Assembly: GCA_037143175.1 (NCBI GenBank)
Contig: JBAWZF010000022.1
Coordinates: forward strand, 1-45,144
Reading direction: 5' to 3'
From: a bacterium
GTDB lineage: Bacteria; Verrucomicrobiota; Kiritimatiellia; CAIKKV01; CAITUY01
Length of the DNA: 45,144 bases
In this document: one piece after another, positions 1-45,144 of the stretch
How positions within the stretch are numbered: the first letter of the stretch is position 1
Layout: every line of letters starts with the position of its first letter
Position numbers and translations under genes: made by a program
Notes under the pieces: model-generated
Told to the model about the DNA's origin: nothing
Database searches by the model: none
Seen by the model: the letters and a program-made list of their open reading frames with translations, nothing else

Positions 1-1
1 T

Positions 2-805
2 CAGAAGTGTCGCCGCGAAATCCTATTCATGTCCGCATGGCTCCTGTTTCTATATGTAATTTTTATTTTTGGAAATATCCAAAGAACGCGATACTTTTTG
101 CCCGCGTACCCCCATCTCGCCATCCTCGTTTCCATGCTTCTATGTGCAGGCTTCCGTAACCGGGCTACCAGGCCGAAACTGAAACTCGCTTTCCTCTCGT
201 TCTGCTGGGCTATATTCGCACTTGGCATCGTGCTGCTGATCGGGGGATGCCTCATCCATTTCGGCTTACTGGCAGTTGGCGTGATTATTTCCAGTCTTTC
301 GTTATTTCTGATAACCCGTTTTTCAAGATGGACGCCACCCTTTGTTATGGCAGGCTTCGGAGTTCTTATAATGGTATGTTCTACGATCTGGGACATCGGG
401 GTGCGCCCCCATTTCTTTGTTTCAGCCGCCCCGGAAATTACCCGGAAGATATTGGCACTCTACCCCGCTGGCACACCCGTTGCCATGATAGGGGTCTCCT
501 TGAATTACGAGAGCCAAGTGCGGGTTCTCTCCGGGGGCCGGGTGAGCCCCTCCGCTCTACCTGAAACATCCACTCAGGAAGAGATTGCCAAGTTTCCCCT
601 TCTGGTTTGTCCTAAACAAGATTTCGAGGAAGGGAAGCGGGGCAAAGGGATGATTGTGGGGCAAGCGCACGGGGTCGGCGGCTGGCGTGTAAAGGATTTC
701 AGATCACTCCTGACAACTCACAAAAAGGATGCGGTGTGGTCCTCGCGCCGCCAGGAATACTATCTCGTCAGGCCGGAATGCCTCTCTGCGCCAACCGCTC
801 AATAG
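2..805 (+). CDS. C-terminal part of a membrane glycosyltransferase-like protein (partial at left edge)
   Basis: The reading frame is open from the first bases of the window, so the gene begins upstream and the ATG at 29 is probably internal. What remains is about 267 residues: four or five hydrophobic segments in the first half, then a soluble tail of about 120 residues. The short stretch RTRYFLPAYPHLAIL, followed by helices, resembles the end of the membrane domain of ArnT/PMT-type (GT39/GT83) glycosyltransferases, where an R-Y-x-L-P-x-Y-P motif precedes the last helices. Those enzymes move a sugar from a polyprenyl-phosphate carrier to a lipid or protein on the periplasmic side. The catalytic N-terminal loops lie outside the window, so the family assignment is tentative. 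The stop overlaps the end of the convergent methyltransferase gene by 7 bases. Confidence 0.5.
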   Translation, partial: QKCRREILFMSAWLLFLYVIFIFGNIQRTRYFLPAYPHLAILVSMLLCAGFRNRATRPKLKLAFLSFCWAIFALGIVLLIGGCLIHFGLLAVGVIISSLSLFLITRFSRWTPPFVMAGFGVLIMVCSTIWDIGVRPHFFVSAAPEITRKILALYPAGTPVAMIGVSLNYESQVRVLSGGRVSPSALPETSTQEEIAKFPLLVCPKQDFEEGKRGKGMIVGQAHGVGGWRVKDFRSLLTTHKKDAVWSSRRQEYYLVRPECLSAPTAQ

Positions 806-1389
806 AGTTTCACAAGTGTCGGCAAGATGCCGGCCCTGCGCAACGCCTCAGCCATCTGGATGATTCCCAGAATCCACATGAACCAGATTGCATCCATCAA
901 CGCATGCCGGAACTTGACGGGCGAAACGATATATTCTTCAGGTTCGACGATCTTCAGGCTGCGAGGCCAGAACCGGGGAACGCGGGCCATGTAAGCCTTG
1001 AAGGGCTCCCCGTGCAACGCGGCCAACTTAGCCTCCTCGTCCCGAATGACTTTCGGATAGAACAACGCGAACATGAGCGCTAATACAAAGGGAATGGCAA
1101 GCGTCTCGGTGGCAAATCCCAACCCGACCGCCCCGATGGAACTGAAAACGTACAGGGGATTTCTCGTTAACGAATAAGGCCCGCTGGTGACGAGGTGCTT
1201 CGTCTTATAGGCACAAATGTATTGGGAGCACCATAACCGGCCGATGGCGGCGATACTCACAAACACACATCCGATCAGGAGCAACAAACCACGAAAGGCA
1301 ACCTGCGCTTCCCAAAGGGAACCCGCAAGAATGATCCCCACAGCAAGCGGCCAGACAACCAGTCGTGACGTACGTATTCGGTAGCGCAT
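799..1389 (-). CDS. Isoprenylcysteine carboxyl methyltransferase (ICMT/PEMT)-family membrane protein
   Basis: This is a 196-residue membrane protein with hydrophobic segments near residues 10-25, 33-52 and 85-115 and a further one near the C-terminus. The motif GPYSLTRNPLYV (about residues 70-81) is the signature of the ICMT/phospholipid methyltransferase-like superfamily, where the Arg-Asn-Pro turn helps bind S-adenosylmethionine. The conserved E-E-x-x-L segment (DEEAKLAALHG) follows at the usual distance. Bacterial members are mostly uncharacterised; methylation of a small lipid or an isoprenoid-like substrate in the inner membrane is the family expectation. A GGAAGGG ribosome-binding site lies about 9 bases before the ATG. 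The gene is convergent with the partial glycosyltransferase. The substrate cannot be read from the sequence. Confidence 0.75.
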   Translation of the reverse strand: MRYRIRTSRLVVWPLAVGIILAGSLWEAQVAFRGLLLLIGCVFVSIAAIGRLWCSQYICAYKTKHLVTSGPYSLTRNPLYVFSSIGAVGLGFATETLAIPFVLALMFALFYPKVIRDEEAKLAALHGEPFKAYMARVPRFWPRSLKIVEPEEYIVSPVKFRHALMDAIWFMWILGIIQMAEALRRAGILPTLVKLY

Positions 1390-1435
1390 AAAAAATCAAC
1401 CCTTCCCCTGAGGCAAAATTAAAAACGCGTTAAAG

Positions 1436-2881
1436 TTACAGGCGCGGGGATTGACTGTCAATTGATGGTTTCTGAACAAACACATAGAGGATTGTTTTGC
1501 GCTGAAGCAGGGGCGCGATAAATTCACGAAAAGCCCCGTACTTCATGGCGGGCGGAACAAATATCAGGATCACCGCCGGCGCATCTTCTTTTGATGTCAT
1601 CGCCGGAATTAACTGATCAGCGCGAGAAATCGGAATACGAGTCTCACTGAACGTGGGCGCCGAATCGTCCCCTTTCCAGTCCATACCCACCAGCACCAGC
1701 GTTCCCGTTATCCCGCCCCCACCAGCCTCCAACAATAACTCTGACGCAACGGAAGGACGATCCTCCCGCTTACGATGTTTTTCGTTGGGAAGAAAAGTCC
1801 GGAAATAGGGATGCCCTTTCGGAGGCGCCTCGACCCGGATGCCGCGTTCTGTATCCAGCGTATCCAGTAAACGCGCAGCTTTCTGCAAGTCCACCATCGG
1901 CAGAGCATCATCAGGCCTGAAAGTCACATACACGTCCTGATCGGCTCCGGAGAAACGCTCCAAAGCGGCAAGAAATCCACTGAAAGAAAGATTGGTATTA
2001 ACAGGCTGCCCCGCTTGATCCATCAAGCTATAGGCGAGATCGGCCATCCCGGTAGAGGTTCCCGGGACAACATTCAATGTAAAATCCGAAATATGAGGGA
2101 GCCTATCCTTGAAGTAAGGCTCAAACATGACCTCAATCAACTGATTGGAGGGGAGCAAAAATTCCGGATTGGGTACTTGATAGGAATAGACTGCATTTTG
2201 GCTGTCACGACGGGGCACGTCCAGCACGGTCGTCCGCTCGTTGTAATGCGACACGATGCAATTCGGAGTGAAGGCATCAGCCGAATAAACCTTTGTCGTC
2301 GTCGGTTCTGTCGCTTCAAACCATTCGGAACCTGTGAAAACAAATCCATTCTCTGGAAGCGACTTCCCCGTCCGGGTATCAAGGGTCAACCGTCCGGCGG
2401 GAACATGAATCCAATTTGTGGACGCCGGATCCTGATAATGAAAGGTGACCGCCACCCGATCCCCACGAGGCCAAAACTGGAGATTGGCCCCATCGACCCC
2501 ATGCCCCGGCGTTAACCCAATGAACTTAAGAGCGTTATGAATATCCATCGCCGAAGCAAAGGAGACAGAATGCGCCTCGTAATCTTTACCGCTATTTGCC
2601 GTAATCAGCGGAAATTCCACCGGGCTACCTGCTGAAAGCCGAAGTGATTCGGCCGCCACTCGGACAACACGCCCGGTTTTGTCTGCCAAAAGCCCGGGAC
2701 TCAACAGGAAATTGCCCTTCCCGCCATACGTTTTCATCCGCTCACCATCAATCGCGCGGACACGGGCGAGGTTTCGCTCCCTCTGCGTGAGTGCACCCTG
2801 CTCCACAGGGTCTGCATAGACGCATGCCACCACCAGCAGCACCCAAACGCACATCGCCCCCACAACCTGACTGCTTCTCAT
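1436..2881 (-). CDS. Exported YdjY-domain protein of unknown function
   Basis: The ATG at 2881 is preferred to the TTG at 2887 because an AAAGGGA site sits 6 bases ahead of it. The product (481 residues) begins with a signal peptide (MRSSQVVGAMCVWVLLVVAC, cleavage after VYA). Residues about 85-165 match the YdjY domain: an N-terminal E-F-P-like strand, HSVSFASAMDIHNALKFIG, then G-x-x-L-x-x-W-P with R-V-A-V-T-F. The central and C-terminal parts alternate strands and helices and match nothing I can name. The segment with LPMVDLQKAARLLDTLD recalls the periplasmic fold of ExbD-type proteins, but only weakly. It is probably periplasmic. The stop is 46 bases from the start of the methyltransferase gene on the same strand, so the two may be co-transcribed. 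The function is unknown. Confidence 0.65.
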   Translation of the reverse strand: MRSSQVVGAMCVWVLLVVACVYADPVEQGALTQRERNLARVRAIDGERMKTYGGKGNFLLSPGLLADKTGRVVRVAAESLRLSAGSPVEFPLITANSGKDYEAHSVSFASAMDIHNALKFIGLTPGHGVDGANLQFWPRGDRVAVTFHYQDPASTNWIHVPAGRLTLDTRTGKSLPENGFVFTGSEWFEATEPTTTKVYSADAFTPNCIVSHYNERTTVLDVPRRDSQNAVYSYQVPNPEFLLPSNQLIEVMFEPYFKDRLPHISDFTLNVVPGTSTGMADLAYSLMDQAGQPVNTNLSFSGFLAALERFSGADQDVYVTFRPDDALPMVDLQKAARLLDTLDTERGIRVEAPPKGHPYFRTFLPNEKHRKREDRPSVASELLLEAGGGGITGTLVLVGMDWKGDDSAPTFSETRIPISRADQLIPAMTSKEDAPAVILIFVPPAMKYGAFREFIAPLLQRKTILYVFVQKPSIDSQSPRL

Positions 2882-2925
2882 AAACAATCCCTTTCGTATA
2901 TTTCGCGTGTTTCGTAGTGGCAGAG

Positions 2926-3807
2926 TTACTTCCCGGATTTAAACTGAACCTGATTTTTCGATTGGGCGATTTTCCAGGTGAACCCTGCGCCGACCATATA
3001 GCTGTTGCGCGCCCTTACCAAAGGACTGTCCTCATAGACAGCTCCGCCCACATTATCAAGCCGGGCATACATCGCCACTGACACGCCATCAAAAAGCCGA
3101 CGGGATAACCACCCGGAAACGGCAACTCCCCCATACCCACCCTCACTCTGATAATAAGGTCGGTCGGGGGTGACATAGGCCTCATCCACATTGTAGAAAT
3201 ACCCATTGTAATCCTGATCTGAAAATTCCAAGCCGGTCTTCAAGCCAGCCCCCCAGGGCGATTTTGGGTGTGGCTTGATGCCAGCCAGTACCATGCTCAA
3301 GCTACCTCGCAGACCCTCATAGCCGGGGCTCAGGTCGTCCATATCCACGGAGAACACACCGCGGGCCGCCGCCTCGAGGTACATCGCCTTTACCTTTTCG
3401 CCCTTATATAAGAACAATCTGGCCGCAGGCCCCATTTCGATAAGCGGGTCCAACTCCGGCATACCCGCCCGAACGCCGCCCCGATCATTCACAGGCGGAT
3501 TTCCGCTCATGGACAGCTCAACCTCAAAGCGGACCCCCTTATAAAACATGCCCCGAACACCGTCTTTATCCGCCTGAATATAGTCCCCTCGATAGACAAA
3601 ATAAGGGATCGGAAAGGCATACCACCGATATTCATCTGATCCGCGATAAAGCGGGACCCGTGACGCCATTCCAAACACCCCCACCTCCCATTTCGGAAGC
3701 CCATTTAATGCCGGTGGCCCGTTAGTTGAAATCTCTTCAGCATGACTGGGAGGCATCATCCACGTCATGGCGGTCATCCCGGTTAACAATATTTTCCGTA
3801 ATTTCAT
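2926..3807 (-). CDS. MipA/OmpV-family outer membrane protein
   Basis: The start chosen is the ATG at 3807, with AAGGTG 10 bases ahead; a TTG at 3816 has no usable ribosome site. The first 23 residues form a signal peptide (KLRKILLTGMTAMTW, then PPSHA). The mature protein starts with the MipA/OmpV pattern: W-E-V-G-V-F-G, VPLYRGSDEYRWYAFPIPYF and Y-I-Q-A-D. It continues with alternating amphipathic strands and ends in a strand-like segment. MipA/OmpV proteins are beta-barrels of the outer membrane; E. coli MipA scaffolds murein hydrolases and synthases, while many others are porin-like. The length (about 293 residues) is normal. The gene diverges from the LolA-like gene, and the 91-base gap must contain both promoters. 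It lies 44 bases upstream of the YdjY gene in the same direction, suggesting one operon. Confidence 0.85.
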   Translation of the reverse strand: MKLRKILLTGMTAMTWMMPPSHAEEISTNGPPALNGLPKWEVGVFGMASRVPLYRGSDEYRWYAFPIPYFVYRGDYIQADKDGVRGMFYKGVRFEVELSMSGNPPVNDRGGVRAGMPELDPLIEMGPAARLFLYKGEKVKAMYLEAAARGVFSVDMDDLSPGYEGLRGSLSMVLAGIKPHPKSPWGAGLKTGLEFSDQDYNGYFYNVDEAYVTPDRPYYQSEGGYGGVAVSGWLSRRLFDGVSVAMYARLDNVGGAVYEDSPLVRARNSYMVGAGFTWKIAQSKNQVQFKSGK

Positions 3808-3898
3808 AATATTCAAACACCTTATATCTCGATCTGGATTTCCAAATTAACATACGAGTACTGACATTCGAAAGATTTTGTGCTATTTATGCCACTTC

Positions 3899-4675
3899 AT
3901 GAAAGTCACTCTATCATTTCTTATCATATTATTTGCGTTTTCACTGAGCATTTCTTCAGCCAATACCAGCGATGTGGTACGGTCTGAAGCACAGGCAATG
4001 ATGGAGGTCCTTTCCCAGCATTTCTCCGATATTCACACTTTGTCTTACACGGCCGAACGTACGATCGAGGGGCGGCGACAATCCTCAAAAGAACGCTGGT
4101 TTTTCGCGTATACGGCCCCCGGTTTTGTGAGGGTGGACTATCAATATCCCACTGAACGGCACCTCATTCTGACCACAAACGCCTTATATGAATATATTCC
4201 GGCTCTACGCCGAGCTCTGCGTACTGACCTGACCAAGATGTCGGATACGGTTCGCCAAACCACTATCAAGCAAACCCTCGCGCGGATTTCCCTTGATGGC
4301 ATCAACCCCGCCAATTTTCAAGAGATGGTCTCACGGACAACCTCAGTCACGACCCCTTCCGCAACGCCGAATATTTATCGCATTACCGGCAACAACCCTA
4401 AATTCTTGCTTGAACTTGACCGCGAGCAAAAGGTTTTGCTGACAACCGACATCTACACATCCGCTAACGACCTCCTGCTCCACTCCGAGGCCTCTAAGTT
4501 CGTCGAAGCCAGCACTGGATTCTGGTATCCGCAATTATTGAATACTCGCTACCTGACCGACCAGGGGTTTGTTGCAGCCACCACCATTATTCGTGATATC
4601 ACCATCAACACCCCCCTTACAAATAGTCTATTTCAATTCACCCCCCCCGCTCACGTCACCCTGGAAACACGCTGA
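3899..4675 (+). CDS. LolA-like outer membrane lipoprotein carrier / sorting protein
   Basis: The ATG at 3899 opens a typical signal peptide (MKVTLSFLIILFAFSLSISS, then AN); an upstream TTG at 3878 would add seven polar residues and is rejected. The mature part fits the LolA/LolB half-barrel: a first helix (EVLSQHFSDIHTLSYTAERT), a strand with R-R-Q-S-S-K-E-R-W-F-F-A-Y, then APGFVRVDYQYP, and L-I-L-T-T-N-x-L-Y-E-Y-I-P. LolA-type proteins carry lipids or lipoproteins across the periplasm. This one is a divergent homologue, as found beside many glycolipid or outer-membrane gene sets. The neighbouring outer-membrane genes support an envelope role, but the cargo is unknown. No clear Shine-Dalgarno site is visible. 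Confidence 0.7.
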   Translation: MKVTLSFLIILFAFSLSISSANTSDVVRSEAQAMMEVLSQHFSDIHTLSYTAERTIEGRRQSSKERWFFAYTAPGFVRVDYQYPTERHLILTTNALYEYIPALRRALRTDLTKMSDTVRQTTIKQTLARISLDGINPANFQEMVSRTTSVTTPSATPNIYRITGNNPKFLLELDREQKVLLTTDIYTSANDLLLHSEASKFVEASTGFWYPQLLNTRYLTDQGFVAATTIIRDITINTPLTNSLFQFTPPAHVTLETR

Positions 4676-4836
4676 GATTCGGAAAAGTGAAAGACATTGT
4701 ATCCTTGACGTTTACCAAAGTGGCGCAATAATACCGGTGTATCTTAAAGAATCTAGGTTATGCCCTCGCCAAAGCACGAAGGCCTGATGTTGATTTGCTA
4801 GCAGGAAAAGAAATGACTAATAAGGAGAGCTCGAAT

Positions 4837-5115
4837 ATGAAGAAAATTATCGCAGGTTTGGTAATCGGGATGGTGTTGATGGGCGCGGTTCCCACCGCAA
4901 AAGCAGCCGACGCGGGCGGAGCAGCCATTCTATCGGCCGTGATGCCTGGCTGTGGCGAGTGGTATAATCGTGGTTGGAAAGGCAGCTTCCCCATTGTGGA
5001 ATGTGTAGTTGGGCATATCTGCTGTCTTTTTCAATTGAGTTCCATTATGGATGCCGTAAACGGCAACACGGACGAAGGGTTGCGCCTTGATTTCTGGTCG
5101 GCCCCCTCCAAGTAA
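4837..5115 (+). CDS. Small exported protein of unknown function
   Basis: The start at 4837 is set by an excellent ribosome site (AAGGAGAG, about 8 bases ahead); the in-frame ATG at 4795 is not needed. The 92-residue product opens with a signal peptide (MKKIIAGLVIGMVLMGAVPT, cleavage after AKA). The mature part contains G-G-A-A-I-L-S-A-V-M-P-G-C-G-E-W-Y, a pattern seen in the TM2/DUF5683-like segments of membrane proteins in which a P-G-x-G turn separates two hydrophobic stretches. The same pattern occurs in the C-terminal half of the TPR protein at 6087-7004 (ALLPGAGQLYVERP), so the two may share an ancestral domain. There are five cysteines. The gene ends just before a strong terminator. Confidence 0.6.
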   Translation: MKKIIAGLVIGMVLMGAVPTAKAADAGGAAILSAVMPGCGEWYNRGWKGSFPIVECVVGHICCLFQLSSIMDAVNGNTDEGLRLDFWSAPSK

Positions 5116-5140
5116 AACATCCAGCGCACATCTGCAAAAA

Positions 5141-5174
5141 AGAAGGCCGGGACTTTTCCCGGCCTTCTTTTTTT
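5141..5174. terminator. Strong, probably bidirectional rho-independent terminator
   Basis: A perfect 12-bp stem (AGAAGGCCGGGA at 5141-5152 pairing with 5157-5168) closes a 4-base loop. It is followed by a T-run on the + strand and preceded by an A-run at 5136-5140, which gives a U-run on the opposite transcript. It sits between the stop of the small exported protein (+) and the stop of the lipoprotein gene at 5188 (-), so it can end both transcripts. Confidence 0.93.
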
Positions 5175-5187
5175 ACTTTATTTTGAA

Positions 5188-5619
5188 TTACTTCTTAAAC
5201 ATGAATGCCTGACCTTCGCCTGTTGACGTAGCCTTAAACATAATAGGCACTAACACATAGCAACAAGGAATGCACAGGTTGCTGTACTTGGTATCCCATT
5301 GAACATCAACCACGCCATCGGCATTCGGATAAGCCCCTTTCGCAGCCTTCATTAGGTTCCCGTATCCATTATCCCCTTTAGCCCATAACGCCAGAATACA
5401 CTGACTTTCACCCTTTGCAGTCACTGGACCAAGGATCACTATGTCGTTCCGGTTAACCTTGAACTTCGTGATGGAATCCCGCTGAGTCGGATAATTAACA
5501 TCAGAGAACAAGAACCCGGGCGACACCCCTGAAGGCGGGATGCCCATGGGAGGGCTGACACATCCCGCCAAAAAGAAGGTCGCGATGAACGCAACCATAA
5601 TACCCGCATAAGGCCTCAT
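5188..5619 (-). CDS. Lipoprotein, TRL-like; paralogue of the upstream gene
   Basis: The ATG at 5619 begins a lipoprotein signal (MRPYAGIMVAFIATFFLAGC), with the lipobox Leu-Ala-Gly-Cys; the longer frame from 5673 lacks this logic. After the lipidated Cys comes PPSGVSPGFLFSDVNYP, then V-I-L-G-P-V-T-A-K-G-E-S-Q-C-I-L-A-L-W-A-K-G-D-N-G-Y-G-N-L and a final D-G-V-V-D-V-Q-W-D-T. The order of strand, S-C-I-L-G-L-x-A-x-G-D and V-x-V-x-x-D recalls the TRL-like lipoprotein family, whose role is unknown. It differs from its upstream paralogue in a Cys-rich stretch (LCIPCCYVLVPI). The gene starts 22 bases after that paralogue ends, so the pair is a tandem duplication in one operon. Confidence 0.7.
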   Translation of the reverse strand: MRPYAGIMVAFIATFFLAGCVSPPMGIPPSGVSPGFLFSDVNYPTQRDSITKFKVNRNDIVILGPVTAKGESQCILALWAKGDNGYGNLMKAAKGAYPNADGVVDVQWDTKYSNLCIPCCYVLVPIMFKATSTGEGQAFMFKK

Positions 5620-5641
5620 GATTATATCCCGTCCAGAGTTG

Positions 5642-6049
5642 TTAACGCTTGATCTTAATCGCGGTACCTTCAACTTGAGCGGTAACCTTTGACATTAAAC
5701 CCATACAAATCAGATTCCACTGCGTGTCCCATTGCACATTGATGACGCCGTCACAGTCCGGATACTTTGCCTTAGCCGCCCGCGTCAAGTTTCCAAACCC
5801 ATTATCACCCTGGGCAATCAAACCTAAAATGCATGAACTTTCGGAGGTGGCCGTCACGGGACCCAGGATTACAAAATCTTCACGGGCAAATGTAAACTGG
5901 GTTTGACTTTCTCTATAGGAGGGATAATTTACATCCGAAAACAGCCCGCCAGGCGACACACCAGAGGGAGGTGCAGACATCAATCCGGCACAACCTGTCA
6001 TACCCAATCCCACTGCTACACAACCTAATAACGATAGCCACTTTTTCAT
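5642..6049 (-). CDS. Lipoprotein, TRL-like; first copy of a tandem pair
   Basis: This 135-residue protein starts with MKKWLSLLGCVAVGLGMTGC, a lipoprotein signal with lipobox Met-Thr-Gly-Cys. An AAAGGAAA site lies 6 bases ahead of the ATG. The mature part closely parallels the downstream gene: APPSGVSPGGLFSDVNYP, FVILGPVTATSESSCILGL, then G-D-N-G-F-G-N-L and D-G-V-I-N-V-Q-W-D-T. The family resembles TRL-like lipoproteins, whose function is not known. It is likely anchored to the outer membrane, because the residue after the lipidated Cys is Ala and no Asp retention signal is seen. The TPR gene starts 38 bases away on the same strand, so this may be the distal part of that transcript. Confidence 0.72.
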   Translation of the reverse strand: MKKWLSLLGCVAVGLGMTGCAGLMSAPPSGVSPGGLFSDVNYPSYRESQTQFTFAREDFVILGPVTATSESSCILGLIAQGDNGFGNLTRAAKAKYPDCDGVINVQWDTQWNLICMGLMSKVTAQVEGTAIKIKR

Positions 6050-6086
6050 TTTTTTCCTTTCTCTTCTTTTTTTGTACCACCTACCA

Positions 6087-7004
6087 TCAAAACTTCAATT
6101 TGATGCCCACTCCGGGGAGCATGTCACCACTTTGTGCATCTTTCAGCAAGCCACAATTTACTTCCAGTTGATCAAACAAGGAACTGCGTTGCCTGGAGTT
6201 GAATTTATATGCGCCACTTGAAGCGTTGTAAATATTGCCGAAATACCAACTTGTTTCCACCATTGCAAAAACACACCCCACTACTTCTTCATGATTATTA
6301 AATGCCGCCAGCATCCCCGCAATCGTCACCCCGTTAATTAAAAAGGAAACCGTGGCATCCCTTGGCCTTTCCACATAAAGCTGCCCCGCTCCTGGCAACA
6401 ATGCCGACAAGCCCGCCGCCAAGCCTGGTGATTTTTGCGGGACATCATCAAGCCGCCCTGCCAACCCCACAAGTGCCTCAACATCTGCGAATCGGACTGA
6501 ATTGGTGGGTACACTACGGAACGACTCGCGGGCCCACTCTCTACTTCCGAACCGGGCCAAACAAATACCTTTCATAATTAGCGCATCTCCGATGCGATTA
6601 TCATCCGGGAATTTTTGAATAAATTCCTCAATCAGTCCTTCGGCCATCGTATATTTTTCCAGTCGGTAAAACGTCTTGGCCAGCATCAACCAGGCATCCC
6701 GCCCCTCTGGTCTGTCCCCATACCACTCTTTCAGCTTAAGAAACTGATCACGCGCCGCTTCCCATTTCTCACCCCGATAATAACACATTCCCACCTGCAA
6801 GCGGGCGCGCCCGGCCTGAGGTGCCTCTGGATTCTGAAAAACGTAACGTTCATATTCAGTTATCGCCCGATAATAGTCCCCTCTGCTGAACAGATCATCC
6901 GCAAACGCCATGACCGGATTTGAATCCGAAGGCACTGCGGCCCCAGCCAACCCTGCACCCAGCACCAACAGCCACACCCATCCCAGTTTTATCATAGAAG
7001 TCAT
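6087..7004 (-). CDS. Exported TPR protein with a C-terminal TM2/DUF5683-like membrane region
   Basis: The ATG at 7004 lies 2 bases after the stop of the YidD-like gene (TGAAAATG arrangement), pointing to translational coupling; a GTG at 7010 is the alternative. A signal peptide (IKLGWVWLLVLGAGLAGAAV) is followed by four or five TPR units at about residues 30-170. Examples are AFADDLFSRGDYYRAITEYE, ARLQVGMCYYRGEKWEAARD and MLAKTFYRLEKYTMAEGLIE, similar to YbgF/BamD-type repeats. After a linker comes G-L-S-A-L-L-P-G-A-G-Q-L-Y, then two hydrophobic stretches, as in TM2/DUF5683-like segments. The combination suggests a periplasm-facing scaffold anchored in the membrane. Coupling to a YidD-like gene suggests an envelope-assembly role, which is inference. 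Confidence 0.75.
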   Translation of the reverse strand: MTSMIKLGWVWLLVLGAGLAGAAVPSDSNPVMAFADDLFSRGDYYRAITEYERYVFQNPEAPQAGRARLQVGMCYYRGEKWEAARDQFLKLKEWYGDRPEGRDAWLMLAKTFYRLEKYTMAEGLIEEFIQKFPDDNRIGDALIMKGICLARFGSREWARESFRSVPTNSVRFADVEALVGLAGRLDDVPQKSPGLAAGLSALLPGAGQLYVERPRDATVSFLINGVTIAGMLAAFNNHEEVVGCVFAMVETSWYFGNIYNASSGAYKFNSRQRSSLFDQLEVNCGLLKDAQSGDMLPGVGIKLKF

Positions 7005-7006
7005 TT

Positions 7007-7453
7007 TCACCTTTTATATTCTGCCGGATCAAAACTAAGCGCACGTCCCCCAATCTGGATTACAGGCGCCTCTCTCATTTCGGTTGATTCATGAATCAAT
7101 CTGTCCGCCGTCATCATAATCCCTTTGAGCGAACCGTATCGACGAATGGCCTGGATACTATAGTTTGAGCATGAGGGATACATGGGACAATGGGACGTCA
7201 ACACAACCGAAAAATAGTTCTGATAAATCTTTAGCCAAGTATAAGAACAGGAGCGACCCATCTCGTCTGGCACGTCTTTAACGGACACCATTGGTGACAC
7301 AGACATATGTGTAACGGGCACGGGAAATTGTGAATTGACTGACCATGGCCCTTCCATATTTCCGGCATATGTCACAGTTGCAATCCACTGGCAAACCGCG
7401 CAGAGGCTCGCGAGGCTCAGTCTCTGTATATTATTCCGAGCCGTTATCTTCAT
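7007..7453 (-). CDS. Secreted YidD-like protein (membrane protein insertion factor domain)
   Basis: The start at 7453 is preferred to 7489 because it opens directly into a signal-peptide-like segment (NNIQRLSLASLCAVCQWIAT) and has a GGGGAAA site ahead. Residues about 75-125 match YidD: W-L-K-I-Y-Q-N-Y-F-S, then C-P-M-Y-P-S-C-S-N-Y-S-I-Q-A-I-R-R-Y-G and L-K-G-I-M-M-T-A-D-R-L-I. The paired Cys of the C-x-x-Y-P-x-C-S-x-Y core are intact. Ordinary YidD is a 70-90 residue inner-membrane-associated protein that helps YidC insert proteins. Here the domain follows a signal peptide and about 50 extra residues, which would put it in the periplasm, so the role is probably different. It is the first gene of the operon with the TPR protein. 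Confidence 0.75.
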   Translation of the reverse strand: MKITARNNIQRLSLASLCAVCQWIATVTYAGNMEGPWSVNSQFPVPVTHMSVSPMVSVKDVPDEMGRSCSYTWLKIYQNYFSVVLTSHCPMYPSCSNYSIQAIRRYGSLKGIMMTADRLIHESTEMREAPVIQIGGRALSFDPAEYKR

Positions 7454-7604
7454 TAAAGCTTTTCCCCGGCCAAGATGGCTATTCCGCAATTGTCGGAACT
7501 AAATCGAATTTCTTATCCAATGTTTACGCAGAATTCAGTCCGTGTCGAGTCTTGAGTTGTCAACGCATTGACCTCAGCTGTTCTGAAGACTATTATGTAT
7601 AAAT

Positions 7605-9140
7605 ATGTGTCAGAAACAGGAAATCTCCATCGAAGAATTAAAGGCGGCTACTGAACTCCTAAAACAAGTCGCCGGGAACCGGGCGTTATTAGCCTCACTA
7701 TCTCTCGAAGATCGCAAACATCTGATTTCAGCCGCTGGCGATGTTTACTGCCCCGACATGTTTGAACGCCGGCGTCTGGTCCGTGCCACGGAACGGCGCC
7801 GTAAGGCCGAATTGATCGCCCGCGACCAGGCCAAACTGGCCGATACCGGCATCCGAAAACTTCGGCAGAAACCGGTCTTTACCACCCCCAACATTCTGCC
7901 TCCGGCCAACTTTGAGCAAACAGAAGTCGAGAATGATCCTGAATTCCGCGATGTGCTGGAACCCCGGAATTGCTACACCTGTAAACAGAATTACACCTCC
8001 ATCCACCATTTCTACGATCATCTCTGCCCCGCCTGCTCCAAGCTGAATTTCCATAAGCGCACCGAGTCGGCCAATTTAAGCGGCCGGGTGGCCCTGCTGA
8101 CCGGTGGGCGCGTGAAGATCGGCTATCAGGCAGGGATTAAGTTATTGCGCGCCGGAGCCCATCTGATTGTCTGCACTCGCTTCCCTCGTGATTCCGCCAC
8201 ACGTTATGCCGCTGAGCCCGACTTTTCGGATTGGGCCCATCGCCTGGAAATCTTCGGCCTGGATTTTCGACATACACCCAGTGTCGAGGCGTTCTGCCGT
8301 CATTTGCTGGCCACCCTGCCCCGTCTTGACTTCATCATCAATAACGCCTGCCAGACGGTCCGGCGTCCTCCTGATTTCTATCAGCACATGATGGCGCAGG
8401 AAACCGCCTCCCTCAATGATATGCCGGAGCAGGCGCGACGTCTCCTTGGTGCCTATGAGGGACTTCGCGGCTACCACCTGCTGCCTGAAGGCGATGCTGT
8501 AGTGGCCCAGAAGCGGATGGCTGAAGTTGTCGGCATGACCCATGCCGCTGAATTATCTCAAATCCCCCTGCTCCCCGATGAACTTGCTGCCCAGAAGTCA
8601 CTCTTCCCGGAAGGCCGACTTGATCAGGATCTGCAGCAGGTGGATCTACGCACCACCAATTCCTGGCGGATGTTGATGGCGGATGTACCGGCAGTTGAAT
8701 TGCTCGAAGTCCATCTCGTTAATGCCGTGGCCCCCTTCCTGCTGAACGCGCGCCTCAAGCCATTGATGCTCCGCACCCCGGAACGCGACAAACACATTGT
8801 CAACGTTTCGGCGATGGAGGGCCAGTTCTACCGCAAGCTCAAGACCACGCGCCATCCCCACACGAATATGGCAAAGGCGGCCTTGAATATGATGACCCGG
8901 ACTTCTGCCACCGATTATTTCAACGACGGGATTCACATGAATGCTGTGGATACCGGCTGGGTGACCGACGAAGACCCCATCGAACTGGCAGAGATGAAGA
9001 CCAAAATGCACCGCTTCCATCCACCCCTGGATATCGTCGATGGCGCCGCCCGGATTGTGGACCCCATTATCGACGGCTTTAACACCGGCAATCACGTCTG
9101 GGGGAAATTCCTGAAGGACTATAAGCCGACGGATTGGTGA
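7605..9140 (+). CDS. Zinc-finger short-chain dehydrogenase/reductase-like protein with altered active site
   Basis: This 511-residue protein is twice the usual SDR length. Residues 1-115 are charged and helical. A treble-clef or ribbon zinc site follows (C123/C126 and C141/C144, with H134, H135 and H139 between). The Rossmann domain starts near residue 155: TGGRVKIG (166-173) binds the nucleotide, N-N-A is at 246-248, Asn373 sits in the helix-4 position and Ser402 is in place. The catalytic Tyr of Y-x-x-x-K is replaced: T-N-M-A-K has Thr420 with Lys424. An insertion of about 100 residues (250-360) separates the N-N-A motif from helix 4. Redox activity is therefore doubtful; a binding or atypical enzymatic role is possible. 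No good ribosome site is seen. It stands alone, divergent from the YidD operon. Confidence 0.75.
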
Positions 9141-9267
9141 GAAAAAAGATGTCAAAAGTCACGGGTCCAAAGTCCAAAGTTCGGGAGGTCGAATCTGCAC
9201 ACCGCGCGACGGCTAACAGTCACCTCGTTTTTACGCAGGTTTTGCTCGACACTTCGTCATTCCGCGT

Positions 9268-10119
9268 TCAAATGGCCTGAGCAAATGAAGTGATTTCTTC
9301 TATAGAATCGGAAGGCGCCACAAGGGCACCACTGGCTTCGAACTTTCGACAAATCTCTTCCGCGGCCTGACATTTCTTTGCATCGCCTTTCGGCATATGT
9401 ACCGCAAAAAGCATACGTCCAGCGTCGTACTGCATTTCTTTCAAATGGCCGAGTTTGGCTAGCCAATCATCACCATGCACCGTAATGGCAGTGGGCTTGT
9501 CCTTATCCAAATCCAATGGTTTTATGGCACGAAAGTTATGTTCATCCTCCTTCGTCCGTCGTAACAAAGGAAACGGAACCTCATACATTTCATTGCCGAT
9601 GTGTCCCGCCTTGAACCCCCGTATGCGAGCCGCCAGCAATGTTTGACGCAACCGGCGGACCATTTCAACTTCCTGATATTCAGGCTGCTTGGCAAACATC
9701 CGCTCAACATAGTGGTCATACAAATATTTTAGAGCCTCACTCGGACTATCTGCCAGGCGTATTCCAATAGAGCTGTATCGAAACAAAGACTCGCGCGGCT
9801 TCACGACTTCGCGAAAAAGGCGACTGAATTCTGCATTACTAAACGCAAATTCGGCTTGTTTTCCAGCTTTCGCTTTTAAACACTCACGAACTCGCTCAAG
9901 TTCGACCTGAAAGAATCGCCGCCCTTTGATCAAAACATCATCGTTCAGTTCAGGGAAAAAGCCGGTCACGCGATCCCGCTTTATGGTTTCAAGGCGAAAG
10001 TCAAAGTACTGTTGTGAGGGACAAGCAACCACTACACCAAGATTTACGAATTCTTCAGTTTCAGGATACGGGAGGAACCGTACAATGGCGTAATTGCATA
10101 CAACTTTATTCGTTTTCAT
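9268..10119 (-). CDS. DUF3037-domain protein linked to a restriction-modification operon
   Basis: The ATG at 10119 has a GGAGG site 8 bases ahead; the in-frame ATG at 10134 would lie upstream of that site and is rejected. The 283-residue product starts with the DUF3037 pattern: N-Y-A-I-V-R-F-L-P-Y-P, E-T-E-E-F-V-N-L-G-V-V-V, then F-D-F-R-L. DUF3037 proteins are usually shorter (about 120-150 residues); here a long charged, mostly helical part follows and ends in alternating K/E-rich helices. The function of DUF3037 is unknown. It is the last gene of a set, 108 bases after the PD-(D/E)XK nuclease gene and on the same strand, so it may be a third component or accessory factor of that system. 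Confidence 0.75.
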   Translation of the reverse strand: MKTNKVVCNYAIVRFLPYPETEEFVNLGVVVACPSQQYFDFRLETIKRDRVTGFFPELNDDVLIKGRRFFQVELERVRECLKAKAGKQAEFAFSNAEFSRLFREVVKPRESLFRYSSIGIRLADSPSEALKYLYDHYVERMFAKQPEYQEVEMVRRLRQTLLAARIRGFKAGHIGNEMYEVPFPLLRRTKEDEHNFRAIKPLDLDKDKPTAITVHGDDWLAKLGHLKEMQYDAGRMLFAVHMPKGDAKKCQAAEEICRKFEASGALVAPSDSIEEITSFAQAI

Positions 10120-10227
10120 CCCAGGACCCTCCAAAAACCAGGAGCATCATTGACCACGTGGTTAAGTATAGACAACATTCGCTCACATGTCATCTGTGCA
10201 AGTACTGAACCTTCGAGTCACTTTTGA

Positions 10228-10944
10228 TCAAGGCCGTCCCAACCAAAGATGGCGAATCGCGATGTCGGGCGCTTGTTTTCCAGTCTCCACGTAGCGAAAC
10301 TTTCGCGAGTGCCGACTAACATAAACGGCTTCCCCGTTGCGTCCGTTCTTGGATCGCCGACACGGACGGGGCATGTCAACGGTGAAGAGTAAAGGTCTTA
10401 ACTTCAGCGCATCTTTCAACTTGGATTGGATGGTGTAGCCACTGCGAGCGTAGCCGATCATCAGCGCGCTCGTCATTGCCCAAGCGTATTCACCACACAC
10501 AAACCGAATGATACCCTTGTCACAGTAGTGGACTCCGACTGAATGGTTGCCGTCAACGGGCTTACATTCGATGAAAAGCCAATCTTGAGATGGTTTAAAC
10601 GAACTTCGCCCTACAAGCCCGATGATAATATCTGGCATTTTGTCAAGTTTCGCCCCATCGTAATTCCGTAATTTCGCCTCACGGGCAACAACAGTGAATA
10701 TTTGACGATCAAAACCATCCACGACATCTTTGTTGAAAACCTCGTCATAAAGCCACTCGTAGAGTTCATGGGTGACAATATCCTCGGTCGCGTGAAGTAG
10801 GTCGAAACCGGGGCGCGGATGAGCCTGCATCCGCGCCCATGCGACACGAAAGGCTTTTTCAACGATGCGAAAAATGGGCAACGAAATCGGCGGGTGCGGC
10901 AATTCGACACCATCAAGGCTCTTTTCATAGAATCCATACGCCAT
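10228..10944 (-). CDS. Putative PD-(D/E)XK restriction nuclease paired with the N6 methyltransferase
   Basis: A GAGGAG ribosome site lies 6 bases ahead of the ATG and runs into the end of the methyltransferase gene, which stops 3 bases before this start. The 238-residue protein has a plausible PD-(D/E)XK core: Glu54 in a helix (HATEDIVTHELYEWL), P-D at 104-105 (KMPDIIIGL) and E-C-K at 126-128 (DWLFIECKPVDG), a normal spacing for a type II nuclease. The remainder has no motif I can name. Tight coupling to a DNA methyltransferase makes it the likely cleaving partner of a type II-like system. The recognition sequence cannot be predicted. Alternatively it could be a nickase or a nuclease-fold DNA-binding subunit. 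Confidence 0.7.
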   Translation of the reverse strand: MAYGFYEKSLDGVELPHPPISLPIFRIVEKAFRVAWARMQAHPRPGFDLLHATEDIVTHELYEWLYDEVFNKDVVDGFDRQIFTVVAREAKLRNYDGAKLDKMPDIIIGLVGRSSFKPSQDWLFIECKPVDGNHSVGVHYCDKGIIRFVCGEYAWAMTSALMIGYARSGYTIQSKLKDALKLRPLLFTVDMPRPCRRSKNGRNGEAVYVSRHSRKFRYVETGKQAPDIAIRHLWLGRP

Positions 10945-10947
10945 GCT

Positions 10948-13900
10948 TTACTCCTCGAAAACGCTGATATGCTGACGAACGAGTTCAGCCCCAAGAAGTC
11001 GTGCGCGGCTTGATGTCCAATAACGATACTGGCTAAGGATGCCGACCAGCAAGCCACCCTCGATTCGCTGGATGATGCGTGTTGTGCCTGTGTCATCTGC
11101 CATCTGGAGGATTACGTCACGGAAAAAGGTATCAGGCTCTGCGGAGGAACTTCCCTGCTCGTAAATCAGCATGATGCCGAAGGGAGCCTTCTGCTGGAGA
11201 AATTGGTCGTCCGGCTTCCATAGAACGACTTGTGGTTCTTTGCCAAGCACTTTGAAAAAAGGTCGGAGTATAGACTCCAGTCGTCGCCGGAAAGTCTCGC
11301 GCTCTGAGCCTGTTGGGACGCGACACGCCCGCTCACGTGATTCATCGTAAGGAAGGCACACGTCAAGCGTATCCCGCACAACCTCCAGATCAAAAGTGTC
11401 TAACCCGTACAGCGCCGCAAAAAACGCATCAATGTCACTGAAAACATTCATGTTTTCAGTAATCAATCGCCTGGATAAGATGCGAATAGTGTGTTTCTGC
11501 TCCGTAGTTAGTTTATCCAACGGAACAATGGGGCATTCGTCCAAATCAGCCTTATAAAAGCGACGACGTTCAGCTCCAAACTTGGCACTGGTCATTAGTA
11601 CGTAGTGGATCCAGGGGAGGCTGTGAACAAACAAGTGAAGATAGCAGGCCAACAATTCTCCTTCAGGGTGGCCTGCAGCGGAGTAACCACAAAAGCTTTC
11701 ATTGTAACCAATATCATCGTGGCTTAAAAGTGCCCAACCGTGAGTTCGATCAATTCCGGGTGCTTCCTTAACTAAAGTCAAAGGGGCTTTGTAGATTGCC
11801 TCATTACGAGGCCAGCAGACCGTCTTGCGCTTAAATTTCAGGAGATGTTCGGGCTGCACAAGGAACCTAAATGTATCTGTGGAATCCAAGTTGGGAAGCC
11901 CCTCAAGGAAAAAGGCTGGCCTCTGTGTTCCCGCCTCAACGACTTGGTACCCCTTGCCGCTTGCCAATTTTAATTCTTTTTTCCAGTAGAGGTCGAGTGG
12001 TTTGCCGACCGCAGATTTCATCTTGCGAGTCACTTCAATATCACACAATGTGCCGATCGCGAGGGCCTTCCAGATCCACGGCTCATCGAATGTGGCACGA
12101 ATTTCAACTGGGTGCATTGATTTTGAATCGATCCGAACTTCTCCTTTCCGATTTAGAACTGTATCGCAGAAGGGTGTGATAAGTTGGATAACAGTACTGC
12201 CTTGGGGCCGTTGGTTGCGCGCAAAGAAGAGCAGGAACGGCTGCCCCATCTTCGGCCAAACCTCAGTATCGGAAAGGTTGGAGCCATTGATGATCCCCGT
12301 CACTTCGATGAGTTGGAACATCGTCTCGCGGGCTCGGCGCGGAATGTCTTCCTGCTTGAGCAAAATACGTGCCGGAAGTGCCATTGCAATGCGCCCGCCT
12401 GCCTTGCACCACTCAGTGGATCTCCAAAGAAATGGTAAATCTGGTGCGAAATCCGGGTTCTGGTAATCGTGTGCGAGTTCGGTATTTCCCTTTCGCTCAA
12501 TGACTTCCCGACTGACAAGAGTAAGTTCGGCTGCCAGCTTTTTCTCCTGCTTCGGGAGGCTGGTCCATGGCGGATTACTGAGCACAAGATCGAACTGCCC
12601 GTCGAATTGGGTACCGATATGCTTCCCAAGACTACCGATGGCTGGCCCATCATCCGGATCAATTTCCGGGCGGCGGTGGTTAAACAGCACAAGGTCGTTC
12701 AGTACTTTGAACCGCAACTTCTCCGGTGGAATCGGCTCTGGATCCAGTTCGATGGCCGTGAGGTAGAGGCTAAGAGCAGAGAGTCTCAAGGCAGAGTCGC
12801 TAATATCGAATCCACAAAGCTGTTTTTCCAGAATTACACGGATCGCCTTGGTGTCGGGACGTTGGCCTGTCGAAATCCATCGTTCGCGATAGAGGCGACG
12901 GAAGGCCAGCACTAAGAACACGCCCGCACCACAGGCAGGATCGAGCATACGTGCCATATGCGCCTTTGACAGACCATCGAAAGCCTCGTCTACCAGTGTG
13001 GCAGCAATCCTCCGAGGTGTGTAGTGGACACTTGTTTCCTTCGCGCTGCGATGTTCCCATTTCCAACAAAATGCTTCGTATACTTGACTCAGTAGTCCTA
13101 CGGGAATGTGAGCGAAATCGAAATCGCTCCACTTGAACTTCATCTTAGTCTGGTAGTCCTCAGCTCCCACCGGTTCCAATCCACGAACAATGGCGCTGAG
13201 ATGGCTAAACGCTATTCTGTACCGTTCCGCAATGCTATTGAAGAAGGATTGATTCCCGCCATCTTTGAGTGGCAAGAAGTCGCCATTAAATGTGCGGTCT
13301 AACCATTGGCTAGTGGCGTACGCGTTCTCGGCATTATCAAAACACGCCAATAGTCCATTTGCCTTCGGAGCTATGCAATTGACGTCGCGCTCAGTAACGA
13401 TATGTCGGTCGCAAAGAAAACGAAAGAACAACGCACGACCTATGAGCGACAAGACGTTGGCCCGGCCCAGAATGCGGGCAAGCCGATCGGCGCCCTGATC
13501 GAGGAGGGTAAACATCTCCTTGAAAACAAAATCCGCGTCATCCGGTTCACCCTCGCCATCGAAGTTGCCCAGCGCCAGCCGGGAGAAAAACGTCAGTGCC
13601 TCACCCGTGCCAGCGCGATAAAGCTTCCATTCAGGAGGACGGTCAGAGAGGCTAACAGCAGTGACCAGGAGTTCACCAGGACGAACACGAGCGAGATATG
13701 CGCGGTCGCCACGGCACGCAAGCATGCGTCGAAGATGACCCAACTTCTCATCCTTTTCGCCGGGAGTTTGTGAAAGCCGACTTTCGTTGACGAAAAACAG
13801 CAGGGGGTGCCCCTGACTCTCCGCCACACCATTCGGGAACAGCTCCTGCGTGCCACCAATTTTGCGCGGTTCAACCAAGTCCAGATAGTCCAGCATTTCG

Positions 13901-13977
13901 GGGGATGCAGAATCACCAAATATCCTGATGCTATGGCTGGTAAGGCCATAGTTCTGGAGTTCATTCTTCAGCTTCAT
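10948..13977 (-). CDS. Large N6-adenine DNA methyltransferase (Eco57I/N6-Mtase type)
   Basis: The ATG at 13977 is the most natural start (MKLKNELQNYGLTSHS, with GGGAA ahead); a GTG at 14025 would add 16 residues. The protein is 1009 residues long. Helical N-terminal parts are followed by the N6-Mtase domain: H-Y-T-P-R (about 318), motif I LDPACGAGVF (about 345-354) binding S-adenosylmethionine, G-F-D-I-S-D (motif II) and the catalytic motif IV S-N-P-P-W (about 467-471). The long C-terminal half should contain the target-recognition region. This layout is like that of Eco57I/DISARM/BREX-type adenine methylases, but no helicase or BREX/DISARM core gene is next to it. The nuclease gene follows after 3 bases. 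Together they look like a two- or three-gene type II or IIG-related system. Confidence 0.85.
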   Translation of the reverse strand: MKLKNELQNYGLTSHSIRIFGDSASPEMLDYLDLVEPRKIGGTQELFPNGVAESQGHPLLFFVNESRLSQTPGEKDEKLGHLRRMLACRGDRAYLARVRPGELLVTAVSLSDRPPEWKLYRAGTGEALTFFSRLALGNFDGEGEPDDADFVFKEMFTLLDQGADRLARILGRANVLSLIGRALFFRFLCDRHIVTERDVNCIAPKANGLLACFDNAENAYATSQWLDRTFNGDFLPLKDGGNQSFFNSIAERYRIAFSHLSAIVRGLEPVGAEDYQTKMKFKWSDFDFAHIPVGLLSQVYEAFCWKWEHRSAKETSVHYTPRRIAATLVDEAFDGLSKAHMARMLDPACGAGVFLVLAFRRLYRERWISTGQRPDTKAIRVILEKQLCGFDISDSALRLSALSLYLTAIELDPEPIPPEKLRFKVLNDLVLFNHRRPEIDPDDGPAIGSLGKHIGTQFDGQFDLVLSNPPWTSLPKQEKKLAAELTLVSREVIERKGNTELAHDYQNPDFAPDLPFLWRSTEWCKAGGRIAMALPARILLKQEDIPRRARETMFQLIEVTGIINGSNLSDTEVWPKMGQPFLLFFARNQRPQGSTVIQLITPFCDTVLNRKGEVRIDSKSMHPVEIRATFDEPWIWKALAIGTLCDIEVTRKMKSAVGKPLDLYWKKELKLASGKGYQVVEAGTQRPAFFLEGLPNLDSTDTFRFLVQPEHLLKFKRKTVCWPRNEAIYKAPLTLVKEAPGIDRTHGWALLSHDDIGYNESFCGYSAAGHPEGELLACYLHLFVHSLPWIHYVLMTSAKFGAERRRFYKADLDECPIVPLDKLTTEQKHTIRILSRRLITENMNVFSDIDAFFAALYGLDTFDLEVVRDTLDVCLPYDESRERACRVPTGSERETFRRRLESILRPFFKVLGKEPQVVLWKPDDQFLQQKAPFGIMLIYEQGSSSAEPDTFFRDVILQMADDTGTTRIIQRIEGGLLVGILSQYRYWTSSRARLLGAELVRQHISVFEE

Positions 13978-14025
13978 TGTTCCCGCATTTCTCATGATTG
14001 AATTCGCGCTAACCTGTTTTCCCAC

Positions 14026-14187
14026 CGCACACCACGTGATCTCATATTTCCAACTGATTCAGATCACAACAGCCACTTTTACCGCACATAATGGTATGCT
14101 TTGCGGAAAGACCGAGCAAGCTTTTTGTTATACAATGATAAGTATATAAATAACATTTAACTATTAAATAAGTTAATAACAAAATCA
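14026..14187. promoter_or_regulatory. AT-rich intergenic region with a palindrome, likely promoter of the methyltransferase operon
   Basis: This 162-base gap between two methyltransferase genes is far more AT-rich than its surroundings. On the minus strand it contains TATACT- and TATAAC-like -10 elements. A perfect inverted repeat, TTAACT-8-AGTTAA at 14157-14176, lies just beyond the stop of the upstream type IIG gene and could be an operator. It is the only obvious place for a promoter driving the methyltransferase, nuclease and DUF3037 genes. No controller-protein gene is visible nearby. Confidence 0.4.
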
Positions 14188-17100
14188 TCACCCCGCCAAA
14201 TACTTCCCCTCACCCACCACCCTTGCCTGCCCCAACGTGACTAGGGCCTGCAGCAGTTCTTCAATCTTCTCCACCCGGGCGCGGGTGAAGAATTTTGCAA
14301 GGGTTTTGGCAGTGACGGGGGCGGACTGGGTGGCGAGGAGTTCGCGGAGGAGACGGACTTGTTCAGACAGGTCTTTGGGCCAGGCAAGGGGTTTCGGCTT
14401 TGACGTCTTCTTATCTACCGTTGCCACCTTCGGGGAAGAATGGCCTACGGCTAATTCAGTCTGCTGCGCTTTCTCGCCGCGGCATTGGTATTCGGGACGT
14501 AACCAACGGATGGTGCCTTTGGCTTCTTCGGTGGCGCGTTCAACATTGAGGGCCACCAGCTTTTCTAAGATCTGCTGATCGGTGAGGGTGGCGGGCCAGC
14601 CATAGGCGTCAAATACTGCGGCATCAAGATCGTCGTGGAGTTGCTTGAGAACCGAGACCAGGCCTTGCTCGTGGATCTTGCGTTCGGCGGTGGTTAGCGG
14701 AGTATTATCACGGAGTTTTTCGAGTACATTGTACATGCCGGTCATGGTGAGATCCTGGTGTTCGGCTTGCTGGCGCTTACGGTGGGCATCAAGTTGTTCG
14801 GCCAAGTCCCGGATTCGCACTTTCTGCGTTTCAGTCGCGACAGGGAATGGGAAGGTCTCGAAACAGCGGGTTTTGTTATAGCGCGGTGTTGGCCCCAATA
14901 TACCTCCTGTTGCTAAGGCCCAACATACATGAAGCCGACTGCTAAGAACGCCAAGGACATAGGCGTCATCCAGGGCTATGTTCACCAACATGTTATCCGG
15001 CATAATTGTATTATCGAGAAGCACAAAGAAACGATGTTTGGAGGTTTCAACTGTAGCAATATATCTTTGCATGCCCGATAATGCCGGACGCATTTCGCCC
15101 CGTGCCTCACCAAATATCCACCATTTCTCCCTGTAACCTTTTCTATTATTCTGATCCCTCTCTGGCTTCACTCGTTCCAAGACCCATTGATACACCGTAG
15201 GAAATTTTATACGCAGATCATTCTCATTAAGACCAAAAAGGTCAATCACCATAACCCCTCGGGGCCGCGCAGTCAGATCGCGCCCGTTACGATATTCGCG
15301 GATATAATTTTCGAGCCCTTTAGTACTTCCCAAGCCAAGTATTTTAGCTTCATCTCGAGTAACGATAAAACCATCTCCGATAATTTGAACGCCGCGATAA
15401 CACAACTTTTCGTTAGCAACCAACTCCACTGTACCTGCCACATCAGCACCAATAGTAAGATCTGGGTTAATCCGCCCCCGGATGCTCACAAATTCCACCT
15501 CGAAGCCATCTCCTTCAGTTTCTTTTTCAGAAATGGCCTGACTCAATAACCCATCATGACTCCCGGAGGTAGCAACGGTCATTGCGATACGTACGGCTGC
15601 GCCATCAACGACATCGACCCAAGGATGATCTGGAATGGCAAACAGAATGGATAATGGCGGATTGGCTGCAAGATGCGTTTCCAGTACCCGACGACTAAAG
15701 GTCTGACGGAGACTATTGGTTGTAATAAACCCGAATCGCCGAATCTCCCCTTGGCGCGTCAATTTAGCGGCGTGATTCCACCAGTACATAACAAAGTCGC
15801 TGGATTCGCCCATATCGGAATGGGCCTCCCTTACCGTCTCTGTGTAGCCGTCGCCCAGTGACTGCCGCATCAGGGCGGGGCCAATAAATGGCGGATTCCC
15901 GACCACATAATCGGCGTCCGGCCATACCGCCGGACGGGGATTGATGTAGCGCATCGTTGGAACACGGAAGGTCTCGTCCGGGATTTCCCGACCAGTGACC
16001 GGATGGGTCTTGGTGGTACGGCCATCCCAGCGGGTAACGGGCTGGCCTTGATCGTCCAGCACTGGCTCGACCTTATCGTATTCAATCAGGGCGTCCCGGC
16101 ACTCGATGTTGTGAAAGTTACGAATGATCGGCTGGGGCGGATTGACGTTGCCCCGGTTCCTGAAATGCCACTGAAGCGTGCCGATCCAGAGCACCAGTTC
16201 GGCAATGGCCGCAGCCCTGGGATTGATCTCAAGCCCCAGGAATTGATGCGGCCCCACCGTCTCTCCGGCCATCTCCAATACCGCCTGATGCTCGCCCATG
16301 ATGTTAAGAGTGTCCAAGACTTCGCCCTCAATCCGCTTGAGGTGTTCAAGAGTGACATACAAGAAGTTGCCACTTCCGCAAGCGGGATCGAGAACCCGGG
16401 TATGACATAGCCGTCGATGGAATGCCTTGAGACCTCCCGCCGCCTTTTTGATTTCACCTTTGTTGGCCAGCGTTACCGCCGCCGCACGTGCAATCTCCCA
16501 TTCCGCCCGGATGGGCTCGACTATCGTGGGTAGCACCAGACGTTCAACATAGGCACGGGGCGTATAATGGGCGCCCAGTTTATGCCGCTCCTCCGGGGCC
16601 AGCGCTCGCTCAAGCAGCGTGCCAAAGATAGCGGGTTCGACATCACGCCAGTCGCACTGAGATGCTTCTATCAAAAGTTGTAGTTGATCCTTGCTGAGGG
16701 GCAAAGCGGTGGCGCTTTCAAAAAGACCGCCGTTGAATTGCAGAACTGGCATACGCAGGCTAATGGAGTATCCGCCGCGATCCATGCGCCCCCAAAGTTC
16801 TTCCACAACGGGGACAAAATCCTGCGGCTTATCGCGTAAACTCAGCAGGAGATTGGAGAAACTGTTCCGGGCCAGTAGTCCGACATCCTCCGCGAACATG
16901 GTGAACAGGCCGCGCATCAGGAAGGAAGCCACGACATGGGGATTATGACCGTCTTTCTCAAGCAACACCGCTAACCGAGCTAGGCTGGCCGCGATTTCAC
17001 GGGTAACCCTGGCGCTGCGACGGCTGGGATCCAGATCATGAGGAGTCGTCCAGACCAGGCGGAGTCTTTCCTGGATATCCGGCCGTTCCAAATCGCGAAG

Positions 17101-17676
17101 GAAGATCCGGTGACTGCCGGGCGCGGGGAAAGGGATATAGGTTCCGCCTGTGCAGGAGAACTCTGAATAGAGCTCAATGGAGTGGCCCACATCTACCACA
17201 ATTAAAAAGGGCGGGCGGCCTTCTGATGCAGAGAGCGCGCGGCTATATTGTTCGGCCTGGCCTCTGGCGCGGAGCATGGCATCGTCCCAGGCGGCGGTCC
17301 CACGCCGGGCGGTTCCCGCTTTGAGTTTACGTTTCAGTTCTCGGGCGGCCTCAGACAAAGCCTCATCAGGATCCGGGACATTAGCGCCTTGTTTGGCCTC
17401 AAGGACAAAACATACCCGTTTATAGAGATCTATCCGGCCGGTACTGGTGTTGCCGTCGCCATGCTGGAAGACCACAGTCCGCTCAAAAACATAGTTGTTC
17501 TGACTGTCGTCAGCCCCGGCGGGCTCCGGGCGTGGCACTCCAATGACATCACAGAGTTCGGAGAGAAATAACTGATAATTGGCCCGCTCGGCAGCGCCTG
17601 ATTTTTCCCAGCGTTTGATAAACGCCTCGACTATGGCTGGCGTGGTACCCGGTGATGACAGTTGATGTTCCTTCAT
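14188..17676 (-). CDS. Type IIG restriction-modification protein (fused nuclease and N6-adenine methyltransferase)
   Basis: The ATG at 17676 ([19 protein letters not shown]) has AGGGG 5 bases ahead, better than the start at 17697. The product is 1162 residues. The N-terminal part (about 20-200) carries a PD-(D/E)XK nuclease signature: T-G-R-I-D-L-Y (Asp83) and F-V-L-E-A-K-Q-G (Glu93, Lys95). The methyltransferase follows: H-Y-T-P-R (about 370), motif [12 protein letters not shown] (430-440) and motif IV V-G-N-P-P-F (592-597). A TaqI-like target-recognition region and a winged-helix-like tail, rich in Lys and Arg, close the protein. Single-chain proteins of this type methylate one strand of a site and cut nearby when it is unmodified. 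It reads as complete and is not coupled to a specificity subunit gene. Confidence 0.9.
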
Positions 17677-17910
17677 AACAGCCCCTGACGCTACCACCGA
17701 ATCAGGTCAAGTCAAGGCGGGACATCGGCTTTTCAGTCTGGTCCGACTGGCGGTGACACCTCTTTTGGGGCATCCACCCGAGGATGCAGGGGACTCAATG
17801 GATTTACAGAATAACCAATGCTAAACAGGTTTTGCACGATGTCTTACCCCATTTTCATCTCCTCATTCTGTCATTTTGTTAATTCTGTCAAAACTCTTAA
17901 AACGGATGGC

Positions 17911-20481
17911 TCAGACCCATTTGTGTTTCGGGTATTTGCGCTGGAGTTCCTTCTTCGCTTTCGGATAGCCCTCGCGCCAGAAGGTGGTCAAATCCGAGGT
18001 AACCTGCACAGGGCGGTAATTGGGAGCCAGTACTTGGATGGTCACTAACTGGCGCCCCATGGCGATGCGGATACTTTCGTCCACCCCGTAAAGGTCCTGG
18101 ATCCGGGCCGCAATCGTCGGGGGATTGGTCTCGGAATAGACGACTTTCACTTTCCGACCACCCGGGAGGTCCAAGCGCTCGGGCACCTGCTTATCGAGCA
18201 CCGATTGCTTGCGCCCATCCAACCAGTTTTTCACCACCGGAAAAACGGGGCGTTCCTTCACTTCCTTCACACTGAATGCGCCCATGCAAATCTCTTCAAT
18301 CATCAGGCGTCGATCTTCCGCCGTGATCTCCGGCACATCCAGTTCCGGGCACCATTTCCGCAACAGGTTCACCCGCAGCAGCCACTGATCAACATCCTCG
18401 GTCCAGTGTTTCAAGGTACAACGGCCCGCCTGAACCTCATCTGCCAGCAGACTGGCCGCATCCCCTTCCGGTGGATTTCCGCCGCGCTTCATTTCAAGAA
18501 CCAGGTCGTGATAAAAACGGCCCCGTTCTCCTATGACACGTCGGGAGTCATCAAACCGCACCTGAGTCTCCTCCCGCACGGATCCCGGGAATAACTCTTC
18601 CAGCCATTCAGGCTCAATCGCCGTCACCAACGAGAGCAGTACATCCATATCGCCCTTGGCACCAACCGGGGCAGGCTTCTTGGTAAATCCACTTTCGACC
18701 TCACGCACTTCCGCCGCCACCACAAAAGCACTTTTTCGGACCACACTCGCGCGCTCCAAGACCCCACGTCGACCATGCACCAGTTCGCAGCGCAGGGTAC
18801 CGCCATCCAAACGACGTGCCACCTGATCGGCAAACCCGGCCAGTACACAGCGGCGGACATCGTCATCAGCCACAATCTCACGTTCCAGGGACAGTCCCTG
18901 CCCCTCCGCGATCCGGCAGAACATCTCATAGAGCCGCCCCGCCTGGCGCGCCACTCCGGCGTGAATGCCAAGGCTCCGGCAGTAGTCCACATTGTAATCA
19001 TGGGCTTCCGCCTCACTCCAGGCCCGCATCAGCTGAAAGAAATCGGATAACACTTCATCACCCAGCTGGCGGTCGCGCTGCTCTTCAACCTGGGAGTCTG
19101 TGCGCTTGACTAAGAGACCGCGCTCCTGCGTCATTGCCGCGATCAAGGCCACCGTCCGGACCCGCCCCACATCCTCCGCCGCCATCAGCATGCGGGCATA
19201 CCGGGGATGAAGCGGGAAGGCCAGCATGCCCCGTCCCACCTCCGTGATATTACCTGTCTTCTCATCCGCGGCGCCCAAGTCACGCAACAGCGTCTCCGCA
19301 CGCGTCAGAGTCCGGTCTTCCGGCGGCTCAAACCAGGGGAACGTTCTGGCATCTGGGCAACCCGAGGCCTTCAACATCAGAAGAGTTTCCGCCAGATCTA
19401 CACGACGGATCTCAGGAATCTCACGGGGTGGACGCTCGCAATGCTCACGCTCCGTCCAAAGCCGCACACAGACTCCGGGAGCCATACGGCCGGCACGCCC
19501 GGCACGTTGATCGGCCGAAGCCTGACTTATTTTTTCAATCCACAACGTATCGATGCCGCGATAGGGATCGAATCGGGAGACGCGGGCCAGGCCACCATCC
19601 ACCACTAACCTCACGCCTTCAATCGTCAACGACGTTTCTGCCACGTTGGTGGAGACAATAATTTTCCGGCGCTCGCCAGGCGCGACAGCGGCATCCTGAT
19701 CCCGCGGCGCCAATTCACCGTGCAGGGGACAAATGGAACAGCCCCGCGTTTCCGGCCGCAGGTTCAATGCCTGAATGGTCCGATGAATCTCGTAGGAGCC
19801 GGGCATAAAGACCAGAACATCCCCTTCCCGCTCCTGAACAAGTAAGCGTGCCGTTTCCGATGCCGCCGTTTCCCAGATCGGAACCCGTGCATTATCCACC
19901 GGCTTGGGCAGGTACTCGATCCTGACAGGATACATGCGGCCTTCAGAGCGTAAGACCGTGCAAGGAGCGAGATACGGTTCAAGGGTCGCTTTATCCAGGG
20001 TCGCCGACATGACGATCAGCCGGAGATCCGGGCGCAGGGTCTTCTGCAACTGAAAGGCGCGAGCCAGGGTGATATCGCCAAACAAATGCCGCTCATGGAA
20101 TTCGTCAAAGATGATCGTGCCCACCCCGGAGAGTTGCGGATCACTGATCAACCGCCGCAGAAGAATTCCTTCCGTTACAAAAACGATCCGTGTATCGGTA
20201 CTGATTCGATTTTCAAAACGAACCTGATAGCCCACTTCCCGTCCGATTTGGGATTGCCGCTCTGCCGCAACACGCGTTGCCAATAACCTGGCCGCCAATC
20301 GCCGGGGTTGAAGAATAACGACCTGTTTTCCTTCAGGAATAAGCCCGCGATCCAGCAGCACTTGTGGAATCTGGGTGGATTTACCTGACCCGGTAGGGGC
20401 CTGAATGACAAGCCGGGTGTGGCTTCCGGCACAGGCCTTCACCAACGCAGGTTCAATCTCAAATATGGGCAGGGTATTCAT
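17911..20481 (-). CDS. hrpB: ATP-dependent RNA helicase HrpB
   Basis: This 856-residue DExH helicase has the motifs in order: Walker A APTGSGKST (28-36), motif Ia Q-P-R-R-L-A-A, motif II D-E-F-H (126-129, the HrpB variant of DEAH), S-A-T (159-161), then motif VI Q-R-A-G-R-A-G-R and an HA2-type region. The C-terminus has the HrpB-specific domain, including R-L-D-L-P-G-G-R-K, Y-x-x-x-x-P-P-T-I-A-A-R-I-Q-D and a final W-R-E-G-Y-P-K-A-K-K-E-L. In E. coli the gene is non-essential and its RNA substrate is uncertain. The length is normal. It is flanked on both sides by restriction-modification genes, 55 bases downstream of the PmeII-type endonuclease gene, in the same direction. A 29-base sequence inside it recurs near the integrase relic. 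Confidence 0.95.
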   Translation of the reverse strand: MNTLPIFEIEPALVKACAGSHTRLVIQAPTGSGKSTQIPQVLLDRGLIPEGKQVVILQPRRLAARLLATRVAAERQSQIGREVGYQVRFENRISTDTRIVFVTEGILLRRLISDPQLSGVGTIIFDEFHERHLFGDITLARAFQLQKTLRPDLRLIVMSATLDKATLEPYLAPCTVLRSEGRMYPVRIEYLPKPVDNARVPIWETAASETARLLVQEREGDVLVFMPGSYEIHRTIQALNLRPETRGCSICPLHGELAPRDQDAAVAPGERRKIIVSTNVAETSLTIEGVRLVVDGGLARVSRFDPYRGIDTLWIEKISQASADQRAGRAGRMAPGVCVRLWTEREHCERPPREIPEIRRVDLAETLLMLKASGCPDARTFPWFEPPEDRTLTRAETLLRDLGAADEKTGNITEVGRGMLAFPLHPRYARMLMAAEDVGRVRTVALIAAMTQERGLLVKRTDSQVEEQRDRQLGDEVLSDFFQLMRAWSEAEAHDYNVDYCRSLGIHAGVARQAGRLYEMFCRIAEGQGLSLEREIVADDDVRRCVLAGFADQVARRLDGGTLRCELVHGRRGVLERASVVRKSAFVVAAEVREVESGFTKKPAPVGAKGDMDVLLSLVTAIEPEWLEELFPGSVREETQVRFDDSRRVIGERGRFYHDLVLEMKRGGNPPEGDAASLLADEVQAGRCTLKHWTEDVDQWLLRVNLLRKWCPELDVPEITAEDRRLMIEEICMGAFSVKEVKERPVFPVVKNWLDGRKQSVLDKQVPERLDLPGGRKVKVVYSETNPPTIAARIQDLYGVDESIRIAMGRQLVTIQVLAPNYRPVQVTSDLTTFWREGYPKAKKELQRKYPKHKWV
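18879..18907. repeat. 29-base palindromic repeat, copy inside hrpB
   Basis: A 29-base sequence with the core CAGGGACAGTCCCTG (an interrupted palindrome) is identical to 22784-22812. Here it lies in frame within hrpB, encoding part of E-G-Q-G-L-S-L-E-R on the minus strand, without breaking the gene. Because both copies are GC-rich and palindromic, they look like members of a REP-like family. Confidence 0.7.
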
Positions 20482-20536
20482 CCTAATAAAGCATCAGAAC
20501 CATGACCCATCCCGCCCGACATACCTTCATTTATCG

Positions 20537-21262
20537 TCAACGTTTCCCGCTGTTAAATTCAACAAGTGCATGCCAATCGATGGCGCCGTCTTTTCCGCAA
20601 TATACTTCAATAAATTCACCGGTGAAACGGTTCACCGCTTTGCTCCATTCCTCTTCAAACTTTTGCCGATGGATTTCCGGACGTCCCTTCATGGCATCAA
20701 TGAGCTTCATGTAAAAATCATTATCTCCGGTTAGGCGGCTCCAGAATTCCTGACCAGCCAATTCCTGAAACACCCATTTCCCTGCTTCGGTCTTGGTTTT
20801 CTTGTTGCCATAGCAATAACCGACCAGAGCCTCAAAATGCTTCTGCAATTTCAACATGCGCTTTTGCAATGCCTGAAAATCCTGATTTTGTCGCCGCTTA
20901 CTTTGGGCATTAAAAACCGATGGCCCGGATTTGACCGCAATGGCTGTATAGGAATCGGATGTTTCAATCGCAACATCTACCCCTTCCGATGGTGATGAAA
21001 CTCCTCCTGAAACAGCTTTGGCCAAAGGCTCAAAAAAAGCATCACCAAATATTCCTTCATCCGAGGAAGACATGTACGCCGTCAGGAGTTGCTCAACAAT
21101 TTCGGACGCAGTCTGTGTTCCAACTGCCCGAAAAAGATAAGGATTTTTACGTTTCAAAGTGTCTTTCAATTTCAGGCCGCTCAGTTTCCCTATCCGTCGA
21201 CCGTAGAAATCGTCGAGACATTTTACAACGAGCTTCTCAAGCGTAGTTTTTGACATCGTCAT
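20537..21262 (-). CDS. PmeII-family type II restriction endonuclease
   Basis: The 241-residue protein matches the PmeII-type endonucleases: N-P-Y-L-F-R-A, T-A-S-E-I-V-E-Q-L-L, S-S-D-E-G-I-F-G-D, then G-V-D-V-A-I-E (Asp96) and T-A-I-A-V-K-S-G-P (Lys111), the family's variant of the PD-(D/E)XK active site in which the second acid is replaced. This assignment rests on pattern recall rather than a search. The ATG at 21262 overlaps the stop of the C5 methyltransferase gene as ATGA, so the two are translationally coupled and form a complete type II system. Because the methyltransferase is made first, host DNA is protected before the nuclease appears. A second in-frame ATG at 21256 is a possible start. 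Confidence 0.8.
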   Translation of the reverse strand: MTMSKTTLEKLVVKCLDDFYGRRIGKLSGLKLKDTLKRKNPYLFRAVGTQTASEIVEQLLTAYMSSSDEGIFGDAFFEPLAKAVSGGVSSPSEGVDVAIETSDSYTAIAVKSGPSVFNAQSKRRQNQDFQALQKRMLKLQKHFEALVGYCYGNKKTKTEAGKWVFQELAGQEFWSRLTGDNDFYMKLIDAMKGRPEIHRQKFEEEWSKAVNRFTGEFIEVYCGKDGAIDWHALVEFNSGKR

Positions 21263-22470
21263 AAATTTTTTTCCAAATTTTTCAAATAGTTGAAGATCGT
21301 CGTTCCGATCACATATCCGAGTCCAACAGGAACAGCGTTACCAATCTGACGATACCTATCCACAAGGCTTCCCTCAAAAATCCAGTTGTCAGGGAACTGC
21401 TGAACCCGAGCATATTCCTTTACCGACAATGACCGTAATTCAGTGGGATGACACAGGCAGGTACTCTTTTGAATAGGACTGGTTGGAACGGTTGGACTCG
21501 GCTTGGAAAACGACAATCTACGAAAGAAACCCACACGTCCTCCCGTTGAACTATATGCGCCGCCCAAAGCTTCTTCCTGCATCTCAGGGGGGAGCGAACG
21601 CCAGTTTTCCCCCTCCTGCAATAGGGACAAAAATTTGGCTCGGTTCTTTGAGAAAGGAATGAACTCCGGCTCAGGATCCACAAGCCCCTCCAGCGCATCC
21701 CCTAAGGTTCGCCACCGGCGCTGGAACAGTCCTTCTGATGGGCTATACGCACCGACTGGCATCGGGATTTGAAGCCCATCCCTGCTACCAATAAACACCA
21801 CTCGTTCTCGTTTTTGAGGTGTCCCGTAATTAGCGGCATTAACAAGTTGTGCTGTCACGGTATAACCCATTTCAGCAAACTTAGTGTTCAATAACGCCAA
21901 GACGGAGCCCTTTCCGTCAAAGTCAACCTTATCGTCTCGCTCGCTAAGGGGAACATGGTCAATGGCGGCAGATAAAATCCCCCGAACATTCTCCATGACA
22001 AAAAAAGGAGGCCTGATCTCATTAACCACCTTCAGGAAATCAAACATAACTTGCCCGCGCGGATCATTGAACGCTTGGCGCTTCCCCGCAGTGCTGAAAG
22101 ACGGACAAGGCGGGCCACCCACAATTAAGGCAACATCTTTCCCTTCTAATCCAAACTTCTTCAGCAGGGCACTACCCTGATTCCAATTCCGGATATCATC
22201 CTCTAACACCGGTATATTTGGCCGATTCCGTCTAATCGTCTGGCACGCACGCTTATCCAATTCCAAGCAACCGACACATTCAAATCCTGCGGATTCCAAA
22301 CCTAAATCAAGCCCCATAGCACCGCTGAAAAGTGAAATAAACTTGGGGGCTCCGGAAGGATGCCCATATTCACCCCACCCCTCCTTGACGAGAGTCTTTT
22401 TTACCATGCCCTTTGAGTTCGGCTTTGTTTTAGGCAACTTTCCTAATAAATGTAGTTTATTTTTATGCAT
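21259..22470 (-). CDS. DNA (cytosine-5) methyltransferase
   Basis: All main C5-MTase motifs are present: motif I F-I-S-L-F-S-G-A-M-G-L-D, motif IV G-G-P-P-C-P-S-F-S with the catalytic Cys about 122 residues from the chosen start, motif VI M-E-N-V-R-G, motif VIII Y-G-T-P-Q-K-R-E-R-V and motif X R-Q-I-G-N-A-V-P. The enzyme methylates C5 of cytosine in the site cut by its partner nuclease. Neither the ATG at 22470 nor the GTG at 22494 has a clear ribosome site; the ATG is chosen. Upstream lies the tail of a Vsr/DUF559-like nuclease on the same strand, a gene type that often accompanies C5 methyltransferases. The target sequence cannot be predicted from here. Confidence 0.93.
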   Translation of the reverse strand: MHKNKLHLLGKLPKTKPNSKGMVKKTLVKEGWGEYGHPSGAPKFISLFSGAMGLDLGLESAGFECVGCLELDKRACQTIRRNRPNIPVLEDDIRNWNQGSALLKKFGLEGKDVALIVGGPPCPSFSTAGKRQAFNDPRGQVMFDFLKVVNEIRPPFFVMENVRGILSAAIDHVPLSERDDKVDFDGKGSVLALLNTKFAEMGYTVTAQLVNAANYGTPQKRERVVFIGSRDGLQIPMPVGAYSPSEGLFQRRWRTLGDALEGLVDPEPEFIPFSKNRAKFLSLLQEGENWRSLPPEMQEEALGGAYSSTGGRVGFFRRLSFSKPSPTVPTSPIQKSTCLCHPTELRSLSVKEYARVQQFPDNWIFEGSLVDRYRQIGNAVPVGLGYVIGTTIFNYLKNLEKNL

Positions 22471-22520
22471 GGCTGAAACGATTATGTTTAACACTTAATT
22501 TTTACTTTACAGACTTTCTA

Positions 22521-22706
22521 TTATTTAAGGAACTTATTCGTTCTTTGGCAATGGGTCAATGTACGCACGATGACGTCCAGAATATTATCAAGTCTCTTAC
22601 CTACATCATCAGCCAGAACTCTCAAGATAAAATATCCATTTTCCTGAAAAAGAGACCCATCCTGATCCTTACGATCCCGCAAATGTAACAAGGCGCGCCA
22701 GGGATT
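22521..22706 (-). pseudogene. C-terminal relic of a DUF559/Vsr-like endonuclease
   Basis: An open stretch on the minus strand reads [11 protein letters not shown], then [13 protein letters not shown] and D-D-V-G-K-R-L-D-N-I-L-D-V-I and ends at a TAA. The pattern of a G-Y-x-V-L-R-F strand followed by a D-x-V-x-x-x-L-D-x-V-L helix is typical of the end of DUF559/Vsr-superfamily nucleases. There is no start codon and no catalytic part, because the reading frame is replaced upstream by the sequence around the 29-base repeat. It is therefore a broken gene. Its position just behind a C5 methyltransferase suits a lost mismatch-repair nuclease. Confidence 0.5.
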
Positions 22707-22783
22707 CGGCCATGGTGCTTAGGGCTGCGGAATCGGGAAGCGTGATTGTCATCCGCAGTTGGCCTTGGTCACGTTCCAGGGAG

Positions 22784-22812
22784 CACGTTCCAGGGACAGT
22801 CCCTGCCCCTCC
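22784..22812. repeat. 29-base palindromic repeat, copy beside the integrase relic
   Basis: This copy is identical over 29 bases to the one at 18879-18907. It is preceded by a partial tandem copy (ACGTTCCAGGGA at 22771-22782). It sits between the nuclease relic and the integrase relic, where it may mark the junction of a deletion or insertion. Confidence 0.7.
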
Positions 22813-22831
22813 TTTAAACACCAATCCTAAG

Positions 22832-23005
22832 TGGCCAGACGGGTACGTCTCGGCACTTCGGGAGGCCGGCTTGACGATCCGGTTCACCCCGCACTGCTTC
22901 CGCCATTCTTTTGCAACCCATCTACAGGTGGAAACAACGATGATCTACACCCACGTGCTCAACAAGGGACCGATGGGCGTAATCAGTCCCGTGGATACGC
23001 TGTAA
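22832..23005 (+). pseudogene. Relic of an integron integrase C-terminus with internal in-frame deletion
   Basis: The frame ending at 23005 reads [13 protein letters not shown], then directly [10 protein letters not shown] and a tail S-P-V-D-T-L. In the intact integrase at 39603-40919 these two blocks are separated by about 18 residues containing the G-H-S motif with the third catalytic His. The relic keeps H-x-x-R and the nucleophilic Tyr but lacks that His and the whole N-terminal three quarters, including the first catalytic Arg. It cannot work. The [10 protein letters not shown] block is identical to that of the intact gene, so it derives from the same integrase type. The stop is 12 bases from the end of gyrA. 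Confidence 0.88.
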
Positions 23006-23017
23006 TGAGCGCCCCTG

Positions 23018-25495
23018 TTATTCACCCTTCTTCGGCTCTGCCCCTTCAGGACTCGCCGCCACGACCTCATCATCCTCAGGCTCAACGGTCGTTGCCGCCA
23101 CCAGTTTATCGCCTTCATCCAAATTGATCAGGCGAACCCCCTGGGTGACACGACTGATCACACGGACATCCGCCACCGGCATCCGGATCATCTGGCCTTG
23201 CGCGGTGATCAGCATCAGGGCATCGCCCTCCTGAACAGCATGCGCACCCACGATGGCTCCATTGCGGTCCGAGGTGCGGATGGTCATCAATCCGCGTCCA
23301 CCACGGTGCTGAACCCGATATTCATCAAATCCGGTACGTTTCCCGTAACCGTTCTCGGTGCACACCAGGAAGGTGGCGCGCGGATCTACAATCTCAAGGC
23401 TCTCGACCTTGTCATCGTCATCCAGGGAAATTCCACACACACCGCGTGTATCACGACCCTGATCACGCAATTCGCTTTCATTGAAGCGAATACTCATCCC
23501 GTTATGCGTTGTCAGCACGACATCGGTATGGCCATCGGTCTGCTTGACTCCGATCAGCCGATCCCCCTCATCAATCGCGATGGCAATAATACCGGCACTA
23601 CGAGGGTTGCTGAAAGCGGCCAGATTGGTCTTCTTGACCACACCTTTTGCGGTGGCGAACACCACAAACTGATTCTCGGTAAACTCACGCACCTTGATCA
23701 TCGAAGCGATACTGTCACCGCTTTGGACATTGAGCATGTTGACCAAGGCCTTGCCACGGGAATTACGGTTCGCCTCAGGCACCTCGTAAACCTTCTCCCA
23801 ATACAGCCGGCCCGTGGGCGTAAAGAACAGAATGTAATCGTGCGTATTGGCCACAAAGAGGTGCTGGACATAGTCCTCCTCCTTAGTATCCATGCCAGCC
23901 ACGCCTTTACCTCCGCGCCGCTGAGCCTTATAGGTGCTCACCGCCGTGCGCTTGATGTAGCCGGTGTGACTGATGGTGATCACATAACCGCGATCGGCGA
24001 TCAGATCCTCAATATTCACTTCACCTTCATCCGGGACCAGACTGGTCATGCGCTCATCTGCGTATTGCTTCCGAACCTCAAGCAAATCGGCCTTGATGAT
24101 TCCGAACAATTTCTCGCGACTGGCAAGCAGATCACGGAGATAGGTGATCAGCTTGATGAGTTCCAGGTATTCGGCCTCCAGCTTATCCCGTTCCAAACCG
24201 GTCAGCTGATAGAGTCGCATATCAAGAATCGCGTTCGACTGGATTTCGCTCAGCCCGAATTTTGACATTAACTGCGACCGCGCCTGATCACGATCCTTCG
24301 CCGCACGGATGATCTTCACCACGGCATCCAGATTATCCAACGCGATCTTCAATCCCTCCAGGATGTGAGCACGGGCCTCGGCCTTATCAAGTTCAAACTG
24401 GGTGCGGCGGCGGATCACGTCATACCGGTGATCCAGATAAGCTTCCAACATTTCCTTGAGCGTCATGACTTTGGGCCGTCCCTGATCGATCGCCAACATG
24501 ATGGCGCCAAAGGTCGTCTGAAGCTGGGTATGCTTGTAGAGGTTGTTCAACACCACCCGGGCAACCACCCCGCGCTTCAACTCAATGACGATGCGGATGC
24601 CATCCTTGTTGGACTCATCCCGCAGATCAGAGATGCCTTCAATTTTCTTCTCCTGAACCAGATACGCGATATTGGTGATCAGGGTGGCCTTGTTGACGGC
24701 ATAGGGAATCTCAGTGATGATGATACTTTCTTTGCCCTGTTTGCCTTCCTCAATGCCAGCCCGGCCACGAACCTTCAGAAGGCCGCGCCCGGTACGATAC
24801 ATGTCCGCTATGGGCTTCAGCCCGCAAATGATGCCCCCCGTGGGGAAGTCGGGCCCCTTGACATACTTCATCAAGTCATCCACCGAGGCATTCTCGTTTT
24901 CGATCAAATGCACCAGCGCATCCACCAGTTCGCCCAGATTGTGGGGGGGGATGTTGGTGGCCATACCAACGGCAATACCCGTGCTCCCATTCAGGAGCAG
25001 ATTGGGGACGCGGGCGGGTAGCACGGATGGTTCCATGAGATCGCCATTGTAGTTCGGCACCATATCCACCGTATTCTTGTCGATATCCGCAAGCATCTCT
25101 TCCGCCATGCTCGTCAGACGTGACTCGGTATACCGGTAGGCGGCGGCATTATCACCGTCGATACTACCGAAGTTACCCTGCCCATCCACCAGCATATAGC
25201 GCATGGCAAAATACTGAGCCATACGAACCAGGGTGTCATACACCGAGGAATCCCCGTGCGGGTGGTATTTACCCAGCACTTCACCAACGACGTACGCACA
25301 TTTCTTATAGGGGCGATTGTGCAACAACCCGAGATTCCGCATGGCGAAAAGAATGCGTCGCGCACCGGGCTTCATTCCGTCCCGGGCATCCGGCAGGGCG
25401 CGTCCGATAATGACACTCATGGAGTAGTCAATATACGAGCGCTGCATCTCGTCTTCGATGTTGATATTGGCCAAAACTTCGTTTCGTGTGTACAT
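23018..25495 (-). CDS. gyrA: DNA gyrase subunit A
   Basis: This is a full-length 825-residue GyrA. The catalytic Tyr is at 122 (AAAYRYTESRL), exactly the E. coli position, so the numbering can be compared directly: the quinolone-determining region reads HPHGDSSVYDTLVRMAQ with Ser83 and Asp87, both the susceptible residues. The C-terminal beta-pinwheel includes the GyrA-box-like segment Q-R-R-G-G-K-G-V (KAQRRGGKGVAGM). Gyrase introduces negative supercoils using ATP together with GyrB. The ATG is only 2 bases past the stop of gyrB, so the two are co-transcribed and probably coupled. The acidic end (PEDDEVVAA) is typical. Confidence 0.98.
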   Translation of the reverse strand: MYTRNEVLANINIEDEMQRSYIDYSMSVIIGRALPDARDGMKPGARRILFAMRNLGLLHNRPYKKCAYVVGEVLGKYHPHGDSSVYDTLVRMAQYFAMRYMLVDGQGNFGSIDGDNAAAYRYTESRLTSMAEEMLADIDKNTVDMVPNYNGDLMEPSVLPARVPNLLLNGSTGIAVGMATNIPPHNLGELVDALVHLIENENASVDDLMKYVKGPDFPTGGIICGLKPIADMYRTGRGLLKVRGRAGIEEGKQGKESIIITEIPYAVNKATLITNIAYLVQEKKIEGISDLRDESNKDGIRIVIELKRGVVARVVLNNLYKHTQLQTTFGAIMLAIDQGRPKVMTLKEMLEAYLDHRYDVIRRRTQFELDKAEARAHILEGLKIALDNLDAVVKIIRAAKDRDQARSQLMSKFGLSEIQSNAILDMRLYQLTGLERDKLEAEYLELIKLITYLRDLLASREKLFGIIKADLLEVRKQYADERMTSLVPDEGEVNIEDLIADRGYVITISHTGYIKRTAVSTYKAQRRGGKGVAGMDTKEEDYVQHLFVANTHDYILFFTPTGRLYWEKVYEVPEANRNSRGKALVNMLNVQSGDSIASMIKVREFTENQFVVFATAKGVVKKTNLAAFSNPRSAGIIAIAIDEGDRLIGVKQTDGHTDVVLTTHNGMSIRFNESELRDQGRDTRGVCGISLDDDDKVESLEIVDPRATFLVCTENGYGKRTGFDEYRVQHRGGRGLMTIRTSDRNGAIVGAHAVQEGDALMLITAQGQMIRMPVADVRVISRVTQGVRLINLDEGDKLVAATTVEPEDDEVVAASPEGAEPKKGE

Positions 25496-25497
25496 AC

Positions 25498-27951
<2,454 letters not shown>

Positions 27952-28142
27952 TCATTCTCCTGGAATAACTTACGAGGTTCAAGGAACACCCGTTTTACAG
28001 GTCAGAAACAGGCCACCCAAAAGGGTGGTCACATAAGCTTTGAAATGTACTGGAAAGCCCTGCTGCAAGCAAGAATCTTCTGCGAAAATTCAGAAGGCAG
28101 AATTCAAAGGAAAGGGGGCAGAATCCAACGGCATCGCGACGT

Positions 28143-28583
28143 TTACACCACCGCCAGAATGCCGGCAGTCAGGATGCCCATCACGGCACCCGCAATGAAC
28201 CCTTGCAGCACCGTCCGGATCCGTGGCGGGCGAGGCTTGAGATGCCGAAGCGCCATAAAACCAATGAGAATGGATATCAGAAAGGCCGTTGGAAGGGCGC
28301 CAGCAATCCCCGCGCCTATTCCCGGCAGAACAGAACAACACCCGACTTTGACAATGGACTCAACACCGTCATGAGCAACAAAGAATAAATTCCCCATGCC
28401 GGTTCCAATCGTCAACCCACCCATGATGCCAAGGAGAAATGCGTAGAGAGCAAGAAGGATGTTCTGCCGGGAAAGCCATGCCACAAGCGCACCCGAGACC
28501 GCTCCAGCCATCATGGCCGCAAGCTTCGTCAGTTCAAGCAATTGAACTCCTTCCGAACTGGGGTCAAGAATCGGAATAGCCAT
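28143..28583 (-). CDS. Small integral membrane protein of unknown function
   Basis: The ATG at 28583 has AAAGGA about 10 bases ahead; a GTG at 28604 has none. The 146-residue product has four hydrophobic segments: LAAMMAGAVSGALVAWL, ILLALYAFLLGIMGGLTIGT, a glycine-rich one around GIGAGIAGALPTAFLISILI, and a final GFIAGAVMGILTAGILAV. The many Gly and Ala pairs suggest tightly packed helices. Short basic loops (L-K-P-R-P-P-R-I-R) lie between the last two and should be cytoplasmic. I do not recognise the family. It lies alone upstream of gyrB in the same direction with a 200-base gap. Confidence 0.6.
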   Translation of the reverse strand: MAIPILDPSSEGVQLLELTKLAAMMAGAVSGALVAWLSRQNILLALYAFLLGIMGGLTIGTGMGNLFFVAHDGVESIVKVGCCSVLPGIGAGIAGALPTAFLISILIGFMALRHLKPRPPRIRTVLQGFIAGAVMGILTAGILAVV

Positions 28584-28690
28584 ATAAATACAATCCTTTC
28601 TCACTCCCGCTGATCGCCTGCTAGCAACCTCGCTTAACTAACTTATGACTGAGTTATCATTACAAAGTCAAGCATGGGGATCACCTATTT

Positions 28691-28947
28691 TAGGCAGGGC
28701 AGACGCATCAAATTTTCCTTTAATCTGGCGTTTCTGGCTCAAATACTCAGGTGAATAGGTATTTTTTGGAGCGCAGGGCTTGACGCCGCTTTTCTTCGGC
28801 GCGGCTTGACGCGCCGTGTTGTCGGCCTGTCAAGCCAGGCCTTGTGAAAGCAGGTCAAGCCGCCGCACTCCAAATTTCCGTCGTCAGATTGAGCCAAAAT
28901 GGCCAGAAATCCTACAATTTAGATGCGTCTGCCCTGCTATTTTAGGC
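28691..28947. repeat. Nested palindromic element of about 257 bp
   Basis: The outer arms pair: GGCAGGGCAGACGCATC near 28693-28709 with GATGCGTCTGCCCTGC near 28922-28937, flanked on both sides by C-C-T-A-x-T-T-T-T-A-G-G-type ends. Inside, TCTGGCTCAA (28733 region) matches TTGAGCCA-type sequence near 28890. A further inner pair, GGAGCGCAGGGCTTGAC and GTCAAGCCGCCGCACTCC, surrounds smaller hairpins. The element fills most of the 318-base space between the divergent membrane-protein and peptidase genes. It contains no protein gene. The arrangement resembles a miniature inverted-repeat element or a family of intergenic palindromes rather than a simple terminator. Confidence 0.7.
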
Positions 28948-28985
28948 TCGACGCCTGTGCCCGGAGCGGCAAGACTAACGGCACT

Positions 28986-30758
28986 ATGAACATGCTTCAT
29001 TCATTGGTGGTAACCAGTACCGTTGCTCTTGTTCTCGGCGCAACCCCAACCGTCTATTCAAACGACTCACTAGAGTTCTCCTCCCTGATTCGCGGCTATG
29101 CCGCCGATCAAGGTGATGTTACCAACTATTATGATCTCCCGGGTGCCCCCATACGATTCGAACGCCTGGGGGTTCTTTACTCCAACTGGCTGAGCCGTCT
29201 CGACTCTGTGAACTTCGAGAAACTCCCCCAGTCCAGTAAAATCGATTACCTGCTGATGCAAAATGACCTGGACCGTTCCCTGAACGCCCTAGCTCAAGAA
29301 AAGAAACGCTGGGCCGAACTTGATCCCCTTCTATCATTCCGCAGCCTTATTTACACCTTGGAGCAGGCCCGGTGGCAGGGAACCCCAATTGTCGGACAGA
29401 CCGCCGCCTCCCAAATCACCGAACTCTCCCTGACGCTTAAAACGCTTAAAGAACGCATTGAACAGGGCTTGAAAACCAATGTCCTCATATCCGCCACCAA
29501 CCTGGTCTCATCTCCTCCCTCAACGATTCCCCCCCCCTTGAGGGTGTCTCCTGCAGAGGCCCAGCGCGCCGCCGCATCAGTTGACCAACTCCGGGGAATC
29601 CTGAAAAGATGGTTTAGTTTCTATAACGGCTACCAGCCCAATTTCTCATGGTGGCTTAAAACCCCTTACGAGGAAGCGGACAAGCAACTGGAGGGATATG
29701 CCAAATATCTGAAAGAAGAGGTCGCCGGCCTGAAAGGAAAAGATGATGACCCCCTGATCGGCCAGCCCATTGGAGCCGGGGAATTGGCCAACGCCATCCG
29801 GCACGAAATTCTTCCCTATGATGCGGAGGCACTCCTTAAGATCGGCGAACGAGAACGGCACTGGTGTGAAGTCGAGCTGAAGCGTGCTGCAGGGAAAATG
29901 GGATTGGGAGAGGACTGGCAGGCAGCGTTGGCCAAAATTAAAGCCGACTATGTTGAGCCCGGACAACAAGATGCATTGGTTAGTCAAACCGCGCGGCAGG
30001 CCATCTCATTCGTAAAAGCCCGCAAGCTGGTAACCATTCCACCCCTCTGCGAGGAAACCTGGCATCTCACCATGATGTCACCCGAAGCGATGAAGACCAT
30101 TCCTTATGCAGCCTATAATAACCAGAATATGATGGTTGCCTTTGCGCGCGATGACATGAAGCACGACGACAAGCTCATGACCATGCGTGGTAACAATCGC
30201 TATTTCGTTCATAACGTAACCCCTCACGAACTGATTCCGGGCCATCACCTCCAGCAATTCCAGGCTCAGCGACACAATCAGGTTCGCGCCTTCTTCTCAA
30301 CACCGTTCTATGTCGAGGGCTGGGCGCTCTATTGGGAACGGCGCCTGTGGGACCTCGGATGGGCGCAGTCACCCGAGGAACAGATGGGCATGCTCTTCTG
30401 GCGTCTGAACCGTGCGGCCCGGATTGAGGTCTCCCTTAAGTTCCATCTGGGCCAGATGACCCCTAACGAAATGGTGGATTTCCTGATCACCCACGTGGGC
30501 CATGAACGACTGGGCGCCACCAGCGAAGTTCGCCGCTTTATCAGTGACGGTTTCCCGCCTCTTTATCAGGCGGCTTATATGCTGGGCGGGCTCCAGTTCG
30601 AGTCGTTGAGAAAAGAATTGGTGGAGAGCGGAAAGATGACCGAGCAAGAATTCAACGATGCGATCCTCGCCCAAAATGCCATCCCGATCGAATGGATCCG
30701 CGCGGAACTCCTGCATCTACCCCTCACGTCCAAAACAAAATCTACCTGGCGATTTTAG
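28986..30758 (+). CDS. Exported DUF885-family zinc metallopeptidase-like protein
   Basis: The frame is open from 28923, but that start lies inside the palindromic element; the ATG at 28986 opens a signal peptide (MNMLHSLVVTSTVALVLGAT, then PTVYS). The 590-residue product is DUF885: an N-terminal helical part, then P-H-E-L-I-P-G-H-H (zinc-binding H-E-x-x-x-x-H at 414-420, Glu415 catalytic). Y-V-E-G-W-A-L-Y-W-E-R follows at the usual distance, and the C-terminal R-I-E-V-S-L-K-F-H with Q-A-A-Y-M-L-G is also conserved. DUF885 proteins are related to M3/M32-like gluzincins and are thought to cleave peptides in the periplasm; substrates are unknown. It is convergent with the kinase gene and shares 4 bases with it. 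Confidence 0.88.
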   Translation: MNMLHSLVVTSTVALVLGATPTVYSNDSLEFSSLIRGYAADQGDVTNYYDLPGAPIRFERLGVLYSNWLSRLDSVNFEKLPQSSKIDYLLMQNDLDRSLNALAQEKKRWAELDPLLSFRSLIYTLEQARWQGTPIVGQTAASQITELSLTLKTLKERIEQGLKTNVLISATNLVSSPPSTIPPPLRVSPAEAQRAAASVDQLRGILKRWFSFYNGYQPNFSWWLKTPYEEADKQLEGYAKYLKEEVAGLKGKDDDPLIGQPIGAGELANAIRHEILPYDAEALLKIGERERHWCEVELKRAAGKMGLGEDWQAALAKIKADYVEPGQQDALVSQTARQAISFVKARKLVTIPPLCEETWHLTMMSPEAMKTIPYAAYNNQNMMVAFARDDMKHDDKLMTMRGNNRYFVHNVTPHELIPGHHLQQFQAQRHNQVRAFFSTPFYVEGWALYWERRLWDLGWAQSPEEQMGMLFWRLNRAARIEVSLKFHLGQMTPNEMVDFLITHVGHERLGATSEVRRFISDGFPPLYQAAYMLGGLQFESLRKELVESGKMTEQEFNDAILAQNAIPIEWIRAELLHLPLTSKTKSTWRF

Positions 30759-33148
30759 TTCGAGGCCATATCCGGCAGAATCGCCTTCGCCATTTCATCG
30801 AGGGTGGATCGCGCACGAATCGCATCTTTGAGATATTTGGCTCCCTGCGCCGCGGCTTTTTCATTTCCAGGGAAAGCCTCATGTATATAGAGTGCCACTG
30901 CGAAGAAATGCTGGGCTTGATCATACCGCCCCATATCCCCCTTCTCGATGTAATACTTGATAAAGCGCATCATTTGAGCGGCTGACACCGTTTCCCAGGT
31001 ATATTGAGCATCGCGCGTCACGATTTTCGCCTCATCCGCGCCCAGGATATCCCTGTCCCCCATCCATCCAAACCGGTATCCAGTTTCAGGGTTTTGCTTC
31101 ACACTCGCTTTAATGCCATCAATAATCGCCGTCTTCAGTTCGACCAGAGTCTTGTAGGCCTTAACCATCTGTTTTCCCTTGGCTTTTCCTTCGGGTGTCT
31201 GCAGTCCAGTTGTCGCCAACTCAACTTTATTCAGAGCCTGCACGAATCGATGTTGCTGAACAAACTCAACGCTGGCTTTCCGCGCGGCCTCAATTTCGCT
31301 CATGTCAGCCTGAATTTTCGCCTGTTTCGCCGCCTCCACTTTCTCCACCGCCAACCGTTCGGCTTCAATTTTATCCCGGGCCGCTTTTTCTTCTGCCGCT
31401 CTTCTGACCGCCTCAGTTGAATCAGAAATGGCGGTTTTAACGACCTTTGAGAATTTGGCGATCAAAGGCTCGATCGCCTCCGCCCCCTTTGAAATTTTAG
31501 CCATTTCATCCGCCACCGATTTATGGAGATCCACCACGCGCCCGGGAATATTTGTGACCGAATAAAGTGCCGCCATGGCCACACCGGGATTCGTGGCAGT
31601 TACCACCACCACACGCTGAGAGGCCACCCCATCAAGCATGCCATTAAACTCCGTGCTCGCTCGCACCATGGTGCCAGTCATAAATTTAGTCACCGAATCG
31701 CTCAAGACCATGGCATTGGAACTGGCGCCCGCCCATTCAGCCGCATCCCCAAGAACGGCGGCTCCGGTGGCCACCATTGAAACCAGGTGCTGGGCATTGG
31801 AAGACCATATTCCCGCCATGATGACACGATTTGAAAAGTCTCCCGCAATGGGCTGAAATTCTTTTAGTATCTGCTCGATACTCTTCAAAGCCTTTGCCAC
31901 TTGCGCTTTGTCCTTCGCCGCTTGAGTCTTATGGGTTTGAGCCACATGGTAGGCCACCCCCCCTCCAATCGCGCCGAGCAACGCAACGCCCCCTAACACA
32001 CTCCAAAGAATGATCTTCAACTTGTGGGAGCTCTTCTTCGGCTGTCCCTCGGGCAGCGGCTCCATAATTCCGCTTTGGGCAATTGCCCCTGAAGTACTCG
32101 CCGTCATCACCGCCGGGGTACCCCCCCCTTTCTTCTTGGTCATCACAAATTTCCCGCTTTTCTTCGTGATTTGCGGACCATGCTCCACGGGTGGCGCAAT
32201 CGCGGCCAATACCCGCCGGATATCGGAAAGCAAAGAATTATAATTAGGATAACGCTTCTGGGGTTCCGCCTCCAGCATCCGACTGACAATCGTCTCAACT
32301 TCGTGTGTGATATCGGGACGTAAGTGATGCAGGGGCGGGGCGGGATCCTTGAGGCGAGCCTTGACCACATCCATCGGGGTTTCGCCCTCGAACGGGGGTT
32401 TCAAGGCCAGCGCGTGAAACATAGTTCCACCAAGGCTGTAAATATCAGAACGCGCATCCGCCGGATGCCCCCGGAGTTTCTCCGGCGCAATGTAATATGG
32501 GGTTCCCCAAATTCCTTTGGCCGTGCCGCCTTCCGCCTTGGCTTTAAATTGAGCCAAACCGAAGTCCACCACCTTGGCTACGCCATTACTATCCATGAGA
32601 ATGTTTTCAGGTTTGACGTCACCATGAATCAAGCCAATGGTTGCCGCGGCATTCAAGCCTTCCGCTACATCAGCGGCAATCTTGAGAATTAAGGCTTCAT
32701 TGAGCGGCTCACCTTTGGCAATCATGTTATCCAGTCGCCCACCCTCCAGCAGTTCCATAACCAGATAGGGTTGCCCATGCGCCACACCAAAGGAATAGAT
32801 TTGGACAATATTCGGATGGTTCAGAGCGGCCGCCGCTTGCGCTTCGCGCCGGAAGGTTTCCACAAACTCAGGGTTCCCGCCGAAACTGGACTGCATCACC
32901 TTGACGGCAACCCACCGATTCAGCCCCACGTCATGACCCCGATAAACCGCCCCCATCCCACCTTTTCCAAGCAGTTCGACTAGCACGAAAGCGCCCAGTT
33001 TGCCGGGGACCCCTTGTGCGAATCCACATTCAGGGCAGGCAATTTGGGTGAACGTCGGAAGCCCGGAAATATCCAATAAATGGTGGCACTTGACGCACGT
33101 GGTTTCGTGCATCGGATCCGTTATGATGTCGGTTAAACTTGTCGCCAT
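30755..33148 (-). CDS. Membrane-bound Ser/Thr protein kinase with N-terminal zinc ribbon
   Basis: This 797-residue protein has four parts. A zinc ribbon (C18/C21 and C38/C41) is followed by a PknB-type kinase domain at about 53-315: G-K-G-G-M-G-A-V-Y (61-69), catalytic Lys83, H-G-D-V-K-P-E-N (Asp177; the usual H-R-D is H-G-D) and D-F-G at 195-197. A single membrane helix lies near 377-400. The outer part of about 390 residues includes a charged coiled coil (about 580-635, E-A-A-R-K-A/E-K repeats). It would phosphorylate cytoplasmic proteins in response to an envelope signal. The H-G-D replacement is seen in other active bacterial kinases lacking the activation-loop Arg contact. It diverges from lgt. 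Confidence 0.92.
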   Translation of the reverse strand: MATSLTDIITDPMHETTCVKCHHLLDISGLPTFTQIACPECGFAQGVPGKLGAFVLVELLGKGGMGAVYRGHDVGLNRWVAVKVMQSSFGGNPEFVETFRREAQAAAALNHPNIVQIYSFGVAHGQPYLVMELLEGGRLDNMIAKGEPLNEALILKIAADVAEGLNAAATIGLIHGDVKPENILMDSNGVAKVVDFGLAQFKAKAEGGTAKGIWGTPYYIAPEKLRGHPADARSDIYSLGGTMFHALALKPPFEGETPMDVVKARLKDPAPPLHHLRPDITHEVETIVSRMLEAEPQKRYPNYNSLLSDIRRVLAAIAPPVEHGPQITKKSGKFVMTKKKGGGTPAVMTASTSGAIAQSGIMEPLPEGQPKKSSHKLKIILWSVLGGVALLGAIGGGVAYHVAQTHKTQAAKDKAQVAKALKSIEQILKEFQPIAGDFSNRVIMAGIWSSNAQHLVSMVATGAAVLGDAAEWAGASSNAMVLSDSVTKFMTGTMVRASTEFNGMLDGVASQRVVVVTATNPGVAMAALYSVTNIPGRVVDLHKSVADEMAKISKGAEAIEPLIAKFSKVVKTAISDSTEAVRRAAEEKAARDKIEAERLAVEKVEAAKQAKIQADMSEIEAARKASVEFVQQHRFVQALNKVELATTGLQTPEGKAKGKQMVKAYKTLVELKTAIIDGIKASVKQNPETGYRFGWMGDRDILGADEAKIVTRDAQYTWETVSAAQMMRFIKYYIEKGDMGRYDQAQHFFAVALYIHEAFPGNEKAAAQGAKYLKDAIRARSTLDEMAKAILPDMASN

Positions 33149-33238
33149 GGCTTTTTCAAACGTTTATTGTTTTTCATTCACATTCTGCATAGTATGAATT
33201 CACGTGTCTACTGAAATTGAATTTGTCATAAATTTATC

Positions 33239-33967
33239 ATGAATCCTATTTGTTTTCATATCGGATCACACCCCATCTATTGGTACGGAGTGATGATGGC
33301 CCTCGCCTTCATGGCAGGCCTGCTTCATTGGCACTGGCTTGGCCACCGGACCCGACGCGATACCGCCCTGGCTTCTGACCTGGCGTTCTGGCTCATGATC
33401 GGAGGCATCTTGGGCGCCAGAGCTGCCTATGTAATCTCCAACTTTGACTATTTTTGGGCAGCCCCTCAGGAGATCATCCGGGTGGATCAAGGCGGCTTAA
33501 TTTTCTACGGGGGTCTCATTGGTGGCGTACTGGCCTTTTTCATTCTTTCAAAATGGCGCCACCTCAAGGTCTGGGATCTTGCCGACTTCACCGTCACGGC
33601 CCTCCCGCTGGGTCACGCACTGGGTCGTGTGGGCTGTTTTCTAAATGGGTGCTGCGGCGGCTGTGAGGCCACCTCCCCGTCTTTCCTCACCGGGGGACTC
33701 TCGCACTACCCTGTTCAACTTTATGAGGCCTTTTTCAACCTGGGGGTGTATGGCCTCTTGACATGGTATTTCCTCTATAAGCGGGGGACTAAATATGGCT
33801 CTGTGGTCGCCCTCTATCTGATGAGCTACCCCGTTATCCGCTTCCTGCTGGAATTCATCCGGGGCGATGACCGCATGCGGGCGGGTGGGCTTGATGTCGC
33901 CCAACTCATCAGCCTATCCCTGATTCTGATCGGCATTATTTTGTGGATCTTCACCCGGAAAAAATGA
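33239..33967 (+). CDS. lgt: Prolipoprotein diacylglyceryl transferase
   Basis: This 242-residue, seven-helix inner membrane protein has the Lgt signatures: Y-W-Y-G-V-M-M, L-I-F-Y-G-G-L-I-G-G, the signature G-R-V-G-C-F-L-N-G-C-C-G-G (with the essential Asn and Gly), P-V-Q-L-Y-E-A and R-F-L-L-E-F-I-R-G-D. It transfers diacylglyceryl from phosphatidylglycerol to the lipobox Cys of prolipoproteins, the first step of lipoprotein maturation, and so serves the lipoproteins encoded elsewhere in this window. It is slightly shorter than E. coli Lgt. Its stop overlaps the rluD start as ATGA, showing translational coupling. It diverges from the kinase gene, with a 90-base gap. Confidence 0.96.
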   Translation: MNPICFHIGSHPIYWYGVMMALAFMAGLLHWHWLGHRTRRDTALASDLAFWLMIGGILGARAAYVISNFDYFWAAPQEIIRVDQGGLIFYGGLIGGVLAFFILSKWRHLKVWDLADFTVTALPLGHALGRVGCFLNGCCGGCEATSPSFLTGGLSHYPVQLYEAFFNLGVYGLLTWYFLYKRGTKYGSVVALYLMSYPVIRFLLEFIRGDDRMRAGGLDVAQLISLSLILIGIILWIFTRKK

Positions 33968-34890
33968 AAGTACTTCCCGATGGCAAAGGCAAGCGGCTGG
34001 ACGCCTGGTTGAGTTTGGTTCAGCCCGATCTTTCGCGGGCTCGCATACAGGACTTAATCCGATCGGGCCATATTACCCTCAACGGGAAACCGACCAAACC
34101 CAGCCAGTCCCTCATAACGGGCCAGGAAATCCAAATCAATGTTCCCGCCCCCGTTGAGGTCGACCTCAAGCCGGAGGCCATCCCGCTGGATATTTTATTT
34201 GAGGATACTGATCTGATCGTTCTCAACAAACCCGCCGGGCTCGTCGTCCATCCCGCCGCCGGACACGCCTCAGGCACTCTGGTGAATGCCCTTCTATCAC
34301 ACTGCTCCGACCTGGCAGGTATTGGCGGGGAAAAGCGGCCGGGCATCGTGCACCGGCTCGACCGGGACACCACCGGCGTCATGGTCGTGGCCAAAAATGA
34401 CATGGCTATGAAAGCACTGGCCGACCAGTTCAAACACCGGCAGACCACCAAGGAATATCTGGCCCTGGTCTGGGGACACCTGAATCCGTCATCCGGTCGC
34501 ACCGAGACCCTTATTGGCAGAAATCCCCACGACCGGAAAAAGATGTGCACGAAACCGGATATCGGGCGTAATGCGATCACGAATTACGAAACACAGGAAA
34601 AATTCACGAACACCTCGTTGCTCCGCATCCATATTGAAACCGGGCGTACCCATCAAATCCGCGTTCATATGGCCCACCTTGGACATTCGATCATCGGCGA
34701 CCCTCAATACGGCCGGCCTCGACATAACGTCCTCCCTGTCGCCATACCCCTCCGTCAGATGCTCCATGCCGCACAGTTGACCTTTATGCATCCCGTCTCC
34801 GGCCAGACCTTAACCGTAAAGGCACCCCTTCCGGAGGATATGCAGGTGTTAATAGACATCCTTCGCAACAAACACACATCTTTAAAGTAA
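33964..34890 (+). CDS. rluD: 23S rRNA pseudouridine synthase, RluD type (RluA family)
   Basis: The ATG at 33964 overlaps the lgt stop as ATGA; the longer frame from 33943 is rejected. The 308-residue protein has an N-terminal S4 RNA-binding domain (about 10-65, R-L-D-A-W-L, R-A-R-I-Q-D-L-I-R-S-G-H) and a PseudoU_synth_2 domain. That domain carries V-L-N-K-P-A-G-L-V-V-H-P and the catalytic motif H-R-L-D-R-D-T-T-G with Asp133, then E-T-G-R-T-H-Q-I-R-V-H. Enzymes of this form isomerise uridines in helix 69 of 23S rRNA (positions 1911, 1915 and 1917 in E. coli) late in large-subunit assembly. Substrate choice within the RluA family (RluD, RluC) cannot be settled from sequence alone. Confidence 0.88.
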   Translation: MKVLPDGKGKRLDAWLSLVQPDLSRARIQDLIRSGHITLNGKPTKPSQSLITGQEIQINVPAPVEVDLKPEAIPLDILFEDTDLIVLNKPAGLVVHPAAGHASGTLVNALLSHCSDLAGIGGEKRPGIVHRLDRDTTGVMVVAKNDMAMKALADQFKHRQTTKEYLALVWGHLNPSSGRTETLIGRNPHDRKKMCTKPDIGRNAITNYETQEKFTNTSLLRIHIETGRTHQIRVHMAHLGHSIIGDPQYGRPRHNVLPVAIPLRQMLHAAQLTFMHPVSGQTLTVKAPLPEDMQVLIDILRNKHTSLK

Positions 34891-35026
34891 CTATTCAGCA
34901 CCTTCGTATTGTTGTTTGATTGCTTACTCGCGTTATTCCTGATCCCCGTTTATCGAGAATCAATCCTCTCCACCCGTGCCAGTTCCACTTATCAGCTCGA
35001 AATCCGGCCAAGCGAGTGCGTGTGGT

Positions 35027-35110
35027 TCAAGTTGTGTTAAACAGGGGGATCGCTCGAATCATGAATTCATTGAGCAATACCGTCTTGCCTACCCCCCGAA
35101 GTCCCGTGAT
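35027..35110 (-). pseudogene. Fragment of an AAA ATPase (Walker A) fused to a broken gene
   Basis: On the minus strand the frame reads I-T-G-L-R-G-V-G-K-T-V-L-L-N-E-F and then stops 11 residues later. G-x-R-G-V-G-K-T is a textbook Walker A loop of ORC/AAA-type ATPases, but nothing else of such a protein is present on either side. Upstream in the same frame the sequence belongs to no recognisable protein. It is therefore a gene scrap joined by rearrangement. The 136 bases between it and rluD contain no supportable gene. Confidence 0.5.
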
Positions 35111-35546
35111 CTCTTTGATCCACGAGTCGAGGGTCGCCATCTGGGCGGTGTGGCAGACCACTTGCAGATGGAGTTTCCGGCGGGGTAAGACCGTCCCCAG
35201 CGTTTTATCGTCAAGATTCCGCATCCCCTCGCCCGACAGCACCGCACCGGAACATCGCTCTCCCTTTCAATATGAACGACCGGCCGGTGGGCATCCACCC
35301 AGACACGCATGCTCAGCCCCTTACCAGCGGTGATATGAATCTCGCCGTTGCGCAACACCAGTTCCTGCCGGAAGGGTTGGCCGGCTTGGCGATATAAAAC
35401 AGCAGGTCGCCCCCCTCCTCCACCCAGACGTTCAGCGCCACATCGCCATTGCCCAGCGGCATCGAGCCGGAGGAGTCCCGGCTCGGCGTGTGCCACACCA
35501 CGTTATAGTCATCAACCGAACACTTCTCCCTGGTCCCGACTGTCAT
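35111..35546 (-). pseudogene. N-terminal relic of a DUF5703-domain (glycoside-hydrolase-associated) protein
   Basis: The start at 35546 leads into Y-N-V-V-W-H-T-P-S-R-D-S-S-G-S-M-P-L-G-N-G-D, then L-N-V-W-V-E-E-G-G-D-L-L-F-Y-I, the usual beginning of DUF5703 proteins found with GH95-like and other polysaccharide-degrading enzymes. After about 55 residues the frame slips. The homologous continuation P-F-R-Q-E-L-V-L-R-N-G-E-I-H-I-T-A-G-K is found in another frame (about 35380 downward), with a stretch of roughly 25 residues missing between the two parts. It continues to about 35230 and degenerates. The gene would normally have several hundred further residues, so this is a pseudogene with a deletion and a frameshift. 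Confidence 0.7.
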
Positions 35547-35580
35547 ACTTCATGCTCCTACAGGCTGTTTCATGAGAACC

Positions 35581-38559
35581 CTATGCATTGATGGTTAGCT
35601 GTTCCTTGAGACTGCGCCAGCCCTTCCATACCGACCTGCCGGCGGTCAATTGCACAATCCCGCCCGTCACGGGATCCACCACGTCGGTGACGAGATCGAA
35701 CGGGAATTCCGTTGGACGCTGTTCGAAACCGAAAAGAGCCCAGGGAATAATGGCCGCCAGTTCACAGCCGCCGGATACCGGCTGGGAACAGAGACGTATC
35801 TCCGGGGCGGGCACGGCCTTGTTGGCCACCACATCAACCCGCACGCCGTCAGCGCCCACCCCGCCAGCGCGCGGTACCAGGCAGACCTGCATTTTGGGCA
35901 GGGGTTTATCAATCGGAAAATCGGCCGGTATGGGCTGATAGACGACCAATTCAAACCCAGTCCCGGCCCAGGGTTGCTCCGGATTCGGGCGCAGGGTCGG
36001 TTCATGGAACCGGGCATGGAACAGCAAGCCAGCATCGCTGGCGGCCAGCTTCACCTCGGCGGCCGTACGTTCGCCAAAGGCGATCCGGCGCGCAGTCACC
36101 CGCTTGACGGCCGCGGGGATGGTTTCCGGTGTTTCCACGCCGTCCACGAGCGGAACCTGCCACGAGCGGGTTCCCATCACCAATGCCCGGGCCGGCACCG
36201 TGTCCTTCCCGGTGGGCTCGCTATCCAACCAGAACTCCTGCGCATCCCGTCGAACTTTCAGCGTCACATGCTCGGTAATCGCCTCGCCCGGCTGAAGCGC
36301 ATAGGTGATTTTGCGCACACTGGGCGAACCCGCCGCACCCTTAGGTCCGCCGGAAAGACGCACCGCGCCCCTGGTCGCGGCCCGGCCGACATTCGTCAGC
36401 GTGACCGAGAATTCTGCCAACCCGCCATTTTGCAGATCCGCCATCGGCGTGATCAATCTGATCTGCGTGCGCACAACCGGCACATCGAGGGTGGTCAGGC
36501 CAAATCGCCGGGAATAGGCCTCGTAACTCAGCGGCTTCTCCGCCGACAGGCGCGGCCCCGCCGACCGCCAATCGAACGGCCGGAATCCGGTTTGCAGGGC
36601 GGGTGAATCGGGGCGCAGCGAGAAATCGCCTCCCGCCCCATCCAGGAACAGCGGATCGGCCACCACCGCGCCCAGGTTCTGTCCGGTCTTCTGTAACGTC
36701 TCCAAACTCTGTCCATGGAAAGTCAATGGTGTGCCATCCAGCGTCCAGTAGAGGTTGTCCGACGCCGTGTAATGGGCAGGCTCCCAAGTCCCACCAGTCT
36801 GGATCCGGCCATTGGCAGTGAGCACAACATTGCGACGGAAGACCGTGGACCGGTGTAACTCATGCTTGCCGAGGCCGAGATGATCCTCCCGGCTATTGGC
36901 GAAAATGTTGTTCTGCACCAGGTTGTCGCGCCCGTAATGGGTGCTGTAAGCGGCCTTCTTCGTTCCGCACACCAAGTTCTGCTCGACCCGCATCTCTGAG
37001 CTGCCCTCGTCCGGATAAATACCCCAGGCTCCGTAGCCGTAGCAGGAGATGTCGTGGATCACATTGCCGCGCAGGACGGTACCCGGCTGTTGGCCGAGGG
37101 TGTAGATCCCGCCGTTGTCGCTCAGGATTTCGCGGTGGTTGATGTGATGGATGTGGTTGTACTCAATCCGGTTGCAGACCGTTCTGGACGGCGCATAGCC
37201 CCAGATCCAGCCACAGGAGATCCCGGTGTAGTCGCAGTTGAAAATGCGGTTATGGATGAGCCGGTTCCACCCGCTGTTGCCGACCCAGATGCCGATGGCA
37301 CTGGGAAAGATGTGGCCGCAGTCACGGATGGTGCAGTCCACCACCGTGGTGGCGATGGGCGGATACTCACCGGTCATGGGTTTGCCGACTGCCGCCTCAT
37401 GGGGGCTGTATTGCTCGTGCCCGACCTTGACGCCACCGGCGCCGGTGTCGTGCACGACGCAAGCGGCAATGACATTCTCCGTACTGCCCGCCAGCACCTC
37501 CAGTCCGTAGCCGTTGACATGGGCAATGGTACAGCCATAAAAAATACAGGCCTCCGCGCCTTCCAGAATGATCGCGCCAGGCACGCCAAAAGCCGCCTGG
37601 ATGTAGCCCGTGCAATCGGACGGTAACTCCCAATGCTGGTGGGCGAAGGTCAGGTTCTCGAAGTGGAGATGCATCACGCGCCTGTTGGCTTCCCCCTGAA
37701 TGCGCACAATCTCCTCCAACTGCGGGGCGTATACCGTTGTCGTCGCCAAGCTTTCCTCCGCAAGCGGCAGGTAATGGAGCCGACCCGCCACCCGGTCGAG
37801 ATACCACTCGCCGGGCGTGTCGAGCGCCTCGAAGACATTTTCAACGAAATAGCGGGCGAACTCGCCGCGTTCATCCTTAAGGCTGCCAAGACTATTGGCG
37901 AGGAAATGAACGGTTCCGGTCGCCTCGTCAATGGCCTTGATCCGGTGATGCGTATCGAACCAGAGCTGATAGCTGATGATCTCCGCATCCTGCCAGTTGT
38001 GCCACAGACGAATCTCACCCGGCGCGAAATTGGCCCGATCCGGCCCATGCCCCCATTTGAACCCCGAATCCTCGCAACCGGCCAGTCCTGTAAAGCGGTG
38101 GAAGCCGGTTTTCGGCAGGCGCGGCCGCTGGCGCGGCGTGTCGTTGACATAGAGTCGGGTGAAGTTCCATTTCCCCGTGACCACGTCGGGCAACTCGGCG
38201 ACCCAGCAGCGCAATCCGTTGTGCTGCGTTTCTCGCCAGCCGGTGATGCGGCGTCCGCCGCTGATCACCGGTGCGGCACCTGCTGCAGCCACAAAGCGGA
38301 TCGGACACTCCGCCGTGCCGCAATCTTCCGGCGTAAAGCGCAGCGTCTCCACCAGTTCATAGACCCCGGCGGCCACATGCACCGTCACCGGCTGCGACAA
38401 CCCGCCCGGACGGTGTTTCAGGCGCCGGATCGCGTCCCGCGCTCCCGCCAGCGTTGCCAAAGGCCCATCCGAACCGTCTGCGGATGGGACGACAAGAGTC
38501 CCGAACCAGCGGTCATTGCCAAGGGGTGAAACAAAAAGATTCAATACATCATCAGTCAT
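35581..38559 (-). CDS. Right-handed beta-helix protein with C-terminal CBM9/DOMON-like module
   Basis: This 992-residue protein is intact amid broken genes; TTGGAGC lies 5 bases before the ATG. It opens with the pattern common to parallel beta-helix enzymes of polysaccharide metabolism: F-V-S-P-L-G-N-D-x-W-F-G-T and G-P-L-A-T-L-A-G-A-R-D-A-I-R. Residues about 280-640 form a run of beta-helix turns (H-N-R-I-F-N-C-D-Y-T-G-I-S, I-E-Y-N-H-I-H-H-I-N and V-L-R-G-N-V-I-H-D-I are examples). A middle part resembles a beta-sandwich. The C-terminus (A-R-F-H-E-P-T-L-R-P-N-P then G-T-G-F-E-L-V-V-Y) matches CBM9/DOMON-like sugar-binding folds. There is no signal peptide, so either it is cytoplasmic or export is unusual. 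Lyase or glycosidase action cannot be decided. Confidence 0.85.
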   Translation of the reverse strand: MTDDVLNLFVSPLGNDRWFGTLVVPSADGSDGPLATLAGARDAIRRLKHRPGGLSQPVTVHVAAGVYELVETLRFTPEDCGTAECPIRFVAAAGAAPVISGGRRITGWRETQHNGLRCWVAELPDVVTGKWNFTRLYVNDTPRQRPRLPKTGFHRFTGLAGCEDSGFKWGHGPDRANFAPGEIRLWHNWQDAEIISYQLWFDTHHRIKAIDEATGTVHFLANSLGSLKDERGEFARYFVENVFEALDTPGEWYLDRVAGRLHYLPLAEESLATTTVYAPQLEEIVRIQGEANRRVMHLHFENLTFAHQHWELPSDCTGYIQAAFGVPGAIILEGAEACIFYGCTIAHVNGYGLEVLAGSTENVIAACVVHDTGAGGVKVGHEQYSPHEAAVGKPMTGEYPPIATTVVDCTIRDCGHIFPSAIGIWVGNSGWNRLIHNRIFNCDYTGISCGWIWGYAPSRTVCNRIEYNHIHHINHREILSDNGGIYTLGQQPGTVLRGNVIHDISCYGYGAWGIYPDEGSSEMRVEQNLVCGTKKAAYSTHYGRDNLVQNNIFANSREDHLGLGKHELHRSTVFRRNVVLTANGRIQTGGTWEPAHYTASDNLYWTLDGTPLTFHGQSLETLQKTGQNLGAVVADPLFLDGAGGDFSLRPDSPALQTGFRPFDWRSAGPRLSAEKPLSYEAYSRRFGLTTLDVPVVRTQIRLITPMADLQNGGLAEFSVTLTNVGRAATRGAVRLSGGPKGAAGSPSVRKITYALQPGEAITEHVTLKVRRDAQEFWLDSEPTGKDTVPARALVMGTRSWQVPLVDGVETPETIPAAVKRVTARRIAFGERTAAEVKLAASDAGLLFHARFHEPTLRPNPEQPWAGTGFELVVYQPIPADFPIDKPLPKMQVCLVPRAGGVGADGVRVDVVANKAVPAPEIRLCSQPVSGGCELAAIIPWALFGFEQRPTEFPFDLVTDVVDPVTGGIVQLTAGRSVWKGWRSLKEQLTINA

Positions 38560-38616
38560 GGTTGCTCCAATTCTCGATCTTATTCGGTTTAATTCAGGGG
38601 TAATGACTAGTCCCTC

Positions 38617-38736
38617 TTACGCCTCACGCCGCCAGTTATCACGCAAGTAGGCCATGAAGCGCAGGCACATCTCGTCGGAGACGTTGGCGGGGATATGGTT
38701 TCCTACCGCGAACATGGATAAGAAATCGCTCTTCTG
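38617..38736 (-). pseudogene. Tail of an unidentified gene (about 40 codons)
   Basis: An open stretch on the minus strand reads D-F-L-S-M-F-A-V-G-N-H-I-P-A-N-V, then M-C-L-R-F-M-A-Y-L-R-D-N-W and ends at a TAA. It looks like real coding sequence (clean amphipathic helix, no bias oddity). A segment like N-H-I occurs near the end of L-fucose/L-arabinose isomerases, but the match is too short to name. Upstream the frame runs into a stop near 38790, so the start is missing. Between this scrap and the next (38737-38865) nothing is supportable. Confidence 0.35.
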
Positions 38737-38865
38737 GTCGTACGGGCACACTCCCGTTGAGACCGTCCTGAAACATCGTTTTCATAGTTGTGAGCATGTG
38801 AAACTCTGAAGGGAAGGTCAAGATCGGACAGTATCCCCGCTTTTCGAGGACTGAGGTGGGTCTGA

Positions 38866-39456
38866 TCACCGGATACGCTGCGTGGACGTGGAGGTGGCGA
38901 TGGCGTAGAGCCTGGCGAAATGGCCACTGCGGCCCAGCAGCTCGTCGAAGGTCCCCTGTTCGACCACCTGGCCCTGATCCATGACCACATTGACGATATT
39001 CATGCCGGCCTCGTTGGCCGCCCGGGTCTTCGCGTAGATGCGTCCCGATAGCGCCTGGGCGGCCATGACATAGCCGATCCCCCCCGCCAGGATGACCACC
39101 GTCAGGGCCGGACTCAGATAGAGGCAGAAGCCCAGACTGAAAACCAGCCCGACCGCATCGGTGACCAGTTGGGTGAAAACCACCTGCATGAAATTGCCCA
39201 GGGTGTTGATCGAATTGCCGAACACCCGCTCGTACAGGAAGCCCGTGGGAAATTGACTGTGAAAACGCAGGCAGAGTTTCTGCAGATGGGCGAAACTGGT
39301 AGTCCTCAACTCGAAAATGAGGTCCTGTTGAATCCGGTACACGAGCATCATCGCCCAAAACCAGAGCTCCATGCGCACGAACATCACGGCCAGGAACACT
39401 CCGGATGCCGCCAACGCCAGCCGCCAGCTCTGCCGTGGAATCGCCTCGTCAATCAC
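38866..39456 (-). pseudogene. ABC exporter permease with the ATPase domain deleted
   Basis: The frame of 196 residues is an ABC type-1 exporter membrane domain without its first helices: Q-Q-D-L-I-F-E-L-R-T-T, F-A-H-L-Q-K-L-C-L-R-F, G-F-L-Y-E-R-V-F-G-N-S and A-A-N-E-A-G. It then jumps directly to V-V-M-D-Q-G-Q-V-V-E-Q-G-T-F-D-E-L-L, the extreme end of an ABC ATPase domain. All of Walker A, the signature and Walker B (about 330 residues in all) are missing, removed in frame. The N-terminus begins inside the first membrane helix region (I-D-E-A-I-P). It cannot be a working transporter. The 146 bases up to the integrase stop contain only a short Ala/Pro-rich coding scrap on the + strand. Confidence 0.75.
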
Positions 39457-39602
39457 ACAAATCCGCTGGCCGATCTCGCCCCAGTTGTACTGAACCCACG
39501 GTTACTGCGGAGAGCGTTATCGAGGAGTCGCCAAAACCTGGAGAGTCAGCAATGGATGCGGCTGTGGCCAGCCCTCAGCCAGACGCTGCGGCAGGGTAAC
39601 CG

Positions 39603-40919
39603 TCATCGCCCCGCCAACATGTCCAACGGACTCTTCGCCGGGCTGCGCATATCCTTTACTACATGCGTATAAATCATGGTCGTTTCGACATGAGAGTGAC
39701 CAAGGTATTCCTGGATCTGCCGGATATCCACTCCCTGTAATAGCAAATGTGTGGCAAAGGAATGCCTCAACGTATGGACGGAGGCCGGTTTCACAATTCC
39801 TGTTGCTTGAACCGCCGCGCGTACAGCCGACTGGATGAAGCCGTCACTGGCATGATATCGCCGGATTTTACCACCTCTGGGGTCTGGGGAAAGTTTGGAC
39901 GATGGGAACACATATTGCCAACCCCAGGCACACCCGGCCTTCGGGTATTTGATTGACAATGCATGGGGTAACCAGACTTCGCCCGCTCCCGCCGCCAGAT
40001 CCTCCTCATGGAGCTTTTTGACGCGCTCCAAATGTTTTCTTAACGGCTCTTTTACAGACTCTGCCATCAGGGTGCTCCGGTCTTTATCGCCTTTTCCCTC
40101 CCGGACAAATACAAGGCTGTTGTCAAAATCCAAGTCTTTTACCCGCAGGCGACAACACTCCATCACCCGCAACCCGCCGCCATAGATCACTTCGGCCATT
40201 AGGCGTGTCGTTCCTTTCATGTACCCCAGAATTTTCTGAACCTCCGTTACAGTTAAGACAACAGGCAATTTCGGGCCTCGTTTGGCTCGTACGGCATGCT
40301 CCAAGTCTCCGATTTCAATATGTAGGATTTCACGACAAAGAAACAATAAGGCGCCGAATGCCTGGTTTTGTGTTGAAGCGGCAACATTGCGGCGGGTTGC
40401 CAGGTATGCGAGAAAATCTTTAATTCGTCCGCTGCTGATTGCGTATCCCCCTGCAGGCGATTTCTGTTGGGTTTCCTCAAGATAGCCCAAAAACCTCCTC
40501 GCCCAATCCAGATAGGTTCGTTCCGTTGTATAGGAGTAATGTTTCATTTGGAGCACGGTCCGCAGGGTAGCAAGGGTCTCATCGCCGGGAAACGAACCAT
40601 CTTGAAACGGCCTGACGGATGAGGCCACAACGGCTGGAGATTGTTGGTCCTTGGAGAAATTGACAATATAAAGCCGGACTGCTTTTTCAGCCTGCTCCAC
40701 CTGCCAATCCTTATACGAGCCACAAGCCTGGAGTTCTTCAAGGAAATGGGCAATACGATCCTCGATAGAGGGAATGGGCACTTCTATCCGTCGCGTCAGG
40801 AATTTCCGAACCCAAAATACAAGATAACGCTCATGCCCCGCCTGAATGAATCGCTGTTTAAGCAGGAATACCCCGAACTGGGAAAGTTGTATCTCTTGAT
40901 TTGCTAATAAGTTATCCAT
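39603..40919 (-). CDS. intI: Integron integrase (tyrosine recombinase), long form
   Basis: This 438-residue protein has AAGGTGGAG ahead of its ATG. The catalytic set of a tyrosine recombinase is complete: Arg251 (G-G-G-L-R-V-M-E), Lys277 (G-K-G-D-K-D-R), His382 and Arg385 (H-T-L-R-H-S-F-A-T-H), His408 (L-G-H-S) and Tyr417 (M-I-Y-T-H-V). The extra IntI helix, which binds the bulged bases of folded attC, is present: L-P-H-A-L-S-I-K-Y-P-K-A-G, W-G-W-Q-Y-V-F-P-S and D-P-R-G-G-K-I-R-R-Y-H (about 317-355). Typical IntI has about 320-340 residues; here about 95 residues precede the normal SAM-like N-domain. They contain a second, similar helical segment (R-Y-L-V-F-W-V-R-K-F-L). It cuts and joins attC and attI sites to gain or shuffle cassettes. 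Confidence 0.97.
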   Translation of the reverse strand: MDNLLANQEIQLSQFGVFLLKQRFIQAGHERYLVFWVRKFLTRRIEVPIPSIEDRIAHFLEELQACGSYKDWQVEQAEKAVRLYIVNFSKDQQSPAVVASSVRPFQDGSFPGDETLATLRTVLQMKHYSYTTERTYLDWARRFLGYLEETQQKSPAGGYAISSGRIKDFLAYLATRRNVAASTQNQAFGALLFLCREILHIEIGDLEHAVRAKRGPKLPVVLTVTEVQKILGYMKGTTRLMAEVIYGGGLRVMECCRLRVKDLDFDNSLVFVREGKGDKDRSTLMAESVKEPLRKHLERVKKLHEEDLAAGAGEVWLPHALSIKYPKAGCAWGWQYVFPSSKLSPDPRGGKIRRYHASDGFIQSAVRAAVQATGIVKPASVHTLRHSFATHLLLQGVDIRQIQEYLGHSHVETTMIYTHVVKDMRSPAKSPLDMLAGR

Positions 40920-41300
40920 GCTCCACCTTTAATTATCATGCTATGAGATTAAACACCTATTACTGTTAATACCGGCCAAAGGTGAACGAAAAGGCCATAT
41001 TTAAAGCCCCGGTTCACGTCATGGTCTCCTCAATATGTTAACGGATACATAGCACGGTTTATTATAGTTAAATGTTAATTAAACTATTTATTTTAAATTG
41101 ATCTATTGGCGGGTAAGCTGCAGGACGGAGCGTGGCGACACCCATACATTGGGCAAAACATTATAAACGCAAAGGCGTTATGTTAAAAACGGTTTTATGA
41201 AAGCGCATTAAAAAGTTTCTCAGGAACAATAAGCTTGCTCTGACCAAATGCATAGGAATACCCTTGCTGGCTGGAAATGTGATTAAGAACATATATAATG
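40920..41300. promoter_or_regulatory. Integrase leader with putative attI ending at 41300
   Basis: This 381-base AT-rich segment lies between the integrase start and the first cassette. It holds the promoter of intI (minus) and should hold the cassette promoter and the attI site. The attI crossover is placed at the GTT of 41300-41302, because cassette C1 then begins TTCCCC exactly like C9. An imperfect palindrome (TAGTTAAATG to AAACTATT, near 41067-41090) and a small hairpin with G-T-T-A-T-G-T-T (AACGCAAAGGCGTT at 41167-41180) lie inside. No attC-like fold ends at 41300, which fits attI. Exact promoter elements were not resolved. Confidence 0.5.
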
Positions 41301-41352
41301 TTCCCCTGATGAGATGATGGATGAAAACCGGAGGAAGAGATTTGAACAGAAG
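41300..41352 (+). repeat. Cassette-leader repeat, copy 1 (identical to 45049-45101)
   Basis: These 53 bases (from the G of the GTT crossover to GAACAGAAG) are identical to 45049-45101 and nearly so to 44797-44855. They form the start of cassette C1 and contain a GGAGGAAGAG purine stretch but no conserved open frame, so the repeat marks a cassette family rather than a gene. Confidence 0.9.
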
Positions 41353-41444
41353 CTCGCGAAGACCGCAAAGAAATGCATGTGCATGCCGCCTGCGGCGGTA
41401 AGAATATTTCTTAACTTCGCGTTCTTTGCGTGCTTCTGTTTAAA
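41341..41444. repeat. Large inverted repeat filling non-coding cassette C1
   Basis: The left arm (TTTGAACAGAAG, GCGAAGA, GCAAAGAA; 41341-41372) pairs with the right arm (CTTCGCG, TTCTTTGCG, GCTTCTGTTTAAA; 41415-41444). A small inner hairpin (GCCGCCTGCGGCGG region) sits in the loop. The paired arms span about 30 bases each with few mismatches. Cassette C9 has the same arms (44844-44947) with changed bases, some paired on both sides, suggesting the fold rather than the sequence is kept. No protein gene fits in the cassette. Confidence 0.8.
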
Positions 41445-41487
41445 CTGAATTTCTTATCTTGACCAGGATTCCGAAGGATAAATAAAA

Positions 41488-41549
41488 GGAGAACCACCCG
41501 CTCCTCGGTACGGCTCGCAAGCTCGCCGTCCGAGAGCAGGGCGTTCGCA
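41488..41549 (+). other. attC site of cassette C1
   Basis: R'' (GGAGAAC, AAC at 41492-41494) and R' (GTTCGCA, GTT at 41543-41545) bound a stem in which GCTCCTCGGTACGGC pairs with GCCGTCCGAGAGC, leaving two unpaired bases as the extrahelical bases typical of attC. Its R'' complements GTTCTCC, one base off the cassette's own leading TTCCCC. Confidence 0.85.
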
Positions 41550-41566
41550 TAGACTATTGGAAAATA

Positions 41567-42019
41567 ATGAAAGCAATAATTGAGAAAAGTGCTGGGCCTC
41601 GTTGCAGGAGTCTGTCCATTGTAGTGGCCGGCAATATTGCGCTTTCATGTTGCATTGCTCTTGGCGACGAAGCTTCCTTGGGAACCAATGAAACGCGGCA
41701 GACATCAACAGCAGTAAAGTTGCAGACAAAACCCGATCCGCATCCGAAAAACGATCAAAGGACGGAACGCACCGTATCCATGGTCATTAAGAATGGCTCA
41801 CTGAAAATGGTGTGCAACTATTATTCCTCTGAATTAATCGGACGCAAAGTCTATGTCCCGACTAACGCAACGGGCACCATCAACCTGACTTTTGACGACC
41901 TCACAATAGATGAGGCAAAGCGCGCCATCTCTGAAGCACTTCGGAAAATAGGATACGTTTTTCGTGATGATCCGGATGGAACAGTTACTCTGATTCGGAT
42001 CCACTCGACTGATCAATGA
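41567..42019 (+). CDS. Cassette C2: exported protein with an STN/secretin-N0-like domain
   Basis: The 150-residue product has a signal peptide (core LSIVVAGNIALSCCIALGD). After a linker rich in Pro, Thr and Lys, a domain at about residues 70-145 reads M-V-I-K-N-G-S-L-K-M-V, Y-Y-S-S-E-L-I-G-R-K-V-Y-V, then G-T-I-N-L-T-F-D-D-L-T-I-D-E-A and a closing G-Y-V-F-R-D-D-P-D-G-T-V-T-L-I. This order of strand, helix, G-x-I-x-x-x, I-D-E-A-L helix and final D-G-T strand is that of the STN/N0 domain of secretins and TonB-dependent receptors. No channel-forming part follows. It may be a periplasmic partner or decoy of a secretion channel. It is the only gene of its cassette and has no strong ribosome site. 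Confidence 0.65.
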   Translation: MKAIIEKSAGPRCRSLSIVVAGNIALSCCIALGDEASLGTNETRQTSTAVKLQTKPDPHPKNDQRTERTVSMVIKNGSLKMVCNYYSSELIGRKVYVPTNATGTINLTFDDLTIDEAKRAISEALRKIGYVFRDDPDGTVTLIRIHSTDQ

Positions 42020-42059
42020 CACATGAACTCGATCTTTTAGCTAAATCAATCAAACGACC

Positions 42060-42124
42060 TGCGAACCAGCCATTTGACCGCGACGGCTCGCACGCTCGCC
42101 GCCGGGTCAATGGCATCGTTCGGT
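42060..42124 (+). other. attC site of cassette C2
   Basis: AAC at 42064-42066 and GTT at 42118-42120. GAACCAGCCATTTGACC pairs with GGGTCAATGGCATCGTT with two bulged positions, and GCGACGGC pairs with GCCGCC; the loop is TCGCACGCTC. R'' is GCGAAC, the exact complement of the TTCGC that opens cassette C2. Confidence 0.9.
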
Positions 42125-42171
42125 TTTAAGAAATAATTGATATAGAAGACAGAACCACATAACATGACGCC

Positions 42172-42411
42172 ATGAGTCCAACAGTGTTCAAATGGCGCGG
42201 TTACCGGTTCTTCTTTTTCTCAAGGGAGGAACCCCGGCCTCATGTTCATGTGTACTGTTCGGACGGGGAGGCAAAATATTGGTTAGAACCAACTGTGGAA
42301 CTGGCCCGTAATCATGGCCTGTCTCCCGTTCAGGTGACCGAATTAAAGTCGATAGTGGAGGAAAAACGAAATGAATTGCTCAACGCTTGGCGCACCCACT
42401 TCGCTAGTTGA
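42172..42411 (+). CDS. Cassette C3, gene 1: DUF4160 protein (possible toxin-like partner)
   Basis: The 79-residue product has the DUF4160 pattern: S-P-T-V-F-K-W-R-G-Y-R-F-F-F-F-S-R-E, then P-R-P-H-V-H-V-Y and A-K-Y-W-L-E-P-T-V-E-L-A, with a helical end (I-V-E-E-K-R-N-E-L-L-N-A-W). DUF4160 genes are nearly always followed by a DUF2442 gene, as here, and the pair is frequent in integrons and other mobile DNA. A toxin-antitoxin role has been suggested for the pair; I cannot confirm it from sequence. The next start lies 41 bases before this stop, so the genes overlap and are co-translated. Confidence 0.88.
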   Translation: MSPTVFKWRGYRFFFFSREEPRPHVHVYCSDGEAKYWLEPTVELARNHGLSPVQVTELKSIVEEKRNELLNAWRTHFAS

Positions 42412-42631
42412 AGTGACGAATATCGATCATTTTGGTTTTTGGCTGCTTGTTGAAAACAAGGAGTACTTCCTCCCTTATGGAGATTTTCCATGGTTTCGGG
42501 GGGCCACAGTTGACCAGATCCTAAATGTTCAACTTCTCCATGAGGATCATCTCTTCTGGCCTGATCTGGATGTTGATCTTTCCTTGGACTCGCTTCAGAC
42601 CCCGGAATCGTTCCCACTGATATATTCATGA
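42371..42631 (+). CDS. Cassette C3, gene 2: DUF2442 protein (possible antitoxin-like partner)
   Basis: GGAGG at 42357-42361 lies 9 bases ahead of the ATG, inside the preceding gene. The 86-residue product shows DUF2442 features: V-E-V-T-N-I-D-H-F-G-F-W-L-L-V, E-Y-F-L-P-Y-G-D-F-P-W-F-R-G-A, then I-L-N-V-Q-L-L-H-E-D-H-L-F-W-P-D-L-D-V-D-L. DUF2442 proteins are small beta-rich proteins that may bind DNA or their partner. The stop at 42631 falls at the left edge of the cassette's attC site, normal for a tightly packed cassette. As with its partner, the toxin-antitoxin role is a family-based guess. Confidence 0.88.
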   Translation: MNCSTLGAPTSLVEVTNIDHFGFWLLVENKEYFLPYGDFPWFRGATVDQILNVQLLHEDHLFWPDLDVDLSLDSLQTPESFPLIYS

Positions 42632-42700
42632 CCGAACCACCGGCCGCACTGTACGCCTCGCCCTGTCGGGCTTGTCGCCAGTGAGCCGGAACGTTCGGTC
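42630..42700 (+). other. attC site of cassette C3
   Basis: AAC at 42635-42637 and GTT at 42693-42695. GACCGAACCACCGG pairs with CCGGAACGTTCGGTC, then CGCACTG with CAGTGAG, around a loop with small inner pairs (GCCCTGTCGGGC). R'' CCGAAC is the exact complement of TTCGG opening cassette C3. Compare the very similar attC at 44987-45055. Confidence 0.92.
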
Positions 42701-42714
42701 AATGAAGGATTGAT

Positions 42715-43068
42715 ATGGAATTGACACAGAAGGAAAAACGACTGCTCGCGACGCTCATTAAGGGTGCTCCTGTGTCGTTTTGGGGCGCACGATACGTCGT
42801 CCTGTGCCTTGGGCTATTTTCCGTTGTGGGTGATTTGTATTTTGATCACAGGCTGTCGGCCTCCTCAGTTCTCGTGACCATGATGGGCGTCTATCTTGTA
42901 GATATGCTGCGGATGCAGTCATTGATTTCCGGAATGGCACAGCAACCGGATGTTAAACGCCAAATACAGGGGATAAAGGGGGGTGCTTATGTCCGGTTGT
43001 TTTCGTTTCCCGTTGTTGTAGGTACGCTTGCGATTGTTAGCCTTATGGTGCGGTGGCTGAGATGGTAG
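42715..43068 (+). CDS. Cassette C4: small membrane protein of unknown function
   Basis: AAGGA at 42705-42709 lies 5 bases ahead of the ATG. The 117-residue product has three hydrophobic segments: about 22-43 (YVVLCLGLFSVVGDLYF), 49-67 (ASSVLVTMMGVYLVDMLRM) and 95-115 (FPVVVGTLAIVSLMVRWL). A charged cytoplasmic start (TQKEKRLLATLIKG) and a loop with K-R-Q-I-Q-G-I-K-G are seen. I do not recognise the family. Small hydrophobic proteins of unknown role are common cargo of integron cassettes. Confidence 0.72.
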   Translation: MELTQKEKRLLATLIKGAPVSFWGARYVVLCLGLFSVVGDLYFDHRLSASSVLVTMMGVYLVDMLRMQSLISGMAQQPDVKRQIQGIKGGAYVRLFSFPVVVGTLAIVSLMVRWLRW

Positions 43069-43081
43069 GTCACATTAGATA

Positions 43082-43140
43082 GCCGAACAAGCCATCGGAT
43101 GCGACTCGCTAAACGCTCGCGCATCAATGGCATCGTTGGC
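43082..43140 (+). other. attC site of cassette C4
   Basis: AAC at 43086-43088 and GTT at 43135-43137. GCCATCGGATGCG pairs with CGCATCAATGGC with bulges; the loop is TCGCTAAACGCTCG, shared with the attC sites of C5 and C8. R'' CCGAAC complements TTCGG at the start of cassette C4, not the TTGGC that now follows it. Confidence 0.93.
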
Positions 43141-43151
43141 AGGAGAAGAAT

Positions 43152-43382
43152 ATGTTTATAGGAACCTATTGCTGGCCGTTAACGCGTTTGATGTTGATCC
43201 TTGCTGCAATCCCGATTGGCGTTGCGGTGGCGGCCAAGCATTTGCATTTTAACAGGGGATTGGCATGTGGCTTAACTATTGTGCTATTGGTTTTGACGGT
43301 TTGGATTCAGATTCTTGTTGATCGTCGCAAGGGGAATGCAAGTAACAAAACTGAGCCTGCGAATAAATCAGAACAGACATGA
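43152..43382 (+). CDS. Cassette C5: very small membrane protein
   Basis: AGGAG at 43141-43145 is 6 bases ahead of the ATG. The 76-residue product has two hydrophobic segments (about 8-27, PLTRLMLILAAIPIGVAVAA; and about 37-56, ACGLTIVLLVLTVWIQILV) and a polar tail (DRRKGNASNKTEPANKSEQT). By the positive-inside rule the R-R-K tail is cytoplasmic, so the N-terminus is cytoplasmic too. No family is recognised. Its stop lies 2 bases from the left end of the attC site. Confidence 0.65.
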   Translation: MFIGTYCWPLTRLMLILAAIPIGVAVAAKHLHFNRGLACGLTIVLLVLTVWIQILVDRRKGNASNKTEPANKSEQT

Positions 43383-43383
43383 A

Positions 43384-43443
43384 AGCCAACAAGCCACCGG
43401 AGGCGACTCGCTAAACGCTCTCGCCTCAGTGGTGTCGTTGGGG
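43384..43443 (+). other. attC site of cassette C5
   Basis: AAC at 43388-43390 and GTT at 43437-43439. GCCACCGGAGGCG pairs with CGCCTCAGTGGT with bulged bases; the loop is TCGCTAAACGCTC. R'' GCCAAC complements GTTGGC, the start of cassette C5. Confidence 0.93.
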
Positions 43444-43451
43444 AATACAGA

Positions 43452-43754
43452 ATGAATGCACTGAAACCATTTCTGCCCGTTGTTCTCGTTCTGCTAACGG
43501 GATGTGCGGAACCAAAGGTGAATGTACCCTCAGTCAAAGAGAGTCAGTGGATACCCCAAGCGCCGGAATCAGAAGGCATCAAGACAAACGCCCCAAGTTT
43601 ACGAGAACTGACGGATGGATATGACTGGAGTCTCGATAAATCGAGATTATTGAAATACGAAGAGATGAATCCACAGGATCGGTCAATTCGAGAGGTTGAT
43701 CCATGGTATTGGCAATTCATGACCGATTTTTCATGGCAATGGCTTAATCACTGA
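43452..43754 (+). CDS. Cassette C6: small lipoprotein
   Basis: The ATG follows the crossover by 12 bases, and the GGGGA of the cassette's own leading bases is the only ribosome-site candidate. The 100-residue product starts with a lipoprotein signal (MNALKPFLPVVLVLLTGCAE, lipobox Leu-Thr-Gly-Cys). After the Cys the residues are Ala-Glu, so outer-membrane sorting is expected. The mature part is polar and rich in Ser, Glu and Trp (W-I-P-Q-A-P-E, S-I-R-E-V-D-P-W-Y-W-Q-F) with no domain I recognise. It would need the Lgt encoded in this window. Confidence 0.7.
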   Translation: MNALKPFLPVVLVLLTGCAEPKVNVPSVKESQWIPQAPESEGIKTNAPSLRELTDGYDWSLDKSRLLKYEEMNPQDRSIREVDPWYWQFMTDFSWQWLNH

Positions 43755-43764
43755 TGATATACAT

Positions 43765-43826
43765 CCCCAACAACACAATTCTGGCTATCGTCGCTCCGCG
43801 CCTCAGCCAGATTGTGAACGTTGGCC
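43765..43826 (+). other. attC site of cassette C6
   Basis: AAC at 43769-43771 and GTT at 43820-43822. CAACACAATTCTGGCT pairs with AGCCAGATTGTGAACGTT with small bulges, around the loop ATCGTCGCTCCGCGCC. R'' CCCCAAC exactly complements GTTGGGG, the start of cassette C6. Confidence 0.93.
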
Positions 43827-43841
43827 AAAGGAGATGAATAG

Positions 43842-44525
43842 ATGGATTGCAGAGAATTCCTAGAGCAATTTCAGGATTTCCTTGCGCCGAAACTCGATAC
43901 CTACGAGCAGGCGCTCTATCTGTACATTTTTCGCCACAGTCGATTCCGCGGCGAAGCTGAAGTCGTCATCGGCTTCAAATCCGCACGAGCAAGAATGGCT
44001 TGTGGCATCGGCGAGAAGGGCAAACCGATGTCCGAGAACACGGCATACGAAAAGCTACAGTCGCTAAAAGTCAAAGGGTGCATTGACATCGTTTCAAGCG
44101 AAAGAACGGGCAGACGTATTCGCCTGAGACTTCCATCCGAGATCCCCGGAACCATACCTGACCCCAGTGAAGCGCTTGCGGCCACAGACATAGAAGTTGC
44201 GGACTTTTTCTCGACGCCTGAGAACCGCGCAATGATATTGGAACGTGATGGACACCTTTGCTTCTATTGCAGGCGCACCGTCACTGCCGAGAACTACGTG
44301 CTTGAACACGTGATCTCCCGACCAGAGGGGGACAACAGCTATAGGAACTTGGTTGCAGCTTGCCGCGAGTGCAACAATCGCAAGAACGATTCAGATGCCG
44401 AAGATTTCCTGAGGACGTTGTACCGTGAAGAGTTTCTGAGTGCGTCCGAAATGAAGGAGCGCCTGGAGAATCTCGCGCGACTCAAAGAAGGACAAGTGAA
44501 ACCAAAGTGGCCAACCACGGCCTGA
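43842..44525 (+). CDS. Cassette C7: HNH nuclease with an N-terminal winged-helix-like domain
   Basis: AAAGGAG at 43827-43833 gives a strong ribosome site. The 227-residue product has an N-terminal part (about 10-105) resembling replication-initiator or transcription-factor winged helices: T-Y-E-Q-A-L-Y-L-Y-I-F-R-H-S, M-S-E-N-T-A-Y-E-K-L-Q-S-L and R-R-I-R-L-R-L-P. The C-terminal part is an HNH nuclease: C-F-Y-C, then L-E-H-V-I-S-R-P (Glu-His in place of the usual Asp-His), N-L-V-A-A-C-R-E-C-N-N-R-K; the two Cys pairs bind zinc. It probably cuts or nicks DNA and could act in defence or in mobile-element transfer. The last codons and the stop lie inside the attC site. Confidence 0.85.
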   Translation: MDCREFLEQFQDFLAPKLDTYEQALYLYIFRHSRFRGEAEVVIGFKSARARMACGIGEKGKPMSENTAYEKLQSLKVKGCIDIVSSERTGRRIRLRLPSEIPGTIPDPSEALAATDIEVADFFSTPENRAMILERDGHLCFYCRRTVTAENYVLEHVISRPEGDNSYRNLVAACRECNNRKNDSDAEDFLRTLYREEFLSASEMKERLENLARLKEGQVKPKWPTTA

Positions 44526-44583
44526 ACCCTACCGTTGTCCCGCGTGGACGCGGGTCAACGTCGGGTTAGGCCGGGCGTTGGGG
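44511..44583 (+). other. attC site of cassette C7 (overlaps the gene end)
   Basis: AAC at 44513-44515 and GTT at 44577-44579. GGCCTGAACCCTACCGTTG pairs with CAACGTCGGGTTAGGCC, then CCCGCG with CGCGGG around a 4-base loop. R'' GGCCAAC is the exact complement of GTTGGCC, the start of cassette C7. The stop codon of the HNH gene (TGA at 44523-44525) lies in the left arm. Confidence 0.93.
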
Positions 44584-44619
44584 AATGAGATTGAAGAGAT
44601 GATGGATAGGAATTAATTC

Positions 44620-44707
44620 AATGTGGGAGGGGCACTCCGTGCCGCGACAGGTCCCGGGAGGATCTGAACGGGACAAGAATCGCCGCGCGGAGCGCGCCTC
44701 CCACATT
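44620..44707. repeat. Large hairpin filling non-coding cassette C8
   Basis: The left arm AATGTGGGAGGGGCACTCCG (44620-44639) pairs with CGGAGCGCGCCTCCCACATT (44688-44707), and GCCGCGAC-type sequence and GTCCC/GGGAC pairs extend the fold inward, so nearly all 88 bases are self-complementary. No protein gene of the cassette avoids this hairpin. Its GC-rich, almost perfect arms resemble the palindromic intergenic elements seen elsewhere in such genomes. Confidence 0.85.
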
Positions 44708-44739
44708 GGGGGAACTCAGGATGGTCAAAACAAGGACAA

Positions 44740-44803
44740 CCCCAACAACACACTCGTGCCTACCGTCGCTAAACGCTCCGGTGGCACAGTGTGAATGTTC
44801 CCC
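44740..44803 (+). other. attC site of cassette C8
   Basis: AAC at 44744-44746 and GTT at 44797-44799. CCCCAACAACACACTCGTGCC pairs with GGCACAGTGTGAATGTTCCCC except for small bulges, around the loop TACCGTCGCTAAACGCTCCG. R'' CCCCAAC complements GTTGGGG, the start of cassette C8, rather than the TTCCCC to its right. Confidence 0.93.
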
Positions 44804-44855
44804 GAAGAGATGATGAATGGATGAAGAAACCCGGAGGAAGAGATTTGAACAGAAG
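44797..44855 (+). repeat. Cassette-leader repeat, diverged copy 2
   Basis: This start of cassette C9 aligns with 41300-41352 and 45049-45101 with a few changes and a small insertion (GATGATGAATGGATGAAG in place of GATGATGGATGAA). It ends in the same GAGGAAGAGATTTGAACAG stretch. Confidence 0.85.
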
Positions 44856-44947
44856 GTCACGAAGACCACAAAGAATTGGTTTTTGTGCCGCCGGCGGCGG
44901 CAGGAAACAACTCTACCCTTCGTGATCTTTGCGGGCTTCTGTTCAAA
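44844..44947. repeat. Large inverted repeat filling non-coding cassette C9
   Basis: The left arm (TTTGAACAGAAG, CACGAAGA, CACAAAGAA; 44844-44875) pairs with the right arm (CCTTCGTG, ATCTTTGCGG, GCTTCTGTTCAAA; 44917-44947); the loop holds GCCGCCGGCGGCGGC. It is homologous to 41341-41444, with bases that differ between the two copies falling in paired positions. No open frame of the + strand is supported. Confidence 0.8.
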
Positions 44948-44986
44948 TTGAATTGGACGACCAGCAGGGGAAAAGGATTATAATGC

Positions 44987-45055
44987 GGAGAACCAGCGGT
45001 CGCACTGTACACCTCACCCTGACGGGTTCGGTGCCAGTGAACCGCAGCGTTCCCC
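44987..45055 (+). other. attC site of cassette C9
   Basis: AAC at 44991-44993 and GTT at 45049-45051. GAACCAGCGGTCGCACTG pairs with CAGTGAACCGCAGCGTTC, around a loop with an inner CCCTGACGGG hairpin. R'' GGAGAAC differs by one base from the complement of its own leading GTTCCCC, exactly as in C1, so C1 and C9 are related cassettes. Confidence 0.92.
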
Positions 45056-45101
45056 TGATGAGATGATGGATGAAAACCGGAGGAAGAGATTTGAACAGAA
45101 G
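45049..45101 (+). repeat. Cassette-leader repeat, copy 3 (start of cassette C10)
   Basis: These 53 bases are identical to 41300-41352. After them the sequence departs from C1 and C9 (GTAGGATGAGAAGG), and the cassette continues beyond the window. It may be a third member of the non-coding cassette family or a hybrid. Confidence 0.9.
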
Positions 45102-45144
45102 GTAGGATGAGAAGGCTGGTCTCGCTCTCACGTGATAAATTAAT

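What the first reader, a model, noticed from the sequence alone, without database searches (positions are those of the whole stretch)
41300..41543. Family of cassettes without protein genes built on a conserved giant hairpin (C1, C9, probably C10)
C1 and C9 share their leader (with C10), a pair of arms about 30 bases long and the same kind of attC, yet neither has a plausible protein gene. Several differences between the two hairpins fall in both arms, as expected if base pairing is selected. They could encode a structured RNA, a promoter or terminator unit for neighbouring cassettes, or be a selfish palindromic element that became a cassette by acquiring an attC. Their presence at the first and last complete positions of the visible array means repeated capture or recombination.
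Basis: partly seen in the sequence, partly recalled or inferred. Interest (0 to 1): 0.75.

Follow-up and report, generated by a model that had tools for sequence, protein, structure and literature searches.

The report
Integron cassettes carrying genomic palindromic repeats
Three "gene-less" integron cassettes in a bacterium probably related to Kiritimatiellota carry, instead of a gene, a copy of a palindromic repeat scattered through these genomes; it is a mobile passenger and a target of an RNA-guided-type insertion sequence, and it shows no sign of being an RNA gene.

Summary
C1 (41301-41543) and C9 (44798-45049) are true integron cassettes with good attC sites, a shared leader, a 104-nt hairpin and no protein gene. 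C10 is a second C1 copy. It is cut at the contig end by an IS1111-group insertion sequence and continues on contig C59. The joined 53 + 197 nt are identical to C1, and identity ends at G^TT at both cassette ends.

The interpretation changes. The hairpin is a dispersed palindromic repeat: 9-nt units NNCRCRAAG behind TTTGAACAGAAG. It was found in 32 of 97 relatives' genomes, with up to 59 arm matches in one genus member. Of 49 non-cassette stretches tested, none carries an attC. Across 39 copies the free positions of the two arms are independent (140 Watson-Crick pairs against 143.6 in shuffled arms). C1 and C9 differ by one compensatory change, not several.

A second gene-less cassette, C8, carries a different dispersed REP-like palindrome. 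It has at least 6 copies here and relatives in other species' arrays.

Best reading: gene-less cassettes whose payload is a chromosomal palindrome, copied by integron recombination, with no demonstrated function. A regulatory effect (mRNA hairpin, promoter) remains possible.

The parts
39603..40919 (-). integron integrase gene intI (438 aa)
   Evidence: Pfam Phage_integrase 1.1e-36 and Phage_int_SAM_4; 49-70% identical relatives in Kiritimatiellaeota and Desulfobulbales-type records
41272..41299 (+). candidate cassette promoter Pc (TGGAAA-16-TATAAT), ending at the attI/C1 junction
   Evidence: 10 of 12 consensus match; promoter-like sites in the region are not above chance as a class
41301..41543 (+). 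gene-less cassette C1 (G^TT to G^TT)
   Evidence: attC model hit 41488-41549; identity with the C10/C59 copy ends exactly at G^TT on both sides
41341..41444 (.). C1 copy of the dispersed palindromic repeat (arms 41341-41370 and 41415-41444)
   Evidence: genomic copies
41488..41549 (+). attC of C1, including R' of the next cassette
   Evidence: 68.1 bits (this sequence was in the model)
44578..44797 (+). gene-less cassette C8, built on a different dispersed REP-like palindrome
   Evidence: attC 44740-44803; further copies on C59, 94-98% identical
44619..44708 (.). C8 palindrome TGTGGGAGGGGC...GCGCCTCCCACA
   Evidence: z = -6.5
44798..45049 (+). gene-less cassette C9
   Evidence: attC 44987-45055
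44844..44947 (.). C9 copy of the dispersed palindromic repeat; its nearest relative found is an intergenic copy, G001:C76
45050..45099 (+). C10: leader and first arm bases of a second C1 cassette; continued on contig C59
   Evidence: 53/53 nt identical to C1 from 45049; the C59 end is identical to C1 over 197 nt
45100..45144 (+). left end of an IS1111-group insertion sequence inserted in the hairpin arm (TTTGAACAGA|AGGTAGG ATGAGAAGGCT)
   Evidence: the same left end at the same target at the end of contig C56; complete copies at the same site in G005:C105 and G003:C110

Best explanation
C1, C9 and C10 are gene-less integron cassettes of one lineage whose payload is a copy of a dispersed palindromic repeat of the host genome (REP-like in behaviour). 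Steps shown: they have genuine attC sites; the repeat occurs across the family and class, mostly outside integrons; C1 and C10 are identical and bounded exactly at the attC cleavage points, so the cassette has been copied as a unit; and an IS1111-group insertion sequence has entered the arm of C10 at the same target base as in chromosomal copies. Steps inferred: IntI did the copying by ordinary attC x attI/attC recombination; the repeat entered the cassette lineage once, before C1 and C9 diverged; and the cassettes persist as passengers, with at most an incidental effect of a stable hairpin on the array transcript.
For: Arms are dispersed: 16 arm matches in the own genome and 13, 59, 32 and 21 in G001, G003, G004 and G006, against 0 for the reversed control pattern in every genome; 32 of 97 relatives have them. 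Forty-nine other stretches with arms hold no attC (72 kb; best hit E = 0.097, partial). The closest copy to C9 lies between two chromosomal genes. C1 and C10/C59 are identical over 53 + 197 nt, with identity ending at G^TT at both ends. Free arm positions are independent (140 against 143.6 +/- 8.4 in shuffles, p 0.68), position 22 avoids pairing (1 against 14.0 +/- 2.8), and no strand polarity of G.T against A.C is seen (p 0.28). There is no coding constraint and no Rfam match. A second dispersed palindrome (C8) forms gene-less cassettes too.
Against: Three hairpins in one array are many for a chance passenger, although they are one cassette lineage. Arm positions 15 and 24 do covary (34 and 32 against 23.3 +/- 2.4); I read this as a CGC/CAC subtype because the change runs through all units of a copy, but some selection on pairing is not excluded. 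C1 directly follows a candidate Pc, a place where a hairpin could matter. The C22-C59 join is inferred from contig ends, not from a read.
Confidence: 0.78

Rival explanations
1. The cassettes are regulatory: like gene-less cassettes of Vibrio and Treponema they supply a promoter to downstream cassettes, or their hairpin shapes the array transcript (stability, processing, read-through).
For: Most of the gene-less Vibrio cassettes tested had sense-strand promoter activity (PMC11014356), as did some oral Treponema-type ones (PMC6557892). C1 lies next to a candidate Pc, so the array transcript would begin with this hairpin.
Against: No promoter-like site inside C1 or C9, and no excess in the region (4 found, 4.8 +/- 2.2 in shuffles), though the Vibrio paper has a section saying such promoters cannot be found in silico. 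No run of T follows the hairpin. Hairpin copies lie in many other contexts.
Confidence: 0.25
2. The hairpin is a structured RNA gene kept by selection on base pairing (one of the first reader's options; precedent sRNA-Xcc1 in a Xanthomonas integron cassette).
For: Strong fold (z -5.1 to -7.4 on both strands); one compensatory change between C1 and C9; covariation at arm positions 15 and 24.
Against: Arms pair no better than shuffled arms over 39 copies, one position avoids pairing, no strand preference of wobble pairs, no Rfam match, loops unrelated or filled with other palindromes, 77-325 nt long.
Confidence: 0.06
3. The palindrome is an active non-autonomous transposable element (MITE- or REP-like) that inserted into the cassettes itself and uses the integron as an additional vehicle.
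For: Copies in intergenic and apparently in coding sequence, single arms as well as pairs, other palindromes nested between the arms; a second palindrome family shows the same habit.
Against: No mobilising enzyme was tied to it: only 1 of 30 Y1-transposase loci has an arm-like motif nearby. I did not compare filled with empty sites, so no target duplication is shown.
Confidence: 0.35
4. C1 and C9 encode a small protein of about 44 aa, read from ATG in the leader through the hairpin.
For: An open frame of equal layout in both (MDENRRKRFEQK...FCLN and MDEETRRKRFEQK...FCSN).
Against: 21 nonsynonymous against 2 synonymous codon changes, evenly spread over codon positions; the middle is unrelated. 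The 9-nt units lack stop codons in this frame, so an open frame is expected.
Confidence: 0.04

Closest known systems
Gene-less (ORF-less) integron cassettes of Vibrionaceae superintegrons (PMC11014356) and oral Treponema (PMC6557892)
   Same: Cassettes with attC and no protein gene in large chromosomal arrays rich in toxin-antitoxin-type cassettes; duplicated cassettes.
   Different: The payload here is a genome-wide palindromic repeat; promoter activity is unknown. Those papers, as far as searched, do not describe dispersed palindromes as payload (no occurrence of 'palindrom' or 'hairpin' in PMC11014356).
REP/BIME elements with TnpA-REP (RAYT) transposases
   Same: Short palindromes in many copies, mostly between genes, and targets of an IS1111-group insertion sequence, as ISPa11 targets REP in Pseudomonas aeruginosa (PMC11187229).
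   Different: The TTTGAACAGAAG repeat is longer (77-325 nt with nested palindromes) and not seen beside Y1 transposase genes. The C8 palindrome resembles REP and is clustered around two such genes in G004.
IS1111-group insertion sequences with seekRNA (PMC11187229)
   Same: PF02371 transposase, 11-bp subterminal inverted repeats 7 nt from the left and 3 nt from the right end, no target duplication, downstream noncoding region carrying both strands of the target.
   Different: The target is the arm of this palindrome family; in C10 that puts the insertion inside a cassette body, whereas ISKpn4 and ISPst6 target one end of attC.
sRNA-Xcc1 cassette of Xanthomonas (PMC12444791, PMC6557892)
   Same: Cassette-borne noncoding sequence.
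   Different: No evidence for an RNA here.

Membership tests
Gene-less integron cassette | bounded by attC and movable as a unit | tested here: met
   attC model hits; C1 and C10 identical with ends exactly at G^TT
Gene-less integron cassette | no ORF over 70 aa in the cassette | tested here: met
   one search lists no ORF of 80 aa or more inside C1 or C9 (one antisense 91-aa frame runs from C1 into C2); the sense frame through the hairpin is about 44 codons without coding constraint; 70-80 aa was not listed separately, but each cassette is only about 245 nt
Gene-less integron cassette | promoter activity (most of those tested in Vibrio) | not testable with these tools
   in-silico scan uninformative
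REP/RAYT palindromes | dispersed short palindromes outside genes | tested here: met
   but some single arms appear to lie in coding sequence
REP/RAYT palindromes | copies flank a RAYT (Y1 transposase) gene | tested here: not met
   1 of 30 Y1_Tnp loci has an arm-like motif; for the C8 palindrome two loci carry 6-7 hits with about 0.3-0.4 expected
MITE | precise insertion with target duplication, ends of a known IS | not tested
   no filled/empty site pair compared
Structured noncoding RNA | covariation supporting the helix | tested here: not met
   exception arm positions 15 and 24
IS1111 group (element in C10) | PF02371 transposase | tested here: met
   in the full-length homologues G005:C105 and G003:C110; the own genome's internal part is not in the assembly
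IS1111 group (element in C10) | 11-13 bp subterminal repeats with 7/3 nt extensions, no target duplication | tested here: met
   ATGAGAAGGCT...AGCCTTCTCAT; flanks rejoin to GAACAGA|AGCTCGCG

The most novel reading that the evidence does not exclude
Dispersed genomic palindromes of two unrelated families have each become the payload of amplified gene-less cassettes. The integron would then act as a copying vehicle for selfish palindromes, and the palindromes as landing sites through which RNA-guided-type insertion sequences enter and rearrange cassette arrays.
Probability: 0.25. Interest if true: 0.6.

Novelty: new variant of a known kind. Interest (0 to 1): 0.42.

Why it matters
Gene-less cassettes are a recurring puzzle of superintegrons, mostly discussed as promoters or small-RNA genes. 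Here two such cassette types are traced to repeats of the host genome, which gives a concrete origin for noncoding cassettes and warns against reading a strong hairpin as an RNA gene. It also links three mobile systems (integron, palindromic repeat, IS1111-group insertion sequence) at single-base resolution.

Tried and rejected
Structured RNA by Rfam (none) and by covariation (rejected). Strand polarity of wobble pairs as a sign of RNA selection (p 0.28). Small conserved protein (rejected). Hairpin as an attC-like site: it does begin TTTGAAC and end GTTYAAA like attC core sites, and a crude search flagged it, but the attC model does not hit it. RAYT mobilisation of the arms (no link). Intrinsic terminator (no run of T after the stem). 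Plasmids: no match to C1. IMG/VR: one contig with one arm motif (not examined). A leader pattern search in the own genome with 3 mismatches found nothing because the leaders differ by indels.

Full report
Setting. The nearest named relative of its integron integrase (39603-40919, minus strand) is a Kiritimatiellaeota metagenome bin at 61% identity; an unnamed bin has 70% over part of the protein. The host is therefore probably from that group, but this is inference. A covariance model built from 22 attC sites of this array finds nine attC sites in the window and many more on contig C59, with others on C33, C45 and further contigs. C59 is a long continuation of the array, full of toxin-antitoxin-like cassettes as judged by reading the sequence.

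The cassettes. C1 (41301-41543) and C9 (44798-45049) have proper attC sites and the same leader, and no gene. The 104-nt hairpins fold far better than shuffled sequence. The only open frame seen through both has no sign of protein selection.

C10 and the insertion sequence. C10 equals C1 for 53 nt and then departs inside the left arm. The end of C59 equals C1 for 197 nt from the same arm onward, and identity stops exactly at G^TT of the attC. The two foreign pieces carry ATGAGAAGGCT and AGCCTTCTCAT. Contig C56 ends at the same base of the same foreign sequence, in another copy of the repeat, outside an array as far as seen (no attC in that stretch). In two other species, complete elements of 1454 and 1542 bp with a PF02371 transposase sit at the identical base of a repeat arm, TTTGAACAGA|AG; a third relative of 1597 bp uses a related site. 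The spacing (7 nt left, 3 nt right, no duplication) is that of the IS1111 group (PMC11187229). So C10 is most simply a second C1 cassette split by such an element, with C22 and C59 as its two sides. This is inferred from contig ends.

What the hairpin is. The arm motif TTTGAACAGAAG-NNCRCRAAG-NNCRCRAAG is dispersed: 16 arm matches in the own genome, 59 in G003, and present in 32 of 97 relatives, with no match for the reversed control pattern in any genome. Forty-seven extracted pairs (two of them overlapping alternatives of others) range from 77 to 325 nt; many carry CCGCCNNNGGCGG-like tips, others carry nested palindromes between the same arms. Single arms occur within what look like coding regions (read by eye). 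Fifty stretches holding arms or the C56 end, 72 kb in all, contain no attC apart from one partial hit at E = 0.097. In the relatives, hairpin contigs and attC contigs hardly overlap in the lists returned, but those lists are truncated.

Test of base-pair selection. For 39 pairs in register, Watson-Crick pairs at the eight variable positions number 140, against 143.6 +/- 8.4 when arms are shuffled between copies. Position 22 avoids pairing (1 against 14.0), while positions 15 and 24 covary (34 and 32 against 23.3), as a CGC/CAC subtype common to a whole copy. The copies are related, so these shuffles are a guide, not a strict probability. The paired look of the arms thus reflects conservation of one motif in both arms, and C1 against C9 shows one compensatory change, not several.

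A second family. C8 (44578-44797) is also gene-less and carries another palindrome (TGTGGGAGGGGC...). There are five more copies on C59, four of them complete and 94-98% identical and one cut by the contig end, and related sequence inside attC arrays of G004 (C9, C31), G001 (C120) and G002 (C75). The same palindrome occurs outside arrays and, in G004, clusters around two Y1 transposase genes.

Mechanism and limits. The best reading is a passenger: a chromosomal palindrome included in a gene-less cassette and copied by the integron. Recombination by IntI is inferred from the boundaries. A role for the hairpin at the start of the array transcript, or promoter activity as in Vibrio (PMC11014356) and Treponema (PMC6557892), remains open and needs a reporter test. 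Literature searches returned no account of palindromic repeats in Kiritimatiellota integrons among the open papers held; that is not proof of absence.

Noticed in passing
L091 (G005:C105), L092 (G003:C110), L093 (G005:C372); window 45100-45144: IS1111-group elements whose downstream noncoding region carries two short guide-like slots matching their own target: in L091 GAACAGAAG (top) and TTCGCGTGCT (bottom), together 0 of 5000 shuffles; in L093 the bottom slot reads TTTGCGACT and matches its different target. Looks like naturally re-programmed seekRNAs aimed at palindrome arms.
   Followed up: partly
window 44578-44797; L029 (C59): C8-type gene-less cassette in at least six copies, with relatives in arrays of other species; its palindrome clusters near Y1 transposase genes in G004 (L111, L119).
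   Followed up: partly
L029 reverse complement 5063-5237: A further gene-less cassette with the GTTCCCC leader and GGAGAACC tail but without the hairpin arms.
   Followed up: partly
G000 contigs C33, C45, C12, C9, C42, C43: attC sites near contig ends: the superintegron seems to be broken into several contigs, two of the breaks lying at repeated gene-less cassettes.
   Followed up: no
39 hairpins, arm position 22: Watson-Crick pairing between the arms is strongly avoided at this one position (1 of 39; 14 expected). Possibly an intrinsic left/right difference of the arms; unexplained.
   Followed up: partly
L146, L147, L153, L156, L160, L161, L165, L168, L169, L170: Composite repeats of about 200-325 nt with other palindromes nested between the same outer arms.
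   Followed up: no
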